NCBI GenBank assembly: GCA_020438485.1
Contig: JAGQUM010000019.1
Location: forward strand, 1-58,513
Origin: Thermoleophilia bacterium
Lineage (GTDB): Bacteria > Actinomycetota > Thermoleophilia > Miltoncostaeales > Miltoncostaeaceae
DNA length: 58,513 nucleotides
Direction of reading: 5' to 3'
Shown: positions 1 through 58,513 of the stretch, one piece after another
Position numbering within the stretch: position 1 is the first letter of the stretch
Layout of the letters: each line of letters begins with the position of its first letter
Notes under the pieces: model-generated
The model's input: the letters and a program-made list of their open reading frames with translations, nothing else
Database searches by the model: none
Told to the model about the DNA's origin: nothing
Translations under genes and position numbers: made by a program

Positions 1-491
1 ACGAGCCCACCACGGGCCTCGATCCGCAGGCCCGGCGCGTGGTGTGGCGAACGCTCAGGGAGCTGCGACGACGGGGGCGCACGCTCGTGCTCACGACGCA
101 CTACCTCGACGAGGCGGAGCGGCTGTGCGACCGGCTCGTGCTGCTCGACCAGGGCCGGATCGTGCTTGCCGGCCGCCCGCAGCAGCTGATCCTCGACCAC
201 GCCGGCGAGCTCGTGCTCGAGGTCGACCTGTCCGACGCGCCCGGCCACGCTGCCGGCGACCCGTTGCTCGCGAACGTGCTGGCCGCGCTTGACTCGAGCG
301 AGCTCGAGCACGTCTACGAGGGGGGCACGCTCACCGTCTACGGCGCCGGGCAGGCCAGCGGCAGCCTCGAGCAGCAGTTCGAACGGATCCCGTCGCCCGA
401 CGGCGCCTCGCGCGTGACCCGACGCGGCACGCTCGAGGACGTGTTCCTGCGCACGACCGGCCACGCGCTCATCGAGGGGGCCGACGCATGA
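1..491 (+). CDS. ABC transporter ATP-binding protein, C-terminal part (5' end outside window)
   Basis: This is the end of a nucleotide-binding subunit of an ABC-2 type exporter, which would hydrolyse ATP at the inner face of the membrane. The reading frame is open from the first base and begins at the Walker B/D-loop (EPTTGLDPQARR), followed by the switch histidine in LTTHYLDEAE and the usual LLDQGRIVLAGRP stretch. About 115 further residues form the variable C-terminal extension typical of drug or polysaccharide exporters of the NodI/DrrA group. Walker A and the signature motif must lie upstream of the window. Its TGA overlaps the ATG of the following permease (ATGA), so the two are translationally coupled. 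The substrate cannot be read from the sequence. Confidence 0.93.
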   Translation, partial: EPTTGLDPQARRVVWRTLRELRRRGRTLVLTTHYLDEAERLCDRLVLLDQGRIVLAGRPQQLILDHAGELVLEVDLSDAPGHAAGDPLLANVLAALDSSELEHVYEGGTLTVYGAGQASGSLEQQFERIPSPDGASRVTRRGTLEDVFLRTTGHALIEGADA

Positions 492-1369
492 CCGGCACGT
501 CGTCGACTGCAGCCGCGACATCGGCAACGGCCGCTGCGATCGTGGCCGACGCGCCGCTGCCGCAGGTCGTCGTCGCCCATGATGCACCGGCCGATCCACG
601 CATCAGCATCGCGCTCACGCGCGCGGTGTGGCACCGCAATCGCGACGTGTTCCTGCGCCTGTGGACGTGGCTTCTGATCCCGAACGTGGTGGACGTGTGC
701 CTGTCGATGCTCGCGCTCGGGCTCGGCCTCGGCGCGGCCGTGAGCGGCGTGGGCGGCGCGGGCTACGCGGAGTTCATCGCGCCGGGCCTCGTGGTGTGCA
801 GCGCGCTGTTCAGCGCCGGTTTCGAGTGCAGCTACGGGACCTACTACCGGATGGACAAGCAGCGCACGTTCGACGCGATGGTCGCCACCCCGGTGCAGCT
901 CGACGACGTCGTGCTCGGCGAGCTCTGGTACGGCGCGTTCCGCGGCACCGTGAGCGCGAGCGTGATCGCGGCGATCTTCGCGGCGTTCGGGCTGTTCGGC
1001 TCGTGGTGGGCGCTGCTGCTGCCCGCGATCTGCTTCCTCGGCGCGTACATGATGAGCGCGCTCGCGGTGACCGCCGCGAGCGTCAGCCCGATGCTGGAGA
1101 CGCTCGGCTACTGGGTGAGCTTCGGCATCTTCCCGATGTACTGGCTCAGCGGCACCTTCTACGACCCGGCGCAGTTCGGCCCGGCGATCCAGGCCGCGCA
1201 GTTCCTGTCGCCCGCGTGGCACGGGGTCGAGCTCGCCCGCTCCGCATCGGGCACCGGCGGCGCCGGCTTCGACGCGATGAGCCTCGTCCACCTCGCCGTG
1301 CTCGTCGTGCTCGGACTCGCCGCCACCTGGAGCGCGATCACGCTCATGCGGCGGCGGCTGATCCGCTGA
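488..1369 (+). CDS. ABC-2 type transporter permease (NodJ/DrrB-like)
   Basis: A 293-residue membrane subunit that pairs with the ATPase encoded just upstream (ATGA overlap). After a hydrophilic, alanine-rich N-terminus of about 45 residues there are six hydrophobic segments. The family-typical FIAPGLVVCSALFSAGFE and RTFDAMVATPVQLDDVVLGE stretches lie between helices 2 and 3, and YWLSGTFYDPAQF precedes the last extracellular loop. These features match the ABC2_membrane/NodJ family, which exports lipo-oligosaccharides, drugs or polyketides. A second permease of the same family lies 600 bases away on the other strand. The start is fixed by the overlap with the ATPase stop. Confidence 0.9.
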   Translation: MTGTSSTAAATSATAAAIVADAPLPQVVVAHDAPADPRISIALTRAVWHRNRDVFLRLWTWLLIPNVVDVCLSMLALGLGLGAAVSGVGGAGYAEFIAPGLVVCSALFSAGFECSYGTYYRMDKQRTFDAMVATPVQLDDVVLGELWYGAFRGTVSASVIAAIFAAFGLFGSWWALLLPAICFLGAYMMSALAVTAASVSPMLETLGYWVSFGIFPMYWLSGTFYDPAQFGPAIQAAQFLSPAWHGVELARSASGTGGAGFDAMSLVHLAVLVVLGLAATWSAITLMRRRLIR

Positions 1370-1396
1370 CGTGTGTGAGACGCGTCGGCAGGCGCC

Positions 1397-1969
1397 TCAC
1401 ACCAGCAGCTGGTCGCTGATCGGCGCGAGCGCCTCGATCACGTTCGCAATGTGCTCGGCGGGCTCGAGCCCGATCAGCTCGCAGCCGTGGGCGACATCCT
1501 CGCGGCTCACGCCGGCAGCGAAGCTCGGTGTCTTGAGCTTCTTGGTGACGCTCTTCGGCTTCATCCCGCCGAAGCCCTCGGGGCGCATGCGCGCGACCGC
1601 CACCACGAACCCGCTCAGCTCGTCGCACGCGAACAGGTAGCGCTCCAGGTTCGTCTCGGGCACCACGCCGGTGTGCGGTGCGTGTGCCTGGATCGCGCGC
1701 ACCACGACCTCGGGCCAGCCGGCCTCGCGCAGCATCGGTGCGCCGTCGGCCGGGTGCTGCTCGAGCGTCGGGTGGATCTCCCAGTCGAAGTCGTGCAGCA
1801 GCCCGGCGTTGCCCCACGCGTCGGCGTCCTCGCCGAGGTGCACCGCGTACGCGCGCATCGCGACCTCCACCGCCCGACAGTGACGCCGCAGCGAGGGGCT
1901 CTTCACCCACTCCTCCAGCAGCGCGAGGGCGCGGTCGCGGTCGCGGGCGAGGGCCTCGGGGTCGGTCAT
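1397..1969 (-). CDS. HD-domain protein (predicted metal-dependent hydrolase)
   Basis: A 190-residue soluble protein of the HD superfamily, usually phosphohydrolases acting on nucleotides or phosphoesters with a His/Asp-bound metal. Visible motifs are RHCRAVEVAMRAYA (first His), LLHDFDWE (the HD pair) and a downstream HAPHTG, followed by an ELSGFVVAVARMRP segment seen in small stand-alone HD proteins. The ATG at 1969 is preferred because a -10-like TATCGT ends 6 bases upstream, suggesting a leaderless message, and no Shine-Dalgarno sequence is present. The frame stays open upstream, but that part is antisense to the adjacent permease gene. It converges with the ABC permease at 1369. The substrate is unknown. 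Confidence 0.82.
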   Translation of the reverse strand: MTDPEALARDRDRALALLEEWVKSPSLRRHCRAVEVAMRAYAVHLGEDADAWGNAGLLHDFDWEIHPTLEQHPADGAPMLREAGWPEVVVRAIQAHAPHTGVVPETNLERYLFACDELSGFVVAVARMRPEGFGGMKPKSVTKKLKTPSFAAGVSREDVAHGCELIGLEPAEHIANVIEALAPISDQLLV

Positions 1970-1975
1970 GGCGCC

Positions 1976-1981
1976 ACGATA
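1976..1981 (-). promoter_or_regulatory. Putative -10 element of a leaderless promoter (HD gene)
   Basis: TATCGT on the minus strand fits the actinobacterial TAnnnT -10 and lies 6 bases before the ATG. Transcription starting about 7 bases downstream would begin at the start codon itself. No clear -35 was found. Confidence 0.45.
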
Positions 1982-1992
1982 GCCACGGCGCG

Positions 1993-2778
1993 CTACGCGC
2001 GCAGCGTGCGGTCCAGGCGGCCCAGGGGCACGGCGAACAGGGCAGCCGTCAGCCCCACCATCAGCGCGACGTGACCGGCCGTGGACCACCCGGCGCCGCC
2101 GAGCACCAGGTCGCGCAGCGCCTGCACGAAGTGCGACAGGGGCAGGCACCAGCCCACCGCCTGGGCCCAGCCCGGCAGCCGGTCGAACGGGAAGAAGATG
2201 CCGCCGAACAGAAACATCGGCGTGAGCACGCCCGTGTAGAAGATGTTGAAGTGCTCGATGTTCGACACGAACGCCGTGTAGAGCATCCCCAGCACCGCGA
2301 ACATCAGGCCCCCGACCAGCATCACCGGGACCGCTGCGAGGGCCCACGGCGAGTGAACCAGGCCGAAACCCGTCATCACCGCCAGGAACACGGCGCCGTA
2401 CGCGACCGCGCGCGTCGCGGCCCACAGGTATTCGCCCACCACCACGTCCGGCACCGACAGCGGCGTGGTGATGGCGGCCTCGAACACGCGCCGCACGTGG
2501 ATGCGCACGAACGCGTTGTACGTGGTCTCGATGATCGCGCCGAACATCACCGTGGACGCCAGCACCCCCGGCGCGATGAACGTGACGTAGTCGTGCCCGT
2601 CCACGGCGGTGAGGTACGCGCCCATCCCCAGGCCCATCACGGCCAGGTACGCGATGGCCTCGACGAATCGCGGGATGAGCGTGGTGACGATCGTCCGCCG
2701 CCCGACGGTCGCGTTGCGCACCCAGTAGCGCGACGCGCCCGCGAGCGACAGGTCACGCGGGCCCGCCGGCGCGCTCAC
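1993..2778 (-). CDS. ABC-2 type transporter permease, second copy
   Basis: A 261-residue six-helix permease of the same ABC-2/NodJ type as the gene at 488. Shared landmarks include FIAPGVLASTVMFGA, RRVFEAAITTPLSVPDVVVGE and the GGIFFPFDRLPGW stretch before the last loop. The GTG at 2778 is chosen because it overlaps the TGA of the upstream TPR-like gene (GTGA); a longer in-frame ATG at 2919 would lie inside that gene. No ATPase gene adjoins it, so it may share the ATPase at the window's left edge or a distant one. If it shares that one, the two permeases could form a heterodimer. That pairing is inference. Confidence 0.85.
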   Translation of the reverse strand: MSAPAGPRDLSLAGASRYWVRNATVGRRTIVTTLIPRFVEAIAYLAVMGLGMGAYLTAVDGHDYVTFIAPGVLASTVMFGAIIETTYNAFVRIHVRRVFEAAITTPLSVPDVVVGEYLWAATRAVAYGAVFLAVMTGFGLVHSPWALAAVPVMLVGGLMFAVLGMLYTAFVSNIEHFNIFYTGVLTPMFLFGGIFFPFDRLPGWAQAVGWCLPLSHFVQALRDLVLGGAGWSTAGHVALMVGLTAALFAVPLGRLDRTLRA

Positions 2779-3080
2779 AGCTCGTCCATCAGCGCCTGGA
2801 TCTCGTCGGCCATGCCGTGGTGGCCGTGCTTGACCGCCTGCTCGATGCCCGCCAGGTACGCGTCGGCGGCCTCGTCCGGGCGCCCCGCACCCGCAAGGCA
2901 CTCGCCCAGACGCTGCCACGCGTTGCCCTCGTCCTCCTGCAACGCCAGGTACGCCCGGAACTGCTCGGCCGCGTCGCCCAGGCGCCCCGAGCGCTGCAGC
3001 TCGACGCCATACGCGAAGCGTGCGCGGGCCACGCCGGGGCTGTCGGCGACCATACGGGCGAACGCGTCCAGGCGGTCCAT
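2775..3080 (-). CDS. Small TPR-like (tetratricopeptide) protein
   Basis: A 101-residue helical protein with two to three TPR-like helix pairs: ARARFAYGVELQRSGRLGDA, then NAWQRLGECLAGAGRPDEAA. TPRs mediate protein-protein contacts; no catalytic motif is present. The ATG at 3080 is preferred over an upstream in-frame ATG at 3146 because TAACGT (fitting TAnnnT) ends 7 bases before it and the repeats begin right after. It is coupled to the ABC permease by a GTGA overlap and is divergent from nuoA. Its role is unknown; it could be an accessory factor of the neighbouring exporter. Confidence 0.72.
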   Translation of the reverse strand: MDRLDAFARMVADSPGVARARFAYGVELQRSGRLGDAAEQFRAYLALQEDEGNAWQRLGECLAGAGRPDEAADAYLAGIEQAVKHGHHGMADEIQALMDEL

Positions 3081-3087
3081 GCGGGCA

Positions 3088-3093
3088 ACGTTA
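3088..3093 (-). promoter_or_regulatory. Putative -10 element of a leaderless promoter (TPR gene)
   Basis: TAACGT preceded by GCGG on the minus strand lies 7 bases before the ATG. It shares the 131-base divergent region with the nuoA promoter. Confidence 0.4.
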
Positions 3094-3116
3094 CCGCAGC
3101 CCCCGGGGCCACCCCG

Positions 3117-3167
3117 CAATGTGCGCATTGTCGCGTAGATGCGCAACGTGGGGAGCGTTGCTAGCGT
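3117..3167 (+). promoter_or_regulatory. nuo operon promoter region with inverted repeats
   Basis: A -10-like TAGCGT at 3162-3167 sits about 45-57 bases before nuoA. Directly upstream is a perfect inverted repeat GCAACG-N7-CGTTGC (3143-3161), occupying the place where a regulator would contact the -35/spacer. A second repeat, CAATG-N4-CATTG, lies at 3117-3130. These are operator candidates; the cognate regulator is not identifiable. Confidence 0.45.
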
Positions 3168-3223
3168 GCATCGCGCACCCCGGCCATCGCCGCGCGCGTG
3201 CCTGCGAAAGCGTGCCTCACACC

Positions 3224-3580
3224 GTGGACCTGAACGACTACCTTCCCATCGTCGCCTTCATGCTGGCCGGCATCGTCGTGGGCGTCGCCATCCTGACGCT
3301 CAGCCGCATCGGGCCGCGCAAGCCCAACGCCGCGAAGGAGCTGCCGTACGAGAGCGGCATCCTGTCCACCACGCCGGTGCGGCAGCGGTTCTCGATCGAC
3401 TTCTACCTCACCGCGATGCTGTTCATCGTGTTCGACATCGAGCTGGCGTTCCTCTACCCGCTGGCCGTGGTGCTGCGCGACGAGGGCATCGTGGCGCTGG
3501 TGCTGCTGCTGGTTTTCGCGGCCACAGTGGTCGAGGCGCTCATCTACATCTGGCGCAAGGGGGCCCTCGAATGGCGCTGA
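3224..3580 (+). CDS. nuoA: NADH-quinone oxidoreductase subunit A
   Basis: NuoA is a small membrane subunit at the junction between the peripheral and membrane arms of complex I, near the quinone site. The 118-residue product has three transmembrane helices and the conserved loop ELPYESG before helix 2, then [15 protein letters not shown]. Length matches the family when GTG 3224 is used. GTG 3212, four codons upstream, is possible; no convincing ribosome-binding site separates them. It is the first gene of the nuo operon and overlaps nuoB by 10 bases. Confidence 0.95.
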
Positions 3581-4224
3581 TCCCGCCTCCCGGCGGGCGT
3601 ATCGAGCGCCTGCCGCGCAACGACGACCGCATCGACCGCGACCTACGCGACCTTGTCGACAGCGAGGAGGAGGAGGCGTTCGCCAAGCGCCTGCTGCTCA
3701 CCACTGTCGAGAAAGCCCAGAGCTGGGCGCGCTCGTCGTCGATCTGGCCCTGCACGTTCGGCCTGGCGTGCTGCGCCATCGAGATGATGCACATCGCCAC
3801 GCCGCGCTACGACGTCGCCCGTTTCGGCGCCGAGGTATTCCGCAACTCTCCGCGCCAGGCCGACCTCATGATCGTGTCGGGGCGCGTGTCGCACCGCATG
3901 GCCCCCGTGCTGCGCCGCATCTACGACCAGATGATGGAGCCCAAGTGGGTCATCTCGATGGGCGCGTGCGCGTCGAGCGGGGGCGTGTTCAACAACTACG
4001 CGATCCTGCAGGGAGTCGACAAGATCGTCCCCGTCGACGTGTACGTCCCGGGCTGCCCGCCGCGCCCGGAGAGCCTCATCGAGGGCATCCTGGTGCTGCA
4101 GCGCAAGATCGGCTCGAAGGGCCTGCCGACGTCCACGGACCTCATGCGCGAACGCGACATGCCCCTGCCCGAGCAGGCCGCCGAGAGGGCCGCCGCGCTC
4201 GACGCCCAGGTGCGCGGGCAGTGA
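3571..4224 (+). CDS. nuoB: NADH-quinone oxidoreductase subunit B
   Basis: NuoB carries the terminal [4Fe-4S] cluster N2 that hands electrons to quinone. In this 217-residue protein the four ligands are visible: the tandem cysteines in [11 protein letters not shown] (67 and 68), Cys133 in MGACASSGG and Cys162 in VPGCPPRPE. The N-terminal 45 residues are longer and more acidic than in the E. coli protein. The ATG lies inside the end of nuoA, and the stop overlaps the GTG of nuoC (GTGA). All key residues are intact. Confidence 0.97.
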
Positions 4225-4709
4225 GCGGCCCCCGCGAACTCATCGACGCGGCGCTGCCCGGCGCCGTGGTCGACCTGTTCGAGGACGCCGGCGGCCAGCT
4301 GACGCTGGAGGTCGACCGCGCCCGCCTGGGCGAGGTCGCGCGTTTCCTCAAGGGTGAGCAGGGCGGCGGGTTCGTGCTCCTGGCCGACGTCACGTGCGTC
4401 GACATCCTCGACGGCGACGGGCGGGGCAACCGCTTCCGCCTGGCATACCAGTTGTTTTCGATCACGTCCGGCGACGTGCTGCGACTGCGCGTGTGGGCCG
4501 ACGCCGAGAACCCCGAGGTGGACTCCGTGCAACCGGTGTGGGCCACTGCCGACTGGCTCGAGCGCGAGGTCTACGACATGTTCGGCGTCCGCTTCGCCGG
4601 GCACCCGGACCTGTCGCGCATCCTCCTGCCGTTCGACTGGGAGGGCCACCCGCTGCGACGCGACTACCCCATCGGCGGCGAGAACGTGTGGTTCAGCGAT
4701 GCGGTGTAG
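4221..4709 (+). CDS. nuoC: NADH-quinone oxidoreductase subunit C
   Basis: NuoC (30-kDa subunit) is a peripheral-arm structural subunit next to NuoD. The 162-residue product contains the family signature [20 protein letters not shown] and ends with the basic segment [15 protein letters not shown] 4221 is chosen because it overlaps the nuoB stop (GTGA) and gives a normal length. NuoC and NuoD are separate genes here, not fused as in E. coli. The TAG is followed three bases later by nuoD. Confidence 0.95.
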
Positions 4710-4712
4710 GCG

Positions 4713-6035
4713 ATGAGCAACGTCGACCTGGGACGCGACACCTCGCTTCCCCACCAGGAACTCCCCGAGACCGAGCGCATCGTGCGCGAGGTGGAGGCCC
4801 GCACCCCGGCCGAGGCGGCGGCCCGTACGGCGGAGCACGAGCGCCGCGCCGCCGAGGACCCCGTGGGCGCGCGCGACCCGCTGGTGCTGAACATGGGCCC
4901 GCACCACCCGTCCACGCACGGCGTGCTGCGCCTGGTCACCGAACTCGACGGCGAGGTGGTGCGCGACATCCACCCCGTGATCGGGTATCTGCACACGGGC
5001 ATCGAGAAGCAGTGCGAGAACAAGACGTTCTGGCAGGCCATCACGCTGGTCACCCGGATGGACTACCTGTCGCCGTTCTTCAACACGCACGCGTACACGC
5101 AGAGCGTCGAGAAGCTGCTGTCGCTGGACGTGCCGCCCCGCGCGCAGTGGATCCGCGTGATGCTGTCCGAACTCAACCGCATCACCAGCCACCTGGTGTG
5201 GCTCGGCACGAGCGGCCTCGAGCTGGGCGCGATCTCCGTGATGTTCTACACGTTCCGCGAGCGTGACCGGGCGCTGGACCTGTTCGAGATGATCGCCGGC
5301 GAGCGCATGAACACCCGGTACTTCCAGGTCGGCGGATGCGCGGAGGACATCCCCCCGGGCTTCGAGGACCTGCTACGTCGCTTCGTCGACGAGATGCCGT
5401 CGCGCATCGACGAGTACGAGGGCCTGCTGCGCGCCAACCCCATCTGGGTCGAGCGCACCAAGGGCATCGGCATCCTGCCCGCCGAGCAGCTCATCGACCT
5501 GGGCGTGACAGGGCCCCCGCTGCGCGCCGCCGGCGTGGACCTCGACCTGCGCAAGGCGCGCCCGTACTCCGGCTACGAGCACTTCGACTTCTCCGTGCCG
5601 CTCGGCACCCAGGGCGACGCGTACGACCGCTTCCTCGTGCGGATGGCCGAGATGCGGCAGTCGGTGCGCATCATCGAGCAGTGCCTCGACGGCATGCCCG
5701 AGGGCCCCAGCATCGTGGACGACCGCAAGGTGGTGCTGCCCCCGCGCGGCGAGCTGGCGACGTCGATGGAGTCGCTCATCCACCACTTCAAGCTGGTGAC
5801 CGAGGGCTTCACCGTGCCGGAGGGCGAGGCGTACAGCGCCGTCGAGAGCCCTCGTGGCGAGATCGGGTGCTACGTCGCGTCCGACGGCGGACCCAAGCCG
5901 CTGCGGGTGCACATGCGCGACGCGAGTTTTGTCAACCTGCAGGCGCTGCGCCCCATGGCGCGCGGCGCGCTGCTCAGCGACATGGTGGCGATGATCGGAT
6001 CGTTGGACAACGTGATGGGCGGCGTGGACCGATGA
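4713..6035 (+). CDS. nuoD: NADH-quinone oxidoreductase subunit D
   Basis: NuoD (49-kDa subunit) forms the quinone-binding cavity with NuoB and descends from the large subunit of NiFe hydrogenases. The 440-residue protein shows LNMGPHHPSTHGVLRLV, the GYLHTGIEK motif, a histidine in LNRITSHLVWLG, and PRGEIGCYVASDGG near the C-terminus. About 55 hydrophilic residues precede the conserved core, a longer N-terminus than in E. coli. The stop overlaps the ATG of nuoE (ATGA). Confidence 0.97.
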   Translation: MSNVDLGRDTSLPHQELPETERIVREVEARTPAEAAARTAEHERRAAEDPVGARDPLVLNMGPHHPSTHGVLRLVTELDGEVVRDIHPVIGYLHTGIEKQCENKTFWQAITLVTRMDYLSPFFNTHAYTQSVEKLLSLDVPPRAQWIRVMLSELNRITSHLVWLGTSGLELGAISVMFYTFRERDRALDLFEMIAGERMNTRYFQVGGCAEDIPPGFEDLLRRFVDEMPSRIDEYEGLLRANPIWVERTKGIGILPAEQLIDLGVTGPPLRAAGVDLDLRKARPYSGYEHFDFSVPLGTQGDAYDRFLVRMAEMRQSVRIIEQCLDGMPEGPSIVDDRKVVLPPRGELATSMESLIHHFKLVTEGFTVPEGEAYSAVESPRGEIGCYVASDGGPKPLRVHMRDASFVNLQALRPMARGALLSDMVAMIGSLDNVMGGVDR

Positions 6036-6535
6036 CCGCCGACGAGATCCGGGCGTACCTGGAGCCCCGGCGCCACGAGTTCGCGGACCCCCGCTCGCTC
6101 GTGATGCCGGCGCTCAAGTACGCGCAGACCACGCGCGGCCACCTCTCGCGTGAGGACCTCGACGCCGTGGCCGAGGCCACGGGGTTCACGCCCTCGTTCG
6201 TCGAGAGCGTCGCCTCGTTCTACGACCGCCTCTACACGCAGCCGGTGGGCAACCGCGTGGTCAGCGTCTGCATCACGCTGTCGTGCATGCTGCGCGGCTC
6301 CGACGAGGTGTGGGACCACCTGTGCGAGAAGGAAGGGATCGACCACCACCACGGGGGCACCAGCGCCGACGGCCGCATCACCATCCAGGAGGCCCAGTGC
6401 CTGGGCTACTGCGACAAGGCGCCGTGCATCCAGGTGGACGCCGACGAGACGCTGGGGCCGTTCACGCCCGACTCGGCCGCCGCGCTGGTGGACGAGCTGC
6501 GCGCCGCGCCCGACCCCGAGGAGTACTGGCGATGA
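6032..6535 (+). CDS. nuoE: NADH-quinone oxidoreductase subunit E
   Basis: NuoE is a thioredoxin-fold subunit with the [2Fe-2S] cluster N1a, attached to NuoF at the NADH-oxidising tip. The 167-residue product has the four expected cysteines: Cys80 and Cys85 in VCITLSCMLRG, and Cys123 and Cys127 in AQCLGYCDKAP. An N-terminal helical domain includes ESVASFYDRLY. The start is fixed by the ATGA overlap with nuoD. Its presence with nuoF and nuoG shows this complex accepts NADH directly, unlike 11-subunit forms. Confidence 0.96.
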   Translation: MTADEIRAYLEPRRHEFADPRSLVMPALKYAQTTRGHLSREDLDAVAEATGFTPSFVESVASFYDRLYTQPVGNRVVSVCITLSCMLRGSDEVWDHLCEKEGIDHHHGGTSADGRITIQEAQCLGYCDKAPCIQVDADETLGPFTPDSAAALVDELRAAPDPEEYWR

Positions 6536-6548
6536 CGGGGGGTCCGGC

Positions 6549-7841
6549 GTGCCGATCATGAACAACGTCTACCGCCAGCGCGCGGCGGAGAAGCCGCTGG
6601 TGACCCTCGACGACTACCGCGCCGCGGGCGGCTACACCGCCCTGCCCAAGGCCTTGGCGGACGTGGAGCCCGACGACCTGCAGTACGTGTTCATGCGCTC
6701 GGGCCTGCGCGGGCGCGGCGGCGCCGGGTTCCCGATGGGCAAGAAGGCCAGCTTCCTGCCCAAGGACTCCAAGAAGGCCAAGTACGTCGTCTGCAACGCC
6801 GATGAGAGCGAGCCCGGGACGTTCAAGGACCGGGACATCATGGCGTTCAACCCGTTCCAGCTGCTGGAGGGCATCACGCTGGCCGGCTACGCCATCGGCG
6901 CCGAGCGCGGCTACATCTACATCCGGGGCGAGTACGAGCACCAGGCCCGCGTCCTTGACGACGCCGTCCGCCAGGCCCGCGCGGCCGGGTTGCTGGGCGA
7001 GGGCATCCTGAAATCCACGCTGAACTTCGACATCACTGTCTACCGGGGGGCCGGCGCCTACATCTGCGGGGAGGAGACGGCGCTGCTCGAGAGCCTCGAG
7101 GGCAAGCGCGGCCAGCCGCGGCTGAAGCCCCCGTTCCCCGCCGTCGCCGGCCTGTACCAGTCGCCCACGCTCATCAACAACGTCGAGACGCTGGCGGCCC
7201 TGCCCCCCATCGTGGAGAACGGGGCCGACTGGTACGCCGCGCTGGGCCCCGAGAAGAGCCCGGGCAGCAAGGTCTTCAGCATCTCCGGTCACGTCATGCG
7301 GCCGGGCAACTACGAGATCGTGCTGGGCGAGACGACGCTGCGCGAGCTGATCTTCGTGCACGCGGGCGGGCTGCGGCCCGGCCGCCGCGTGAAGGCTGTC
7401 TGGGTGGGCGGATCAAGCGTCCCGGTGCTCGGTGAGGGGCACCTCGACACGCCGCTCGACTACGAGTCGATCCAGGCGGCGGGGTCCGCTCTGGGCTCCG
7501 GCGGCTGCATCGTGATGGACGACTCGGGCTGCATCGTCCGCGCGTCGCTGCGCCTGGCCACGTTCTACCGCCACGAGAGCTGCGGCAAGTGCTCGCCGTG
7601 CCGCGAGGGCACGACGTGGCTCGAGAAGCTGCTGATGCGCATGATCGCCGGCGAAGCCCGCATGGAGGACCTCGAGATGATGGAGACGCTGTTCGGGCGC
7701 ATCTCGGGCAAGACGTTGTGCCCGCTGGCGGAGGGCGCCGTCGCCCCCATCAAGAGCGCGCTGAACATGTTCCGTGACGACTTCGTCCGCGTGGTCGAGA
7801 ACGGATCGCCGCGCCCCGAGCCCATGATGGCGGGGGCGTAG
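6549..7841 (+). CDS. nuoF: NADH-quinone oxidoreductase subunit F (NADH/FMN-binding)
   Basis: NuoF binds NADH and FMN and carries [4Fe-4S] cluster N3. The 430-residue protein shows the glycine-rich nucleotide-binding stretch SGLRGRGGAGFPMGKK, YVVCNADESEPGTFKDRD and GAGAYICGEETAL. Cluster ligands are Cys345, Cys348 and Cys351 in ESCGKCSPCREGT plus Cys391 in KTLCPLAEG. The GTG at 6549 is preferred because a G-rich stretch (about 6537-6543) lies 5 bases upstream; ATG 6558 is the alternative. It starts 13 bases after nuoE. Confidence 0.96.
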   Translation: MPIMNNVYRQRAAEKPLVTLDDYRAAGGYTALPKALADVEPDDLQYVFMRSGLRGRGGAGFPMGKKASFLPKDSKKAKYVVCNADESEPGTFKDRDIMAFNPFQLLEGITLAGYAIGAERGYIYIRGEYEHQARVLDDAVRQARAAGLLGEGILKSTLNFDITVYRGAGAYICGEETALLESLEGKRGQPRLKPPFPAVAGLYQSPTLINNVETLAALPPIVENGADWYAALGPEKSPGSKVFSISGHVMRPGNYEIVLGETTLRELIFVHAGGLRPGRRVKAVWVGGSSVPVLGEGHLDTPLDYESIQAAGSALGSGGCIVMDDSGCIVRASLRLATFYRHESCGKCSPCREGTTWLEKLLMRMIAGEARMEDLEMMETLFGRISGKTLCPLAEGAVAPIKSALNMFRDDFVRVVENGSPRPEPMMAGA

Positions 7842-7844
7842 CCC

Positions 7845-10148
7845 GTGGCCGACTACGCACCCGTCGATCTCACCGCCGAGAACCTCGTCTCGTTCGAGCT
7901 GAACGGCGAGAAGGTCCAGGCTCCCGCCGGGACGATGCTGGTGGACGCCTGCCACGCTCTGGGCGTCGAGGTGCCGATCTTCTGCTACGAGCCGCGCATC
8001 GGTCCCCCCGTGGGGGCGTGCCGCATGTGCCTGGTCGAGGTGGAGGGCATGCGCGGCCTGCAGACCGCGTGCAGCACGCCCGTGCAGCCCGACATGGTGG
8101 TGCGCACCACGTCCGAGCTGGCCACGCAGGGCCAGGAGAGCGTGCTGGAGCTGCTGCTCGCAAACCACCCGCTGGACTGCCCCGTGTGCGACAAGGGCGG
8201 CGAGTGCCCCCTGCAGGACCGCACGTTCCGCTTCGGACCCGGCAAGTCCCGCTTCCACGAGTCCAAGCGCCACTTCCTGAAGCCCGTCGAGCTGTCGTCG
8301 CGCATCGCGCTCGACCGTGAGCGCTGCATCTCGTGCTTCCGCTGCGTCCGGTTCAGCCAGGAGGTGGCCCAGGACGGCCAGCTGACCATGCAGGAGCGCG
8401 GCGGGCGCAGCGAGATCGCCACGTTCAGCGGCGACGCGTACGAGGCCCGCTTCACCGGGAACATCATCGACGTGTGCCCAGTGGGAGCGCTCACGTCCAT
8501 CCCGTACCGCTTCGTCGCGCGGCCCTGGGACGTCACCAACACGCCGTCGGTCTGCGGCCTGTGTCCCGTGGGGTGCAACACCGAGTTGACGCTGCGCGAG
8601 GGAGTCGTCCGTCGCGTCAGCGGCCGCGACGAGCCCAACTACGCGGTGGAGGAGGGGTGGCTGTGCGACGTGGGCCGCTGGGCGTACGACAGCGCTGACC
8701 ACACCGGCCGCCTGCACCGCGCCGTGGTGCGCGACGCCAACGGCGCCCGCGAGACCAACATGGCCGACGCGCTCAGCGCCGCCACGCTCGTGCTCCAGCG
8801 CGCCGACGGGCCCGTCGGCATCCTCCTGGGCCCCGCCGCCACGGTCGAGGAGGCCGCGATCGCACTGGACCTCGCCGGCGGCGCGCTGCGCGGCGCCGTC
8901 GTGGCCCGCCTGGGCATCCCCGCCGGACCGCTGGCGCCGCTGCGCGCCACTCGGCGGGCCGAGATGGGCGACATCGACGACGCCCAGACCGTCATCGTGG
9001 TGGGCGGCGACCCCAGCCTGCAGCAGCCCGTCGTGGAGCTGCGCCTGCGCAAGGCGGCGCTGCGACGCGGCGCGCGCATCGTCACCGTCGGCAGCCGCCG
9101 CACCGGCCTGGCCGACGTCGCCGAACACGTCGACGCGGCACCCGGAGCCCTGCACGCGGCGATCTCCGACATCGCGGCCCGCATCGCCGCGTCCGCCGAG
9201 CCGGTGGTGCTGTGGGACGAGGCCGAGCTGGCCGCCGAGCCCGCCGCCGCCGACGCCTTGGCCACCGCCATCGCGGCCAACGGCGCCGCCCGCCAGATCG
9301 AGCTGGGCCAGGATCCCAACGGGGCGGGCCTGAGGGCACTCGGCATCCCCGCGACGGGTCTGCGCGACGCGCTGGCCGCGGGCCGCCTGGGCGCGCTCAT
9401 CACCGTGCACGCCGACCCCCGGTCGGCGCCGGGGCGCGACGCGTGGGACGCGGCGCTGGGCGACGTGCCCGTCGTCAGCGTGGCCACCCACGTCGACGCC
9501 ACCACCGACCGCGCCACCGTCGTCCTGCCGTCGCTCACCCTGTGGGAGCAGGAGGGCACGCTGGTGTCCATGACCGGCCGCGCCCAGCGCGTGCGCCGGG
9601 GCGCCGACGGGCCCGACGGCGCGGCCCCCGGCTGGGAGATCCTCATCGCGCTCGGCCACTACCTGGGCGCGCCGCCCGCCTACCGCACCCCCGGCGCGGC
9701 GTTCGCGGCCGCCGCGAAGGCGCACCCGGGCCTCGGCGGCCTGACGTACGACGACATGGGCACGCTGGGCGCGCCGCTTCCGCCGCCCGCCGCTGATCAC
9801 CTCGCGGGCGACGCCGGCGAGTCGGTCGCCGCCGGCTCCGCCGGCCTGGCCCTGGTGGCCGTGCGCGACGTGCACGCCGGGCGGGCGGCCCAGGGTTCCG
9901 AGGCGCTGCTGGCGTTCCACGCCCCCGCCGCCGCCCGCGTGTCGGCGGCCACCGCCGAGCGGGCGAGGCTGACCGACGGCGCGACGGCGCGCATTTCCAG
10001 CCCCCACGGCGAGGCCACACTGCCCGTCCGTGTGGCTCCGGGCCTGCCGGACGACGCGGTGTTCGTCGCCCTGGGCACGCCGGGTGCGGCCCCCGAATCC
10101 CTCCTCGGCCCCGACCGGGGCCCCGTCCGCGTGGAGTTGCGCCCGTGA
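7845..10148 (+). CDS. nuoG: NADH-quinone oxidoreductase subunit G
   Basis: NuoG is the largest peripheral subunit and carries several Fe-S clusters on the path from NuoF to NuoI. In this 767-residue protein an N-terminal [2Fe-2S] ferredoxin domain (CRMCLVEVEG) is followed by the His/Cys cluster segment HPLDCPVCDKGGECPLQD. Next come [4Fe-4S] ligands in CISCFRCVRF with DVCPVGAL, and a further cluster in CGLCPVGCN/WLCDVGRW. The remaining about 480 residues are a degenerate, alanine-rich molybdopterin-oxidoreductase-like domain. The start is GTG, three bases after the nuoF stop; the end overlaps nuoH (GTGA). Confidence 0.95.
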   Translation: MADYAPVDLTAENLVSFELNGEKVQAPAGTMLVDACHALGVEVPIFCYEPRIGPPVGACRMCLVEVEGMRGLQTACSTPVQPDMVVRTTSELATQGQESVLELLLANHPLDCPVCDKGGECPLQDRTFRFGPGKSRFHESKRHFLKPVELSSRIALDRERCISCFRCVRFSQEVAQDGQLTMQERGGRSEIATFSGDAYEARFTGNIIDVCPVGALTSIPYRFVARPWDVTNTPSVCGLCPVGCNTELTLREGVVRRVSGRDEPNYAVEEGWLCDVGRWAYDSADHTGRLHRAVVRDANGARETNMADALSAATLVLQRADGPVGILLGPAATVEEAAIALDLAGGALRGAVVARLGIPAGPLAPLRATRRAEMGDIDDAQTVIVVGGDPSLQQPVVELRLRKAALRRGARIVTVGSRRTGLADVAEHVDAAPGALHAAISDIAARIAASAEPVVLWDEAELAAEPAAADALATAIAANGAARQIELGQDPNGAGLRALGIPATGLRDALAAGRLGALITVHADPRSAPGRDAWDAALGDVPVVSVATHVDATTDRATVVLPSLTLWEQEGTLVSMTGRAQRVRRGADGPDGAAPGWEILIALGHYLGAPPAYRTPGAAFAAAAKAHPGLGGLTYDDMGTLGAPLPPPAADHLAGDAGESVAAGSAGLALVAVRDVHAGRAAQGSEALLAFHAPAAARVSAATAERARLTDGATARISSPHGEATLPVRVAPGLPDDAVFVALGTPGAAPESLLGPDRGPVRVELRP

Positions 10149-11155
10149 GCGTGCACGAGCCGTTCTGGCTGATGCTCATCAAGGCGGGACTGCTCGCCTT
10201 CACCGTCATCACGATCTTTGCCTACGTGATGCTCTGGGAGCGCAAGCTGTTGGGTCGCTTCCAGGCGCGCTACGGCCCCAACCGCACCGGCCTCGTGGGG
10301 TACATGCAGCCGCTGGCCGACGTGGTGAAGCTGATCTTCAAGGAGGACTTCGTCCCGCGCGGCGCCAACAAGGTGCTGTTCCACGTCGCGCCGGTGATGG
10401 CCATCGCGTGCGCCGTCACGGGCATCGCCATCATCCCGTTCGGCACCACGGGCGAGCTGTTCGGTCACGAGTTCACGATGTACGGCACGGACCTCAGCGT
10501 CGGCGTGCTGGTGCTGTTCGCGCTGTCCGGCCTGGGCTTCTACGGCATGATCCTGGGCGGCTGGGCCAGCGGCAACAAGTACTCGCTGCTGGGCGCAGCC
10601 CGCACCGCCGCGCAGCTGGTGTCGTACGAGGTCGCCATGGGCCTCTCGATCATCGGCGTCATCATGATCGCCCAGAGCCTCTCGCTGGTGGACATCGTCA
10701 ACGCCCAGATGAACTCGGTCTGGTACATCCTGTGCCAGCCGCTGGGCTTCGCCGTCTTCGTCGTGGCCGCCGTCGCCGAGACCAACCGCACTCCGTTCGA
10801 CCTCCCCGAGGCCGAGAGTGAGCTCGTGGCCGGCTACCTCACCGAGTACGGGGGCCTGAAGTTCGCCATCTTCGCGATGGCCGAGTACGTCAACATGATC
10901 GTGCTCTCCGGCCTGGGCGCCACGCTGTTCCTGGGCGGCTTCGACGGCCCCTGGCTGCCGCAGTGGCTGAGCTGGCTCTGGCTGCTGGCGAAGATCTTCG
11001 TGTTCCTGTTCCTGTTCATCTGGCTGCGCGCCACGCTGCCCCGACTGCGCTACGACCAGCTGATGCGCTTCGGCTGGAAGGTGCTGCTGCCACTGGCCAC
11101 CCTGAACCTGATCGTCACGGCCATCGTGGTCGGGATCTTCTTCCAGAACGACTGA
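10145..11155 (+). CDS. nuoH: NADH-quinone oxidoreductase subunit H
   Basis: NuoH is the membrane subunit that forms the quinone entry channel and links to the proton-pumping arm. The 336-residue product has eight or so hydrophobic helices and the family signatures WERKLLGRFQARYGPNR, QPLADVVKLIFKED and TNRTPFDLPEAESELVAG. GTG 10145 overlaps the nuoG stop (GTGA). Length and conserved acidic residues in the quinone-chamber loops are normal. Confidence 0.97.
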   Translation: MSVHEPFWLMLIKAGLLAFTVITIFAYVMLWERKLLGRFQARYGPNRTGLVGYMQPLADVVKLIFKEDFVPRGANKVLFHVAPVMAIACAVTGIAIIPFGTTGELFGHEFTMYGTDLSVGVLVLFALSGLGFYGMILGGWASGNKYSLLGAARTAAQLVSYEVAMGLSIIGVIMIAQSLSLVDIVNAQMNSVWYILCQPLGFAVFVVAAVAETNRTPFDLPEAESELVAGYLTEYGGLKFAIFAMAEYVNMIVLSGLGATLFLGGFDGPWLPQWLSWLWLLAKIFVFLFLFIWLRATLPRLRYDQLMRFGWKVLLPLATLNLIVTAIVVGIFFQND

Positions 11156-11189
11156 TGACCACGCCCTCCGACACCCGCAAGGCGCGCCG

Positions 11190-11654
11190 ATGACCGCCCT
11201 CACCGACCAGCTCAAGGGCTTCGGCATCACGTTTCGCACGATGCTGCGCAAGCCGATCACGCTGGGATACCCCGAGAACAAGACGCCCGTCTTCCCGCGC
11301 TTCCGCGGCCGCCACCGCCTGTGGCTCTACGAGGACGGCCTCGAGAAGTGCGTCGGTTGCTCGCTGTGCGCCGCCGCCTGCCCGGCCGACTGCATCCGCG
11401 TGGAGGCCGCCGACAACACCGAGGCGCATCGCGTGTCCCCGGGTGAGCGCTTCGCCCGGATCTACGAGATCAACATGGCCCGCTGCATCTTCTGCGGCTA
11501 CTGCGAGCTGGCGTGCCCGTTCGACGCCATCACGCTGGAGCACGAGTACGAGCTGTCCGAACGCGAGCGCACGTCGCTGATCTACACCAAGGACATGCTG
11601 CTGTCCGAGCACCCCAAGCCGGTGCCGCTGCGCACCGAGGGGCAGCGGGTCTGA
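11190..11654 (+). CDS. nuoI: NADH-quinone oxidoreductase subunit I
   Basis: NuoI carries two [4Fe-4S] clusters (N6a and N6b) that pass electrons from NuoG to NuoB. The 154-residue protein has two ferredoxin motifs: CVGCSLCAAACPADC and CIFCGYCELACPFDA. An amphipathic N-terminal segment (LKGFGITFRTML) probably contacts the membrane. The ATG at 11190 follows the nuoH stop by 34 bases. The TGA overlaps the nuoJ ATG by one base (TGATG). Confidence 0.97.
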   Translation: MTALTDQLKGFGITFRTMLRKPITLGYPENKTPVFPRFRGRHRLWLYEDGLEKCVGCSLCAAACPADCIRVEAADNTEAHRVSPGERFARIYEINMARCIFCGYCELACPFDAITLEHEYELSERERTSLIYTKDMLLSEHPKPVPLRTEGQRV

Positions 11655-12178
11655 TGGGCGAGCGCATCGCATTCGCCATCGCCGCCGCCGGGGCCCTGGG
11701 CTGCGCCGCGGGCGTCGTCACGCTCTCCAACCCGTTCCGGGCCGCCGTCTCGCTGATCGGCACGCTGCTGAGCGTCGCCGTGCTGTTCCTGCTGGCTGCG
11801 GCGCCGTTCGCCGCCGCGATCCAGGTGATCGTGTACGCCGGCGCCATCGTCGTGCTGTTCCTGTTCGTGATCGCCTACCTGGGCGAACGCCCGCCCCGCA
11901 TCGGGCCGGATCCCATGGGACGGTGGGCGTTCCTCATGGCCACTGGCGTCGGCGTGCTGGTGGCGCTGGGCCTCATCGGCCTGCTGCGCAGCCACCTGCC
12001 GGGGATGCGCGCCGCGTTCGCGGAGGCCGGCGACATCGGCAGCCCGCGCGCCATCGGCATGGCGTTCGTCGACACGCACTCGCTGGTGTTCGAGGCCACG
12101 TCGCTGGTTCTCCTGATCGCCGCGCTCGGGGCCGTGCTGCTGGCTCGCCGCGCGGTGCTGGGCGAGCGGGGCCGCTGA
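11654..12178 (+). CDS. nuoJ: NADH-quinone oxidoreductase subunit J
   Basis: NuoJ is a five-helix membrane subunit with a pi-bulge helix involved in coupling. The 174-residue product has strongly hydrophobic segments, including the conserved AAIQVIVYAGAIVVLFLFVI region. The ATG is fixed by the one-base overlap with the nuoI stop, and its own TGA overlaps the nuoK ATG in the same way. The C-terminal helix LVLLIAALGAVLLARR ends in basic residues on the cytoplasmic side. Confidence 0.95.
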   Translation: MGERIAFAIAAAGALGCAAGVVTLSNPFRAAVSLIGTLLSVAVLFLLAAAPFAAAIQVIVYAGAIVVLFLFVIAYLGERPPRIGPDPMGRWAFLMATGVGVLVALGLIGLLRSHLPGMRAAFAEAGDIGSPRAIGMAFVDTHSLVFEATSLVLLIAALGAVLLARRAVLGERGR

Positions 12179-12483
12179 TGGGCATCTCGCTGATGTACTA
12201 CCTCCTGGTGTCGGGCGGCCTGTTCGCGCTGGGCCTTCTGGGCGTGCTGATCCGCCGCAACCCGCTGCTGCTGCTGCTGTCGGTGGAGCTGATGCTGAAC
12301 GGCGCGAACGTCGCCCTCATCGGTTTCAGCCGGCACTGGAACTCCACCGACGGGCAGGTCTTCGCGCTCGTGGTGATGGTGGTCGCCGCCGCGGAGGTGG
12401 TGATCGGGCTCGGCCTGATCGTCGCCGTGTTCCGCCAGCGCATCGCCCTGGACGTCGACGGAATGGATCACCTCAAGGGATGA
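12178..12483 (+). CDS. nuoK: NADH-quinone oxidoreductase subunit K
   Basis: NuoK is a three-helix antiporter-like subunit, related to MnhC/MrpC, with a buried glutamate used in proton transfer. The 101-residue product has SVELMLNGANVALIGF, containing the key Glu, and VVAAAEVVIGLGLIVAVFR, containing the second Glu. Length is exactly that of the family. The start overlaps the nuoJ stop (TGATG). Confidence 0.97.
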   Translation: MGISLMYYLLVSGGLFALGLLGVLIRRNPLLLLLSVELMLNGANVALIGFSRHWNSTDGQVFALVVMVVAAAEVVIGLGLIVAVFRQRIALDVDGMDHLKG

Positions 12484-12526
12484 GCGCTCACCCGATGACA
12501 CCCCCCGCCCCGCGCAGGAGCCCCGC

Positions 12527-14437
12527 GTGACCCCCGCCCTCGCATGGATCACGCTGCTCGCGCCGCTGGCGGGCATGCTGCTGCTGGTGGCGTCGGGTGG
12601 CCGGGAGCCGTCCCGCGGCTTCACGCGCCTCGTGGGCGTCGGGTCGGTGGCCGTCTCGTTCGCGTGCGCCCTGGCGCTGTTCCTGCAGATGCTGGGCAAG
12701 GACGACCACGAGCGGGCGCTGGTGAGCACCGCATGGCGGTGGGCCGACCTGGAGGGCCTCAGGATCGACCTGTCGCTGCTGGTCGACCCGCTGTCCATGA
12801 TGATGATGCTGGTCATTACGGGCGTCGGCTCGCTGATCGTCCTGTACTCGACCGAGTACATGGGGCACGACCGCGACTACCGCCGGTTCTTCGCCGAGAT
12901 GGACTTCTTCATCTTCGCGATGCTGCTGCTGGTGATGGCCGCGAACTTCGTGTTCCTCATCGTCGGCTGGGCGTTCGTCGGCCTCGCCAGCTACCTGCTG
13001 ATCGGCTACTACTACGAGAAGCCGGCGGCCGTCGCGGCCGCGAAGAAGGCCTTCGTCATCAACGTCCTCGGCGACGTGGGCCTGGTGTTGGCCGCCGTGA
13101 TGATCGCCCGCGAGGTCGGCGCGCTCGACTTCGCAACCGTGTTCGCCAGCGCCCCCGACGCCCTGGGTGCCGGCAGCACGGTCGCCGAGTTCGTTGCCGT
13201 GATGCTGTTCGTCGGCGCGGCCGCCAAGAGCGCCCAGGTGCCGCTGCACACCTGGCTGCCGGACGCCATGGAGGGCCCCACACCCGTCAGCGCGCTGATC
13301 CACGCCGCCACCATGGTGACGGCGGGCGTGTACCTGATCGTGCGCTGCAACGTGCTGTACCAGTTGGCCCCGCACGCCTCCGAGATGGTCGCCATCGCCG
13401 GAGCGATCACGCTGTTCATGGCCGCGACCATCGCGACAGTGCAGGAGGACATCAAGCGCGTGCTGGCCTGGTCCACCGTGAGCCAGATCGGCTACATGAT
13501 CATGGCCGCCGGACTGGGCCTGTACACGGGCGCCATGTTCCACTTCCTCACCCACGCGTTCTTCAAGGCCCTCATGTTCCTCGTGGCCGGCATCGTCATC
13601 CACGCGCTGGCCGGCGAGCAGGGCATCGACCGCATGGGCGGCCTGCGCCGCTACCTGCCTGTCTCCTGGGTGCTGATGGGCGTCGGTTGCCTGGCCATCG
13701 CCGGAGTGCCGCCGTTCTCGGGCTTCTTCAGCAAGGACGAGATCCTGGCCCGCGCGTGGGACGCCGGCGACCTCGGCAAGGTGCTGTCGATCGTGGGCCT
13801 CGCCGGCGCCGTGCTGACGGCGTTCTACATGTTCCGCATGTTCTTCCGCGTGTTCCACGGACCCGAGCCGGAAGGCGGCTACGACCACGAGCCACACAAC
13901 CCCACGATCATCATGACCCTGCCGGTCGTGATCCTGGGCGTGCTCGCCGTGGTCGGCGGATGGATCCAGATCCCCACCGTGAACCACGGCATCAACACGT
14001 GGCTCGATCCCTCGCTGCTCGCCGACCCCGGCATCGAGGCCAGCCACGCCACGGAGTGGCGGACGATCGCCATGTCCCTGGCGGCCGCGGTCGTCGGCAT
14101 CGGTGTCGCCTGGATGATCTTCGGGGCCGGCGGCGGTCGCCGCCGCATCGAGATGGCCGACCGCTTCCCGGCCCTGCGCCGCTTCCTGCTGGACCAGTGG
14201 CGCTTCGACCCCATGATCGACGACGCCGTCGTCGCGCCCGGTCGCGACCTGGGCGATACGGCGGTGGCGCGCTTCGAGCCGCGCGGCGCCCTCGGTATCG
14301 CGTCTCTGGGGTCGGGCCTGGCCACCGGTGCCGGCCGGCTGGTGCGGGCGTCGCAGAACGGCATGGTGCGGGTGTCCGCGTTCGGTGTAGTCCTCGGCGT
14401 CGCCATCGTGGCCGTCGCGATGATCCTCGGTAGGTGA
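12527..14437 (+). CDS. nuoL: NADH-quinone oxidoreductase subunit L
   Basis: NuoL is the distal antiporter-like proton-pumping subunit with a long lateral helix. The 636-residue product contains the antiporter core with HTWLPDAMEGPTPVSALIHA, VLAWSTVSQIGYMI and the Lys in FFKALMFLVAG, then PFSGFFSKDEIL. The C-terminal extension that forms the lateral helix is present. The GTG at 12527 has a good Shine-Dalgarno GCAGGAG at 12513-12519. The 43 bases after nuoK form the largest gap inside the operon. Confidence 0.96.
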   Translation: MTPALAWITLLAPLAGMLLLVASGGREPSRGFTRLVGVGSVAVSFACALALFLQMLGKDDHERALVSTAWRWADLEGLRIDLSLLVDPLSMMMMLVITGVGSLIVLYSTEYMGHDRDYRRFFAEMDFFIFAMLLLVMAANFVFLIVGWAFVGLASYLLIGYYYEKPAAVAAAKKAFVINVLGDVGLVLAAVMIAREVGALDFATVFASAPDALGAGSTVAEFVAVMLFVGAAAKSAQVPLHTWLPDAMEGPTPVSALIHAATMVTAGVYLIVRCNVLYQLAPHASEMVAIAGAITLFMAATIATVQEDIKRVLAWSTVSQIGYMIMAAGLGLYTGAMFHFLTHAFFKALMFLVAGIVIHALAGEQGIDRMGGLRRYLPVSWVLMGVGCLAIAGVPPFSGFFSKDEILARAWDAGDLGKVLSIVGLAGAVLTAFYMFRMFFRVFHGPEPEGGYDHEPHNPTIIMTLPVVILGVLAVVGGWIQIPTVNHGINTWLDPSLLADPGIEASHATEWRTIAMSLAAAVVGIGVAWMIFGAGGGRRRIEMADRFPALRRFLLDQWRFDPMIDDAVVAPGRDLGDTAVARFEPRGALGIASLGSGLATGAGRLVRASQNGMVRVSAFGVVLGVAIVAVAMILGR

Positions 14438-14441
14438 GCGC

Positions 14442-16046
14442 GTGCCCTGGCTGACCATCCTCCTCGCACTGCCCATCGTGGGCGGGCTCGTGCTGATGCT
14501 GCAGCCGCGGCTGTCGGCGGGCGCCGCCCGCGGCATCGCGTGCCTCGTGGCCCCCGCGACGTTCGGCGTCGCATGCGGACTGCTGTTCGGCTTCCACCCC
14601 AACCGGGGCCCGCAGCGCCAGGAACGCCACGACTGGATCTCGTCCGTCGGGCTGGAGTGGACGCTGCGCCTGGACGGCATCTCGCTGGCGCTCGTGATGC
14701 TCACGGCGCTCATCTTTATGATCACCGTCTGCGCGCTGGTGGTGAAGTTCCTGCCGGAGCGCAACCCCGCCGTGTACCTGGGGCTTATCCTCGTGGCCGA
14801 GGGTGCCCTGATGGGGCTGTGGCTGGCCGGCAACCTGCTCCTGTTCTACGTGTTCTGGGAGCTCATGCTGGTGCCGTTCTACTTCCTCATCGGCGTCTGG
14901 GGCGCCGAGGGCCGGCGCCAGGCCGTGACCCGGTTCGTGATCTACACGATGTTCGGCAGCCTCATCATGCTGGTCGGCATCGTGGCCACCGGGGTGTTCG
15001 CCCAGCGCGTCACGGGCCAGTTCACGCTGGACATCGAGGCCCTGCGCGGCGTGGTGTTCACCGAGGACCAGAGCCGCTGGCTGTTCGCCGCGTTCGCGCT
15101 GGCGTTTGCCATCAAGCTGCCGCTGTTCCCGTTCCACGGGTGGCTGCCCGGCGCATACGGCACGGCGCCGATCGCGGTCACCGTGCTGCTGGCCGCCGTG
15201 ATGAGCAAGGCGGGGGCGTACGGCTTTATGCGCATCGGCCTGCCGGTGTTCCCCGACGGCGCGGCGTTCTGGCAGAACACGCTGATCGTGATGGCCGTGG
15301 TGGGCATCATCTACGGCTCCGTCGTGGCGTGGCGTGCCCCCACCATGCGCCTTGTCGTGGCGTACTCCAGCCTCGCGCACCTGGGCTTCGTCGCCATCGG
15401 CATCATGGCGATCGACCCGCAGGCGGCCCAGGGCGCCGTGCTGCAGATGGTCAACCACGGCCTGGTCGTGGCGGCCGCGTTCGCCGTCGTGGGCCTGCTG
15501 GCACGGCGCAGCGGCCGCGAGGGTGTCGACGACCTCGGGGGACTCGCGGACGGCGCCCCGTGGCTGGCCGGCGTCTTCCTCATGGTGACCATGGCCTCGC
15601 TGGCCATCCCCGGATCCAACTCGTGGGCCGGTGAGTTCTTCATCCTCGTCGGCGCGTTCCGTCACAGCGCATGGGCCGTCATCCTCGCGTCGCTGGGCAC
15701 GGTGTACGCGTCCGTCTACATGCTGCGCCTGTACCAGCGCACCATGAACGGCCCGCGGGGCGCGACCCCCGGCAAGGCCGTCGAGATGGGCGGCGCCGAC
15801 TGGGCCATGCTGGCCCCGCTGGTCGCCGTGATGGGCGTCATCGCCCTGTGGCCGCACGGGGTGCTGCGGGCGACCGAGCACTCGGTGGAGCGCGTGGTGG
15901 CCCCCGCCCAGCAGGCGCTCAACCGTCCCGCCTCCGAGATCAAGGCGGCCGTTCCCGCGAACCCGCCGGAGACCAGCCTGCCCCTGCCGGGCGACCCGCT
16001 GCCGCAGCCCACGTCGCCGACGCCGAACACGGGGGCCACGCCGTGA
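14442..16046 (+). CDS. nuoM: NADH-quinone oxidoreductase subunit M
   Basis: NuoM is the middle antiporter-like proton-pumping subunit. The 534-residue product has about 14 hydrophobic helices and motifs LLFYVFWELMLVPFYFLIG (the conserved Glu), LPLFPFHGWLPGAY and LVVAYSSLAHLGFVA. The last 50 residues are a proline-rich cytoplasmic tail not usual in the family. The start is GTG; the stop overlaps the GTG of nuoN (GTGA). Confidence 0.96.
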   Translation: MPWLTILLALPIVGGLVLMLQPRLSAGAARGIACLVAPATFGVACGLLFGFHPNRGPQRQERHDWISSVGLEWTLRLDGISLALVMLTALIFMITVCALVVKFLPERNPAVYLGLILVAEGALMGLWLAGNLLLFYVFWELMLVPFYFLIGVWGAEGRRQAVTRFVIYTMFGSLIMLVGIVATGVFAQRVTGQFTLDIEALRGVVFTEDQSRWLFAAFALAFAIKLPLFPFHGWLPGAYGTAPIAVTVLLAAVMSKAGAYGFMRIGLPVFPDGAAFWQNTLIVMAVVGIIYGSVVAWRAPTMRLVVAYSSLAHLGFVAIGIMAIDPQAAQGAVLQMVNHGLVVAAAFAVVGLLARRSGREGVDDLGGLADGAPWLAGVFLMVTMASLAIPGSNSWAGEFFILVGAFRHSAWAVILASLGTVYASVYMLRLYQRTMNGPRGATPGKAVEMGGADWAMLAPLVAVMGVIALWPHGVLRATEHSVERVVAPAQQALNRPASEIKAAVPANPPETSLPLPGDPLPQPTSPTPNTGATP

Positions 16047-17482
16047 ACATCGCCGCAACCCCCCTCATCATCCTCATCGCCACCGCGGCGCTGGCGCTGG
16101 TGCCGGCGCTGGTGGGACCCGTGCGCTTCCGCCGCGACGCGCCGCCCGCCCTGGCCCTGCTGGGCCTGGCCGCCGCGGGCGTGATGTCGGTCCTGCTGTG
16201 GGGCGACCGGAGGGCCACGTTCTACGAGGCGTTCCGCGTGGACCGCCTCACCGTGCTGCTGACGCTGGTGTTCGTGGTGTCGGGCATCCTCACGGTGCTG
16301 CTGTCGCTGCGCGAGCCGGCGGGCGTGGACCGCCGGCCCGAGTACTACTGCCTGCTGCTGTGCGCCGTCGCCGGCATGACGTTGGTGGCCGGCGCCGCCG
16401 ACCTGATCGGCATGTTCCTGGGCATCGAGATCCTCTCGGTGGCGCTGTACGTGCTGTGCGCCCTCGAGGTCTGGCGCGAGCGCTCGCTGGAGAGCGGCCT
16501 CAAGTACCTCATCGTCGGCGCCGTCGGCTCGGCGCTGCTGCTGTACGGCCTGACGTTCCTGTTCGGCGTGACCGGTACCACGAGCCTCGCCGACATCGCC
16601 CTGCGCGTGGACGCCAGGGACCTGGGCGGCGAGTCGTTGCTGCTGGGGGCGATGGTGCTCATCATCGCCGGACTGGGCTTCAAGGCCGGCGCGGCGCCGT
16701 TCCACATGTGGGCCCCCGACGTGTACGAGGGCGCGCCCACGCCGATCACGACGTTCATGGCCACGGCCGTGAAGGCGGCCGCCCTGGCCGCGTTCCTGCG
16801 GATCTTCGGCGCCGCGCTGATCGACGTGATCGACGACTGGAAGACACCGATCGCCGTCATCGCCGCGCTCGCGATCGTCGTGGGCAACGTCGGCGGCCTC
16901 ATGCAGAGCTCGTTCAAGCGGCTCCTGGCCTACTCCAGCATTGCGCAGGCGGGCTACCTGCTGATCGGCGTCGCCACGGGCACGCTGGACGGAGCCACCG
17001 CCGTGCTCTTCTACATCATCGCGTACACGGCGATGACGGTCGGGGCGTTCGCCGTGATGGTCATCCGGGAACGCGAGGTCGAGGACGGACAGAGCATCGC
17101 CGCGCTGGCCGGCCTGGGGCGCTCCAACCCCATCGTCGCCGCCGTCGCGACCATCTGCCTGCTGAGCCTCGCGGGATTCCCGCCGCTCGCCGGGTTCATC
17201 GGCAAGTTCATGCTGTTCGGCGCCGCCGCGGACGCCGATCTGGTGTGGCTGGCCGTCGTGGGAGCCGTTGGCAGCGTCATCAGCCTGGGCTACTACCTGC
17301 GCCCCATCTACGCCATGTGGGCGGAGGACTCCCGCCCCGAGCACGCCCGCTCGCTCGACCCGGGCGCGCCCGTTCTGTTCGTGGTGCTCATGAGCGGCCT
17401 CGGCGTGCTGGCCATGACCGGCGGCGCCCACTGGGTCACCGAGGTGTGCCGCGCCGCGGCCGAGTCGCTGATCGCCCCCTAA
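16043..17482 (+). CDS. nuoN: NADH-quinone oxidoreductase subunit N
   Basis: NuoN is the antiporter-like subunit nearest the peripheral arm. The 479-residue product shows FLGIEILSVALYVLCAL (conserved Glu), APFHMWAPDVYEGAPTPITT and RLLAYSSIAQAGYLLIG. GTG 16043 overlaps the nuoM stop, and TAA at 17480-17482 overlaps the stop codon of the convergent TauE/SafE gene. This closes a complete 14-subunit operon in the canonical A-to-N order. Confidence 0.96.
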   Translation: MNIAATPLIILIATAALALVPALVGPVRFRRDAPPALALLGLAAAGVMSVLLWGDRRATFYEAFRVDRLTVLLTLVFVVSGILTVLLSLREPAGVDRRPEYYCLLLCAVAGMTLVAGAADLIGMFLGIEILSVALYVLCALEVWRERSLESGLKYLIVGAVGSALLLYGLTFLFGVTGTTSLADIALRVDARDLGGESLLLGAMVLIIAGLGFKAGAAPFHMWAPDVYEGAPTPITTFMATAVKAAALAAFLRIFGAALIDVIDDWKTPIAVIAALAIVVGNVGGLMQSSFKRLLAYSSIAQAGYLLIGVATGTLDGATAVLFYIIAYTAMTVGAFAVMVIREREVEDGQSIAALAGLGRSNPIVAAVATICLLSLAGFPPLAGFIGKFMLFGAAADADLVWLAVVGAVGSVISLGYYLRPIYAMWAEDSRPEHARSLDPGAPVLFVVLMSGLGVLAMTGGAHWVTEVCRAAAESLIAP

Positions 17483-17853
17483 CCGCCCGCGGTGCGGCGG
17501 GCCACCAGCGCCAGCCGCACCGCGATACCCGCGATCACCGCCGCGAGGCCGTAGCGCAGCGCCTCCTCGGGCAGCCGGTCGGCGAGCCCCGCGCCGAGGA
17601 CGCCGGTGGCGACGGCCGCGGCACCCATGACGGCCGCGTCGCGGAAGCGCACGTCGCCCCGCCGCCGCTGCTGCCACGTGCCCCACGCGGCGAGCGGGAT
17701 GATGGCCGCCAGCGACGTCCCCACCGCATCGATCTCGGCCAGGCCCAGGATCAGCGTCAGCGTGGGGACGAACACGGTGCCGCCGCCCACGCCGAACAGG
17801 CCGGCGATGACGCCCGCGACGATCCCCAGTGCAGCGACGAGCACGAGCTCCAC
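17479..17853 (-). CDS. Half-length TauE/SafE (DUF81) membrane protein, copy 1
   Basis: TauE/SafE proteins are about 250-residue membrane transporters for sulfite, sulfoacetate or other organic anions, built from two homologous halves. This product has only 124 residues and about four helices, one half-unit. The hallmark glycine motif IAGLFGVGGGTVFVPTL follows the first helix, and the GTSLAAIIPLAAWGTWQQ loop is typical. It lies three bases downstream of a second half-unit on the same strand, so the two may assemble as a heterodimer. Base composition matches its surroundings. A split gene rather than a decayed one is likely because each half has its own start and stop. Confidence 0.82.
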   Translation of the reverse strand: MELVLVAALGIVAGVIAGLFGVGGGTVFVPTLTLILGLAEIDAVGTSLAAIIPLAAWGTWQQRRRGDVRFRDAAVMGAAAVATGVLGAGLADRLPEEALRYGLAAVIAGIAVRLALVARRTAGG

Positions 17854-17856
17854 GGC

Positions 17857-18231
17857 TCAGACCCCGGCCGCCAGCAGGACGGCCGTGAGCAGCAGGAACG
17901 CGGCGAACGCGTACGTGAGGCCCGCGGAGCTGAGGCGCCCCTTCATCCGCACCCCCAGCGTGACCCCGGCAACGGCGGGAACGCCCAGCAGGAGGGCATC
18001 CACCGGGCGCACGTTGCCCAGCGCCGCGTGCGTCGCGGCCCCCCACGCCGCGATGGGGACGATGGCCGCCAGCGACGTGGCGGTCGCGGCGCGCGGCCCG
18101 TACCCGCACCACAGCACCAGCAGCGGCACCATGATCACGCCGCCGCCCACGCCGAACAGCGCCGAGAAACCCCCCGCCAGCGCCCCGATCGCGACGAGCG
18201 CCCACGGCGAACGGTTGGTAGCCTCGCTCAC
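17857..18231 (-). CDS. Half-length TauE/SafE (DUF81) membrane protein, copy 2
   Basis: The 124-residue product has the same half-repeat architecture as its downstream neighbour: FSALFGVGGGVIMVPLLVL then ATATSLAAIVPIAAWGAATH. It ends three bases before the next gene's start, consistent with a two-gene operon. GTG 18231 is the only plausible start between the open frame and the conserved core; it lies one base from the GTG of otsB on the other strand, so promoter sequences must overlap coding sequence. The function inferred is anion export as a dimer of halves; the substrate is unknown. Confidence 0.8.
   Translation of the reverse strand: MSEATNRSPWALVAIGALAGGFSALFGVGGGVIMVPLLVLWCGYGPRAATATSLAAIVPIAAWGAATHAALGNVRPVDALLLGVPAVAGVTLGVRMKGRLSSAGLTYAFAAFLLLTAVLLAAGV
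18219..18224 (+). promoter_or_regulatory. Putative -10 element (otsB), extended form
   Basis: GTTGG followed by TAGCCT ends 8 bases before GTG 18233, consistent with a leaderless otsB message. The same TTGGTAnnnT core recurs before the chorismate mutase and L,D-transpeptidase genes. Confidence 0.45.
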
Positions 18232-18232
18232 C

Positions 18233-19066
18233 GTGGAGATCCCGGCCGACGCCCGACGCCTGCTGGACGCCCTGGCCGCCGACCCGGCGCGGGCGGCGCT
18301 GCTGCTGGACTTCGACGGGACACTGGCACCGATCGTGTCACGACCGCAGGACGCGCGCCTGCTGGACGGCGCCCGGGAGCTGATCGAGGCGCTGCGCGAC
18401 CGGCTGGGCGTCGTCGCGTTCATCAGCGGCCGAGGCCTGCGTGACGTGCGCGAGCGCGTGGGCGTGCCGGGTCTCGCGTACGCCGGCAACCACGGCATGG
18501 AGATCCAGCGCGTGGGTGAGGAGCCCGCCGTCGCCGAGGCGGTCAGCGCGTGGCGCCCCGCGTTGGACGAGTACGCGGCAGGCCAGGCCGCCGATCCCGC
18601 CGCCGTCCCCGGGGTGGAGATCGAGGACAAGGGGGCCACGCTCAGCGTGCACTGGCGCAACGCGCCGGATCCAGGCGCGGCGCACGCGTGGCTGGAGGGT
18701 CCGCGCGCAGCGGCCGCCCGGGACGCCGGCCTGGCTGTGACGTGGGGCCGGATGGTCATGGAGGTGCGCCCCCCCACCGCGATCGATAAGGGCACGGCGG
18801 CGCGCGAGTTGGTGGCGGCGGCAGGCGCGCGCGCGGCGCTGCACATCGGCGACGACTGGACGGACGCGGACGCGTGGAGGGAGCTCCACGCCATGCGTGA
18901 CGCCGGGGAGCTCACGACCGGCGGCGCGCTCGCGGCGGTGTTCGACGATGCGCCGCCCGGACTGGTGGCGCGGGCGGACGCCCGCGTGGACGGCCCGGCC
19001 GGGGCACTGGCGGCCCTGGCCCACCTGGTCCGGGCGGTGGGCTCCCCGGACGCCGGGGGTCGCTGA
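18233..19066 (+). CDS. otsB: Trehalose-6-phosphate phosphatase
   Basis: OtsB removes the phosphate from trehalose 6-phosphate to give trehalose, a stress protectant. The 277-residue HAD-superfamily protein shows the nucleophile motif LLDFDGTLAPI, motif II in FISGRGLRDV, the substrate-lid segment YAGNHGMEIQ, and motif IV GDDWTDADAWREL. Length is normal. GTG 18233 is preferred because of the -10-like element just upstream; TTG 18215 would add six codons. No otsA (trehalose-phosphate synthase) lies in the window, so its partner must be elsewhere. Confidence 0.93.
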   Translation: MEIPADARRLLDALAADPARAALLLDFDGTLAPIVSRPQDARLLDGARELIEALRDRLGVVAFISGRGLRDVRERVGVPGLAYAGNHGMEIQRVGEEPAVAEAVSAWRPALDEYAAGQAADPAAVPGVEIEDKGATLSVHWRNAPDPGAAHAWLEGPRAAAARDAGLAVTWGRMVMEVRPPTAIDKGTAARELVAAAGARAALHIGDDWTDADAWRELHAMRDAGELTTGGALAAVFDDAPPGLVARADARVDGPAGALAALAHLVRAVGSPDAGGR

Positions 19067-19146
19067 CTTCGCCGGGCCGAGGCAGGGAACGCGGCCCCGG
19101 CGTCCAAGCCCTTGTCGTTCGCGTCCGCCACACCGAGGTCCCGTCG

Positions 19147-20613
19147 ATGCCCCGTCGCGCCGTTCTGCTCACCGCCGCCGCCTCCGGCGCCGTCGCCCTG
19201 GCCCCCGCCGCAGTCGCGGCCCCGATCGCCCCCCGCCTGACATCGCCGCCGCCGCCCGATCACACCGTGGGCGACCGCGTGACGCTGACGTGGGACGCCG
19301 CAACGTTTTCGTCCGGGGCGAGCGAGAGGGCATACGTGGTGCGCGTGCGCAACGTGACGGCGGGCACCGACGCCCCGGAGGTCACGCTGCCCATCACCGC
19401 CCGTGCGCACGAGGTCACCGGGCTGGCCGACGGCACCGAGTACGCGTTCACGGTGCTGGCGCGCGAACGCACGTGCGGCACCGCCGCGTGCGCGCCCACC
19501 GACGCGGCGTCGGCCACCGTGCGGACCACGATGGATGCCACCGCCCCCGCCGGCACGGTGAGCGTCAACGACGGCGCGGAGTTCACCCGCACGCCCTCGG
19601 TGACCCTGACGCTGGCCGCCACGGACGCCGCCCCCGGCGGCGGGACCGGGGCGGGCGTGAGCGGCGTGCAGATCACCGACGACGGCGCGTTCACGTGCGT
19701 GGCGGGGGTGCTGATCTCCCCCGACTGCCCCGTGGTGTTCGCGCCGTCCGTACCCTGGGCGCTGGCCGGGCCCGACGGGGTTCGCACCGTCTCCGTGCGC
19801 TACCGCGACGCCGCCCGCCTGTGGACGGCCCCGTCGCTGGGCAACGGCTCGGCGGTGGCCACGGACACGATCGTGCTCGACCGGGTGCCGCCCGCCGTCG
19901 CGCTGTCCCTGTCGACCGTCGCCGGCCCGGCCGGCGTGCGCCTCGACGCCGCCGCCACCGCGTCGGACGCCACGAGCGGCCCGGACGCCGCCACCGCCGC
20001 GTGGACGTTCGGCGACGGCGAGACGGCGACCGGCCTCACGGCCACCCACACGTACGGCGCGGCCGGCACGTACGCGGGATCCTTCACGGTGAACGACCGC
20101 GCCGGGAACACGGCCACGCACCCGTTCACGGTCACCGTCAACGCCGCGCCCGGCGGCGACGGCGCGGGCACCGGCACGACGGGCGGCACGTCCCAGCCCC
20201 AGCAGCAGGCCGGCACGGCGACGCCGACGTCCACCGTCACCACTCCCCCGCCGGCGATCGTCACGCAGCCGACGGTGACGAGCTCGCCGACGACGACCAC
20301 GCCGCGGACCGCCACCACGAAGCGGCCCGTCCTCAGCCGCATCGCCGCGGTGAAGGTGCTGGGCACGCCGCGGGCCCGGGGCACCGTGCGGGTGCGGGTG
20401 ACGCTGCGCACCCGTGGCCCCCTGCGGGTCGCCATCACCCGGACCGTGAAGAAGCGCACCAAGACGCTGCGCTGGGTGTCGCGCAGCGCGGCGGGGCCCA
20501 AGCCCGTGACGGTGTCGCTGAAGGCACCGGCCGCGGGTCGCTACACGGTCGTCGCGACGTCCGGGAAGTCGGTGAAGCGCGCGGCGCTGCGCGTGCGACC
20601 CGCGGCCCGCTGA
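19147..20613 (+). CDS. Secreted protein with fibronectin-III and PKD domains
   Basis: A 488-residue exported protein. An N-terminal signal peptide (RR at residues 3-4, hydrophobic stretch, cleavage probably near AVAA at 20-25) leads into a fibronectin-type-III-like domain (about 30-125). An Ig-like segment follows, then a PKD domain (about 250-335) with the hallmark WTFGDGETATG and HTYGAAGTY. Next come a long Thr/Pro/Gly linker and a basic C-terminal domain rich in Arg and Lys. No membrane anchor or catalytic motif is seen. The basic tail could bind the envelope, which is inference. A GAGG about 8 bases before the ATG supports this start. Confidence 0.75.
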   Translation: MPRRAVLLTAAASGAVALAPAAVAAPIAPRLTSPPPPDHTVGDRVTLTWDAATFSSGASERAYVVRVRNVTAGTDAPEVTLPITARAHEVTGLADGTEYAFTVLARERTCGTAACAPTDAASATVRTTMDATAPAGTVSVNDGAEFTRTPSVTLTLAATDAAPGGGTGAGVSGVQITDDGAFTCVAGVLISPDCPVVFAPSVPWALAGPDGVRTVSVRYRDAARLWTAPSLGNGSAVATDTIVLDRVPPAVALSLSTVAGPAGVRLDAAATASDATSGPDAATAAWTFGDGETATGLTATHTYGAAGTYAGSFTVNDRAGNTATHPFTVTVNAAPGGDGAGTGTTGGTSQPQQQAGTATPTSTVTTPPPAIVTQPTVTSSPTTTTPRTATTKRPVLSRIAAVKVLGTPRARGTVRVRVTLRTRGPLRVAITRTVKKRTKTLRWVSRSAAGPKPVTVSLKAPAAGRYTVVATSGKSVKRAALRVRPAAR

Positions 20614-20676
20614 GCCCCCGGAGGTGCCCGTGGCGGCCCGGCCTTCCGGGCCCCCGCGGCACCGGCGGGGCAGCGC

Positions 20677-20682
20677 GATACT
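20677..20682 (+). promoter_or_regulatory. Putative -10 element of a leaderless promoter (sirtuin)
   Basis: GATACT ends 6 bases before GTG 20689. The match to TATAAT is four of six; no Shine-Dalgarno sequence is present. Confidence 0.35.
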
Positions 20683-20688
20683 GCGACG

Positions 20689-21537
20689 GTGACCGTCGCC
20701 GACCTCGACCGACTCGCGGGCCTGCTGGCCGACCGGCCCTGGTGCGTCCTCACGGGGGCCGGGATGTCCACCGACTCCGGTATCCCCGACTACCGGGGGC
20801 CCGACGGCACACGCCGCGTCACGCCCGTCACGTACCACGAGTTCGTCCGCTCCCCGGCGGTGCGCGCGCGATACTGGGCGCGCGCGTACGCCGGATGGCA
20901 CCGGTTCCGCGGTGCCCGCCCCAACGCGGCGCACCGCGCCGTCGCCTGGCTTGAGGACGCCGGCGTTGCGTCGGCCGTGATCACCCAGAACGTCGACCGC
21001 CTGCACCAGGACGCCGGCTCGCAACACGTCGTCGACCTCCACGGCACACTGCAACGAACGGTCTGTCTGGAGTGCGGGGCCCGCGCCCACCGCGACGACG
21101 TGCACGCCACGATCGAGCACCTCAACCCCTCGTTCGCGAGGATCGCCGAGGACGCCGCCCGTGGCAGGGCGCGGCCCGACGGCGACGTCGACCTCCCGGC
21201 CGCGGCGCTCGAGGGCTTCGTGGCGCCGTCATGCCCGGCGTGCGGCGCGGACGCGCTGAAGCCCGACGTGGTGTTCTTCGGCGAGTCAGTGCCCAAGCCG
21301 CGCGTGGAGCGCTGCTTCGCCTTGGTGGACGCCGCCCGCGGACTGCTGGTGCTGGGTTCGTCACTGACGGTGTTCTCGGGCTACCGGTTCGTGCGGCACG
21401 CCGCCGCCCGGGGGGTGCCCGTGGCCATCATCACACGGGGCACCACGCGCGGGCACGCCGACGCGGCGCTGACGCTGGACGCGGGGCTGAGCGACGCCCT
21501 GCCCGCGCTCGTGGCCCGCCTGGGCGGCCCCCCCTAG
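20689..21537 (+). CDS. Sir2-family NAD-dependent protein deacylase
   Basis: Sirtuins remove acyl groups from lysines using NAD+. The 282-residue protein shows the NAD-binding GAGMSTDSGIPDYRG (23-37), the catalytic TQNVDRLHQ (99-107), His118 in DLHGT and four zinc cysteines (126, 129, 182, 185). FFGESVP follows. The GAGxS-TxSGIPDYRG form and length resemble class II (SIRT4-like) sirtuins. The start is GTG, probably leaderless. It converges with polX, the two stop codons overlapping (CTAG). Targets are unknown. Confidence 0.93.
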   Translation: MTVADLDRLAGLLADRPWCVLTGAGMSTDSGIPDYRGPDGTRRVTPVTYHEFVRSPAVRARYWARAYAGWHRFRGARPNAAHRAVAWLEDAGVASAVITQNVDRLHQDAGSQHVVDLHGTLQRTVCLECGARAHRDDVHATIEHLNPSFARIAEDAARGRARPDGDVDLPAAALEGFVAPSCPACGADALKPDVVFFGESVPKPRVERCFALVDAARGLLVLGSSLTVFSGYRFVRHAAARGVPVAIITRGTTRGHADAALTLDAGLSDALPALVARLGGPP

Positions 21538-23261
21538 CGGCACCGCCAGGGCCACGGCGCGCAGTTGGCCACGTCGGCCGCCGTGGCGCCCGCCCGGCGG
21601 GCGATGCGGATGCCGTACGACACGTACCCCAGCTCGGCGGGCGAGTGGGCGTCCGACGACACCAGCAGCCGCACCCCCGCCTCCAGGGCCCGTCGCGCCA
21701 TGTCGCTGTCGAGGTCCTGCCGTGGGGGCTGGCCGTTGATCTCCAGGATCGTGCCGGTGCGGGCCGCCGCCTCCGCCACGGCGTCGATGTCGATGGAAGC
21801 CCCCTCGCGGCGCGGCCGCTTGCGCCCCGTCGGATGTCCGATCACGTCCACGTGCGGCGACTCGATGGCCCGCAACAGCCGGCGGGTCACCGCATCGCCG
21901 CCGGCCGACACCCCCTGGTGGACGCTGGCGATGACCAGATCGAACCCCTCCAGGAGATCGTCCTCGAAGTCGAGACCGCCGTCCGCGAGGATGTCCATCT
22001 CGGTGCACTTCAGCACCCTGAACCCGTCGCCGAACCCGTCGTTGAGGGCATCGATCTCGTCCCACTGGCGGCGCACCCGGTCGGGCGTGAGCCCGCGGGT
22101 GAGCGCAAGCGACTGCGAGTGGTCGCTGACGCCCAGGTAGCGGTACCCCAGCGCCCGGGCCGCCTCCACCATGTGGGGCAGCGTCTCGCGCCCGTCGCTC
22201 CACGTGGTGTGCACGTGGACCTGCCCCGCAAGGTCCGCCCCGGTCACCAGCTCCGGGAACGGCGCGTCGCCGAGGCCGCGCTCGGTCTCGCCCCTGTCCT
22301 CGCGGATCTCGGGGTCCGGCGTCCGCAGGCCGAGGAGCGCGTACACGGCCTCCTCGTCCGGGGCACCGTCCTCGCCGTCCGGACCCGTCCAGCCATGCTC
22401 CGACAGCGAGTACCCCATCCGCTTCGCCCGCTCGCGCAGTCGCGTGTTGTGCGCGGCGGAGCCCGTGGCATGCTGCAACAGGTTCCCGAACCGCCCGGGC
22501 GGGCCGCACGTGACCTCCACCCGCAGCCCCCGGTTGCTGATGACGGCCACCTTCGCCGGCCCCGCCGCGGCGACCTCGTCCACCAGGGGGCTGGCGGCCA
22601 GATGCGCCAGCACGGCGGCCGGGTCGTCGGTCGCCACCACGAGGTCGATGTCGTGGGCGTCCTCCCGGCCCCGGCGCAGGCTTCCCGCCACCTCCACCCG
22701 GGCGGCCGCCGGGTGCTCGCGCAGCACGGCGGCGAACTCCTCGGCCAGGGGAAGCGCGACGCCGGCGCCGACGCGCGGTGCGGGGGCGTCGTCGCGGTGC
22801 GCCGCGACGGCAGCCGCGATGCCGGCCGCGAGCTTGGGGCCTATACCCGGCACGTCGGTCAGTCGCCCCTCGCCGACCGCCGCGCGCAGCGACTCCATGT
22901 CGGTCACGCCGAGCTCGCGCCACATGGCCACGGCGCGGCCGGGCCCGACGCCGGGCAGGCGCGCCAGCTCCACGAGCCCGGCGGGGACGCGCTCCTTCAC
23001 CCGCTCCAGCGCGGCGATCGTTCCGGTGTCGGCCAGCTCCACGATCTTGGACTGCAGCGTCTTGCCGATGTCGGGCAGGCCGGTCGCCCGCCCCGCACGC
23101 GCGAGGGCCGCCACCGACTCGCGAGTATCGCGAATCCGCTCCGCGCCGCGGTGGTATGCGCGCACCCGGTGACGCTCGGCCCCCTCGATCGTCAGCAGAT
23201 CGCCCAGCAACGTGAACGCGTCGGCGATCTCGCGGTTGGACGGATCGCGATCCGCCGTCAT
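21534..23261 (-). CDS. polX: DNA polymerase X family protein with PHP domain
   Basis: PolX enzymes fill short gaps during base-excision repair; the C-terminal PHP domain acts as a nuclease. In this 575-residue protein, helix-hairpin-helix motifs LPGVGPGRA and VPGIGPKLA (about 102-145) precede the polymerase core. GSLRRG (193-198) and DAHDIDLVV supply Asp204 and Asp206. The third carboxylate, normally Asp, aligns with Glu249 in GLRVEVT. The PHP metal site is intact: His349 and His351, Asp356, His381, Glu421, His448, His476, Asp537 and His539. The ATG at 23261 gives normal length. Confidence 0.92.
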   Translation of the reverse strand: MTADRDPSNREIADAFTLLGDLLTIEGAERHRVRAYHRGAERIRDTRESVAALARAGRATGLPDIGKTLQSKIVELADTGTIAALERVKERVPAGLVELARLPGVGPGRAVAMWRELGVTDMESLRAAVGEGRLTDVPGIGPKLAAGIAAAVAAHRDDAPAPRVGAGVALPLAEEFAAVLREHPAAARVEVAGSLRRGREDAHDIDLVVATDDPAAVLAHLAASPLVDEVAAAGPAKVAVISNRGLRVEVTCGPPGRFGNLLQHATGSAAHNTRLRERAKRMGYSLSEHGWTGPDGEDGAPDEEAVYALLGLRTPDPEIREDRGETERGLGDAPFPELVTGADLAGQVHVHTTWSDGRETLPHMVEAARALGYRYLGVSDHSQSLALTRGLTPDRVRRQWDEIDALNDGFGDGFRVLKCTEMDILADGGLDFEDDLLEGFDLVIASVHQGVSAGGDAVTRRLLRAIESPHVDVIGHPTGRKRPRREGASIDIDAVAEAAARTGTILEINGQPPRQDLDSDMARRALEAGVRLLVSSDAHSPAELGYVSYGIRIARRAGATAADVANCAPWPWRCR

Positions 23262-23333
23262 CAGAAGGATGAGATTGCGTTAAACACCGTGCAAAACAGG
23301 ATATCCGGATGCGGCGACGAACACGGCCGTTGG

Positions 23334-23339
23334 TACCAT
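23334..23339 (+). promoter_or_regulatory. Putative -10 element (L,D-transpeptidase gene)
   Basis: GTTGG followed by TACCAT matches the extended TTGGTAnnnT form seen elsewhere in the window and would give a leader of about 45 bases. A Shine-Dalgarno CGAGGGG follows at 23376-23382. Confidence 0.4.
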
Positions 23340-23390
23340 GCACCGGGTCGGTTCACCGGTGAAGAACAACGTGTGCGAGGGGTACGCCGC

Positions 23391-24995
23391 ATGGCGCAGC
23401 GCGGTCGACGTAACGTGTGGGTCACGAGCGGCATCGGCGCGGCAGCCGTTGCGGGGGTTGTGGGTTTCGGGGCCTGGCAGGCCATGGAGAAGCCGGCCAT
23501 CGCCTCAGTCAGCCCCGATCCCGACGGCGCGGTGGCCAGCGCCGCGCCCCAGTTGCGCGTGAACCTCAGCAACATCGACAGGGTGAGCGACCTCAGCGTG
23601 CAGGTCGACGGCGCCGACGTCACTCCCGCCGTGCGGGGCGCCAAGGGGACCCTGCTGATTCCCACCGAGGGGTTGAAGGACGGACTCCACCGCGCCCACG
23701 TCCGATTCCGCACCGACAACGTGTTCGCTCGCACCGTCGAGCGTTCGTGGCAGTTCACCGTGGACACGAAGGCCCCCGAGATGGCCCTGAAGTCCCCTGC
23801 CAACGACGCCATCTCGACCAAGCGGGCCGTCGTATTCGAGGGCACCGCGGAACCCGGCTCCACCGTGGCCGTGGCATGGAAGGGCGGGTCCCGTTCCACC
23901 ACCGCAACGCCGGGCGGAAAGTTCCGCCTGCGGGCACGCCTTCCGGAGGGGCTGACGGCCACCCGCGTGACGGCCCGCGACAAGGCCGGCAACACGACCG
24001 CATCGGATGGCGAGGTGATCGTCGACACGATCGCCCCCACCATCACGGTCGCGAGCCCGAAGGGCGGCGCCACGCTGACCGCCACCGACACCCCGCTGGT
24101 CACCGGCACCATCGGGCGCGACAAGCCCGAGCTGCTGACGTTCGGCGTCACGGTCAACGGCCGGCAGACAGTGTCCATCCCCGGCGCGGCCGGGGTCGGC
24201 GCGGCCCCGCTCGCCGACGGCGCCACCACGACGGTCGCCTCCTCCACTCCGGCCGCCGGCCTGTCCATCGAGGGCAAGTCGTTCCAGCTGGACCCGGGCG
24301 CACTGCCCCAGGGCAAGAACGTCGTCGAGATCTGGGTCAAGGACGCCGCGGGCAACGTCGCCCGCAAGCGCATGCGGCTGTTTGTCGACTCCACCAACGA
24401 GTTCGGCGAGCACGACATGGTCGTCGGTGCCACCGGCGACGACGCGAAGGCCCTCAACGAGCGCCTGAAGGGCCTGGGGCTGCTGCGCGGCAAGGTCACG
24501 GCCACGTTCACGAAGCGCACACGCAACGCCCTCGTCGCGTACCAGAAGCGCCGCAGCGTCAAGCCCACCGGCGTCGTCGACCAGAAGACGCGCGACGCGA
24601 TGGTCGGCAAGATCGTCGTGGACCTCAGCGAGCGCACGCTGCGGCTGTACCGCGACGGCAAGGTGTTCAAGCGGTACAAGGTGGCCGTCGGCCAGCCCGC
24701 GTACCCCACCCCGACGGGCACGTTCAAGGTCGTGAACAAGCAGGTCGACCCGACGTGGATGCCGCCGAGCTCGCCGTGGGCCAAGGGCCTCGGGCCCATC
24801 CCGCCCGGACCGGGCAACCCGCTGGGCACGCGCTGGATCGGCACGTCGGCCCCGGCCGTCGGCATCCACGGCACGTACGCCGACTACTCCATCGGCACGG
24901 CCGCGAGCCACGGGTGCATGCGCATGCACATCCCCGACGTCGAGGACCTCTACAAGTACGTCTCCGTCGGCATGCCGGTCGTCATCAACCCGTAG
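23391..24995 (+). CDS. L,D-transpeptidase with Ig-like and peptidoglycan-binding domains
   Basis: L,D-transpeptidases cross-link peptidoglycan 3-3 or attach proteins to it. The 534-residue product has an N-terminal membrane anchor (VTSGIGAAAVAGVVGFGAW), two to three Ig-like repeats with the recurring end TARDKAGN or VKDAAGN, and a peptidoglycan-binding helical segment (LNERLKGLGLLRG, about 348-400). The C-terminal YkuD domain has IVVDLSERTLRLYRDG, GIHGTY with His493 and ASHGCMRM with catalytic Cys509. The ATG at 23391 is supported by CGAGGGG eight bases upstream. It acts outside the cytoplasmic membrane. Confidence 0.92.
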   Translation: MAQRGRRNVWVTSGIGAAAVAGVVGFGAWQAMEKPAIASVSPDPDGAVASAAPQLRVNLSNIDRVSDLSVQVDGADVTPAVRGAKGTLLIPTEGLKDGLHRAHVRFRTDNVFARTVERSWQFTVDTKAPEMALKSPANDAISTKRAVVFEGTAEPGSTVAVAWKGGSRSTTATPGGKFRLRARLPEGLTATRVTARDKAGNTTASDGEVIVDTIAPTITVASPKGGATLTATDTPLVTGTIGRDKPELLTFGVTVNGRQTVSIPGAAGVGAAPLADGATTTVASSTPAAGLSIEGKSFQLDPGALPQGKNVVEIWVKDAAGNVARKRMRLFVDSTNEFGEHDMVVGATGDDAKALNERLKGLGLLRGKVTATFTKRTRNALVAYQKRRSVKPTGVVDQKTRDAMVGKIVVDLSERTLRLYRDGKVFKRYKVAVGQPAYPTPTGTFKVVNKQVDPTWMPPSSPWAKGLGPIPPGPGNPLGTRWIGTSAPAVGIHGTYADYSIGTAASHGCMRMHIPDVEDLYKYVSVGMPVVINP

Positions 24996-25008
24996 GGCCC
25001 CCGCCGCG

Positions 25009-25014
25009 TATCCT
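25009..25014 (+). promoter_or_regulatory. Putative -10 element (88-residue gene)
   Basis: CGTATCCT lies in the gap after the L,D-transpeptidase, giving a leader of about 30 bases before ATG 25051. The sequence CGTATCCT followed by GGCGTCCA recurs before parA. Confidence 0.3.
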
Positions 25015-25050
25015 GGGCGGCGTCCACCCACGCCGCCGCCCGGAGCCGCA

Positions 25051-25317
25051 ATGGCCATCTACCTGAGCTTCCGCCCCGTCCAGCCCTTCGCGAAGATCGA
25101 GACAGAGGAGCTGGCCGACCCCGCCGGCGTGCGACTGGTGCGCGGCGATGGCCAGGTGGTAGGGATCCACCTGGCCGAGAACAAGCAGGTGCTGCTGCTG
25201 CCGCGCCTCATCGATGAGTACGAGCTGCCCGAGGACCTCGTGTGGATGCGCCTGCGGGGCGACGACGACGTGCTGCTGGGTCGGCGCGGGCTGCACACGG
25301 GCAACAAGCCCCGCTGA
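25051..25317 (+). CDS. Conserved-looking 88-residue protein of unknown function
   Basis: I do not recognise this family. The product is soluble, without signal peptide or membrane helix. It begins MAIYLSFRPVQPFAKIE and has alternating charged and hydrophobic residues suggesting a small beta-rich fold (GVRLVRGDGQVVGIHLAENK, then VLLLPRLIDEYELPEDLVWM). Codon third positions are strongly GC-biased in this frame and a CGGAG element precedes the ATG, supporting a real gene. It stands alone between the L,D-transpeptidase and the convergent ileS. Confidence 0.65.
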   Translation: MAIYLSFRPVQPFAKIETEELADPAGVRLVRGDGQVVGIHLAENKQVLLLPRLIDEYELPEDLVWMRLRGDDDVLLGRRGLHTGNKPR

Positions 25318-25509
25318 GGCCGCGCGGCCCGCCCCGGGGTCGGGCGGCCAGGTCCGGGCCAGGCCCGCGCCGTGGTTGACGTGGCGCGCCCGCCCACCGG
25401 GAACGACGGCCGGGACCAGCCGCGCGGCGGCCTCCCGCGCGGCGTCGAAGCGGTCGCGATGCTTCCCGAGGCGAACCGGCTCCACGCCGCGTGACCGCGG
25501 CGGAGGACG
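25318..25509. other. Intergenic region between the 88-residue gene and ileS
   Basis: A 192-base convergent gap. It begins with the palindrome GGCCGCGCGGCC and further G/C-rich dyads, but no U-tract, so a terminator is only possible. A minus-strand open frame starting at GTG 25485 has GC-rich third positions but runs antisense through the adjacent gene; I do not call it. Confidence 0.4.
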
Positions 25510-28500
25510 TCAGGACCTGTCGATCCGGATGGCCAGCGGCTCGCCGTCGAGCACCATCTCGTCGCGATGGATGCCGCCGAACGGCGCGCCGTGCGACACG
25601 GACAAGTCCGTCGCCAGCGTCTCGGCCGCGATGGACGCCCGGTGGGTGTCGATGGCCTCACGCACCAGCCCGGAGCCGTCGAGGTGCAGGAGGATGCGCT
25701 CCTCCACACGCAGCCCGGCGTCGCGCCGGGCGTTCTGCACGGCGTGGACGATCTCGCGGGCCAGTCCCTCCAGCCGCAGCGCGGGCGTGATCTCGGTCGA
25801 CAGGCCCACCGCGATGCCGGCGTCCTGCCCCACCGCATACCCCTCGGTGGAGCTCGCGGTCACGAGCAGGTCCTCGGGGGCCAGCGCCTCGTCGACGGCG
25901 TCCACCACGACGCGGACGGCCTCGCCGGCATCGACCGCACGTGCGACGGCCGCCGCGTCGAGCGCCGCGACGGCCTGCGCCACGGCGGGCATGGACTTGC
26001 CGAAGCGCGGCCCGAGCGTGCGGTAGTTGGGTTTCACGGTGACGTCCACGAGCTCGCCCGGATCCGTCACGAACCGCACGGCGCGAACGTTCAGTTCGTC
26101 CTCCACCAGCGCCACGAGCGGCGCGATGTCACGCGCCACGGCGGGCGGGCACGCCACCACCGCCTCGGCCAGCGGCTGGCGCACCTTGAGCTTTGACTCC
26201 GCCCGGGCGTACCGGCCCAGGCCGACGGCGGTGCGCACGGCGCCCATCGACGCCTCCAGGGCGCTGTCGGCGTGGCCGGGCGTGGCGGGCCAGTCGGTGA
26301 GGTGCACGCTGTCGGGCGCGTCCGGGTCGTGCGCGGCGACGAGCACCCGGTACATCTCGTCGGCCAGGAACGGGCAGAACGGCGCCAGCAGGCGGGACAG
26401 CGTGGCCAGGCACTCGTGCAGCGTCGCGAACGCGGCCCTGGCATCGGCGTCCTCGGACGAATCGCCGTGCCGGCCGCCCCAGAACCGCGCGCGCGAGACG
26501 CGCACGTACCAGTTGGACAGATCGTCCACGAACGCCTCGATGGCGCGACCGGCGGTCAGGGTGTCGTAGTCCTCCAGGCGGCGGGTGACCTCACCCACCA
26601 GCGCGTCGAGCCGCGACAGGATCCAGCGGTCGACCGGGCGACGGTCGGCCACGGCCGGATCGCCACCGCCGGGGGTCCAACCGTCCGGCAGCGACGCGTA
26701 CGTCACGAGGAACGCGAGCGTGTTCCACATGGTCAGCAGCGCGCGCTTGGATTCGTTGATGGCCTCGAGGCTGAAACGCGACGACTCCCACGGGCTCTGC
26801 GCCGTCAGCAGGTACCAGCGGAAGGGGTCCGCCCCCTCCGCGTCGATCACGGTCCACGGGGCCACGACGTTCCCGCGGCTCTTGGACATCTTCTGGCCCT
26901 CGGCGTCGAGGATCAGCCCCAGGCACACCACGTTGTCGTACGACGAGGTGTCGAACAGCAGCGTGGCCTCGGCCAGCAGCGAGTAGAACCAGCCGCGGGT
27001 CTGGTCGATGGCCTCGCAGATGAAGTCGGCCGGCAGGCGCCCCTCGAGCGAATCGACGGCGAACGGGTAGTGGTCCTGCGCGAACGGCATGGCCCCCGAG
27101 TCGAACCACACATCGAGCACCTCGGGCACGCGGCGCGACTCCCCGCCGCACTTCTCGCACGCGATGACGAGGTCGTCCACGTACGGGCGGTGCGGGTCGA
27201 GCTCGGCGTCGTCCGGGCGGCCGGCGCGCCGGTTGAGCTCCGCGAACGACCCCAGGGCCTCGACGTGGTCGCAGCCGGCGCATCGCCACAGCGGCAGCGG
27301 CGTGCCCCAGTAGCGCTCGCGCGAGATGGCCCAGTCGACGTTGCCCTCGAGCCACTTGCCGAACCGCCCGTCCCGCACCCGCGCGGGGTGCCAGCCGATG
27401 CGGGAGTTGAGCTCGAGCATGCGGTCGCGCACCGCGGTGGTGCGGACGTACCACGACGGCTTGGCGTAGTAGAGCAGCGGCGTGCCGCACCGCCAGCAGT
27501 GGGGGTAGCTGTGGGTGTACGTCTGGATGCGGTACAGCAGGCCCCGGGCGCGCAGGTCGTCGATGAGGGCCGGGTCGGCGTCCTTCGCGAACACCCCCTC
27601 CACCGGCGGCACCGCCGACGTGAACCGCCCCTGGCGGTCGACGGGGTTGGGAGCGTCGAGCCCGTGCTCGCGCCCGGCGAGCATGTCGTCCTCGCCGAAC
27701 GCCGGCGCGATGTGCACGAGGCCCGTGCCGTCCTCCGTGGTCACGAACCCGGCGGGGATCACGACGTGCCTGCCCGGGATGAAGCCGAACGGCGGCGTGT
27801 AGCGCGCACCCACCAGCGCCGACGCGGCGCGGGTCTCGACCACGCGGGCACCCTCGCCGAACACCCTCTCGACGAGGGGCGCCGCGACGATGAGGCGCTC
27901 GCCGCCGTCCTCGACCACGGCGTACCCGACGTCCGGGTTAACCGCGACGCCCTGGTTGGACGGCAGCGTCCACGGCGTGGTGGTCCACACCAGCAGGCTC
28001 GTGCCGGGCTCGTCGGGCAGCGCGAAACGCACGTACACGGACGGGTCGTCCAGGTCCTCGTAGCCCTGCGCCACCTCGTGGCTCGACAGCGCGGTGCCGC
28101 ACCGCCCGCAGTACGGCACCACCTTGTCGCTCTCGAACACCAGGCCGCGCCGCCACAGCTCGGCCAGCGCCCACCAGACGCTTTCGATGAACGACGTGTC
28201 CATGGTCTTGTACGCGCGGTCGGTGTCGACCCAGAACGCGATGCGCTCGGTGAGCCGCTCCCACTCCTCCAGGTACGTCAGCACCGACTCGCGGCAGCGG
28301 GCGTTGAACTCAGCGATGCCGAACGCCTCGATCTCGGGCTTGCCCGAGATGCCGAGCTGCTTCTCGACCTCCAGCTCCACGGGCAGGCCGTGGCAGTCCC
28401 ACCCTCCGCGGCGGTCGACGTAGCGCCCGCGCATGGCCCAGAAGCGCGGAAAGATGTCCTTGAACACCCGTGACAGCACGTGGTGCACGCCGGGCCGGCC

Positions 28501-28671
28501 GTTGGCGGTGGGCGGGCCCTCGTAGAACACGTACGGCGGGGCGCCCTCGCGTTGCTCGATGCTCCGTGGGAACACCCGGTCCTCGCGCCAGCGGCGCAGG
28601 ATGTGTTCCTCCATGGGGATCCACTCACTCGCCGGCGTGATCGGGGTCCATCCGGTGTGGCGTGGGCTCAT
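25510..28671 (-). CDS. ileS: Isoleucine-tRNA ligase
   Basis: IleRS charges tRNA-Ile. The 1053-residue class I synthetase shows the HIGH-type motif in GRPGVHHVLSR (His63, His64), GWDCHGLPVE, the editing-domain start VWTTTPWTLPSN, and KMSKSRGN (594-601). DVWFDSGAMPF lies before the second half. Four Cys-x-x-Cys pairs (188/191, 392/395, 464/467, 505/508) are candidate zinc ligands. The HIGH variant and length suggest the type 2 (eukaryote-like, usually mupirocin-tolerant) form; that subtype call is inference. The ATG overlaps the stop of the upstream HAD phosphatase (ATGA). A T-box leader is not visible. Confidence 0.96.
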   Translation of the reverse strand: MSPRHTGWTPITPASEWIPMEEHILRRWREDRVFPRSIEQREGAPPYVFYEGPPTANGRPGVHHVLSRVFKDIFPRFWAMRGRYVDRRGGWDCHGLPVELEVEKQLGISGKPEIEAFGIAEFNARCRESVLTYLEEWERLTERIAFWVDTDRAYKTMDTSFIESVWWALAELWRRGLVFESDKVVPYCGRCGTALSSHEVAQGYEDLDDPSVYVRFALPDEPGTSLLVWTTTPWTLPSNQGVAVNPDVGYAVVEDGGERLIVAAPLVERVFGEGARVVETRAASALVGARYTPPFGFIPGRHVVIPAGFVTTEDGTGLVHIAPAFGEDDMLAGREHGLDAPNPVDRQGRFTSAVPPVEGVFAKDADPALIDDLRARGLLYRIQTYTHSYPHCWRCGTPLLYYAKPSWYVRTTAVRDRMLELNSRIGWHPARVRDGRFGKWLEGNVDWAISRERYWGTPLPLWRCAGCDHVEALGSFAELNRRAGRPDDAELDPHRPYVDDLVIACEKCGGESRRVPEVLDVWFDSGAMPFAQDHYPFAVDSLEGRLPADFICEAIDQTRGWFYSLLAEATLLFDTSSYDNVVCLGLILDAEGQKMSKSRGNVVAPWTVIDAEGADPFRWYLLTAQSPWESSRFSLEAINESKRALLTMWNTLAFLVTYASLPDGWTPGGGDPAVADRRPVDRWILSRLDALVGEVTRRLEDYDTLTAGRAIEAFVDDLSNWYVRVSRARFWGGRHGDSSEDADARAAFATLHECLATLSRLLAPFCPFLADEMYRVLVAAHDPDAPDSVHLTDWPATPGHADSALEASMGAVRTAVGLGRYARAESKLKVRQPLAEAVVACPPAVARDIAPLVALVEDELNVRAVRFVTDPGELVDVTVKPNYRTLGPRFGKSMPAVAQAVAALDAAAVARAVDAGEAVRVVVDAVDEALAPEDLLVTASSTEGYAVGQDAGIAVGLSTEITPALRLEGLAREIVHAVQNARRDAGLRVEERILLHLDGSGLVREAIDTHRASIAAETLATDLSVSHGAPFGGIHRDEMVLDGEPLAIRIDRS

Positions 28672-29324
28672 GCAGCGTCCGTGGGTGGGGAGAGGTCGGT
28701 GACGATCTGATGGAAGTCGCGGAACGGCCGGAACGGCACGCCGCGCGACTTCAGGTAGTCGGCCAGGTCGGCCCGCGCGTAGATGATGTCGGCGGCCTGG
28801 GCCACGCACAGGTCCGAGATGCCGTCGCCGACGTAGACCACGCGGGCGTCGCCGCGCACGCGCGCCAGATCATGCCGCTTGCAGGGCCGTGAGCACAACG
28901 GGCACGGCTCACCGCGCTCGGTCCACGCGATGGCGGAGCCCTCCGGCGTGAACGCGCACTCGTGCGAGTGAACCGGCAGGTCGCCCAGGCCCAGTCCGCC
29001 CAGCACATCGCGGATCAGCACGCCGAAGCCGTTGGACAGCACCACGAACCCGTGGCCGTGCGCCCGGGCCCACGCGACGCACTCGGTGAACCCGGCGCGG
29101 ATGCCCGCGTGCTCGCGCACCCACCGAACGGCGTCGGCCTCGCTCACGCGCACCGTGGCGAACTCCGCCTGCATCGCGTGCTCCACGCTGGTGCGCCCGG
29201 CCCGCACATCGGGCTCCATCGCGTCCCACACGGCACCGTCGCCGAACTCCCGCACCAGCAGGTTGAGCGTATCGCGCTCGGTGATCGTTCCGTCGAAGTC
29301 ACAGGCGATCACGAGTGCGGGCAC
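28668..29324 (-). CDS. HAD-superfamily phosphatase, MtnX/SerB-like
   Basis: A 218-residue phosphatase of the HAD class with a helical cap. It shows the nucleophile motif ACDFDGTITERDT, the serine motif VVLSNGFG, and the acidic motif VYVGDGISDLCVAQ. The C-terminal segment ADIIYARADLADYL resembles MtnX (methionine-salvage phosphatase) and related phosphoserine-phosphatase-like enzymes. A Cys-x-x-Cys-type insert (CPLCSRPCKRHD, about 141-152) lies before motif III. The GTG at 29324 is chosen because TAAGAT ends 9 bases upstream. It is coupled to ileS by ATGA, an unusual pairing. The substrate is uncertain. Confidence 0.8.
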   Translation of the reverse strand: MPALVIACDFDGTITERDTLNLLVREFGDGAVWDAMEPDVRAGRTSVEHAMQAEFATVRVSEADAVRWVREHAGIRAGFTECVAWARAHGHGFVVLSNGFGVLIRDVLGGLGLGDLPVHSHECAFTPEGSAIAWTERGEPCPLCSRPCKRHDLARVRGDARVVYVGDGISDLCVAQAADIIYARADLADYLKSRGVPFRPFRDFHQIVTDLSPPTDAA

Positions 29325-29333
29325 GATGGGCGG

Positions 29334-29339
29334 ATCTTA
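29334..29339 (-). promoter_or_regulatory. Putative -10 element (HAD phosphatase-ileS)
   Basis: TAAGAT on the minus strand ends 9 bases before GTG 29324. It would serve both the phosphatase and ileS. Confidence 0.35.
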
Positions 29340-29384
29340 ACAGGCCACTCGCGGCCGTCAGCCGGACGGGGACACCCGGGCGGC

Positions 29385-29390
29385 TACACT
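29385..29390 (+). promoter_or_regulatory. Putative -10 element of a leaderless promoter (hydrolase)
   Basis: GGCTACACT: TACACT ends 6 bases before ATG 29397. No Shine-Dalgarno sequence is present. Confidence 0.45.
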
Positions 29391-29396
29391 CGCCCG

Positions 29397-30068
29397 ATGG
29401 ACGCGCCGCGGCCCATCATGATCCACGGCACCGTCGGTGGTAACGCCACGTGGGTGGGGCAGCAGGGCGCGTTCGCGGGCGCCGCCGCCATCGCGCTGCC
29501 CGGCTTTCCTCTGGGCGAGGCCTTCGACGACCGCGACGCCGCCGTCGCGTTCGTCGCCGACACCGCCCGGCGCGTGCCGGGACCGCGGGTGCTCGTGGGC
29601 CACGAGCTGGGGGCCGCGCTGGCCATCGAGGCGTGCGCCGACGCCCCGGACCTGGCCGTCGGCCTGGTGGTGAGCGGACTCGGCGTCGGGGCGCCGCCCA
29701 CGGCGGGCGACGACGTGGAGAGCGTGGTGGGCGAGTGCCTGACGGAGACGAGCGGCGACGTGGCCGCCCTGCTGCGGCGCGTGATGGAGGCGGTGACGCC
29801 CGAGAACCGGACGCGCACGCGGCGGCTGGCCGCAGCGCTCGACCCCACCCGCGCCTGGCGGCTCGGCATCCCCGTGCTGGCCGTCGCGGCGGCCGACGAC
29901 CCGCGCGTGACGCCCCACCAGATGGCGGCACTGACCGGCCCGATCCTCCGTGGCTCGGGGGCGCTGGTGCCGGGCGCGCGACACCTCGTGATGGCCGACG
30001 CCGGCGACGCGTTCAACCTGCTGATGGCCGCGTTCCTGGCCCGCGTGGAGGTGGACGCCGGCGCGTGA
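29397..30068 (+). CDS. Alpha/beta-hydrolase-fold protein lacking the nucleophile serine
   Basis: The 223-residue product has the alpha/beta-hydrolase pattern: IMIHGTVGGNATW with the oxyanion-type HG, then VLVGHELGAALA where the nucleophile elbow G-x-S-x-G should be. Residue 70 is Glu, not Ser, Asp or Cys. A candidate acid (AAADDPRVTP) and the terminal His196 (GARHLVM) are still present. It may be a non-hydrolytic member or use a different mechanism. The short length fits a minimal core without a large cap. The stop overlaps the GTG of the next gene (GTGA), a lipid-kinase-like protein, so the two probably work together. Confidence 0.75.
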   Translation: MDAPRPIMIHGTVGGNATWVGQQGAFAGAAAIALPGFPLGEAFDDRDAAVAFVADTARRVPGPRVLVGHELGAALAIEACADAPDLAVGLVVSGLGVGAPPTAGDDVESVVGECLTETSGDVAALLRRVMEAVTPENRTRTRRLAAALDPTRAWRLGIPVLAVAAADDPRVTPHQMAALTGPILRGSGALVPGARHLVMADAGDAFNLLMAAFLARVEVDAGA

Positions 30069-31003
30069 GCGATCCGCGCACACGCGGCATCGTCCTGATC
30101 GTCAACCCGCGGTCCACCCGCTACGACCGGGCCACCATCGCCGCGCTACGCGCCGCGTGTGAGGCGTTCGGTGAGACGCGCATGGTGGATACGGCGGGCC
30201 TCGATCACGCCCTGTCCGCGGCACACGAGGCGCGCGAGCGCGGAGCCGGCGTGGTGGCGGTGGCAGGGGGCGACGGCACCGTGGCCGAGATGGCGGGCAT
30301 CCTGGCCGCGTCGCCCACCAGCCTGCTGCCCATCCCCGCGGGGTCCACGAACGTGTTCGCCCGCGCCCTGGGTTGGCCCGCCGCCACCCGCGACGTCGCG
30401 CCGCTGCTGGCCGGCGCCCTGGCCGCGCCCCGCCGCACGCTCCGGCTGGGATCGCTGTCCATGGACGGCGGTCCGGACAGGACGTTCTGCGTCAACGCGG
30501 GCGTCGGCATCGACGCCGCGACGGTCGACTGGATCGAGGCACACCCGGCCGCGAAGCGCAGGTTCCGGCAGCTGGCGTTCGCGCTGGCGGCGGCGGGTCC
30601 CGGCCTGGCCGCGTTCCTGCGGCGTGACGGCCTGGAGATCGCCGTGGACGGCACCCCGGGCGTCAGGGCCGCCACGTTCATGGCGGCGTGCGGTCACCCC
30701 TACGCGTACGTCGGGTCCCGCCCGCTGGAGCTCATGCCGCACGTCGAGTGGGACGGCGCGCTGGAGTGGCTGGCGATGACCCGGGCGCTGCCGCTCACCG
30801 CGGGCGCCCACGTGCTGCGCGCCGTGATGAACCGCGGCCTGGAGGCCGGCAGGGCCCTGATGGGGGGCGTGACCCGGGGTGAGATCGTCGTCACGACGCG
30901 CCGCCCCGTCCACGTGCAGGCCGACGGCGAGGCGCTGGGCACGGCCAGCCGCGTGTGCCTCACGCCGGGGCCCCCGCTGGACGTCGTCGTGCCGCCCCGG
31001 TGA
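30065..31003 (+). CDS. Diacylglycerol kinase/sphingosine kinase-like lipid kinase
   Basis: The 312-residue protein belongs to the DAGK-catalytic/NAD-kinase superfamily, which phosphorylates lipids using ATP. Motifs are IVNPRSTRYD at the N-terminus, the ATP-binding AVAGGDGTVAEMA (66-78) and LPIPAGSTNVFARALGW (88-104). The mycobacteria-like PAGSTNVFAR variant is kept in many actinobacterial lipid kinases. The C-terminal beta domain includes RRPVHVQADGEALG. GTG 30065 is fixed by the overlap with the hydrolase-like gene. The lipid substrate is not determinable here. Confidence 0.88.
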   Translation: MSDPRTRGIVLIVNPRSTRYDRATIAALRAACEAFGETRMVDTAGLDHALSAAHEARERGAGVVAVAGGDGTVAEMAGILAASPTSLLPIPAGSTNVFARALGWPAATRDVAPLLAGALAAPRRTLRLGSLSMDGGPDRTFCVNAGVGIDAATVDWIEAHPAAKRRFRQLAFALAAAGPGLAAFLRRDGLEIAVDGTPGVRAATFMAACGHPYAYVGSRPLELMPHVEWDGALEWLAMTRALPLTAGAHVLRAVMNRGLEAGRALMGGVTRGEIVVTTRRPVHVQADGEALGTASRVCLTPGPPLDVVVPPR

Positions 31004-31107
31004 GGCAGACGGCGTGCCCCGCGTCTCAAGACGTCGCCGCGCCGCCCGATACTGACCGAAGCGGACGGAAACCGCTCATCACCCATAGCCCTCGACAACC
31101 CATGAGC

Positions 31108-31114
31108 AAGGAGG
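31108..31114 (+). promoter_or_regulatory. Strong Shine-Dalgarno deciding a TTG start
   Basis: AAGGAGG lies 7 bases before TTG 31122. It is one of the best ribosome-binding sites in the window, and selects the TTG over the ATG at 31102, which would overlap the site itself. Confidence 0.7.
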
Positions 31115-31121
31115 CTCTCCG

Positions 31122-31391
31122 TTGTCCACCCAAGGCCCGGACCCGCGTGCCAGCGCGCGGGGCCTGCTCGCACTCGCGCTCGACATGGCGCGCATCGATC
31201 CCGACCGTCGTCCCAGCACCGACATGCGTCAGTGGCTGTCCGACTTCGCCACCGCCGTGGGCGAGCCGCCCGCGCCGTCGCCGCGCACCAACCGGGAGCT
31301 GGTCGCCGCCGCGCTGCGGCTGGAGCAGATCGCCCACGCACGCGCGGAAGGGGCCACGACCCCGCCGCAGCGCACGGGGATGGTGGCGTAG
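31122..31391 (+). CDS. Small helical protein of unknown function (TTG start)
   Basis: I do not recognise this 89-residue product. It is hydrophilic and helical: a helix ARGLLALALDMARIDPDRR, a segment MRQWLSDFATAVGEPP, a proline-rich linker and a helix TNRELVAAALRLEQIAHARA. No cysteines, signal peptide or membrane segment are present. The TTG start is supported by an AAGGAGG seven bases upstream. It stands alone between the lipid kinase and the convergent accA, six bases from accA's stop. It could be a DNA-binding or partner-binding small protein, but nothing proves this. Confidence 0.62.
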   Translation: MSTQGPDPRASARGLLALALDMARIDPDRRPSTDMRQWLSDFATAVGEPPAPSPRTNRELVAAALRLEQIAHARAEGATTPPQRTGMVA

Positions 31392-31396
31392 GGGGC

Positions 31397-32338
31397 CTAG
31401 GAGCCGGGGGCGGGGCGGGGGTCGTCGACGCCGACGACGATCGCCGTGCCGCCCGTCGGCAGCTCGCGGTACGCGCCGAGGCGACGGAAGCGGTCGCGGC
31501 GCTGGCGCACCCGGTCGGCATCCGGGATGGCGATGAGGTTCCGCAGCGTCCGCGACAGGTACCCGTCCAGCAGGCGGGCCGCCTCGTCGTGGTCGGTGTG
31601 CGCCCCGCCCTCCGGCTCCGGCACGACCGCGTCGGCCACGCCCCAGCGGTAGCAGTTGGCCGCGGTCGGCTTGAACGCGGCCGCCGCCAGCTGTGCCTTG
31701 CCCGCGTCGCGCCACAGGATGGCCGACGCTCCCTCGGGCGAGATGACCGAGTACGTGGAGTTCTCGAGCATCACGACGCGGTCCGCGACGCCCAGCGCCA
31801 GCGCACCCCCCGACGACCCCTCGCCCACGATCACCGCGATGGACGGCACCCTCAGGCGCATCATGGTCTGCATGCTCTGGGCGATGGCGCCGCCCTGGCC
31901 GTTGATCTCGGCCTGGGCCCCGGCGAACGCGCCCGGCGTGTCGATGAGGGTCACGACCGGCGCCCGTAGCTTCTCCGCCAGCTCCATCACCCGCATGGCC
32001 TTGCGGTAGCCGCCGGGACCCGACATGGCGAAGTTGCGGAAGACCCGCTCCTCCGCGTCGCGGCCCTTCTGCTGCCCGATCACGACGGTGGGTCGCCCGT
32101 GGTAGCGGCCGATCCCCGCCACGATCGCGTGGTCGTCACCCTGCAGGCGGTCGCCGTGGAGCTCCTCGAAGTCGGGCATGAGCCGCGCGATGTAGTCCAG
32201 GGGGTACGGCCGTTCGGCGTGTCGCGCCAGCTGGATCGCCTTCCAGACATCGTCGGCCTCGGGCTCGGCCGAGCCGCCGAGGCGGCTGCGGAAGCGGCGG
32301 AAGCGGCCGCCGATGTCGCCCATGTGCGGGGGCTTCAC
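31397..32338 (-). CDS. accA: Acetyl-CoA carboxylase carboxyltransferase subunit alpha
   Basis: AccA and AccD form the carboxyltransferase that moves CO2 from biotin to acetyl-CoA, giving malonyl-CoA. The 313-residue protein shows the crotonase-like core: GQQKGRDAEERVFRNFAMSG, LIDTPGAFAGAQAE and VIVGEGSSGGALAL, then SVISPEGASAILWRD. Length and motifs match the separate AccA form. Many actinobacteria instead use a fused AccD/PccB-type beta subunit. The ATG overlaps the accD stop (ATGA). The biotin carrier and biotin carboxylase genes are not in the window. Confidence 0.96.
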   Translation of the reverse strand: MKPPHMGDIGGRFRRFRSRLGGSAEPEADDVWKAIQLARHAERPYPLDYIARLMPDFEELHGDRLQGDDHAIVAGIGRYHGRPTVVIGQQKGRDAEERVFRNFAMSGPGGYRKAMRVMELAEKLRAPVVTLIDTPGAFAGAQAEINGQGGAIAQSMQTMMRLRVPSIAVIVGEGSSGGALALGVADRVVMLENSTYSVISPEGASAILWRDAGKAQLAAAAFKPTAANCYRWGVADAVVPEPEGGAHTDHDEAARLLDGYLSRTLRNLIAIPDADRVRQRRDRFRRLGAYRELPTGGTAIVVGVDDPRPAPGS

Positions 32339-33342
32339 CGCGGCCCCCCGTCGGCGGGCGGCTCCCCGCCCAGGACCCGCTGGCGCAGCCGGCGTGGGAT
32401 CGACGGCAGCGCCTGCGCCATGCGGGCGGCGCGCTCGGTGCCGTTCTGGGCGAGAGACATGGCGAGGGACGCCGTCGCGGGCGGGGGCTGCTCGAGGATG
32501 CCCAGCAGGCGGCCGATGCGCCCGGACAGCTCGCGGCGGTCGACCACGGCGTCGACGTGGCCGTTGGACAGCTGGCTCTCGGCCCGGCCGAAGTCCTCCG
32601 GCAGCTTCTCGCGGGTGGTCTGCTCGATGACACGCGGACCACTGAACGCGATGAGCGCGCCCGGTTCGGCGTATGTCACGTCACCGACCGACGCGAACGA
32701 GGCCCACACGCCGCCCGTGGTGGGGTGGGCCAGCACCACGATCACCGGCACGCCGGCGTCGCGCAGCACCTCGAACCCCACGATCGTCTTGGCCATCTGC
32801 ATCAGGGCCAGCACGCCCTCCTGCATGCGGGCGCCGCCGGACGCGCTGACCGTGACGAGCGGGACACCCCGGTCGGCGGCCCGCTCGCACGCCCGGGCGA
32901 ACTTCTCGCCCACGACGGAGCCCATTGAGCCCCCCAGGAACGAGAAGTCCATGACGGCGATGACGCACGGCCGCCCGCCGATGCGGGCGTCGGCGCACAC
33001 CAGCGCCTCGGTCGTGCCCTTGGCCTCGGCGGCCTCGACCCGCCGGGGGTACGGCTGGATGTCGACGAAGCGCAACGGGTCGGCCGCGCGCAGCTCGGTC
33101 CACAGCTCGTCGTACGCGCCGTCGTCGCTGAGCTGAGCGACACGCTCGCGGCCGCCCACCGGCCAGTGGTAGCCGCACGCCGCGCACACGTTGAGGTTGT
33201 GGCGCATCTCCTCGGCCCGGAACGTGCTGGCGCAGGTCGGGCAGGCGCGGTCGTCGCTGGGCAGCTTCTGCGGCCGGGGCGCCGGCTCGTCGCGCTGGCC
33301 GCGCAGGCGGTCGATCGAGACGTGGATTTGTCTGCGTGCCAT
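32335..33342 (-). CDS. accD: Acetyl-CoA carboxylase carboxyltransferase subunit beta
   Basis: This is the partner of AccA. The 335-residue protein begins with the diagnostic four-cysteine zinc ribbon (CPTCAS and CAACGYH, about 34-56). The crotonase-like domain follows with FLGGSMGSVVGEK, VSASGGARMQEG and LAHPTTGGVWASFA. The ATG at 33342 lies 6 bases after a GATAAT on the same strand, so accD-accA may also be made from its own leaderless promoter inside the end of the preceding phosphatase gene. Confidence 0.96.
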   Translation of the reverse strand: MARRQIHVSIDRLRGQRDEPAPRPQKLPSDDRACPTCASTFRAEEMRHNLNVCAACGYHWPVGGRERVAQLSDDGAYDELWTELRAADPLRFVDIQPYPRRVEAAEAKGTTEALVCADARIGGRPCVIAVMDFSFLGGSMGSVVGEKFARACERAADRGVPLVTVSASGGARMQEGVLALMQMAKTIVGFEVLRDAGVPVIVVLAHPTTGGVWASFASVGDVTYAEPGALIAFSGPRVIEQTTREKLPEDFGRAESQLSNGHVDAVVDRRELSGRIGRLLGILEQPPPATASLAMSLAQNGTERAARMAQALPSIPRRLRQRVLGGEPPADGGPR

Positions 33343-33348
33343 CGGCGG

Positions 33349-33354
33349 ATTATC
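33349..33354 (-). promoter_or_regulatory. Putative -10 element of an internal leaderless promoter (accDA)
   Basis: GATAAT on the minus strand overlaps the TAA stop of the upstream phosphatase gene and ends 6 bases before ATG 33342. It matches TATAAT at five of six positions, the best -10 in the window. Confidence 0.5.
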
Positions 33355-33907
33355 GCAGCGGACGGCCGGCCGCGGGGGAAACCTCGGCCAGCCAGTCCTC
33401 CACGCCGGCCCGATACGCCGGCACCAGGTGGCCGCGTGGGCGGGCGTCCAGCACGGCGGTCGCGGCGTCGTCCTCGCCGAACCCCAGCTGCCGCAGGATG
33501 GCGTACGCCACGAACACCGATCGGCGGCGGCCCTGCTGGCAGTGGACGAGCACCTGGGCGTCGGGGTCATCGCGCAGGGCCTGGGCGCCGAACACGGCGG
33601 CGGGGGCCCACAGCGCGGGATCCTGGGGGCGCCCGTGGTCCCACATATCGGCGTGGGCGACGCGGTCGGCGCCCAGGACCTCGCGCTCGATCCACAGGTC
33701 CTGGCTGACGACGTTCTGGAGGGACTTGCGGCAGTTCACGACGTGCGTGAACCCGTGAGAGGGCAGCCGGTCGGCCTCCTCCGCCACCGGCAGCGCCCCG
33801 ATGGCGAGCCGCGGCATCTGCGGCACCCGCGTGAAGCCCCGCAGCTCCCGCGATGGGGTGTAGACGCGGGTGCTGACCCGCTGGATCGCCCTGCGGACCG
33901 GGTTCAT
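33350..33907 (-). CDS. Dual-specificity/tyrosine phosphatase-like protein in the fatty-acid operon
   Basis: The 185-residue product carries the cysteine-phosphatase signature HCQQGRRRS, with catalytic Cys123 and Arg129 (C-x5-R). It has an upstream candidate general acid Asp in VAHADMWDHGR (about 87 or 90), as in dual-specificity phosphatases. The N-terminal LAIGALPVAEEADRLPSHGF is also typical of the family. Its ATG overlaps the fabF stop (ATGA), so it is co-translated with fatty-acid enzymes, and it precedes accD by 7 bases. Its target might be a phosphoprotein, a lipid or a nucleotide; the operon position suggests a role in lipid synthesis. Confidence 0.85.
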   Translation of the reverse strand: MNPVRRAIQRVSTRVYTPSRELRGFTRVPQMPRLAIGALPVAEEADRLPSHGFTHVVNCRKSLQNVVSQDLWIEREVLGADRVAHADMWDHGRPQDPALWAPAAVFGAQALRDDPDAQVLVHCQQGRRRSVFVAYAILRQLGFGEDDAATAVLDARPRGHLVPAYRAGVEDWLAEVSPAAGRPLR

Positions 33908-35178
33908 CGGCGGTACCCGGGGTCGGCCACGACGAGCGCCGCGTTGTGACCACCGAAGCCGAACGCGTTGGAGACGGCGACGTCGACCGTGGCCCGCCGG
34001 GACGTGCCCAGCACGTGGTCCACCCCGGCGCATTCCGGGTCGAGGTCGGCCACGTTGATGGTGGGCGGCACGAGGCCGTGGCGGATGGCCAGTGTCGTCA
34101 GCGCCACCTCGAGGCCGCCGGCCGCGCCGAGGCAGTGACCGTGCATGGACTTGGTGCTGCTCACCATGCAGCGGGCCGCGTGCGTGTCTCCCAGCGCCAT
34201 CCGGATGACGCGGACCTCGCTGGGGTCGCCGACCGGCGTCGACGTGGCGTGGGCGTTCACGTAGGCCACGGCCCCGGGCTCGATCTCGGCGTCCGCCATC
34301 GCCATGCGCATGGCCGCCGCGGGGGCCTCGCCCGTGGGGTCGGGTTCCGTGAGGTGGTGTGCGTCGCCGCTCAGGCCGTAGCCCAGCAGCTCGGCATACA
34401 CGTCCGCGCCGCGCGCCACCGCGTGTTCGCGCTCCTCCAGCACCAGCACGGCGCCCGCCTCGCCCATCACGAACCCATCGCGGTTGGCGTCGAACGGGCG
34501 GCTGGCGGCGGCGGGGTCGTCGTTGCGCGTGGAGAGAGCCCGCATCGCGTTGAACGCGCCCATGCCCAGCTCGTTGATGGACGTCTCCGACCCGCCGGCA
34601 AGGATCGCGTCGGCCCTTCCGAGCCGGATGGCGTCGAACGCCTCGCCGATGGCGTGGGCGGACGTGGCGCACGCGCTGACGGTGGCCAGCAGCGGGCCCC
34701 GCAGCCCCAGGGTCATCGACACCTGGGCCGCCCCCATGTTCGGGATCATCATGGGAATGAACAGGGGCGACAGCCGGTCGGGACCGCGCTCGAGCATGGC
34801 CACCGTCTGGTCGACGAACGTCTGCAGGCCGCCGATGCCGCTGCCGAAGTAGACCCCGATGCTGTCGCGCTCGGCCGCGGCGTCGAGTCCCGCGTCGTCG
34901 AGGGCCATCCGGGCGGCGGCCACGGCGAACTGGGCGAACCGGTCCATGCGCCGCGCGGCCCGCTTGTCCATGAAGTCCTCGGGCGAGAAGCCCGGGACCT
35001 CGCACGCGATGCGCGTGGGCAGCCGGGAGGGGTCGAACGACGTGATGGGCCCGCCGGCTCCGGCGCCCGCGGACGCCGCCGCCCACGTGGCGTCGCGGCC
35101 GATTCCCAGCGGGGTCACGAGGCCGATCCCGGTGACGACGACGCGACGCAGCCCGGCGGGGCGGGGACGGCGGTTCAT
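33904..35178 (-). CDS. fabF: 3-oxoacyl-ACP synthase II
   Basis: FabF elongates acyl-ACP by condensation with malonyl-ACP. The 424-residue thiolase-fold enzyme has the nucleophile in VSACATSAHAIGEAF, the first His in VNAHATSTPVGD, and the second in STKSMHGHCLGAAGG. The start MNRRPRPAGLRRVVVTGIG has a basic lead of about 12 residues. It lies 13 bases downstream of fabG; acpP, which often sits between these genes, is absent. The stop is coupled to the phosphatase gene (ATGA). Confidence 0.96.
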   Translation of the reverse strand: MNRRPRPAGLRRVVVTGIGLVTPLGIGRDATWAAASAGAGAGGPITSFDPSRLPTRIACEVPGFSPEDFMDKRAARRMDRFAQFAVAAARMALDDAGLDAAAERDSIGVYFGSGIGGLQTFVDQTVAMLERGPDRLSPLFIPMMIPNMGAAQVSMTLGLRGPLLATVSACATSAHAIGEAFDAIRLGRADAILAGGSETSINELGMGAFNAMRALSTRNDDPAAASRPFDANRDGFVMGEAGAVLVLEEREHAVARGADVYAELLGYGLSGDAHHLTEPDPTGEAPAAAMRMAMADAEIEPGAVAYVNAHATSTPVGDPSEVRVIRMALGDTHAARCMVSSTKSMHGHCLGAAGGLEVALTTLAIRHGLVPPTINVADLDPECAGVDHVLGTSRRATVDVAVSNAFGFGGHNAALVVADPGYRR

Positions 35179-35191
35179 GCGCGCACCCCGG

Positions 35192-35923
35192 TCACATCGA
35201 CAGCCCGCCGTCGACGGGCACCACCGTGCCCGTCATGAACGCCGACGAGGGACCGCACAGGAACGCGGCGACCTCCGCCACGTCCTCCGCCGTGCCGAGG
35301 CGCCCCAGGGGCGTGCTCGCCACGATGCCGTCCCGTAGCTCGTCCGGCAGATCGGCGGTCATGTCGGTGGTGATGTAGCCCGGGGCGACGGCGTTGACGC
35401 GCACGCCGCGCGAGCCCACCTCGCGGGCTAGCGAACGGACCATTCCGATGAGTCCGGCCTTCGCCGCCGCGTAGTTGACCTGGCCCGGGTTGCCCATCAG
35501 CGCCACGACCGACGACACGGCCACGATGCTGCCGGACCGGCGCTTCATCATCCCCCGCAGGGACGCGCGGGCCACGTAGAACGACCCCGACAGGTTGGTG
35601 TCGATGACAGCCTGCCAGTCGTCGTCGCTCATGCGCAGCATCAGGCCGTCGCGGGCGATGCCGGCGTTCAGCACCAGCGCGTCCAGCGGGCCCACCTGCT
35701 CCTCGGCCCCGGCGACGATGGCGGCGGCGGCCTCCGGGTCCGCCTGGTCGCCCTGCACGGCGGCCCCGGCGCGGCCCGCGGCCCGCACTGCCGCGAGCGT
35801 GCGCTCGGCGCCGTCGCGGTCACCGGCGTATCCGACGGCCACGTCGAAGCCGTCGCGGGCCAGCGCGACGGCCGTGGCGGCGCCGATCCCCCGGCTGGCA
35901 CCTGTGACGAGCGCAACCGGCAT
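35192..35923 (-). CDS. fabG: 3-oxoacyl-ACP reductase
   Basis: FabG reduces 3-oxoacyl-ACP with NADPH. The 243-residue short-chain dehydrogenase shows the cofactor motif VTGASRGIGAATAVALA, LVLNAGIARDGLM, and the catalytic triad in SSVVALMGNPGQVNYAAAK (Ser, Tyr-x3-Lys). The C-terminal VNAVAPGYITTDMT and GTVVPVDGGLSM are typical of FabG. The ATG at 35923 is supported by GAGGGGG a few bases upstream, and it begins two bases after the fabD stop. Confidence 0.95.
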   Translation of the reverse strand: MPVALVTGASRGIGAATAVALARDGFDVAVGYAGDRDGAERTLAAVRAAGRAGAAVQGDQADPEAAAAIVAGAEEQVGPLDALVLNAGIARDGLMLRMSDDDWQAVIDTNLSGSFYVARASLRGMMKRRSGSIVAVSSVVALMGNPGQVNYAAAKAGLIGMVRSLAREVGSRGVRVNAVAPGYITTDMTADLPDELRDGIVASTPLGRLGTAEDVAEVAAFLCGPSSAFMTGTVVPVDGGLSM

Positions 35924-35925
35924 GC

Positions 35926-36834
35926 CTACCCCCTCGAGAGCGCCGCGAGGTCGTTCATCTCGCTGACGTGCAGCGTCTCCACGTCGCGGCGGATGCGCTT
36001 CACGAGGCCCGACAGGACCTTTCCCGGCCCGAACTCGATGAAGCGCTCGGCGCCCTCCTCGAGGGCGATCTCCACCGCTGCGCTGAACCGCACCGGGGAC
36101 GTGAGCTGCTCCAGGAGCACCGCACGCATGCGCTCGGGGGGCTCCACCGCGCACGTCGTGGTGGACAGGAAGGGCGGATCGGCATCGGACGGCGTCCACG
36201 ACGCCAGGGCGGGTTCGAGCCGGGCCGCGGCGGGGGCCATCAGCGGCGAGTGGAAGGCGCCCGCCACGTGCAGGCGGGCGATCTTCGCCCCCCGCTCGGC
36301 GGCCAGCGCCACGAGCCGGTCCACGCCCTCGATGGTGCCCGACACCACGACCTGCCTGGGGCAGTTGAAGTTGGCCAACCACACGTCGCCGGCCTCATCA
36401 CACATCACCTGGACGTCGTCGTCGGACTGGCCCAGCACCGCGGCCATCGTGCCCGGGTGCGACTCGCCGGCGGCCTTCATGGCGGCGCCGCGCTCGGCCA
36501 CAATTCGCAGGGCGTCGGCGAACGGCAGCGCGCCGGCCGCGACGAGGGCCGAGAACTCGCCCAGCGAGTGGCCCAGGACGACGTCGCCCGCGACGCCCTC
36601 CTCGCGCGCCACGCGCCACGCGGCCGTGGTCATGGCGACCAACGCGGGCTGGCACACGTCGGTGCGGGTGAGCTCCTCGTCGGGCCCCTCGAAGCAGATC
36701 CGCGACAGGCCGTAGCCCAGCGCGTCGTCGGCCTCCTCGAAAGTCTCGCGGGCCAGGCGGGAGCCCATGGCGAGGTCGCGGCCCATGCCGACGACCTGGG
36801 CGCCCTGGCCCGGGAATAGCAGAACGGTTCTCAT
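35926..36834 (-). CDS. fabD: Malonyl-CoA:ACP transacylase
   Basis: FabD loads malonyl groups onto the acyl carrier protein. The 302-residue protein starts with LLFPGQGAQVVGMG and has the nucleophile elbow LGHSLGEFSALVAAG, an active-site His in GAFHSPLMAPA and the C-terminal FIEFGPGKVLSGLVKRI. The ATG at 36834 overlaps the fabH stop (ATGA). Length is normal for the family. Confidence 0.96.
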   Translation of the reverse strand: MRTVLLFPGQGAQVVGMGRDLAMGSRLARETFEEADDALGYGLSRICFEGPDEELTRTDVCQPALVAMTTAAWRVAREEGVAGDVVLGHSLGEFSALVAAGALPFADALRIVAERGAAMKAAGESHPGTMAAVLGQSDDDVQVMCDEAGDVWLANFNCPRQVVVSGTIEGVDRLVALAAERGAKIARLHVAGAFHSPLMAPAAARLEPALASWTPSDADPPFLSTTTCAVEPPERMRAVLLEQLTSPVRFSAAVEIALEEGAERFIEFGPGKVLSGLVKRIRRDVETLHVSEMNDLAALSRG

Positions 36835-37844
36835 GGTTCGTAGCTCACGATCGTCGACGCCCACGTCAGCCCGGCCCCGAAGCCCACCAGCAGCACCCGC
36901 ATGCCGGGGGCGAGGACCCCCTGGTCGCGGGCCTCGGTGAGCGCCAAGGGGATCGACGCGGCGCTGGTGTTGCCGTACTTCTCCACGTTGTTGAAGACCT
37001 TTGACGGATCGACGCCGAGGCGGCCCACGGCGTGATCGATGATGCGCTGGTTGGCCTGGTGGGCCACCAGCAGGTCGACGTCCCCGATGGACATGTCCAG
37101 GGCGTCCAGCAGACGGGAGGTCGTCTCCTCCATCGCCCGCGTCGCGAACTTGAACACCTCGCGGCCGTTCATCTGAAGGTACGCGTCCTGCGGCTCGAAC
37201 GCCTTGGCCGCAGGATGCCGGGTGCCGCCGACCGGGATGAGCAACTCGCATCCCAGCGACCCGTCGGCGCCGAGATCGAACCCCAGGAAGCCGTTCGTGG
37301 AGCCGGGGTCGCCGGCCGTGACCAGCGCACCCGCGGCGCCGTCGCCGAACAGGATGCTGGTCGAACGGTCATCGGGGTTCACGAGGTTCGAGAACTTCTC
37401 GGCGCCCACCACGAGGACGTTGTCGGCCCATCCCGACTCGATCATCGAGGCGGCCTGGGCCAGCGTGTAGACGAACCCGCTGCACGCCGCCTGAAGGTCG
37501 AACGCCGCGGCGCGGCGCGCCCCGATGCGGTCGGCCGTGAGCGCGGCGACGGACGGGAACAGGTAGTCGGGGGTGCACGTTGGCACGATGACGGCGTCGA
37601 GGTCGGCGGCCGCGACGCCGGCGTCGTCGAGGATGGCCTGCGCCGCCCGCACGGCGAGGTCGCTCGTGGCCTCATCCTCTGCCGCGTAGCGCCGCTCACG
37701 GATGCCGGTGCGGCTGAAGATCCACTCGTCGGTCGTGTCCATGCGCGCGACGAAGTCGGCGTTGGTCACGACCCGGTCGGGGACGTACGCGCCCAGGGCG
37801 GACAGGCGCGCCCGGGCGGGGCGGTCACGGCGGACGCTGATCAC
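36831..37844 (-). CDS. fabH: 3-oxoacyl-ACP synthase III
   Basis: FabH starts fatty-acid synthesis by condensing acyl-CoA with malonyl-ACP. The 337-residue protein has the catalytic Cys in LQAACSGFVYTL, His in VAHQANQRII and Asn in YGNTSAASIPLAL. GTG 37844 is chosen because it overlaps the fabZ stop (GTGA) and gives normal length; an upstream ATG at 37892 would intrude into fabZ. The intact WIFSRTGIRERRY segment fits the CoA-binding region. Primer preference (straight or branched) cannot be read. Confidence 0.95.
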   Translation of the reverse strand: MISVRRDRPARARLSALGAYVPDRVVTNADFVARMDTTDEWIFSRTGIRERRYAAEDEATSDLAVRAAQAILDDAGVAAADLDAVIVPTCTPDYLFPSVAALTADRIGARRAAAFDLQAACSGFVYTLAQAASMIESGWADNVLVVGAEKFSNLVNPDDRSTSILFGDGAAGALVTAGDPGSTNGFLGFDLGADGSLGCELLIPVGGTRHPAAKAFEPQDAYLQMNGREVFKFATRAMEETTSRLLDALDMSIGDVDLLVAHQANQRIIDHAVGRLGVDPSKVFNNVEKYGNTSAASIPLALTEARDQGVLAPGMRVLLVGFGAGLTWASTIVSYEP

Positions 37845-38278
37845 GGGGCCTGACCGTCCTCCACGAACGCGAACGAGATGGACGCCTGGCACGCGAGGAC
37901 GCCCTCGACGTGTGCGGTGCCGTCGGCCCAGCCGACCCTGCCGCGCGTCTTCGTGATGGTCGTGCGGACGTCCAGGGTGTCGCCGGGCACCACGGGCCGG
38001 CGGAACCGCACCTTCTCGATGCCCGCGAACAGCGCGAGCCCCCCCGCGTTCTCCGGCAGCGCCATGCCCGCGATCGCCCCCGCCTGCGCGATGGCCTCCA
38101 CGATCAGCACCCCGGGCAGGATGGGCCTGCCCGGGAAGTGGCCGCGGAACACATCCATGTCGGGCCGCGGCGCCCAGCGCGTGTGCGCGCTCGTGCCGGG
38201 GTCGAGTTCGACGATCTCGTCCACGAACAGGAACGGCTCCCTGTGGGGGATGAGGTCGCGGGGATCAGGGGGCGCCAT
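37841..38278 (-). CDS. fabZ: 3-hydroxyacyl-ACP dehydratase
   Basis: FabZ dehydrates 3-hydroxyacyl-ACP. The 145-residue hot-dog-fold protein shows IPHREPFLFVDEI, the catalytic His in FRGHFPGRPILPGVLIVEA with its partner Glu, and FAGIEKVRFRRPVVPGD. It is the first gene of the minus-strand fatty-acid operon. A -10-like TACGAT ends 10 bases before the ATG, so the operon transcript may have almost no leader. It is divergent from ku across an 86-base gap. Confidence 0.95.
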   Translation of the reverse strand: MAPPDPRDLIPHREPFLFVDEIVELDPGTSAHTRWAPRPDMDVFRGHFPGRPILPGVLIVEAIAQAGAIAGMALPENAGGLALFAGIEKVRFRRPVVPGDTLDVRTTITKTRGRVGWADGTAHVEGVLACQASISFAFVEDGQAP

Positions 38279-38288
38279 GTGGTCGGGG

Positions 38289-38294
38289 ATCGTA
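38289..38294 (-). promoter_or_regulatory. Putative -10 element (fatty-acid operon)
   Basis: GGGTACGAT on the minus strand ends 10 bases before the fabZ ATG. It fits TAnnnT; no -35 is obvious. It lies in the divergent region shared with ku. Confidence 0.4.
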
Positions 38295-38364
38295 CCCTTT
38301 GGGCGTCACGGCGGTCCCTCCGCCGCCCCGGAGGACCCGCCAACAGCCGGAAGGAGCGGGCGTT

Positions 38365-39174
38365 ATGCGCGCGATTTGGAAGGGTTTCGTCAGTTTCGGG
38401 CTGGTGACGATCCCCGTGAACGTGGGCATCGCCCAAGACCGCCAGGACCCCAGCTTTCGGACGCTCGTCCGCGAGACCCTGCGCCCGGTCCGCCAGAAGC
38501 GCTGGGACGACGAGGCCGACCGCGAGGTGGACGCCGCCGACACCGTGAAGGGCTACGAGTTCGCGAAGGGGCGCTACGTCGTGGTCGAGGAGGAGGAACT
38601 CGCCCGCTTCGCCCCGACACAGGAGAAGACCGTCCAGATCCTGCAGTTCGTCGAACTCGACCAGGTCGACCCCGTGTACTTCGAGAAGGCGTACTGGCTG
38701 GAGCCGCAGGAGCGTGCCGAGCGCCCCTACCGGCTGCTGGCGACGGCGCTCGACGAGACCGGCAGGGCGGCGATCGGGCGGTTCGTGCTCTCCACGAAGG
38801 AGCACCTCGTGCTGGTACGCAGCCTCGACGGGGTGCTCGCGCTGCAGACGCTCTACTACCCCGAGGACGTGCGCATGGGCGTGCGTGAGGAGATCGCCGA
38901 ACGCCTGGGCGACGGCGAGGTGGTGAAGGCCGAGCTGGATATGGCAAAGCAACTCATCGAGGGCATGACGGCCGGGTTCGACCCCGCGAAGTACCCGAAC
39001 GAGACGCGCAAGGCGATCGTGGAGATGCTGGAGGCCAGGGCCGACGGCCAGGATGTCGCCGTCCCCGACGAGCGCCCGGAGGCCGCGCCCGTCGTGGACC
39101 TGATGGAGGCCCTGAAGGCCTCCCTGGAGGCGAACGCGAAGAAGGCCGAGAAGCCCGAGCGCAAGGCCTCGTAG
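38365..39174 (+). CDS. ku: Ku protein, non-homologous end joining
   Basis: Bacterial Ku is a homodimeric ring that binds broken DNA ends and recruits LigD. The 269-residue product begins with the hallmark MRAIWKGFVSFGLVTIPV and contains GYEFAKGRYVVVEEEEL, and the core strand VYFEKAYWLEP. A short basic tail (AKKAEKPERKAS) could bind DNA. The ATG at 38365 follows AAGGAG by 8 bases; an in-frame ATG at 38299 lacks such a site. No ligD is in the window. The minimal tail is typical of single-Ku genomes. Confidence 0.95.
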   Translation: MRAIWKGFVSFGLVTIPVNVGIAQDRQDPSFRTLVRETLRPVRQKRWDDEADREVDAADTVKGYEFAKGRYVVVEEEELARFAPTQEKTVQILQFVELDQVDPVYFEKAYWLEPQERAERPYRLLATALDETGRAAIGRFVLSTKEHLVLVRSLDGVLALQTLYYPEDVRMGVREEIAERLGDGEVVKAELDMAKQLIEGMTAGFDPAKYPNETRKAIVEMLEARADGQDVAVPDERPEAAPVVDLMEALKASLEANAKKAEKPERKAS

Positions 39175-39625
39175 GGGCGACGCCGCGTCGGCGATGAGAG
39201 ACCGCGGCGCGGGGTGCGACGGGGTGGCCGGTGCGGCCGTGTACGCGATGATCGTCACCACGGGGCCGTTCGCCGGCTCCGGCGCCTCGTAGCCCACCAC
39301 CGGGTGCCGGAAGCGCCGGGACGCCGCTGCGGTGGTACGCCACGCCGTGCGCGTCCCACATGCGCCGGAACGCCTCGCTGCCGGCGCGGATGCCGGATCA
39401 GCCCGCTGGTCGCGGCCATGCTGGCCGCCACGGGGACGCTGGCGACGCTCTCTCTGGACGCGTCCGTGTGTGTGTGACCTCCAGCCGCGGCATCCTCACC
39501 GCGGGAACCGCCGATGCTGCGCGTCTCTGCCCGGGTGTGTTCCGGCGTCGCGCGGCCCACCCGCCGGGCGGGCCGGGTCACTCGCCCATGGGACGACGCG
39601 CCCGGCCCCGAACCCGCGCCCTGCG
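39175..39625. other. Region between ku and gyrA without an intact gene
   Basis: About 450 bases. The ku-proximal half holds a decayed regulator remnant on the minus strand (see the pseudogene entry). From about 39480 to the gyrA stop I see no coding signal, RNA or terminator, only a short GTGTGTGTG run near 39468-39476. Confidence 0.6.
39180..39390 (-). pseudogene. Remnant of an XRE regulator with MmyB-like ligand-binding domain
   Basis: The minus strand holds pieces of the C-terminal MmyB-type ligand-binding domain found in actinobacterial XRE regulators. One frame reads GSEAFRRMWDAHGVAYHRSG; a second frame then reads RRFRHPVVGYEAPEPANG followed by VVTIIAYTAAPATPSH. Joined, these follow the family order (FRRLW, HRSG, RFRHPVVG, YE, then VYTAEPGSPS), but with a frameshift after HRSG and about six residues missing after HPVVG. 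A TGA precedes the first piece in its frame, and no N-terminal helix-turn-helix is found. This is a broken gene, recognised from family pattern only. Confidence 0.6.
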
Positions 39626-42220
39626 CTACCCCTGCCCGCCGTCCCCGGGCTCGCCGGGCGCGTCGTCCTCGGCTAGGTCCTCCGCCACCTCGGCCCGCGT
39701 CGGGTCGGGGGCGTCGGTGTCCCGCTCGGGGATGTCGTCGGCCATGCTGAGCTGGTCGGACGGCACAGCCTCCACGCCGTTCTCGGGCTCGTCGGCCTCC
39801 ACGACCGATGCCACGCTCGAGACCTGGTCGTCGTCGCGCATGTTCATCAGGCGGACTCCCTCCGTGGAGCGGCCCATGCGCTTGATCGCCGACACGTCGA
39901 TGCGGATCACGAGGCCCAGCAGCGACACCAGCAGCAGCTGGTTGCCCTCGCGGACGGGGCGTGCCGTCACCAACTCGCCCTTGCGGTCGCTGACGCGGAT
40001 GGTGCGAACACCCTTCGTGGGCCTGCCCTTCGACGGATACTCCGACATCGGCGTGCGCTTGCCGTAGCCGTTGCCCGTGACCACCATCAGGTCCTCATCG
40101 TCGCGCGCGACGCACAGCGACAGCACCCGGTCGCCCGGGTCGAGGTTCATGGCCTTGACGCCCTGGGTCTGGCGGCCCTGGGACTTCACCTTGTCCTCGC
40201 CGAAGCGGGCCGCCTGACCGCGCGCCGAGACGATCAGCAGATCGTCGCTGCCGTCCGTGAGCTGGACGCCCACCAGCTCGTCGCCCTCGTTGAGGTTGAT
40301 GGCGAGAATGCCCTTCTCGCGCAGGATGGTGTCGTACGCCTTGAACTCGGTCTTCTTGACCATGCCGCCCTTTGTGGCCAGCACGAGGTACTCGCCCTCG
40401 CCGTAGTCGCGCGTGGAGAACACCGCGCGGACCTCCTCGCCCTCCAGCAGCGCAAGGACGTTGGAGATGTGGCGCCCGCGGGCGTCGCGCCCGCCCTGAG
40501 GCAACTCGTGCACCTTCTGCCGGTAGACCCGGCCCTGGTTCGTGAAGAACAGCAGGTAGGCGTGCGTCGACGCGATGAACAGGTGCTCGATGTGGTCGTC
40601 GTCCTTCAGGTTAGCCCCCCGCAGGCCCTTGCCGCCGCGGCGCTGGGCCCGGTACGTGCTCACCGGCAGGCGCTTGAGGTAGCCACCCTTGGAGAGGGAG
40701 ATGACCATCTCCTCCTCGGCGATGAGGTCCTCGAGGTCGATCTCGCCGTCCGCGTGGGTGATCTCGGTGCGCCGCTCGTCGGCGAACCGCTCGCGGATCG
40801 CCCTGAGCTCCTCGCGGATGACCCCCATGACCTTCGCCTCGTCCCCCAGGATGCCGCGCAGGTACGCGATGTCGCGGCTGATGGCGTCGTGCTCCGCCTG
40901 GATCTGACCGGCCTCGAGCTGGGTGAGGCGCTGCAGGCGCAGGTCGAGGATGGCGCGGGCCTGCACCTCGGTGAGATCGAACCGCGACATCAGCCCCTGG
41001 CGGGCCTCGTCGGGGTCGGCCGCGGCGCGGATCAGTGCGATGACCGCGTCGATGTTCTGCAGCGCGATGAGTAGGCCCTCGAGGATGTGAGCCCTGGCCT
41101 CGGCCCGCGCCAGGCGGAACCGCGAGCGGCGCACGACCACGTCGCGCTGGTGGTCGAGGTAGTGGAGGATCATCTCGCGCAGGCCCAGCGTGCGCGGCAC
41201 ACCGTTGACCAGCGCGATGGCGTTCACGCCGAACGTGCTCTGCGCCGCCGTGTGCTTGTAGAGCTTGTTCAACACCACCAGCGGCACGGCGCCGCGCCGC
41301 AGAGTGATGACCACGCGGGTGCCGTCGCGGCCCGACTCGTCGTTGGCGTCGGCGACCTCCTTCAGCACGCCGTCGTTCGCGAGCTGGGCGATCTTGTGGA
41401 CCATCTCGGCCTTGTTCACCTGGTACGGCAGCTCGGTGAAGATGATCGCGTTGCGGCCGTTGCGCAGCTGCTCGTTGTGGGCGCGGCCGCGCACGACGAC
41501 CCTGCCGCGGCCCGTGCGGTAGGCGTCGACGATGCCCTGACGCCCCACGATGACGCCGGCGGTGGGGAAGTCGGGGCCCTTCACATGCGTCATCAGCTCG
41601 TCGACGGTGATCTGCGGCGCGTCGATCATGGCCACGCAGGCGTCGATCACCTCGCCCAGGTTGTGGGGCGGGATGTTGGTGGCCATGCCGACCGCGATGC
41701 CCGAGCTGCCGTTGACCAGCAGGTTGGGCAGACGCGACGGCAGCACCGTCGGCTCAAGGCCCCGGTCGTCGTACGTGGGCGCCATGTCGACGGTGTCCTC
41801 GTCGATGCCGCGCAGCATCTCGACGGCGAACCGCGACATGCGGGCCTCGGTGTAGCGCATCGCGGCGGCCGGGAACTCGGGCGAACCGAAGTTGCCCTGC
41901 CCGTCCACCAGCGGGTAGCGCGACGCGAAGGGCTGCGCCAGGCGCACCAGGGTGTCGTAGATGGACTGGTCGCCGTGCGGGTGCAGGTCGCCCATCACGC
42001 GGCCGACCGTGTTCGCGCTCTTCTGATGGGCCCGGTCGGGCGTCAAAGCCATCTGGTTCATCATGAACAGCACGCGCCGGTGGACCGGCTTGAGGCCGTC
42101 CCGGACGTCGGGCAGCGCACGCCCCACGATGACGCTCATCGCGTAGTCGAGGTACGACGAACGCATCTCGGACTCGAGCTCGCGCGGCTCGATCCGCCCG
42201 TCCCTGTCGAGTGACGACAC
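39626..42220 (-). CDS. gyrA: DNA gyrase subunit A
   Basis: GyrA cuts and rejoins DNA during negative supercoiling. The 864-residue protein has the catalytic Tyr123 in [25 protein letters not shown], and the GyrA box QRRGGKG that starts the beta-pinwheel. The quinolone region reads [11 protein letters not shown]: Gln85 stands where E. coli has Ser83, while Asp89 (E. coli 87) is kept. The C-terminus is a long acidic tail (about 45 residues). The start is GTG with GGAGGG about 8 bases upstream, 59 bases after gyrB. It is one of few genes here not overlapping its neighbour. Confidence 0.97.
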
Positions 42221-42279
42221 CTACGCCCTCCCCGTCCGGCGGCCCGCGCCGCCCGTTGCGAACCCCTGCTCGACCCTCA

Positions 42280-44724
<2,445 letters not shown>

Positions 44725-44745
44725 CCAGCGCGGGTCGGCCGCCGA

Positions 44746-44769
44746 GCGAAAAAACCCCCGCACAATGCG
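44746..44769 (-). terminator. Weak terminator-like element after dciA
   Basis: Just after the dciA stop the minus strand reads CGCA-TTG-TGCG (a 4-bp stem), then GGGG and six T. The stem is short, so termination would be partial at best. It would separate dciA from gyrB. Confidence 0.3.
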
Positions 44770-44770
44770 C

Positions 44771-45313
44771 CTATTTTGTGTCCCAGGAGCGCTGTATCGA
44801 GGCCGCCGCGGCCCGCTCCAGCGCCGCGCGCAACTCGGGGTCGCCGGCCCCCGCCACCAGACCCCTCGCGGCGCTGCGCGCGGCGGGCCCCGGCGTGACG
44901 GGCACGCGAACCGCGGGTCCCGAGGGCGGTGGGATGGCGTGGTCGGCGATGGTGAACCGCAGGCCCCGCACCGGCTCGCCCAGCGCGGCCCCCAGTGCGT
45001 CGGCCAGAGCGTCGGCGCGGAAGGCGAGCTTCTGCGCCAGGCCCGCGTCGGCGCACGCCACGGTCACCACGCCCGCCCGCGAGCGGCGCACCGGGATGGA
45101 TCCCACCCGGTCGGCGCCCGCGACGGAGGTCCACGCGTCAGCGGCGGCCGCCACGCCGAACGGATCGGCCGGACGGGGCCGCGCGCGCGAGTCGCGTGGC
45201 GCCTGCGCCGCGTAGCGCGCGAAGCCGGCCGCCAGCGGGGCGGGGTCCTTGCGGCGCCGCTTACGCCGCGATGTCGGCGGGGACCCGGATCTCGGCGGCG
45301 TCGGGGACGTCAT
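44771..45313 (-). CDS. dciA: DciA-family protein (DUF721), replicative helicase-associated
   Basis: DciA helps load or work with the DnaB helicase in bacteria without DnaC. The 180-residue product has a basic proline-rich lead (TSRRKRRRKDP) and the DUF721 core: VAAAADAWTSVAGADRVG, then GVVTVACADAGLAQKLAF. The C-terminal tail is alanine-rich. Position between recF and gyrB is the usual actinobacterial place. ATG 45313 overlaps the end of recF by 53 bases; GTG 45322 is an alternative with three more codons. The basic lead suggests nucleic-acid binding. Confidence 0.82.
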   Translation of the reverse strand: MTSPTPPRSGSPPTSRRKRRRKDPAPLAAGFARYAAQAPRDSRARPRPADPFGVAAAADAWTSVAGADRVGSIPVRRSRAGVVTVACADAGLAQKLAFRADALADALGAALGEPVRGLRFTIADHAIPPPSGPAVRVPVTPGPAARSAARGLVAGAGDPELRAALERAAAASIQRSWDTK

Positions 45314-46394
45314 CGGTGACACGGTACCGCGTGTCGGCCGTCGTGATGATGGTCTGCCCCTGCCGCGCGACCGCGTCCAGCAGTGCGCTGCGGCGCAGCG
45401 GGTCGAGCTCGCTCAACACGTCGTCGAGCAGCAGGATCGGGTGGGCGGCGGCCTCCGCCAGCAGGTCGCGGTACGCCACGAGCAGCGCCAGTGCCACCGT
45501 GCGCTGCTCGCCCTGACTGCCGAGGCGCCGCGCGTCGAGGTCGTCCCACCCCATCCACAGGTCGTCGCGATGGGGACCCGCCAGGGTCATCCCTGCCGCG
45601 GCGTCGCGGTCGCGGCGCTCTGCCAGGTACGCGGCGAACGCGTCCGCCCACTCGTCGTCGGGCACGTCGGCGAGGGCCCGCGGGGACGGCTCGCGCCGCA
45701 CCGCGCCTCCAGAGGCACCCCCCAGCGCCGACAGCCAGGCCGCGAACGGGACGGCCAGCCGCGCCAGGGCATCGCGGCGGGCGACGACGATGGCGGCCCC
45801 GCACACGCCCATCCGGGCCTCCCAGACGAACGCCTGGTCGAGCGCGGCGCGGTCGGCCACCCCCCGCGCGCGCCGCAGCAGCGCGTTGCGCTGGGCCAGC
45901 GCCGCCGCGTAGTCGGACAGGGCCTGCGTGAACCCCGGTGAGATCGCCTCCAGCACCCGGTCGAGCCCGCGACGGCGAGCAGCGGGAGGCCCCTTGACGG
46001 CGCGCAACTCCTCGGGAACGAACACCAGGACGCTGCCCGGCAGCCGCCAGCTCAGCAGGCGCGCCGCCGGCACGCCGTCCTCCGCCAGCCGGCGTCCCAC
46101 GCGCGGCTGGTAGCCGATGTCGCGCGCCGACGTGGCCCCGTCCGGTCGTGTGAGACCCGCGTGGACGTGGAAAGCCGGCGCCCCGTGCGCGACGACGTCG
46201 CCGAGCTGAGCGGTGCGCGGAGAGGCCCCGACGGCCGCCAGCACCACCGCCTCCACGAGGGACGTCTTGCCCGCGCCGTTGTGACCGGTGAGCACGGACA
46301 CCCCGGGCGGGAACGCGACGGAGGCCCGCGGCCAGCACCGCACGTCTCGCACGTCCAGTGCGTCCACGCGCCACGCCCGGGCCAGGACGCTCAC
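45261..46394 (-). CDS. recF: DNA replication and repair protein RecF
   Basis: RecF is an ABC/SMC-type ATPase that loads RecA at gaps with RecO and RecR. The 377-residue protein has Walker A GHNGAGKTSLVEAV (38-51), the signature-like LGSQGEQRTVALALLVAY and Walker B PILLLDDVLSELDPLRR. The C-terminal TIITTADTRYRVTDDVP is the usual family end. The GTG start lies 7 bases after the dnaN stop. Its end overlaps dciA. The gene order gyrB-dciA-recF-dnaN-dnaA is conserved around actinobacterial origins. Confidence 0.95.
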   Translation of the reverse strand: MSVLARAWRVDALDVRDVRCWPRASVAFPPGVSVLTGHNGAGKTSLVEAVVLAAVGASPRTAQLGDVVAHGAPAFHVHAGLTRPDGATSARDIGYQPRVGRRLAEDGVPAARLLSWRLPGSVLVFVPEELRAVKGPPAARRRGLDRVLEAISPGFTQALSDYAAALAQRNALLRRARGVADRAALDQAFVWEARMGVCGAAIVVARRDALARLAVPFAAWLSALGGASGGAVRREPSPRALADVPDDEWADAFAAYLAERRDRDAAAGMTLAGPHRDDLWMGWDDLDARRLGSQGEQRTVALALLVAYRDLLAEAAAHPILLLDDVLSELDPLRRSALLDAVARQGQTIITTADTRYRVTDDVPDAAEIRVPADIAA

Positions 46395-46401
46395 CCGGGG
46401 C

Positions 46402-47502
46402 TCACCCGTTCAGGCGGATGGGCATCAGGAGGTAGCGGAACGACTCGTCACCGGCGCGCAACAGGCCGGGGCGCAATGGTGAGATGAGTCCCAACCGGAG
46501 CGTCTCGTCCTCGACGCTCTCGACGCCGGCGCGCAGGAACTCGACGTTGAACCCGACGTCCATGGGCTCGCCCGAGAACGCCACGGGGATGCTCTCGCGG
46601 CCCTCCCCGAGCTGTTCGCTGACGACGGACAGCGTCATCGCCCCGTCCGCCAGAGACACCCTGACGGGCGTGTTGCGCTGGGCGATCACGGCGATGCGGC
46701 CCAGCACCGACAGGAGCTCGCCCCGGTCCAGCTCGAGGTCGTGGGTGAACTCCGTGGGGATGAGCTGCCGGTAGTCGGGGAACTGCCCGTCGATCAGGCG
46801 GGTGGTCAGCACCACGTCGCCCGCCCGGAACGTGCCGGTGGAGTCACCGAGTCCCACCTGGATCTCGTCGGCGTCGGCCAGCGCGATCGCCCGCTGGGCC
46901 TCGGCCAGTGCGCGGGCGGGCACCAGCGCCTGGACGGGCTCGGCCGGCCCGCCCGTGATGGCGGCCTGGCGCACGGCCAGGCGGTAGCTGTCGGTCGCGA
47001 CCATCGTGAGGTCGTCCGGGCCGATGCGGACGAGCACACCCGTGAGAACCGGCCGCGTGTCGTCGCGGGACGCCGCGCGGGCGACCCGCTCGGTGGTGGA
47101 CGTGAACACGTCCGCGGGCAGCGTGATGCCATCGGGGGCCGCGGTGGGCAGCGCGGGGAAGTCGGATGCCTGCAGGCAGTTGAGCGTGAACGACGACGAT
47201 CCGCCCGACAGCGACAGGGTCCCCTCGCCCTCGTTGTGCTCGAGGGTGACCTCACCCGGCACCATCGAACGCACGATGTCGGCCGCGAGTCGCGGAACGA
47301 CGATGGCCCCCGGTGCGTCGACGCGGGCCTCGAGGGGCGCCCGGAGCGAGATCTCCATGTCGGTCGCGGCGACCTCGACGCGGTCGGCCTCCGCGGTGAT
47401 GAGGACGTGCGACAGGGTGGGCACCGTGCTCTTGTTGGACGCGGCCCGTCCCACGGCGGCCAGCCGTCCGGCCAGGTGATCCTTTTGGCTGACGAGCCTC
47501 AC
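46402..47502 (-). CDS. dnaN: DNA polymerase III beta subunit (sliding clamp)
   Basis: DnaN is the ring-shaped clamp that tethers the polymerase. The 366-residue product shows the three repeated clamp domains and conserved ATDMEISLRAPLEA, VATDSYRLAVRQAA, LIDGQFPDYRQLIPTEF and the C-terminal YLLMPIRLNG. Two GTG codons, 47508 and 47502, lie in frame; 47502 is preferred because GAGGAG then sits five bases away. The upstream open frame is intergenic. The leader contains the palindromes at 47531 and 47566. Confidence 0.96.
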   Translation of the reverse strand: MRLVSQKDHLAGRLAAVGRAASNKSTVPTLSHVLITAEADRVEVAATDMEISLRAPLEARVDAPGAIVVPRLAADIVRSMVPGEVTLEHNEGEGTLSLSGGSSSFTLNCLQASDFPALPTAAPDGITLPADVFTSTTERVARAASRDDTRPVLTGVLVRIGPDDLTMVATDSYRLAVRQAAITGGPAEPVQALVPARALAEAQRAIALADADEIQVGLGDSTGTFRAGDVVLTTRLIDGQFPDYRQLIPTEFTHDLELDRGELLSVLGRIAVIAQRNTPVRVSLADGAMTLSVVSEQLGEGRESIPVAFSGEPMDVGFNVEFLRAGVESVEDETLRLGLISPLRPGLLRAGDESFRYLLMPIRLNG

Positions 47503-47530
47503 ATGCACTCCTCGGGGTGTGATCGGGGGA

Positions 47531-47540
47531 TTGTCGACAA
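47531..47540. repeat. Palindrome TTGTCGACAA in the dnaN leader
   Basis: A perfect 10-bp dyad 28 bases before the dnaN start; it could be an operator for dnaN. Confidence 0.4.
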
Positions 47541-47560
47541 CCCGGGCCTCCCCCTCAGGG

Positions 47561-47586
47561 AAGAATCTCTTAAGAGAAAGAATCTT
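47561..47586. other. AT-rich segment with palindrome and direct repeats (DUE candidate)
   Basis: Only 7 of 26 bases are G or C, in sharp contrast to the surroundings. AAGAATCT occurs at 47561-47568 and again at 47578-47585, flanking and overlapping the perfect palindrome TCTCTTAAGAGA (47566-47577). It fits a DNA-unwinding element. Confidence 0.45.
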
Positions 47587-47829
47587 GTCGTTGTCGTAGC
47601 GGTGTTGGCGCTGGGGAAGGCTGCCCGGAACGGCCTCCCGTAGGCATTCTGCCGTGCCGGTCGGATGTGGGTGCGCGACGCGGGAGGCGGAGGTTATCCG
47701 GGCCGGGTCCGTGTGACGCGCGCGCGGGTGGACGGTGGGGATACGCGGAACACGTTGCGGGGACGTCCCCCACAGGGCCCGGGACGGGCAGGCCCGCACG
47801 CGGACCTCCCCGGACATCGGCGACCCGCG

Positions 47830-47838
47830 TTATCCACA
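47830..47838 (+). other. DnaA box (perfect)
   Basis: TTATCCACA, identical to the DnaA-box consensus, lies 40 bases past the dnaA stop. Confidence 0.7.
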
Positions 47839-47878
47839 GCAGGGCGCGGCGGGGTGCGCCGGCGCCCGCGGGGAACGG

Positions 47879-49270
47879 TCAGGAGTTCCCCGTGAGACGG
47901 GTCGTGAGGTCCGTCACGGCCGTGTAGATCTCGCCCTCATCCTTGATCTGGTCGGTGATCTTCTGCACGGCGTACAGCACGGTGCTGTGATCGCGGCCGC
48001 CGAACGCGCGGCCGATGGCCGGCAGGGACGAGTCGGTGAGGTCCCGGGTGAGGAACATCGCTACCTGGCGAGGGGTCACCAGGCGGCGAGTGCGCTTCTG
48101 GCCCACGAGCTCGTCGTGGCTGATGCCGAAGTAGCGGCAGACCTCGCGCTGGACATGCTCGACGGTGATGGCGCCCTGGTCGGCCGGGTAGAGGTTGCGC
48201 AGCACGTCGTTGGCCAGCTCGACGCTGACGGGACGACCATCGAGCGCCGCGTGGGCGATGACGCGGTTGAGCGCGCCCTCGAGCGCCCGCACGTTGGAGC
48301 TGACGCGCTCGGCGATGACCGACAGCACCTCGGGGTGCGCGATGTGGATTCCCTCCGCCGCGGCGCGCTTGCGCAGGATGGCGATGCGGGTCTCGACGTC
48401 CGGCGGCTGGATGTCGGTGATCAGGCCCATCTCGAACCGCGAACGCAGACGGTCCTCCAGCGTCGCGATCTCCTTCGGGGGGCGGTCCGAGCTGATGATG
48501 ATCTGCTTGCCGCCGTCGTGGAGCGCGTTGAACGTGTGGAAGAACTCCTCCTGCGTCTGTTCGCGGCCCGCCAGCGACTGGATGTCGTCGATGAGCAGGA
48601 CATCGACGGAGCGGTAGCGGTCCTTGAAAGAGTGCATGTTGCCGTCGCGCAGCGCGTTGATGAACTGGTTGGTGAACGTCTCGACCGAGACGTACATGGT
48701 GCGCAGCTCGGGCGTGGTCTCGTTGATGAAGTTGCCGACCGCGTGCAGCAGGTGGGTCTTGCCCAGCCCGACGCCGCCGTAGATGAACAGAGGGTTGTAC
48801 GCGCGGGCGGGGGCCTCGGCCACGGCCATGGCGGCGGCGTGGGCGAACCGGTTGGACGGGCCCGTGACGAAGCCGTCGAACGTGAACCGGGAGCGGTTGG
48901 GACCGGCGTAGGACGCGGGCAATCCGGTCGGGGCGGGAGGAGCCGGCGCGGGGGCCGAGGCGACCGCCCCGGGCCCCGCGTGGGCCGAGCCGCCGGGGGC
49001 GTCGTCGGTGGGTTCGACGCGCACGTCGATGACGAGGTCCTCACGCTGGGTGACCTCGTACAACGCGTCACACATCAGGGTGAGGTGGCGCGTGCACATC
49101 CACTCGCGGGCGAAATCGGTCTCGACGCCGACGACCAGGGTGTCACCCGAGAACGCCAGGGGACGGGCCCGGGTGAACGTGAACTCGTACGCGGCGGGGG
49201 GCATGGCCGAACGGATTCGCTCCGTCATGTCCTCCCACAGCTGCAGCAACTCGACCGACGACACGTCCAC
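47879..49270 (-). CDS. dnaA: Chromosomal replication initiator DnaA
   Basis: DnaA binds and opens the origin. The 463-residue protein has the N-terminal DnaB-interaction domain (LLQLWEDMTERIRSAMPPAA), a proline/alanine-rich linker (about 90-125), and the AAA+ domain with Walker A GGVGLGKTHLLHAVGN (165-180) and Walker B VLLIDDIQSL. The C-terminal DNA-binding signature is GRDHSTVLYAVQKI. GTG 49270 is the first start before the conserved domain; GTG 49264 is possible. No Shine-Dalgarno is seen, but the stop of the upstream GHKL ATPase gene lies four bases away, suggesting translational coupling. Confidence 0.96.
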   Translation of the reverse strand: MDVSSVELLQLWEDMTERIRSAMPPAAYEFTFTRARPLAFSGDTLVVGVETDFAREWMCTRHLTLMCDALYEVTQREDLVIDVRVEPTDDAPGGSAHAGPGAVASAPAPAPPAPTGLPASYAGPNRSRFTFDGFVTGPSNRFAHAAAMAVAEAPARAYNPLFIYGGVGLGKTHLLHAVGNFINETTPELRTMYVSVETFTNQFINALRDGNMHSFKDRYRSVDVLLIDDIQSLAGREQTQEEFFHTFNALHDGGKQIIISSDRPPKEIATLEDRLRSRFEMGLITDIQPPDVETRIAILRKRAAAEGIHIAHPEVLSVIAERVSSNVRALEGALNRVIAHAALDGRPVSVELANDVLRNLYPADQGAITVEHVQREVCRYFGISHDELVGQKRTRRLVTPRQVAMFLTRDLTDSSLPAIGRAFGGRDHSTVLYAVQKITDQIKDEGEIYTAVTDLTTRLTGNS

Positions 49271-49274
49271 GAGC

Positions 49275-49985
49275 TTAGAAAAGCGACGCCAGGAGCGACG
49301 CACCCGACTCGTCGAGGACACGGCACCCGTCGTCGCGGCGCGTCACGAGGCCGCGCGCCTCGAGCGCGACGAGCTCGCGCCCACAGCGGCCCAGCGTCCA
49401 GCCGAGTTCGTCGGCCAGCCTGTCGGGCCGCGACGGGCCGGTCTCGAGCAGCAGCGCCATGAGGATGCGGGCGTCGTCCGAGACGGTGGCCTCGAGCGCA
49501 CCGACGTCGCGGACGGGGACGCTGAGCGTCACCACCGTGCCGCCCGCGAGGTTGGCGTCGAGCTCGAACTCGCCACCCTCGGCGTCGATCACCTGGGCCG
49601 CCAGTGGCAGGCCACTGCCCACGCCGCGGACGATTCCGCGCTGCTCGGCGGTTGCGGTGGTGTAGCCGGGCTGCATGGCGCGCTCGTGATCGGCGATACC
49701 GGGCCCTGAGTCGGAGACGCGCACGACGTGCCCGTGCTCGAACACGCTGACGAGGGCGTCGCGGAACTCCGCGTGGACGAGGTTCTCGATGATCTCGCGC
49801 AGCGCCACGACGGGAGGACGTGCCCGGCGGGCGGCGGCCTCGTACAGACGCTCCACCAGCACGGCGGCGTCCGAGTCGGAGATCTCCTCGAGGTACGGCG
49901 GCTCGCCGGGCTGGGTGTAGATCGCGATGCGGGCGCTCAGCGGCCGGTCGGCGATCGTGGTGTGTGGGCGGGCTCGGGTGGTCAT
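49275..49985 (-). CDS. GHKL-type ATPase with C-terminal winged-helix-like segment, next to dnaA
   Basis: The 236-residue product has a histidine-kinase-like ATPase fold: the N box [12 protein letters not shown] (Asn68), the G1 box VSDSGPGI (Asp92) and the G2 box [11 protein letters not shown] (121-126). No phosphoacceptor His, sensor or membrane segment is present, so it resembles stand-alone anti-sigma/RsbW-type kinases. After the ATPase, residues 170-230 ([20 protein letters not shown], then a recognition-helix-like stretch and [10 protein letters not shown]) look like a winged helix. It ends four bases before dnaA on the same strand, and so is likely co-transcribed with it. I do not know a characterised homologue in this position. 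Confidence 0.75.
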
Positions 49986-50190
49986 CCGTGTGGAGGCGGC
50001 GGTGCGGCGTGCGGGTGTGTCGAAGGACTGTAACCAGCGGCTCCCGGCATCCGAAAGGGCTCGGAGCCCCTGTGGAGAACGTTCCTGTCCTCCGAGCGGG
50101 AAAAAGGCGTCCTGGGCGCTACAGCATGCCCCGGACGGCACGGAAGAAACCCTGCTCAGAACGTTTAGCGAGCGATATCCACAGACGTTT

Positions 50191-50202
50191 CCACACGTGT
50201 GG
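50191..50202. repeat. Palindrome CCACACGTGTGG formed by two facing DnaA-like boxes
   Basis: Perfect 12-bp dyad whose arms are the cores of two inverted DnaA-like boxes. Confidence 0.5.
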
Positions 50203-50239
50203 ACGACGAGAGGGCGTGGTGAGCAGGGGCGTCGTTTGG

Positions 50240-50245
50240 TAAGCT
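50240..50245 (+). promoter_or_regulatory. Putative -10 element (rpmH operon)
   Basis: TTTGGTAAGCT: TAAGCT in the GGTAnnnT form, about 65 bases before GTG 50311. It lies 34 bases downstream of the last DnaA-like box. Confidence 0.4.
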
Positions 50246-50310
50246 CGCGCGCTGTCGCGTGGGTGCCCGCCGGTGACCGCGCCCAACCGCATCCAGGGAG
50301 TCGTGGCACC

Positions 50311-50445
50311 GTGAAGAGGACCTACCAGCCGAACAGGCGCAAGCGGAAGAAGACGCACGGGTTTCGCAAGCGCATGAGCACGCGCGCCGGCCGCGCGATT
50401 CTGAAGCGCCGCCGGGCCAAGGGCCGCGCAAGCCTGTCGGCCTAG
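50311..50445 (+). CDS. rpmH: 50S ribosomal protein L34
   Basis: L34 is a tiny basic protein of the large ribosomal subunit. The 44-residue product [20 protein letters not shown] followed by [18 protein letters not shown] is unmistakable. The GTG at 50311 has AGGGAG about 10 bases upstream. It is the first gene of the rpmH-rnpA-yidD-yidC-khpB cluster, divergent from dnaA as in many bacteria. Confidence 0.98.
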
Positions 50446-50454
50446 CTCGGCTCC

Positions 50455-50850
50455 GTGTCCCGCGCCGACGGGGAGGGGCCCCGAGAGAAGCGCGGGCGCA
50501 TCACTCGCTCGCGGGACTTCGACGCCGTGTACCGGCGGGGCCGGTCGGCCGCGAACCGGCACATGGTCGTGTACGCGTTCCCGCGTGAGCGAGAGGGCGA
50601 CACGGATGCGCGGCTGGGGCTGTCGGTGTCGAAGAAGGTGGGCGGTGCTGTGCAGCGCAACCGCGTCAAGCGCGTTCTGCGCGAGCAATTCGCCGGGCTC
50701 GACAATCGCGTCCCGGCTGGCCAGGACGTCGTCGTGATCGCCCGTCGGGGGCTGGCCGAGTATGCGGACGAGCAGGGCTCGGCGGCTGTCGGCGCCCGGC
50801 TGGGCGAGCTGCTCGAGCGCCTGTTCGAGGCCGGGGGGGCGACGCCGTGA
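50455..50850 (+). CDS. rnpA: Ribonuclease P protein component
   Basis: RnpA assists the RNA of RNase P in processing tRNA 5' ends. The 131-residue basic protein shows [20 protein letters not shown] and the RNR motif region [19 protein letters not shown]. The start is GTG, nine bases after rpmH. Its stop overlaps the GTG of yidD (GTGA). The RNase P RNA gene is not seen in the window. Confidence 0.95.
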
Positions 50851-51077
50851 GGGCCATCGCCGTCCTTCCCATCCGCGCCTACCAGCGCCTTGTTTCACCG
50901 CTGAGCGGTCGACGCTGTAAGTATTACCCCAGCTGCTCGCAGTACGCCGTCGAGGCGATCGAGAGCTACGGGGTGCTGCGCGGCATCGTGCTCGCGGCGT
51001 GGCGCCTGATGCGGTGCAACCCGTGGAGCAGAGGCGGGGTGGACCATCCCCACGACCAGAGGATCTTTCGCGCGTGA
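50847..51077 (+). CDS. yidD: Membrane protein insertion efficiency factor YidD
   Basis: YidD is a small membrane-associated protein that aids YidC-dependent insertion. The 76-residue product has the family signature [17 protein letters not shown] and [13 protein letters not shown]. The GTG overlaps the rnpA stop, and the TGA overlaps the yidC GTG, so the three are tightly coupled. Length is normal. Confidence 0.95.
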
Positions 51078-52060
51078 ACCCGCTCACCCCGATCGAGACC
51101 GCCCTGCAATGGGTGGTCGATCACCTTCACGACAACGCGAACCTCAGCTACGGCTGGTCGATCGTCGTGCTCGTGCTGCTGGTGCGGTTCGCGCTGCTGC
51201 CGCTGATGGTGAAGCAGTACCGCTCGATGCGGCGCATGCAGGCCATGGCGCCGCAGTTGAAGGAGCTCCAGGCCAAGTACAAGGGAGACAGGGCCAAGCA
51301 GCAGGAAGAGATGATGCGGTTCTACCAGGAGAACAACATCAATCCCTTCGCGTCGTGCGCCCCGATGCTGGTGCAGATGCCGATCTTTTTCGCGCTGTAC
51401 TACGTGTTGCGCGACTTCGCCCGGGGCGCCGAGGGAACGGCGCACGGCTTCATGGGGGTCATCCCCGACATCACGAAGAACATCAGCGAGCTCGGCCTGG
51501 CGTCGTCCGTGGTGATCGGCCTGGTGTATGGCGGATCGCAGCTGCTGTCGTCGGAGCTGTCGTTCGAGCCCACGACGCCGGACATCCAGAAGCGGATGAT
51601 GCGCGTGTTGCCGCTGATCATCGTGGTGATGGCGTTCCAGTTCCCCTTCCCGGCGGGCCTCGCGATCTACTGGGTGACCAGCAACCTGTTCACCGCCGCG
51701 CAGCAGCTGTTCATCCGGCACAAGATCGAGCACGACATGGAGGAGCACCCGGAGGAGTTCCAGACGGGGAAGCGCTCGTCGCGCACGGCGTCTGCGAAGG
51801 TCGTCAACCCTCCCGTGCCCGCGCGCAAGAGCCGGTCGCGGTCGGCGGACGCTCCCGCCGAGGAACCGACCGAGGAGGCGCAGCGGGAGGGAGGGGACGG
51901 GCCCATGGATCTCGACGAGGGCGGAGCCCCGGCTGAGCCTGTGTCGTCGCCGCCCGCGAAGCAGAAGTCCGGCAACAACCAGCTCCCCCGGCGGCGGCCG
52001 CCGTCCGGCGGGGGCAAGAACCGCCCGGGCCAGCGTCGCTCGCCCAAGAAGCGGCGCTAG
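51074..52060 (+). CDS. yidC: Membrane protein insertase YidC
   Basis: YidC inserts membrane proteins with or without SecYEG. The 328-residue product lacks the large periplasmic domain of proteobacterial YidC and starts with a short N-terminus before the first core helix ([20 protein letters not shown]), as in Gram-positives. Conserved [20 protein letters not shown] carries the loop between helices, and the core ends near [16 protein letters not shown]. About 100 residues of basic, proline-rich cytoplasmic tail follow (ending SPKKRR), likely for ribosome contact. GTG 51074 overlaps yidD (GTGA). Confidence 0.95.
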
Positions 52061-52076
52061 GGAGGAGGACCCGCAC

Positions 52077-52547
52077 ATGACCCAGGACAGTGCGCAGGAC
52101 GAGGCACGGCTCGCGACCGTGCTGGAGGCCGTCGCGGCGGCGTTCGGCGTCGACGAGGCGCGGGTCGCGTTCGCCCGCGACGAGGAGGGTGGGCTACTCG
52201 CGTCGGTGGAGGGCGACGGCGCGGGTGCGCTGGTGGGCCGCAACGGCGAGGTCATCGACGCCATCCAGTACATCGCGTCGCAGGTCGTGGGGCGCGGCGA
52301 GGGGGGTCGTCGCCGGGTCGGCGTCGACGCCGGGGGCTATCGGGCGCGGCGCGAGGCGTTGCTGACGGACCTGGCGAACCGGGCTGCCAACGAGGCGGTG
52401 GAGTTCCAGGAGGAGATCGAGCTTGACGCGATGACGCCGCACGACCGGCGCATCGTGCACATGGCACTGAAGGAGCGCACCGATGTCGTGACGCGCAGCG
52501 AGGGCGAGGAGCCCCGCCGGCGCATCGTGGTGGAGCCCGCCGAGTAG
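52077..52547 (+). CDS. khpB: RNA-binding protein KhpB/Jag (KH and R3H domains)
   Basis: KhpB (Jag) is an RNA-binding protein linked to cell-wall synthesis and division control. The 156-residue product has an acidic N-terminal segment, a KH domain with GRNGEVIDAIQYI (77-89), and an R3H domain with PHDRRIVHMALK. The N-terminal Jag domain of the longer firmicute form is absent, as in actinobacteria. A strong GGGAGGAGG precedes the ATG by 7 bases. It is followed by two parS sites. Confidence 0.93.
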   Translation: MTQDSAQDEARLATVLEAVAAAFGVDEARVAFARDEEGGLLASVEGDGAGALVGRNGEVIDAIQYIASQVVGRGEGGRRRVGVDAGGYRARREALLTDLANRAANEAVEFQEEIELDAMTPHDRRIVHMALKERTDVVTRSEGEEPRRRIVVEPAE

Positions 52548-52557
52548 CCATCCGCGC

Positions 52558-52571
52558 GTTTCACGTGAAAC
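52558..52571. other. parS site 1
   Basis: Perfect 14-bp palindrome GTTTCACGTGAAAC, the conserved ParB-binding site, between khpB and rsmG. Confidence 0.95.
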
Positions 52572-52601
52572 ATCCGCCGCCGCGGCACGCCACCTGCGCC
52601 C

Positions 52602-52615
52602 GTTTCACGTGAAAC
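52602..52615. other. parS site 2
   Basis: An identical GTTTCACGTGAAAC, 44 bases from the first copy and 14 bases before the rsmG start. Confidence 0.95.
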
Positions 52616-52628
52616 GCCCCGCGCGGCC

Positions 52629-53344
52629 ATGAGTGGCGGGTCCCGGGACCGGCTTTGCGCCGCGGCAGACGCGATGGGCGTGCCGCTGGCGCCGGACGAC
52701 GCGAAGTGGCTGGTGGCGCTGCTGCGTGACATGGCCGCCCAGCCCCAGAACCTCACCGCGGTGTGCGACGAGCACGACGGCGTCGACCGACACCTCGCGG
52801 ACGCCCTGTCGGCCCTGGTTCTGCCGCTGCCGGACGGGCCGGCGTGCGACATCGGCAGTGGCGGGGGCATCCCGGGCCTCGTCCTCGCGCGCGTGCGCCC
52901 GGGAGTCCCGCACACGCTCATCGAGGCAGAGGGACGGAAGGCCGAGTGGCTTCGCCGGGCCTCCGGGCGTATGCCGAACGTGCGGGTCCTCCACGCGCGC
53001 ACCGAGGATGTCGCGACCCGTCAGCGGGAGGCGTTCGCCCTGGTCACCGCCCGGGCCGTGGCCCCGCCAATCCCCACGTTGGAGCTGGCGGCGCCCCTTG
53101 TCTCCCGGGGCGGGTCGCTCGTGGTGTGGACTGCCCGCGACAGCGCAGAGGCCTGGGACGACGCGGGCGCGGCTGCCGAGACCCTCGGGTTCGGCGTCCC
53201 CGCCGTCACGGATGTGTCGCCATTTGCGGACGCCCGCCGCCGCCTTCTGCGATTCGAGAAGCACTTACGCACCCCCGGCACGTATCCTCGGCGTCCAGGA
53301 CGGGCCACCAAGCGGCCCCTCGCGACGGGAAGGCACCGCGCGGC

Positions 53345-53348
<4 letters not shown>
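52629..53348 (+). CDS. rsmG: 16S rRNA (guanine-N7)-methyltransferase RsmG
   Basis: RsmG methylates G527 of 16S rRNA using S-adenosylmethionine; its loss gives low-level streptomycin resistance. The 239-residue product has the N-terminal helix PQNLTAVCDEHDGVDRHLAD, the SAM motif CDIGSGGGIPGLVLA, IEAEGRKAEWLRR and TARAVAPP. A basic tail of about 25 residues extends past the usual end. The ATG starts 13 bases after parS site 2, and the TGA overlaps the parA GTG (GTGA). Confidence 0.94.
53283..53288 (+). promoter_or_regulatory. Putative internal -10 element (parAB)
   Basis: ACGTATCCT inside the 3' end of rsmG, 56 bases before parA. The sequence resembles that before the gene at 25051. Confidence 0.3.
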
Positions 53349-54089
<741 letters not shown>

Positions 54090-54097
<8 letters not shown>

Positions 54098-54980
54098 CGC
54101 GCCGAATCGCGCGAACCGGCGCGGCCTGGGGCGGGGCCTGTCCGCCCTTCTGGGCGAGCAGCCGGGCGGGGCACCCGACGCCGCCACGGAGGTCGACGTC
54201 ATCCGGCTCGCGCTGGACGACATCGCGCCCCACCCCGACCAGCCCCGCCGTCGCATCGATCCGGCCGCCCTCGAGGCGCTGGCGACGTCGCTGCGGGAAC
54301 ACGGCCTGATGCAGCCGGTTGTGGTGCGCGCGGCGAACGGCGGGTACCAGCTCATCGCGGGGGAGCGCCGCTGGCGGGCCGCCCGCCAGGCGGGCCTCAC
54401 GCACATCCCCGCCGTGGTTCGCGACGCCGACGACCGGGCGCGGCTCGAGTTGGCCCTGGTCGAGAACATGGTCCGCGAGGACCTGTCGCCCATCGAGGTG
54501 GCCAACGCCGTGGCGGTCCTGGTCGAGGACTTCGGCCAGAGCCATCAGGCGGTGGCCACCCACCTGGGGCGCAGCCGACCCGCCGTCTCCAACCTGCTGC
54601 GCCTCTTGGAGCTACCCGACGACGTCCAGCAGATGATCGACGCGGGCCGCCTCACCGAGGGCCACGGCCGGGCGGTCCTGATGGCGGAGGGGGCCCGGGA
54701 GCGCCGCCGCCTCGCCGGCCAGGCCGCGGACGGCGGGTGGTCGGTGCGCGAACTCGAGCGCCGGGCGCGGGCGGCCGACCCCAGGCCCCGCGGTGCCGCG
54801 AACGACCCTTCCGCCCGCGAGCCCGACACGGGCGCGGACGACGACACCGTCGACGCCTTCGCGGCCGCGTTCGACGTGCCGGTTCGCGTCCGTCGTGTGC
54901 GCGGCGGCGCCGTCACCGTTGAGCTGCGCTTTCCGGATACTTCGTCGGTGGACGCGGCCGTCGCCCGGCTACGGGGTTAG
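54090..54980 (+). CDS. parB: Chromosome-partitioning protein ParB (Spo0J)
   Basis: ParB is a CTP-dependent clamp that loads at parS and spreads. The 296-residue product has the ParA-stimulating N-terminus (GLGRGLSALLGE), the CTP-binding C motif GERRWRAARQAG, the ENMVREDLSPIEVANAV segment, and a helix-turn-helix VATHLGRSRPAVSNLLRLL. The C-terminal 60 residues form the dimerisation domain. GTG 54090 overlaps the end of parA. Its two target sites lie 1.5 kb upstream. Confidence 0.97.
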
Positions 54981-56461
54981 CCGGCCGGAGCCCCGGGCGC
55001 CGGAAAGCACAGCCGCACCCGCGTGCCGAGGCCGATCCCGGTCCAGAGGTCCAGGTGTCCGCCCGCCAGCGCCGCCCGCTCGTGCATCACCGCCAGGCCG
55101 ATGTGTGCGTCGCGGGCCAGTGGCCGCCGGGGGTCGAACTCGAACCCGACCCCGTCGTCGCTGATCCTCACCACGATCTCGTTGGCCGTGCGCTGCCCCT
55201 CCACACTCACGGCTGAGGCGTGCGCGTGACGGACGGCGTTCGCGACGGCCTCCTGGACGATGCGGAATGCGGCCAGGCGCGTGTCGGCGGCCAGCGCGTC
55301 GACCACGTCCAGGCCGATGACCTCGACCGGCGGACCGTCGCGCCCCACCCGCTCCACAACCCCGCCGACGGCGGCGGCGAACCCGATGTTGCCGAGGCTG
55401 AGCGGGTGGAGGTCGAACACGGCGTCGCGGATACCGCCCACCGCGCGGCGCGCGGCGTCCGCGGCGTTGCCCATCGACGCGATCGCCGACGCGAGCTCGT
55501 CGTCGCTCGGAGGGCCCATCCGCCGGGCCGCCCCCTCGCGAAGGCCGTCCAGCAGCAGGGCGAGGCCCGACAGCTCCTGAATGGGCCCGTCGTGCAGGTC
55601 CTCCGCCACGCGCCGTCGCTCCGTCTCCTGGGCGTCGACGAACGCGGCCGCCTGCGCGTGGCGCCGGCGCTGCTCCCGGCGGAGCTCCCCGCGCAGGCGG
55701 TGGTTGCTGAGCGCCATGCCCGCCTGCCCCGCGATGTCGCCCAGGCGACGCAGTTCGTCATCCGAGAAGCCCCCGGAAGTCCGCACGACCACGACGGAGC
55801 CCAGCACCATGCCGCCGATCCCTGTGAGCGGTGCGGCGGCCTGGGGCCCGGGAAGCAGCTGCGGCGAGCCGGAGGCCGCGGCCGCGAACCCGGCGCTCCA
55901 CGTGGGATTGGGTCCCGGGTCACCGCTGCGGGCGGCGACCCGGGGGGCCGACGCCGCGTGTGGCCCCAGTAGCACGGCGCAGGCGCGTCCTCCCACCGCC
56001 GCCAGCGTTTGGTCGGCCACGGCCTGGGTGATCTCGTCGACGTCACCGCCGCGAGCCGACGCGGCGAGGGCCCGGTGTGCCTGGATCTCCCGTCGGCCCC
56101 GAGCCACGTCGTCCGCGCGGCCACGTTCTGCGGCGCGTTGTCGCTGGACCACGAGCACCAGCGACATGACCGAGGCCACCGCGCGTGCGGCGTCACCGTC
56201 CACCCCAGCGCCGTTGACGCGCATCGTCCCCAGGACATCCCGACCGGCGGTGAGCTCCAGCGACAGGTCGGCGCGTTCGGCACCGGGGTCGTCGCGGCCC
56301 AGCGTGACGTGCACCGAATCGGCTCCCATCGCCGCCCTCGCCGCCTCGATCAGGCGCGGAAGATCGTCGTGGATCCCGCCGCTGTCCGCGGCCGCATCAA
56401 GAAACGCGTGCAGCGCCGCCTGGGGCCCCACCGGCCCGGCCCTGGGCGTGGTGGCGTCCAC
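54977..56461 (-). CDS. Sensor histidine kinase (GAF, HisKA_3, HATPase)
   Basis: A 494-residue, soluble NarL-type sensor kinase. It has one or two GAF-like sensory domains (about 140-255 is the clearest), a coiled linker of Arg/Glu, the phosphoacceptor region QETERRRVAEDLHDGPIQEL (His290) and an ATPase with FRIVQEAVANAVRHAH (Asn408) and SDDGVGFEF. No membrane helix is seen, so it senses a cytoplasmic signal. The start is GTG, 10 bases after the stop of the response-regulator gene, so the two form an operon. Its stop overlaps parB's. The ligand is unknown. Confidence 0.92.
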   Translation of the reverse strand: MDATTPRAGPVGPQAALHAFLDAAADSGGIHDDLPRLIEAARAAMGADSVHVTLGRDDPGAERADLSLELTAGRDVLGTMRVNGAGVDGDAARAVASVMSLVLVVQRQRAAERGRADDVARGRREIQAHRALAASARGGDVDEITQAVADQTLAAVGGRACAVLLGPHAASAPRVAARSGDPGPNPTWSAGFAAAASGSPQLLPGPQAAAPLTGIGGMVLGSVVVVRTSGGFSDDELRRLGDIAGQAGMALSNHRLRGELRREQRRRHAQAAAFVDAQETERRRVAEDLHDGPIQELSGLALLLDGLREGAARRMGPPSDDELASAIASMGNAADAARRAVGGIRDAVFDLHPLSLGNIGFAAAVGGVVERVGRDGPPVEVIGLDVVDALAADTRLAAFRIVQEAVANAVRHAHASAVSVEGQRTANEIVVRISDDGVGFEFDPRRPLARDAHIGLAVMHERAALAGGHLDLWTGIGLGTRVRLCFPAPGAPAG

Positions 56462-56471
56462 CCGTGGCCGC

Positions 56472-57152
56472 CTAGCTGATCAATGAATGACGCAAACCAA
56501 TCGCAACCGCATGCGTGCGGTGCTCGGCGTCGAGCTTCGCCAGGATGTGCTTGACGTTCGTCTTGACCGTTTCCAACGACAGACCGAGCTCCTCCGAGAC
56601 GTCGCGGTTGGACGCGCCGTCGGCCAGGAGCTGGAGGATCTGCCGCTCGCGGGGGCTCAGCGCCTTTGTGCGCGGCGGCTGGGCCAGCTGGCGCAGCATG
56701 TCGGGCGCGAGGCGCGGATCGACGAACGGGTCGCCGGCGACGACGCGCCGGATGGCACCGACGAGGGTGTCGCCGTCGGAGTTCTTCAGCACGAATCCGT
56801 CGGCGCCCGCGTCGAGCGCCTCCCACAGCAACTCCTGCTCGGAGTGCGCGGTGAAGACGATGACGCGGACCGGGGGGTGGCGCTGCACCAGCGCGCGCGT
56901 CGCCTGAAGCCCGCCCATGCCGGGCATACGGGCGTCCATCACCACGACGTCCGGCCGGCGACGACGGGCGAACGCCAGCACCTCCTCGCCGGAGGCCGCC
57001 TCGCCCAGCACTACCATGTCCGGGTGCAGGTCGATCACCCGCCGCAGCCCCTCGCGCACGATGTCGTGGTCGTCCGCGATCAGCAGGCCCAGACGCCCGT
57101 CATCGGTCGCGGTGGCGTCCGGTGAGGCGCTAGCGGGGGCCGATGTGCTCAC
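56472..57152 (-). CDS. LuxR/NarL-family response regulator
   Basis: A 226-residue two-component regulator. The receiver domain has IADDHDIVREGLRRVI, the phosphoacceptor Asp73 in VVVMDARMPGMGG, the Thr in VIVFTAHSEQE and the Lys in GFVLKNSDGD. The C-terminal LuxR helix-turn-helix (LSPRERQILQLLADGASNRD, then LSLETVKTNVKHIL) binds DNA. It is the partner of the kinase downstream. GTG 57152 gives a 20-residue disordered lead. The target genes are unknown; no conserved operator was found nearby. Confidence 0.94.
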   Translation of the reverse strand: MSTSAPASASPDATATDDGRLGLLIADDHDIVREGLRRVIDLHPDMVVLGEAASGEEVLAFARRRRPDVVVMDARMPGMGGLQATRALVQRHPPVRVIVFTAHSEQELLWEALDAGADGFVLKNSDGDTLVGAIRRVVAGDPFVDPRLAPDMLRQLAQPPRTKALSPRERQILQLLADGASNRDVSEELGLSLETVKTNVKHILAKLDAEHRTHAVAIGLRHSLIS

Positions 57153-57178
57153 GTGCCTGTCCGACGTGGTGTGCCGAG

Positions 57179-57252
<74 letters not shown>

Positions 57253-57344
57253 GGATTCACCGCGGACGGGCAGGTTATCAACCCGTGCGCAAAGGCGCCA
57301 TCGCACCCGACACCGGCCGGGGTGGCCGAGGACGACGCCCGGGC

Positions 57345-57350
57345 TATCAT
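57345..57350 (+). promoter_or_regulatory. Putative -10 element (DUF151 gene)
   Basis: GGGCTATCAT, TATCAT fitting TAnnnT, about 47 bases before ATG 57398. Confidence 0.4.
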
Positions 57351-57397
57351 CGGGGGGCGTCCCGCCCGGGGCGCCGGTACGGCAAAAGGCGCGGTTC

Positions 57398-57886
57398 ATG
57401 CAGCAGATGAGCATCTACGGCATCAGCTTCGACGTCGTCGGCAAGCAGCCGGTGGTGCTGCTCAAGACGGAGGACGGCGAGCGCTACCTGCCCATCTGGA
57501 TCGGTCACGCGGAGGCGGGAGCGATCCTCGCGCGGCTGCAGGACACCGACTCGCCGCGCCCCATGACCCACGACCTGCTGGCGAACCTGGTCGGAGATCT
57601 CGGGGCCCACGTCGTCCGGGTGACGGTCACGGACCTGCGCGAGGGGACGTTCTACGCGGCGATCACGCTGCGCCGCGACGGGACCGGAGAGATCGAGGTC
57701 GACAGCCGTCCCAGCGACGCGATCGCGCTCGCCGTGCGGGTGGACGCCCCCATCTTCGTGGCCGACGAGGTCATCGCGGAGAACGCCGTGCAGTTCACGG
57801 ACCCGTCGGAGCGCGAGGACGAGACGGTGGAGAAGTTCAAGGAGTTCCTGGACCAGGTCTCGCCGGACGACTTCGCCGACTCCTGA
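57398..57886 (+). CDS. Bifunctional nuclease-domain protein (DUF151/BFN)
   Basis: The 162-residue protein belongs to the DUF151 family, some members of which cut DNA and RNA; a cellular role is not established in most bacteria. Motifs are GKQPVVLLKTEDGERYLPIWIG, AILARLQ, and the conserved SRPSDAIALAVRVDAPIFVA. The family is about 130-165 residues, so length is normal. AAAGG about 8 bases before the ATG fits the start. It follows tRNA-Ile and converges with chorismate mutase. I would not assert nuclease activity from the sequence alone. Confidence 0.88.
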   Translation: MQQMSIYGISFDVVGKQPVVLLKTEDGERYLPIWIGHAEAGAILARLQDTDSPRPMTHDLLANLVGDLGAHVVRVTVTDLREGTFYAAITLRRDGTGEIEVDSRPSDAIALAVRVDAPIFVADEVIAENAVQFTDPSEREDETVEKFKEFLDQVSPDDFADS

Positions 57887-57900
57887 GCCCGCGGGCCGTC

Positions 57901-58179
57901 TCAGGCGGTCTCGTCCTTCGTCAGGCGCAGGAGGTCGTCCAGCAGGCGCGTGAGGCCGTCGGGCGACAACGGGCCGCCGTTGGCGGACTGGTGGTAGCGG
58001 TGCATCCACGCCTCCCGCTCCGCGTCCACGAACGGGATGTCGTGCTCGGACTTGTAGTCGCGCAGCTTGGCGACCAGGTCGAGCCGCTTGTTGACGAGCT
58101 GCACGATCTTGATGTCGTTGTCGAGGATCGCGTCGCGCATCTGGCGCATGACGTAATCCTGGTTCGTCGGCGTGGTCAT
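57901..58179 (-). CDS. Chorismate mutase (AroQ type)
   Basis: Chorismate mutase turns chorismate into prephenate, for Phe and Tyr. The 92-residue helical product keeps the active-site residues of the AroQ fold: Arg15 (MRQMRDAI), Arg32 (NKRLDLV), Lys43 (RDYKSEHD), Asp52, Arg55 and Glu56 (VDAEREAWM). It is monofunctional. The ATG at 58179 is preferred because TAGCGT ends 7 bases upstream; an in-frame ATG at 58257 would add 26 residues of unrelated composition. It converges with the DUF151 gene and is divergent from tatA. Confidence 0.88.
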   Translation of the reverse strand: MTTPTNQDYVMRQMRDAILDNDIKIVQLVNKRLDLVAKLRDYKSEHDIPFVDAEREAWMHRYHQSANGGPLSPDGLTRLLDDLLRLTKDETA

Positions 58180-58186
58180 GCCGACC

Positions 58187-58192
58187 ACGCTA
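58187..58192 (-). promoter_or_regulatory. Putative -10 element of a leaderless promoter (chorismate mutase)
   Basis: GTTGGTAGCGT on the minus strand: TAGCGT ends 7 bases before ATG 58179. It is the same extended -10 form as before otsB. Confidence 0.5.
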
Positions 58193-58233
58193 CCAACGTG
58201 CCCCCCGCCGGGGACGGTCCGGGCTGCCTGCGG

Positions 58234-58239
58234 TAGCAT
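58234..58239 (+). promoter_or_regulatory. Putative -10 element (tatA)
   Basis: TGCGGTAGCAT: TAGCAT, about 35 bases before GTG 58275; a GCGAGG lies 4 bases before the start. Confidence 0.4.
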
Positions 58240-58274
58240 CGCCGGGACCGTCGTCACCCCCTCCGCGAGGCATC

Positions 58275-58513
58275 GTGCCGTTCGATTTCAGCGTTGGGCA
58301 GATCCTCATCGTGCTGGTGATCGCGCTCCTCGTGTTCGGTCCCCGGCGTCTGCCCGAGATCGCGCGGCAGCTGGGCAAGGGCATCGGGGAGTTCAAGCAG
58401 TCCGTCTCCGACGTCACGCACGGGCCGAGCTCCGTCGCGTCCATGTCCGCGTCCGCGCCGGCGCCGCCCGCCGCGCCGGAGCCCGCCGCGTCCGGCGGCC
58501 CCCCGCCCGCCGC
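58275..58513 (+). CDS. tatA: Twin-arginine translocase subunit TatA (3' end outside window)
   Basis: TatA forms the pore of the Tat pathway, which exports folded proteins. The visible 79 codons have the single N-terminal helix (VGQILIVLVIALLVFGP) followed by the amphipathic helix RRLPEIARQLGKGIGEFKQ, a classic TatA/B pattern. The tail becomes alanine- and proline-rich, and the frame is open at the window edge. The FGPRRLPE hinge is more TatA-like than TatB-like, but the truncated tail prevents a firm choice. Confidence 0.85.
   Translation, partial: MPFDFSVGQILIVLVIALLVFGPRRLPEIARQLGKGIGEFKQSVSDVTHGPSSVASMSASAPAPPAAPEPAASGGPPPA

Follow-up and report, generated by a model that had tools for sequence, protein, structure and literature searches.

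The gene HATP, which lies immediately ahead of dnaA in the window (the whole stretch of 58,513 nucleotides that was analysed), encodes a 236-residue protein composed of a GHKL ATPase and a winged helix, and it is vertically inherited and single-copy. The reading preferred here, with a probability of roughly 0.55, is that HATP is an ATP-gated DNA-binding protein whose gene opens the dnaA transcription unit and which regulates dnaA expression or oriC activity. From the strict linkage to dnaA, the close spacing, the ATP switch and the DNA-binding domain, we infer this regulatory role in replication. How DnaA is regulated is known for a few model bacteria, and varies by lineage. No published account of initiation control in the HATP-bearing classes of Actinomycetota was found, nor was any description of the gene in the open-access literature. 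HATP represents a conserved, single-copy candidate initiation regulator for this set of classes, gut Coriobacteriia and Rubrobacter included, and opens a direct genetic and biochemical test of initiation control in them.

HATP is encoded on the minus strand at positions 49275 to 49985, with an ATG at 49985 and a TAA at 49277-49275, while the plus-strand reading of the same stretch is interrupted by an internal stop. It heads the dnaA cluster, the minus-strand order being HATP-dnaA-dnaN-recF, then gyrB and gyrA. The dnaA gene (47879 to 49270, minus strand; TIGR00362, 518.6 bits) probably starts with the GTG at 49270, which leaves a 4-nt gap after the HATP stop; an in-frame alternative start is present at 49321. 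A previous sequence-only reading, which described a 236-residue protein ending four bases before a same-strand dnaA, was therefore right, given this likely start and the minus strand. On the other side, rpmH (50311 to 50445, plus strand) and rnpA are divergent from HATP, and beyond them lie what read as yidD, yidC, jag, rsmG and parA, these five being judged from translations only. The identity between HATP homologues is about 75% within the same genus and about 30% across the phylum. Since the homologues span the phylum with E64, N68, D92, G94, G96, G121 and G125 invariant in 64 sequences, the frame is no chance ORF. As regards the remaining neighbours, a 183-aa frame without a Pfam match at 1e-6 lies between recF and gyrB (44771 to 45322, minus strand), the usual place of dciA, and past gyrA, in the same direction, genes for fatty-acid synthesis are found (ketoacyl-ACP synthase III, short-chain reductase and beta-ketoacyl synthase; 33904 to 37892, minus strand).

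The ATPase half carries the sequence hallmarks of the GHKL superfamily. Residues 61-159 (49509 to 49805, minus strand) score 39.9 bits with the HATPase_c family PF02518, whose cutoff is 26.4, and contain an N-box (E64-x3-N68), a G1 box (D92-x-G94-x-G96) and a G2 box (G121-x-G123-x-G125). In addition to the residues named above, H71, G107 and G149 are invariant in the 64 homologues, H71 being the sole invariant histidine and sitting within the N-box. Neither a HisKA/DHp nor a sensor domain was detected by Pfam search, and about 60 residues precede the N-box, so that the earlier claim of intact N, G1 and G2 boxes with no phosphoacceptor His or sensor is upheld. Judged by its residues, the N-box is of the hydrolytic type (Glu-x3-Asn, MutL-like) and not histidine-kinase-like; the top PDB match of the N-box half is MutL (E 9e-6), with E64 and N68 aligned to the Glu/Asn pair of MutL, followed by branched-chain dehydrogenase kinase and SpoIIAB. 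HATP thus looks able to hydrolyse ATP. Histidine kinases make up much of the PDB matches of the profile, yet HATP is not a histidine kinase, since it has no DHp with a phosphoacceptor His. Nor does it belong with MutL, as the mismatch-repair transducer and dimerisation domains are missing and Pfam gives only HATPase and winged-helix matches, nor with the SpoIIAB/RsbW anti-sigma factors, given a PF13581 (HATPase_c_2) score of 17.0 against a cutoff of 27.4 bits and the extra winged helix.

The second half corresponds to a MarR/CggR-like winged helix at the C-terminus (residues 166-236; 49278 to 49490, minus strand), present in all relatives with a complete frame. AlphaFold2, run twice on a two-sequence alignment of the window protein and its L034 counterpart, gave a confident winged helix at about residues 167-236 (helix-helix-helix-strand-strand-helix, pLDDT about 83). 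With VIA-align, the modelled tail matched MarR-type regulators with Z of 12-14, DNA-bound MarR, MepR and CggR structures included; CggR (8r3g) superposes on 67 residues of the model at 0.9 A, while Rv0880 reaches a Z of 13.9. The fold is therefore that of a MarR-type winged helix, although the Pfam matches stay below threshold, both for MarR_2 (PF12802, 20.3 against 27 bits) and for DprA_WH (22.7 against 22.9). In the same models the ATPase half, for which a Bergerat fold would be expected, had a pLDDT mostly under 50 and was not reliably modelled, so the assignment of the ATP site is founded on sequence. Accordingly, of the proposal that structure prediction should return an HATPase plus a winged helix, the second part was supported, whereas the first is represented by invariant ATP-site motifs and not by a confident model. 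In Coriobacteriia, a long proline/glutamine-rich linker stands ahead of the winged helix.

The linkage to dnaA was examined at loci picked by their HATP match and not by dnaA. In 88 of 91 genomes, covering 26 families, dnaA is directly downstream of HATP on the same strand, a figure which comprises 84 of 91 direct cases and four single-contig records starting with dnaA and ending with HATP (a raw tally of 85 of 92 counts one genome twice, G001 being L034); in the other three the contig ends within 2-368 nt. The pair is thus retained across the classes of Actinomycetota, well beyond one strain, and more widely than the single class that had been named as sufficient support. With a search covering Actinomycetota, HATP was found in 65 of 399 genomes of the class Thermoleophilia and 156 of 396 of the phylum, among them Miltoncostaeaceae, Rubrobacter, Coriobacteriia and many uncultured families, each listed genome having a single match at E <= 1e-15. 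The family names come from sequence matches: two plasmid contigs of G025 show 100% identity to Miltoncostaea oceani records, which places the family of the window in Miltoncostaeaceae; plasmid matches mark family f23 as Rubrobacter; and a short f45 contig, seemingly an rRNA operon, has Collinsella as its best match, at 90%. HATP was absent from the sampled genomes of the class families f3 and f5-f8, and also from a large clade taken as Actinomycetes and their relatives; since much of the phylum lacks it, it is not a universal requirement. In 29 genomes lacking the gene, no HATP-like frame was present upstream of dnaA, and rpmH, where in range, was divergent from dnaA, mostly with no recognisable gene between them. 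When mapped on the DnaA tree, the presence of HATP requires 7 changes, against a mean of 24 with shuffled labels, and HATP and DnaA distances are correlated (r = 0.51, a value reached in none of 999 permutations). An apparently recent loss is seen within a single genus: of the genomes L151 (G412) and L100 (G439), one carries HATP, while in the other about 600 bp separate rpmH from dnaA and HATP is absent. A mobile or phage origin was discarded, since no viral or phage relatives were found, and the matches on a Sinorhizobium plasmid correspond to an ordinary sensor kinase beside a response regulator.

The two genes may also be linked at the level of translation. If dnaA is assigned the furthest upstream start codon available, the gene overlaps the stop of HATP in 9 of 85 loci, and in about two thirds of the loci it starts no more than 30 nt from that stop. 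In the window, no Shine-Dalgarno sequence precedes dnaA, as previously noted, the anti-SD pairing being -1.5 kcal/mol (random 19-mers of the window: mean -3.7, s.d. 2.6), and HATP itself also lacks one. The overlaps and short gaps, together with the missing dnaA signal, make it plausible that dnaA translation is coupled to HATP. The exact spacing is not conserved, reaching 100-200 nt in a few lineages. In the mechanism proposed, the binding and hydrolysis of ATP would toggle a GHKL dimer between forms, and this change would alter how the winged helices bind somewhere within the origin region rpmH-HATP-dnaA, which could in turn tune transcription of the HATP-dnaA operon, DnaA assembly at oriC, or both, while translational coupling would hold HATP and DnaA in proportion.

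The same linkage and coupled translation would also suit a stoichiometric partner, and the rival which survives best, at perhaps one chance in four, is that HATP acts on the DnaA protein in the manner of DiaA, HobA and SirA, as an ATP-dependent partner or Ser/Thr kinase binding DnaA (perhaps at domain I), with the winged helix serving protein contact or recruitment to oriC. The presence of SpoIIAB, both kinase and anti-sigma factor, among the PDB matches of the profile would fit such an activity. However, the winged helix is a conserved feature of every member, and R203 is kept in 62 of 64 sequences, as expected for a DNA-binding helix. To our knowledge, DiaA, HobA and SirA have folds unrelated to HATP, and their genes are not placed before dnaA. 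As DnaA domain I partners, they resemble it in being taxon-restricted initiation regulators (PMC13270200). The domain I dimer of DnaA has been described as a feature of Actinomycetes (PMC13270200, 2026), and its spread is roughly complementary to that of HATP, which is only suggestive, but several Thermoleophilia families outside the Actinomycetes also lack the gene.

A less probable alternative is that HATP does no more than autoregulate its operon, or that it controls unrelated genes, and that it is merely sited before dnaA with no dedicated replication role. The order of genes around oriC tends to be well kept, so two genes may stay adjacent for that reason alone, and many lineages live without HATP. 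Nevertheless, the HATP-dnaA pair is kept where rpmH is about 2 kb off (L041, L110) or out of range (family f2), and no copy away from this locus was seen in any genome. It is very improbable that HATP is a decayed histidine kinase, or what is left of an anti-sigma factor, and lacks any specific function, for in spite of the PF02518 match and the many histidine kinases among its structural matches, the residues of the ATP site do not vary within the phylum, the N-box is MutL-type, DHp is absent and single-copy orthologues are retained.

Returning to HATP as an ATP-gated regulator of dnaA or its origin, the protein shares traits with several known systems. It shares the hydrolytic Glu-x3-Asn N-box and the G1 box with MutL/GyrB-type ATPases, but lacks their transducer or endonuclease domain, has a G2 region nearer to histidine kinases, and adds a winged helix. 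Like SpoIIAB and RsbW, to which its profile weakly matches, it is a stand-alone GHKL domain with Glu-x3-Asn and no DHp, although it carries the winged helix and sits by dnaA rather than by a sigma factor or STAS gene. Residues 158-236 have the fold of MarR/CggR regulators (Z 12-14), but the domain to which they are fused is an ATPase rather than a ligand or dimer domain. A report on Staphylococcus aureus (PMC10746227) describes control of the dnaA region by WalKR, likewise a signalling ATPase system tied to DNA replication; WalKR is a two-component system with phosphotransfer, whereas HATP is all-in-one and encoded directly before dnaA. A broader and more tentative proposal, rather less likely than the regulatory role itself, would be a form of initiation control as old as the phylum, in which a GHKL switch that senses ATP and carries a DNA-binding domain is translated together with DnaA and couples the firing of the origin to energy state in the deep branches of Actinomycetota. 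In Actinomycetes, where DnaA instead dimerises through domain I, this control would have been lost or replaced.

As for the sites on which HATP might act, the 58.5 kb hold just three DnaA boxes with one mismatch or none, two of them between rpmH and HATP and the third between dnaA and dnaN. The former include TTCTCCACA (one mismatch; 50071 to 50079, minus strand), near the presumed operon promoter, and the latter is the perfect box TTATCCACA (47830 to 47838, plus strand). Upstream of HATP lies a conserved triple DnaA-box element, TCGTCCACA-n2-TGTGGAAAC-n3-TGTGGATAT (50175 to 50206, minus strand), whose general form, TTnTCCACA-n2-TGTGGA...-TGTGGATAA in a 23-bp register, precedes HATP in most classes. 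This element was rejected as an HATP operator, because it also precedes dnaA in genomes that lack the gene, being conserved in much of Actinomycetota whether HATP is present or not (loci L005-L129 and L131-L159), and it is best read as a site of DnaA's own. A comparison of clades revealed no phylum-wide HATP-specific site, only DnaA boxes and a CCTGC block being shared, with and without the gene. In 25 of 29 Miltoncostaeaceae sequences, a block [AT]TT[TC][CG]CCGC stands about 66-152 nt ahead of HATP, and the remaining four have close variants; its copy in the window, TTTTCCCGC (50096 to 50104, minus strand), is a candidate operator. As a separate observation, the dnaA-dnaN gap of Rubrobacter (L093, L101) contains 17-18 DnaA boxes, far above other families.
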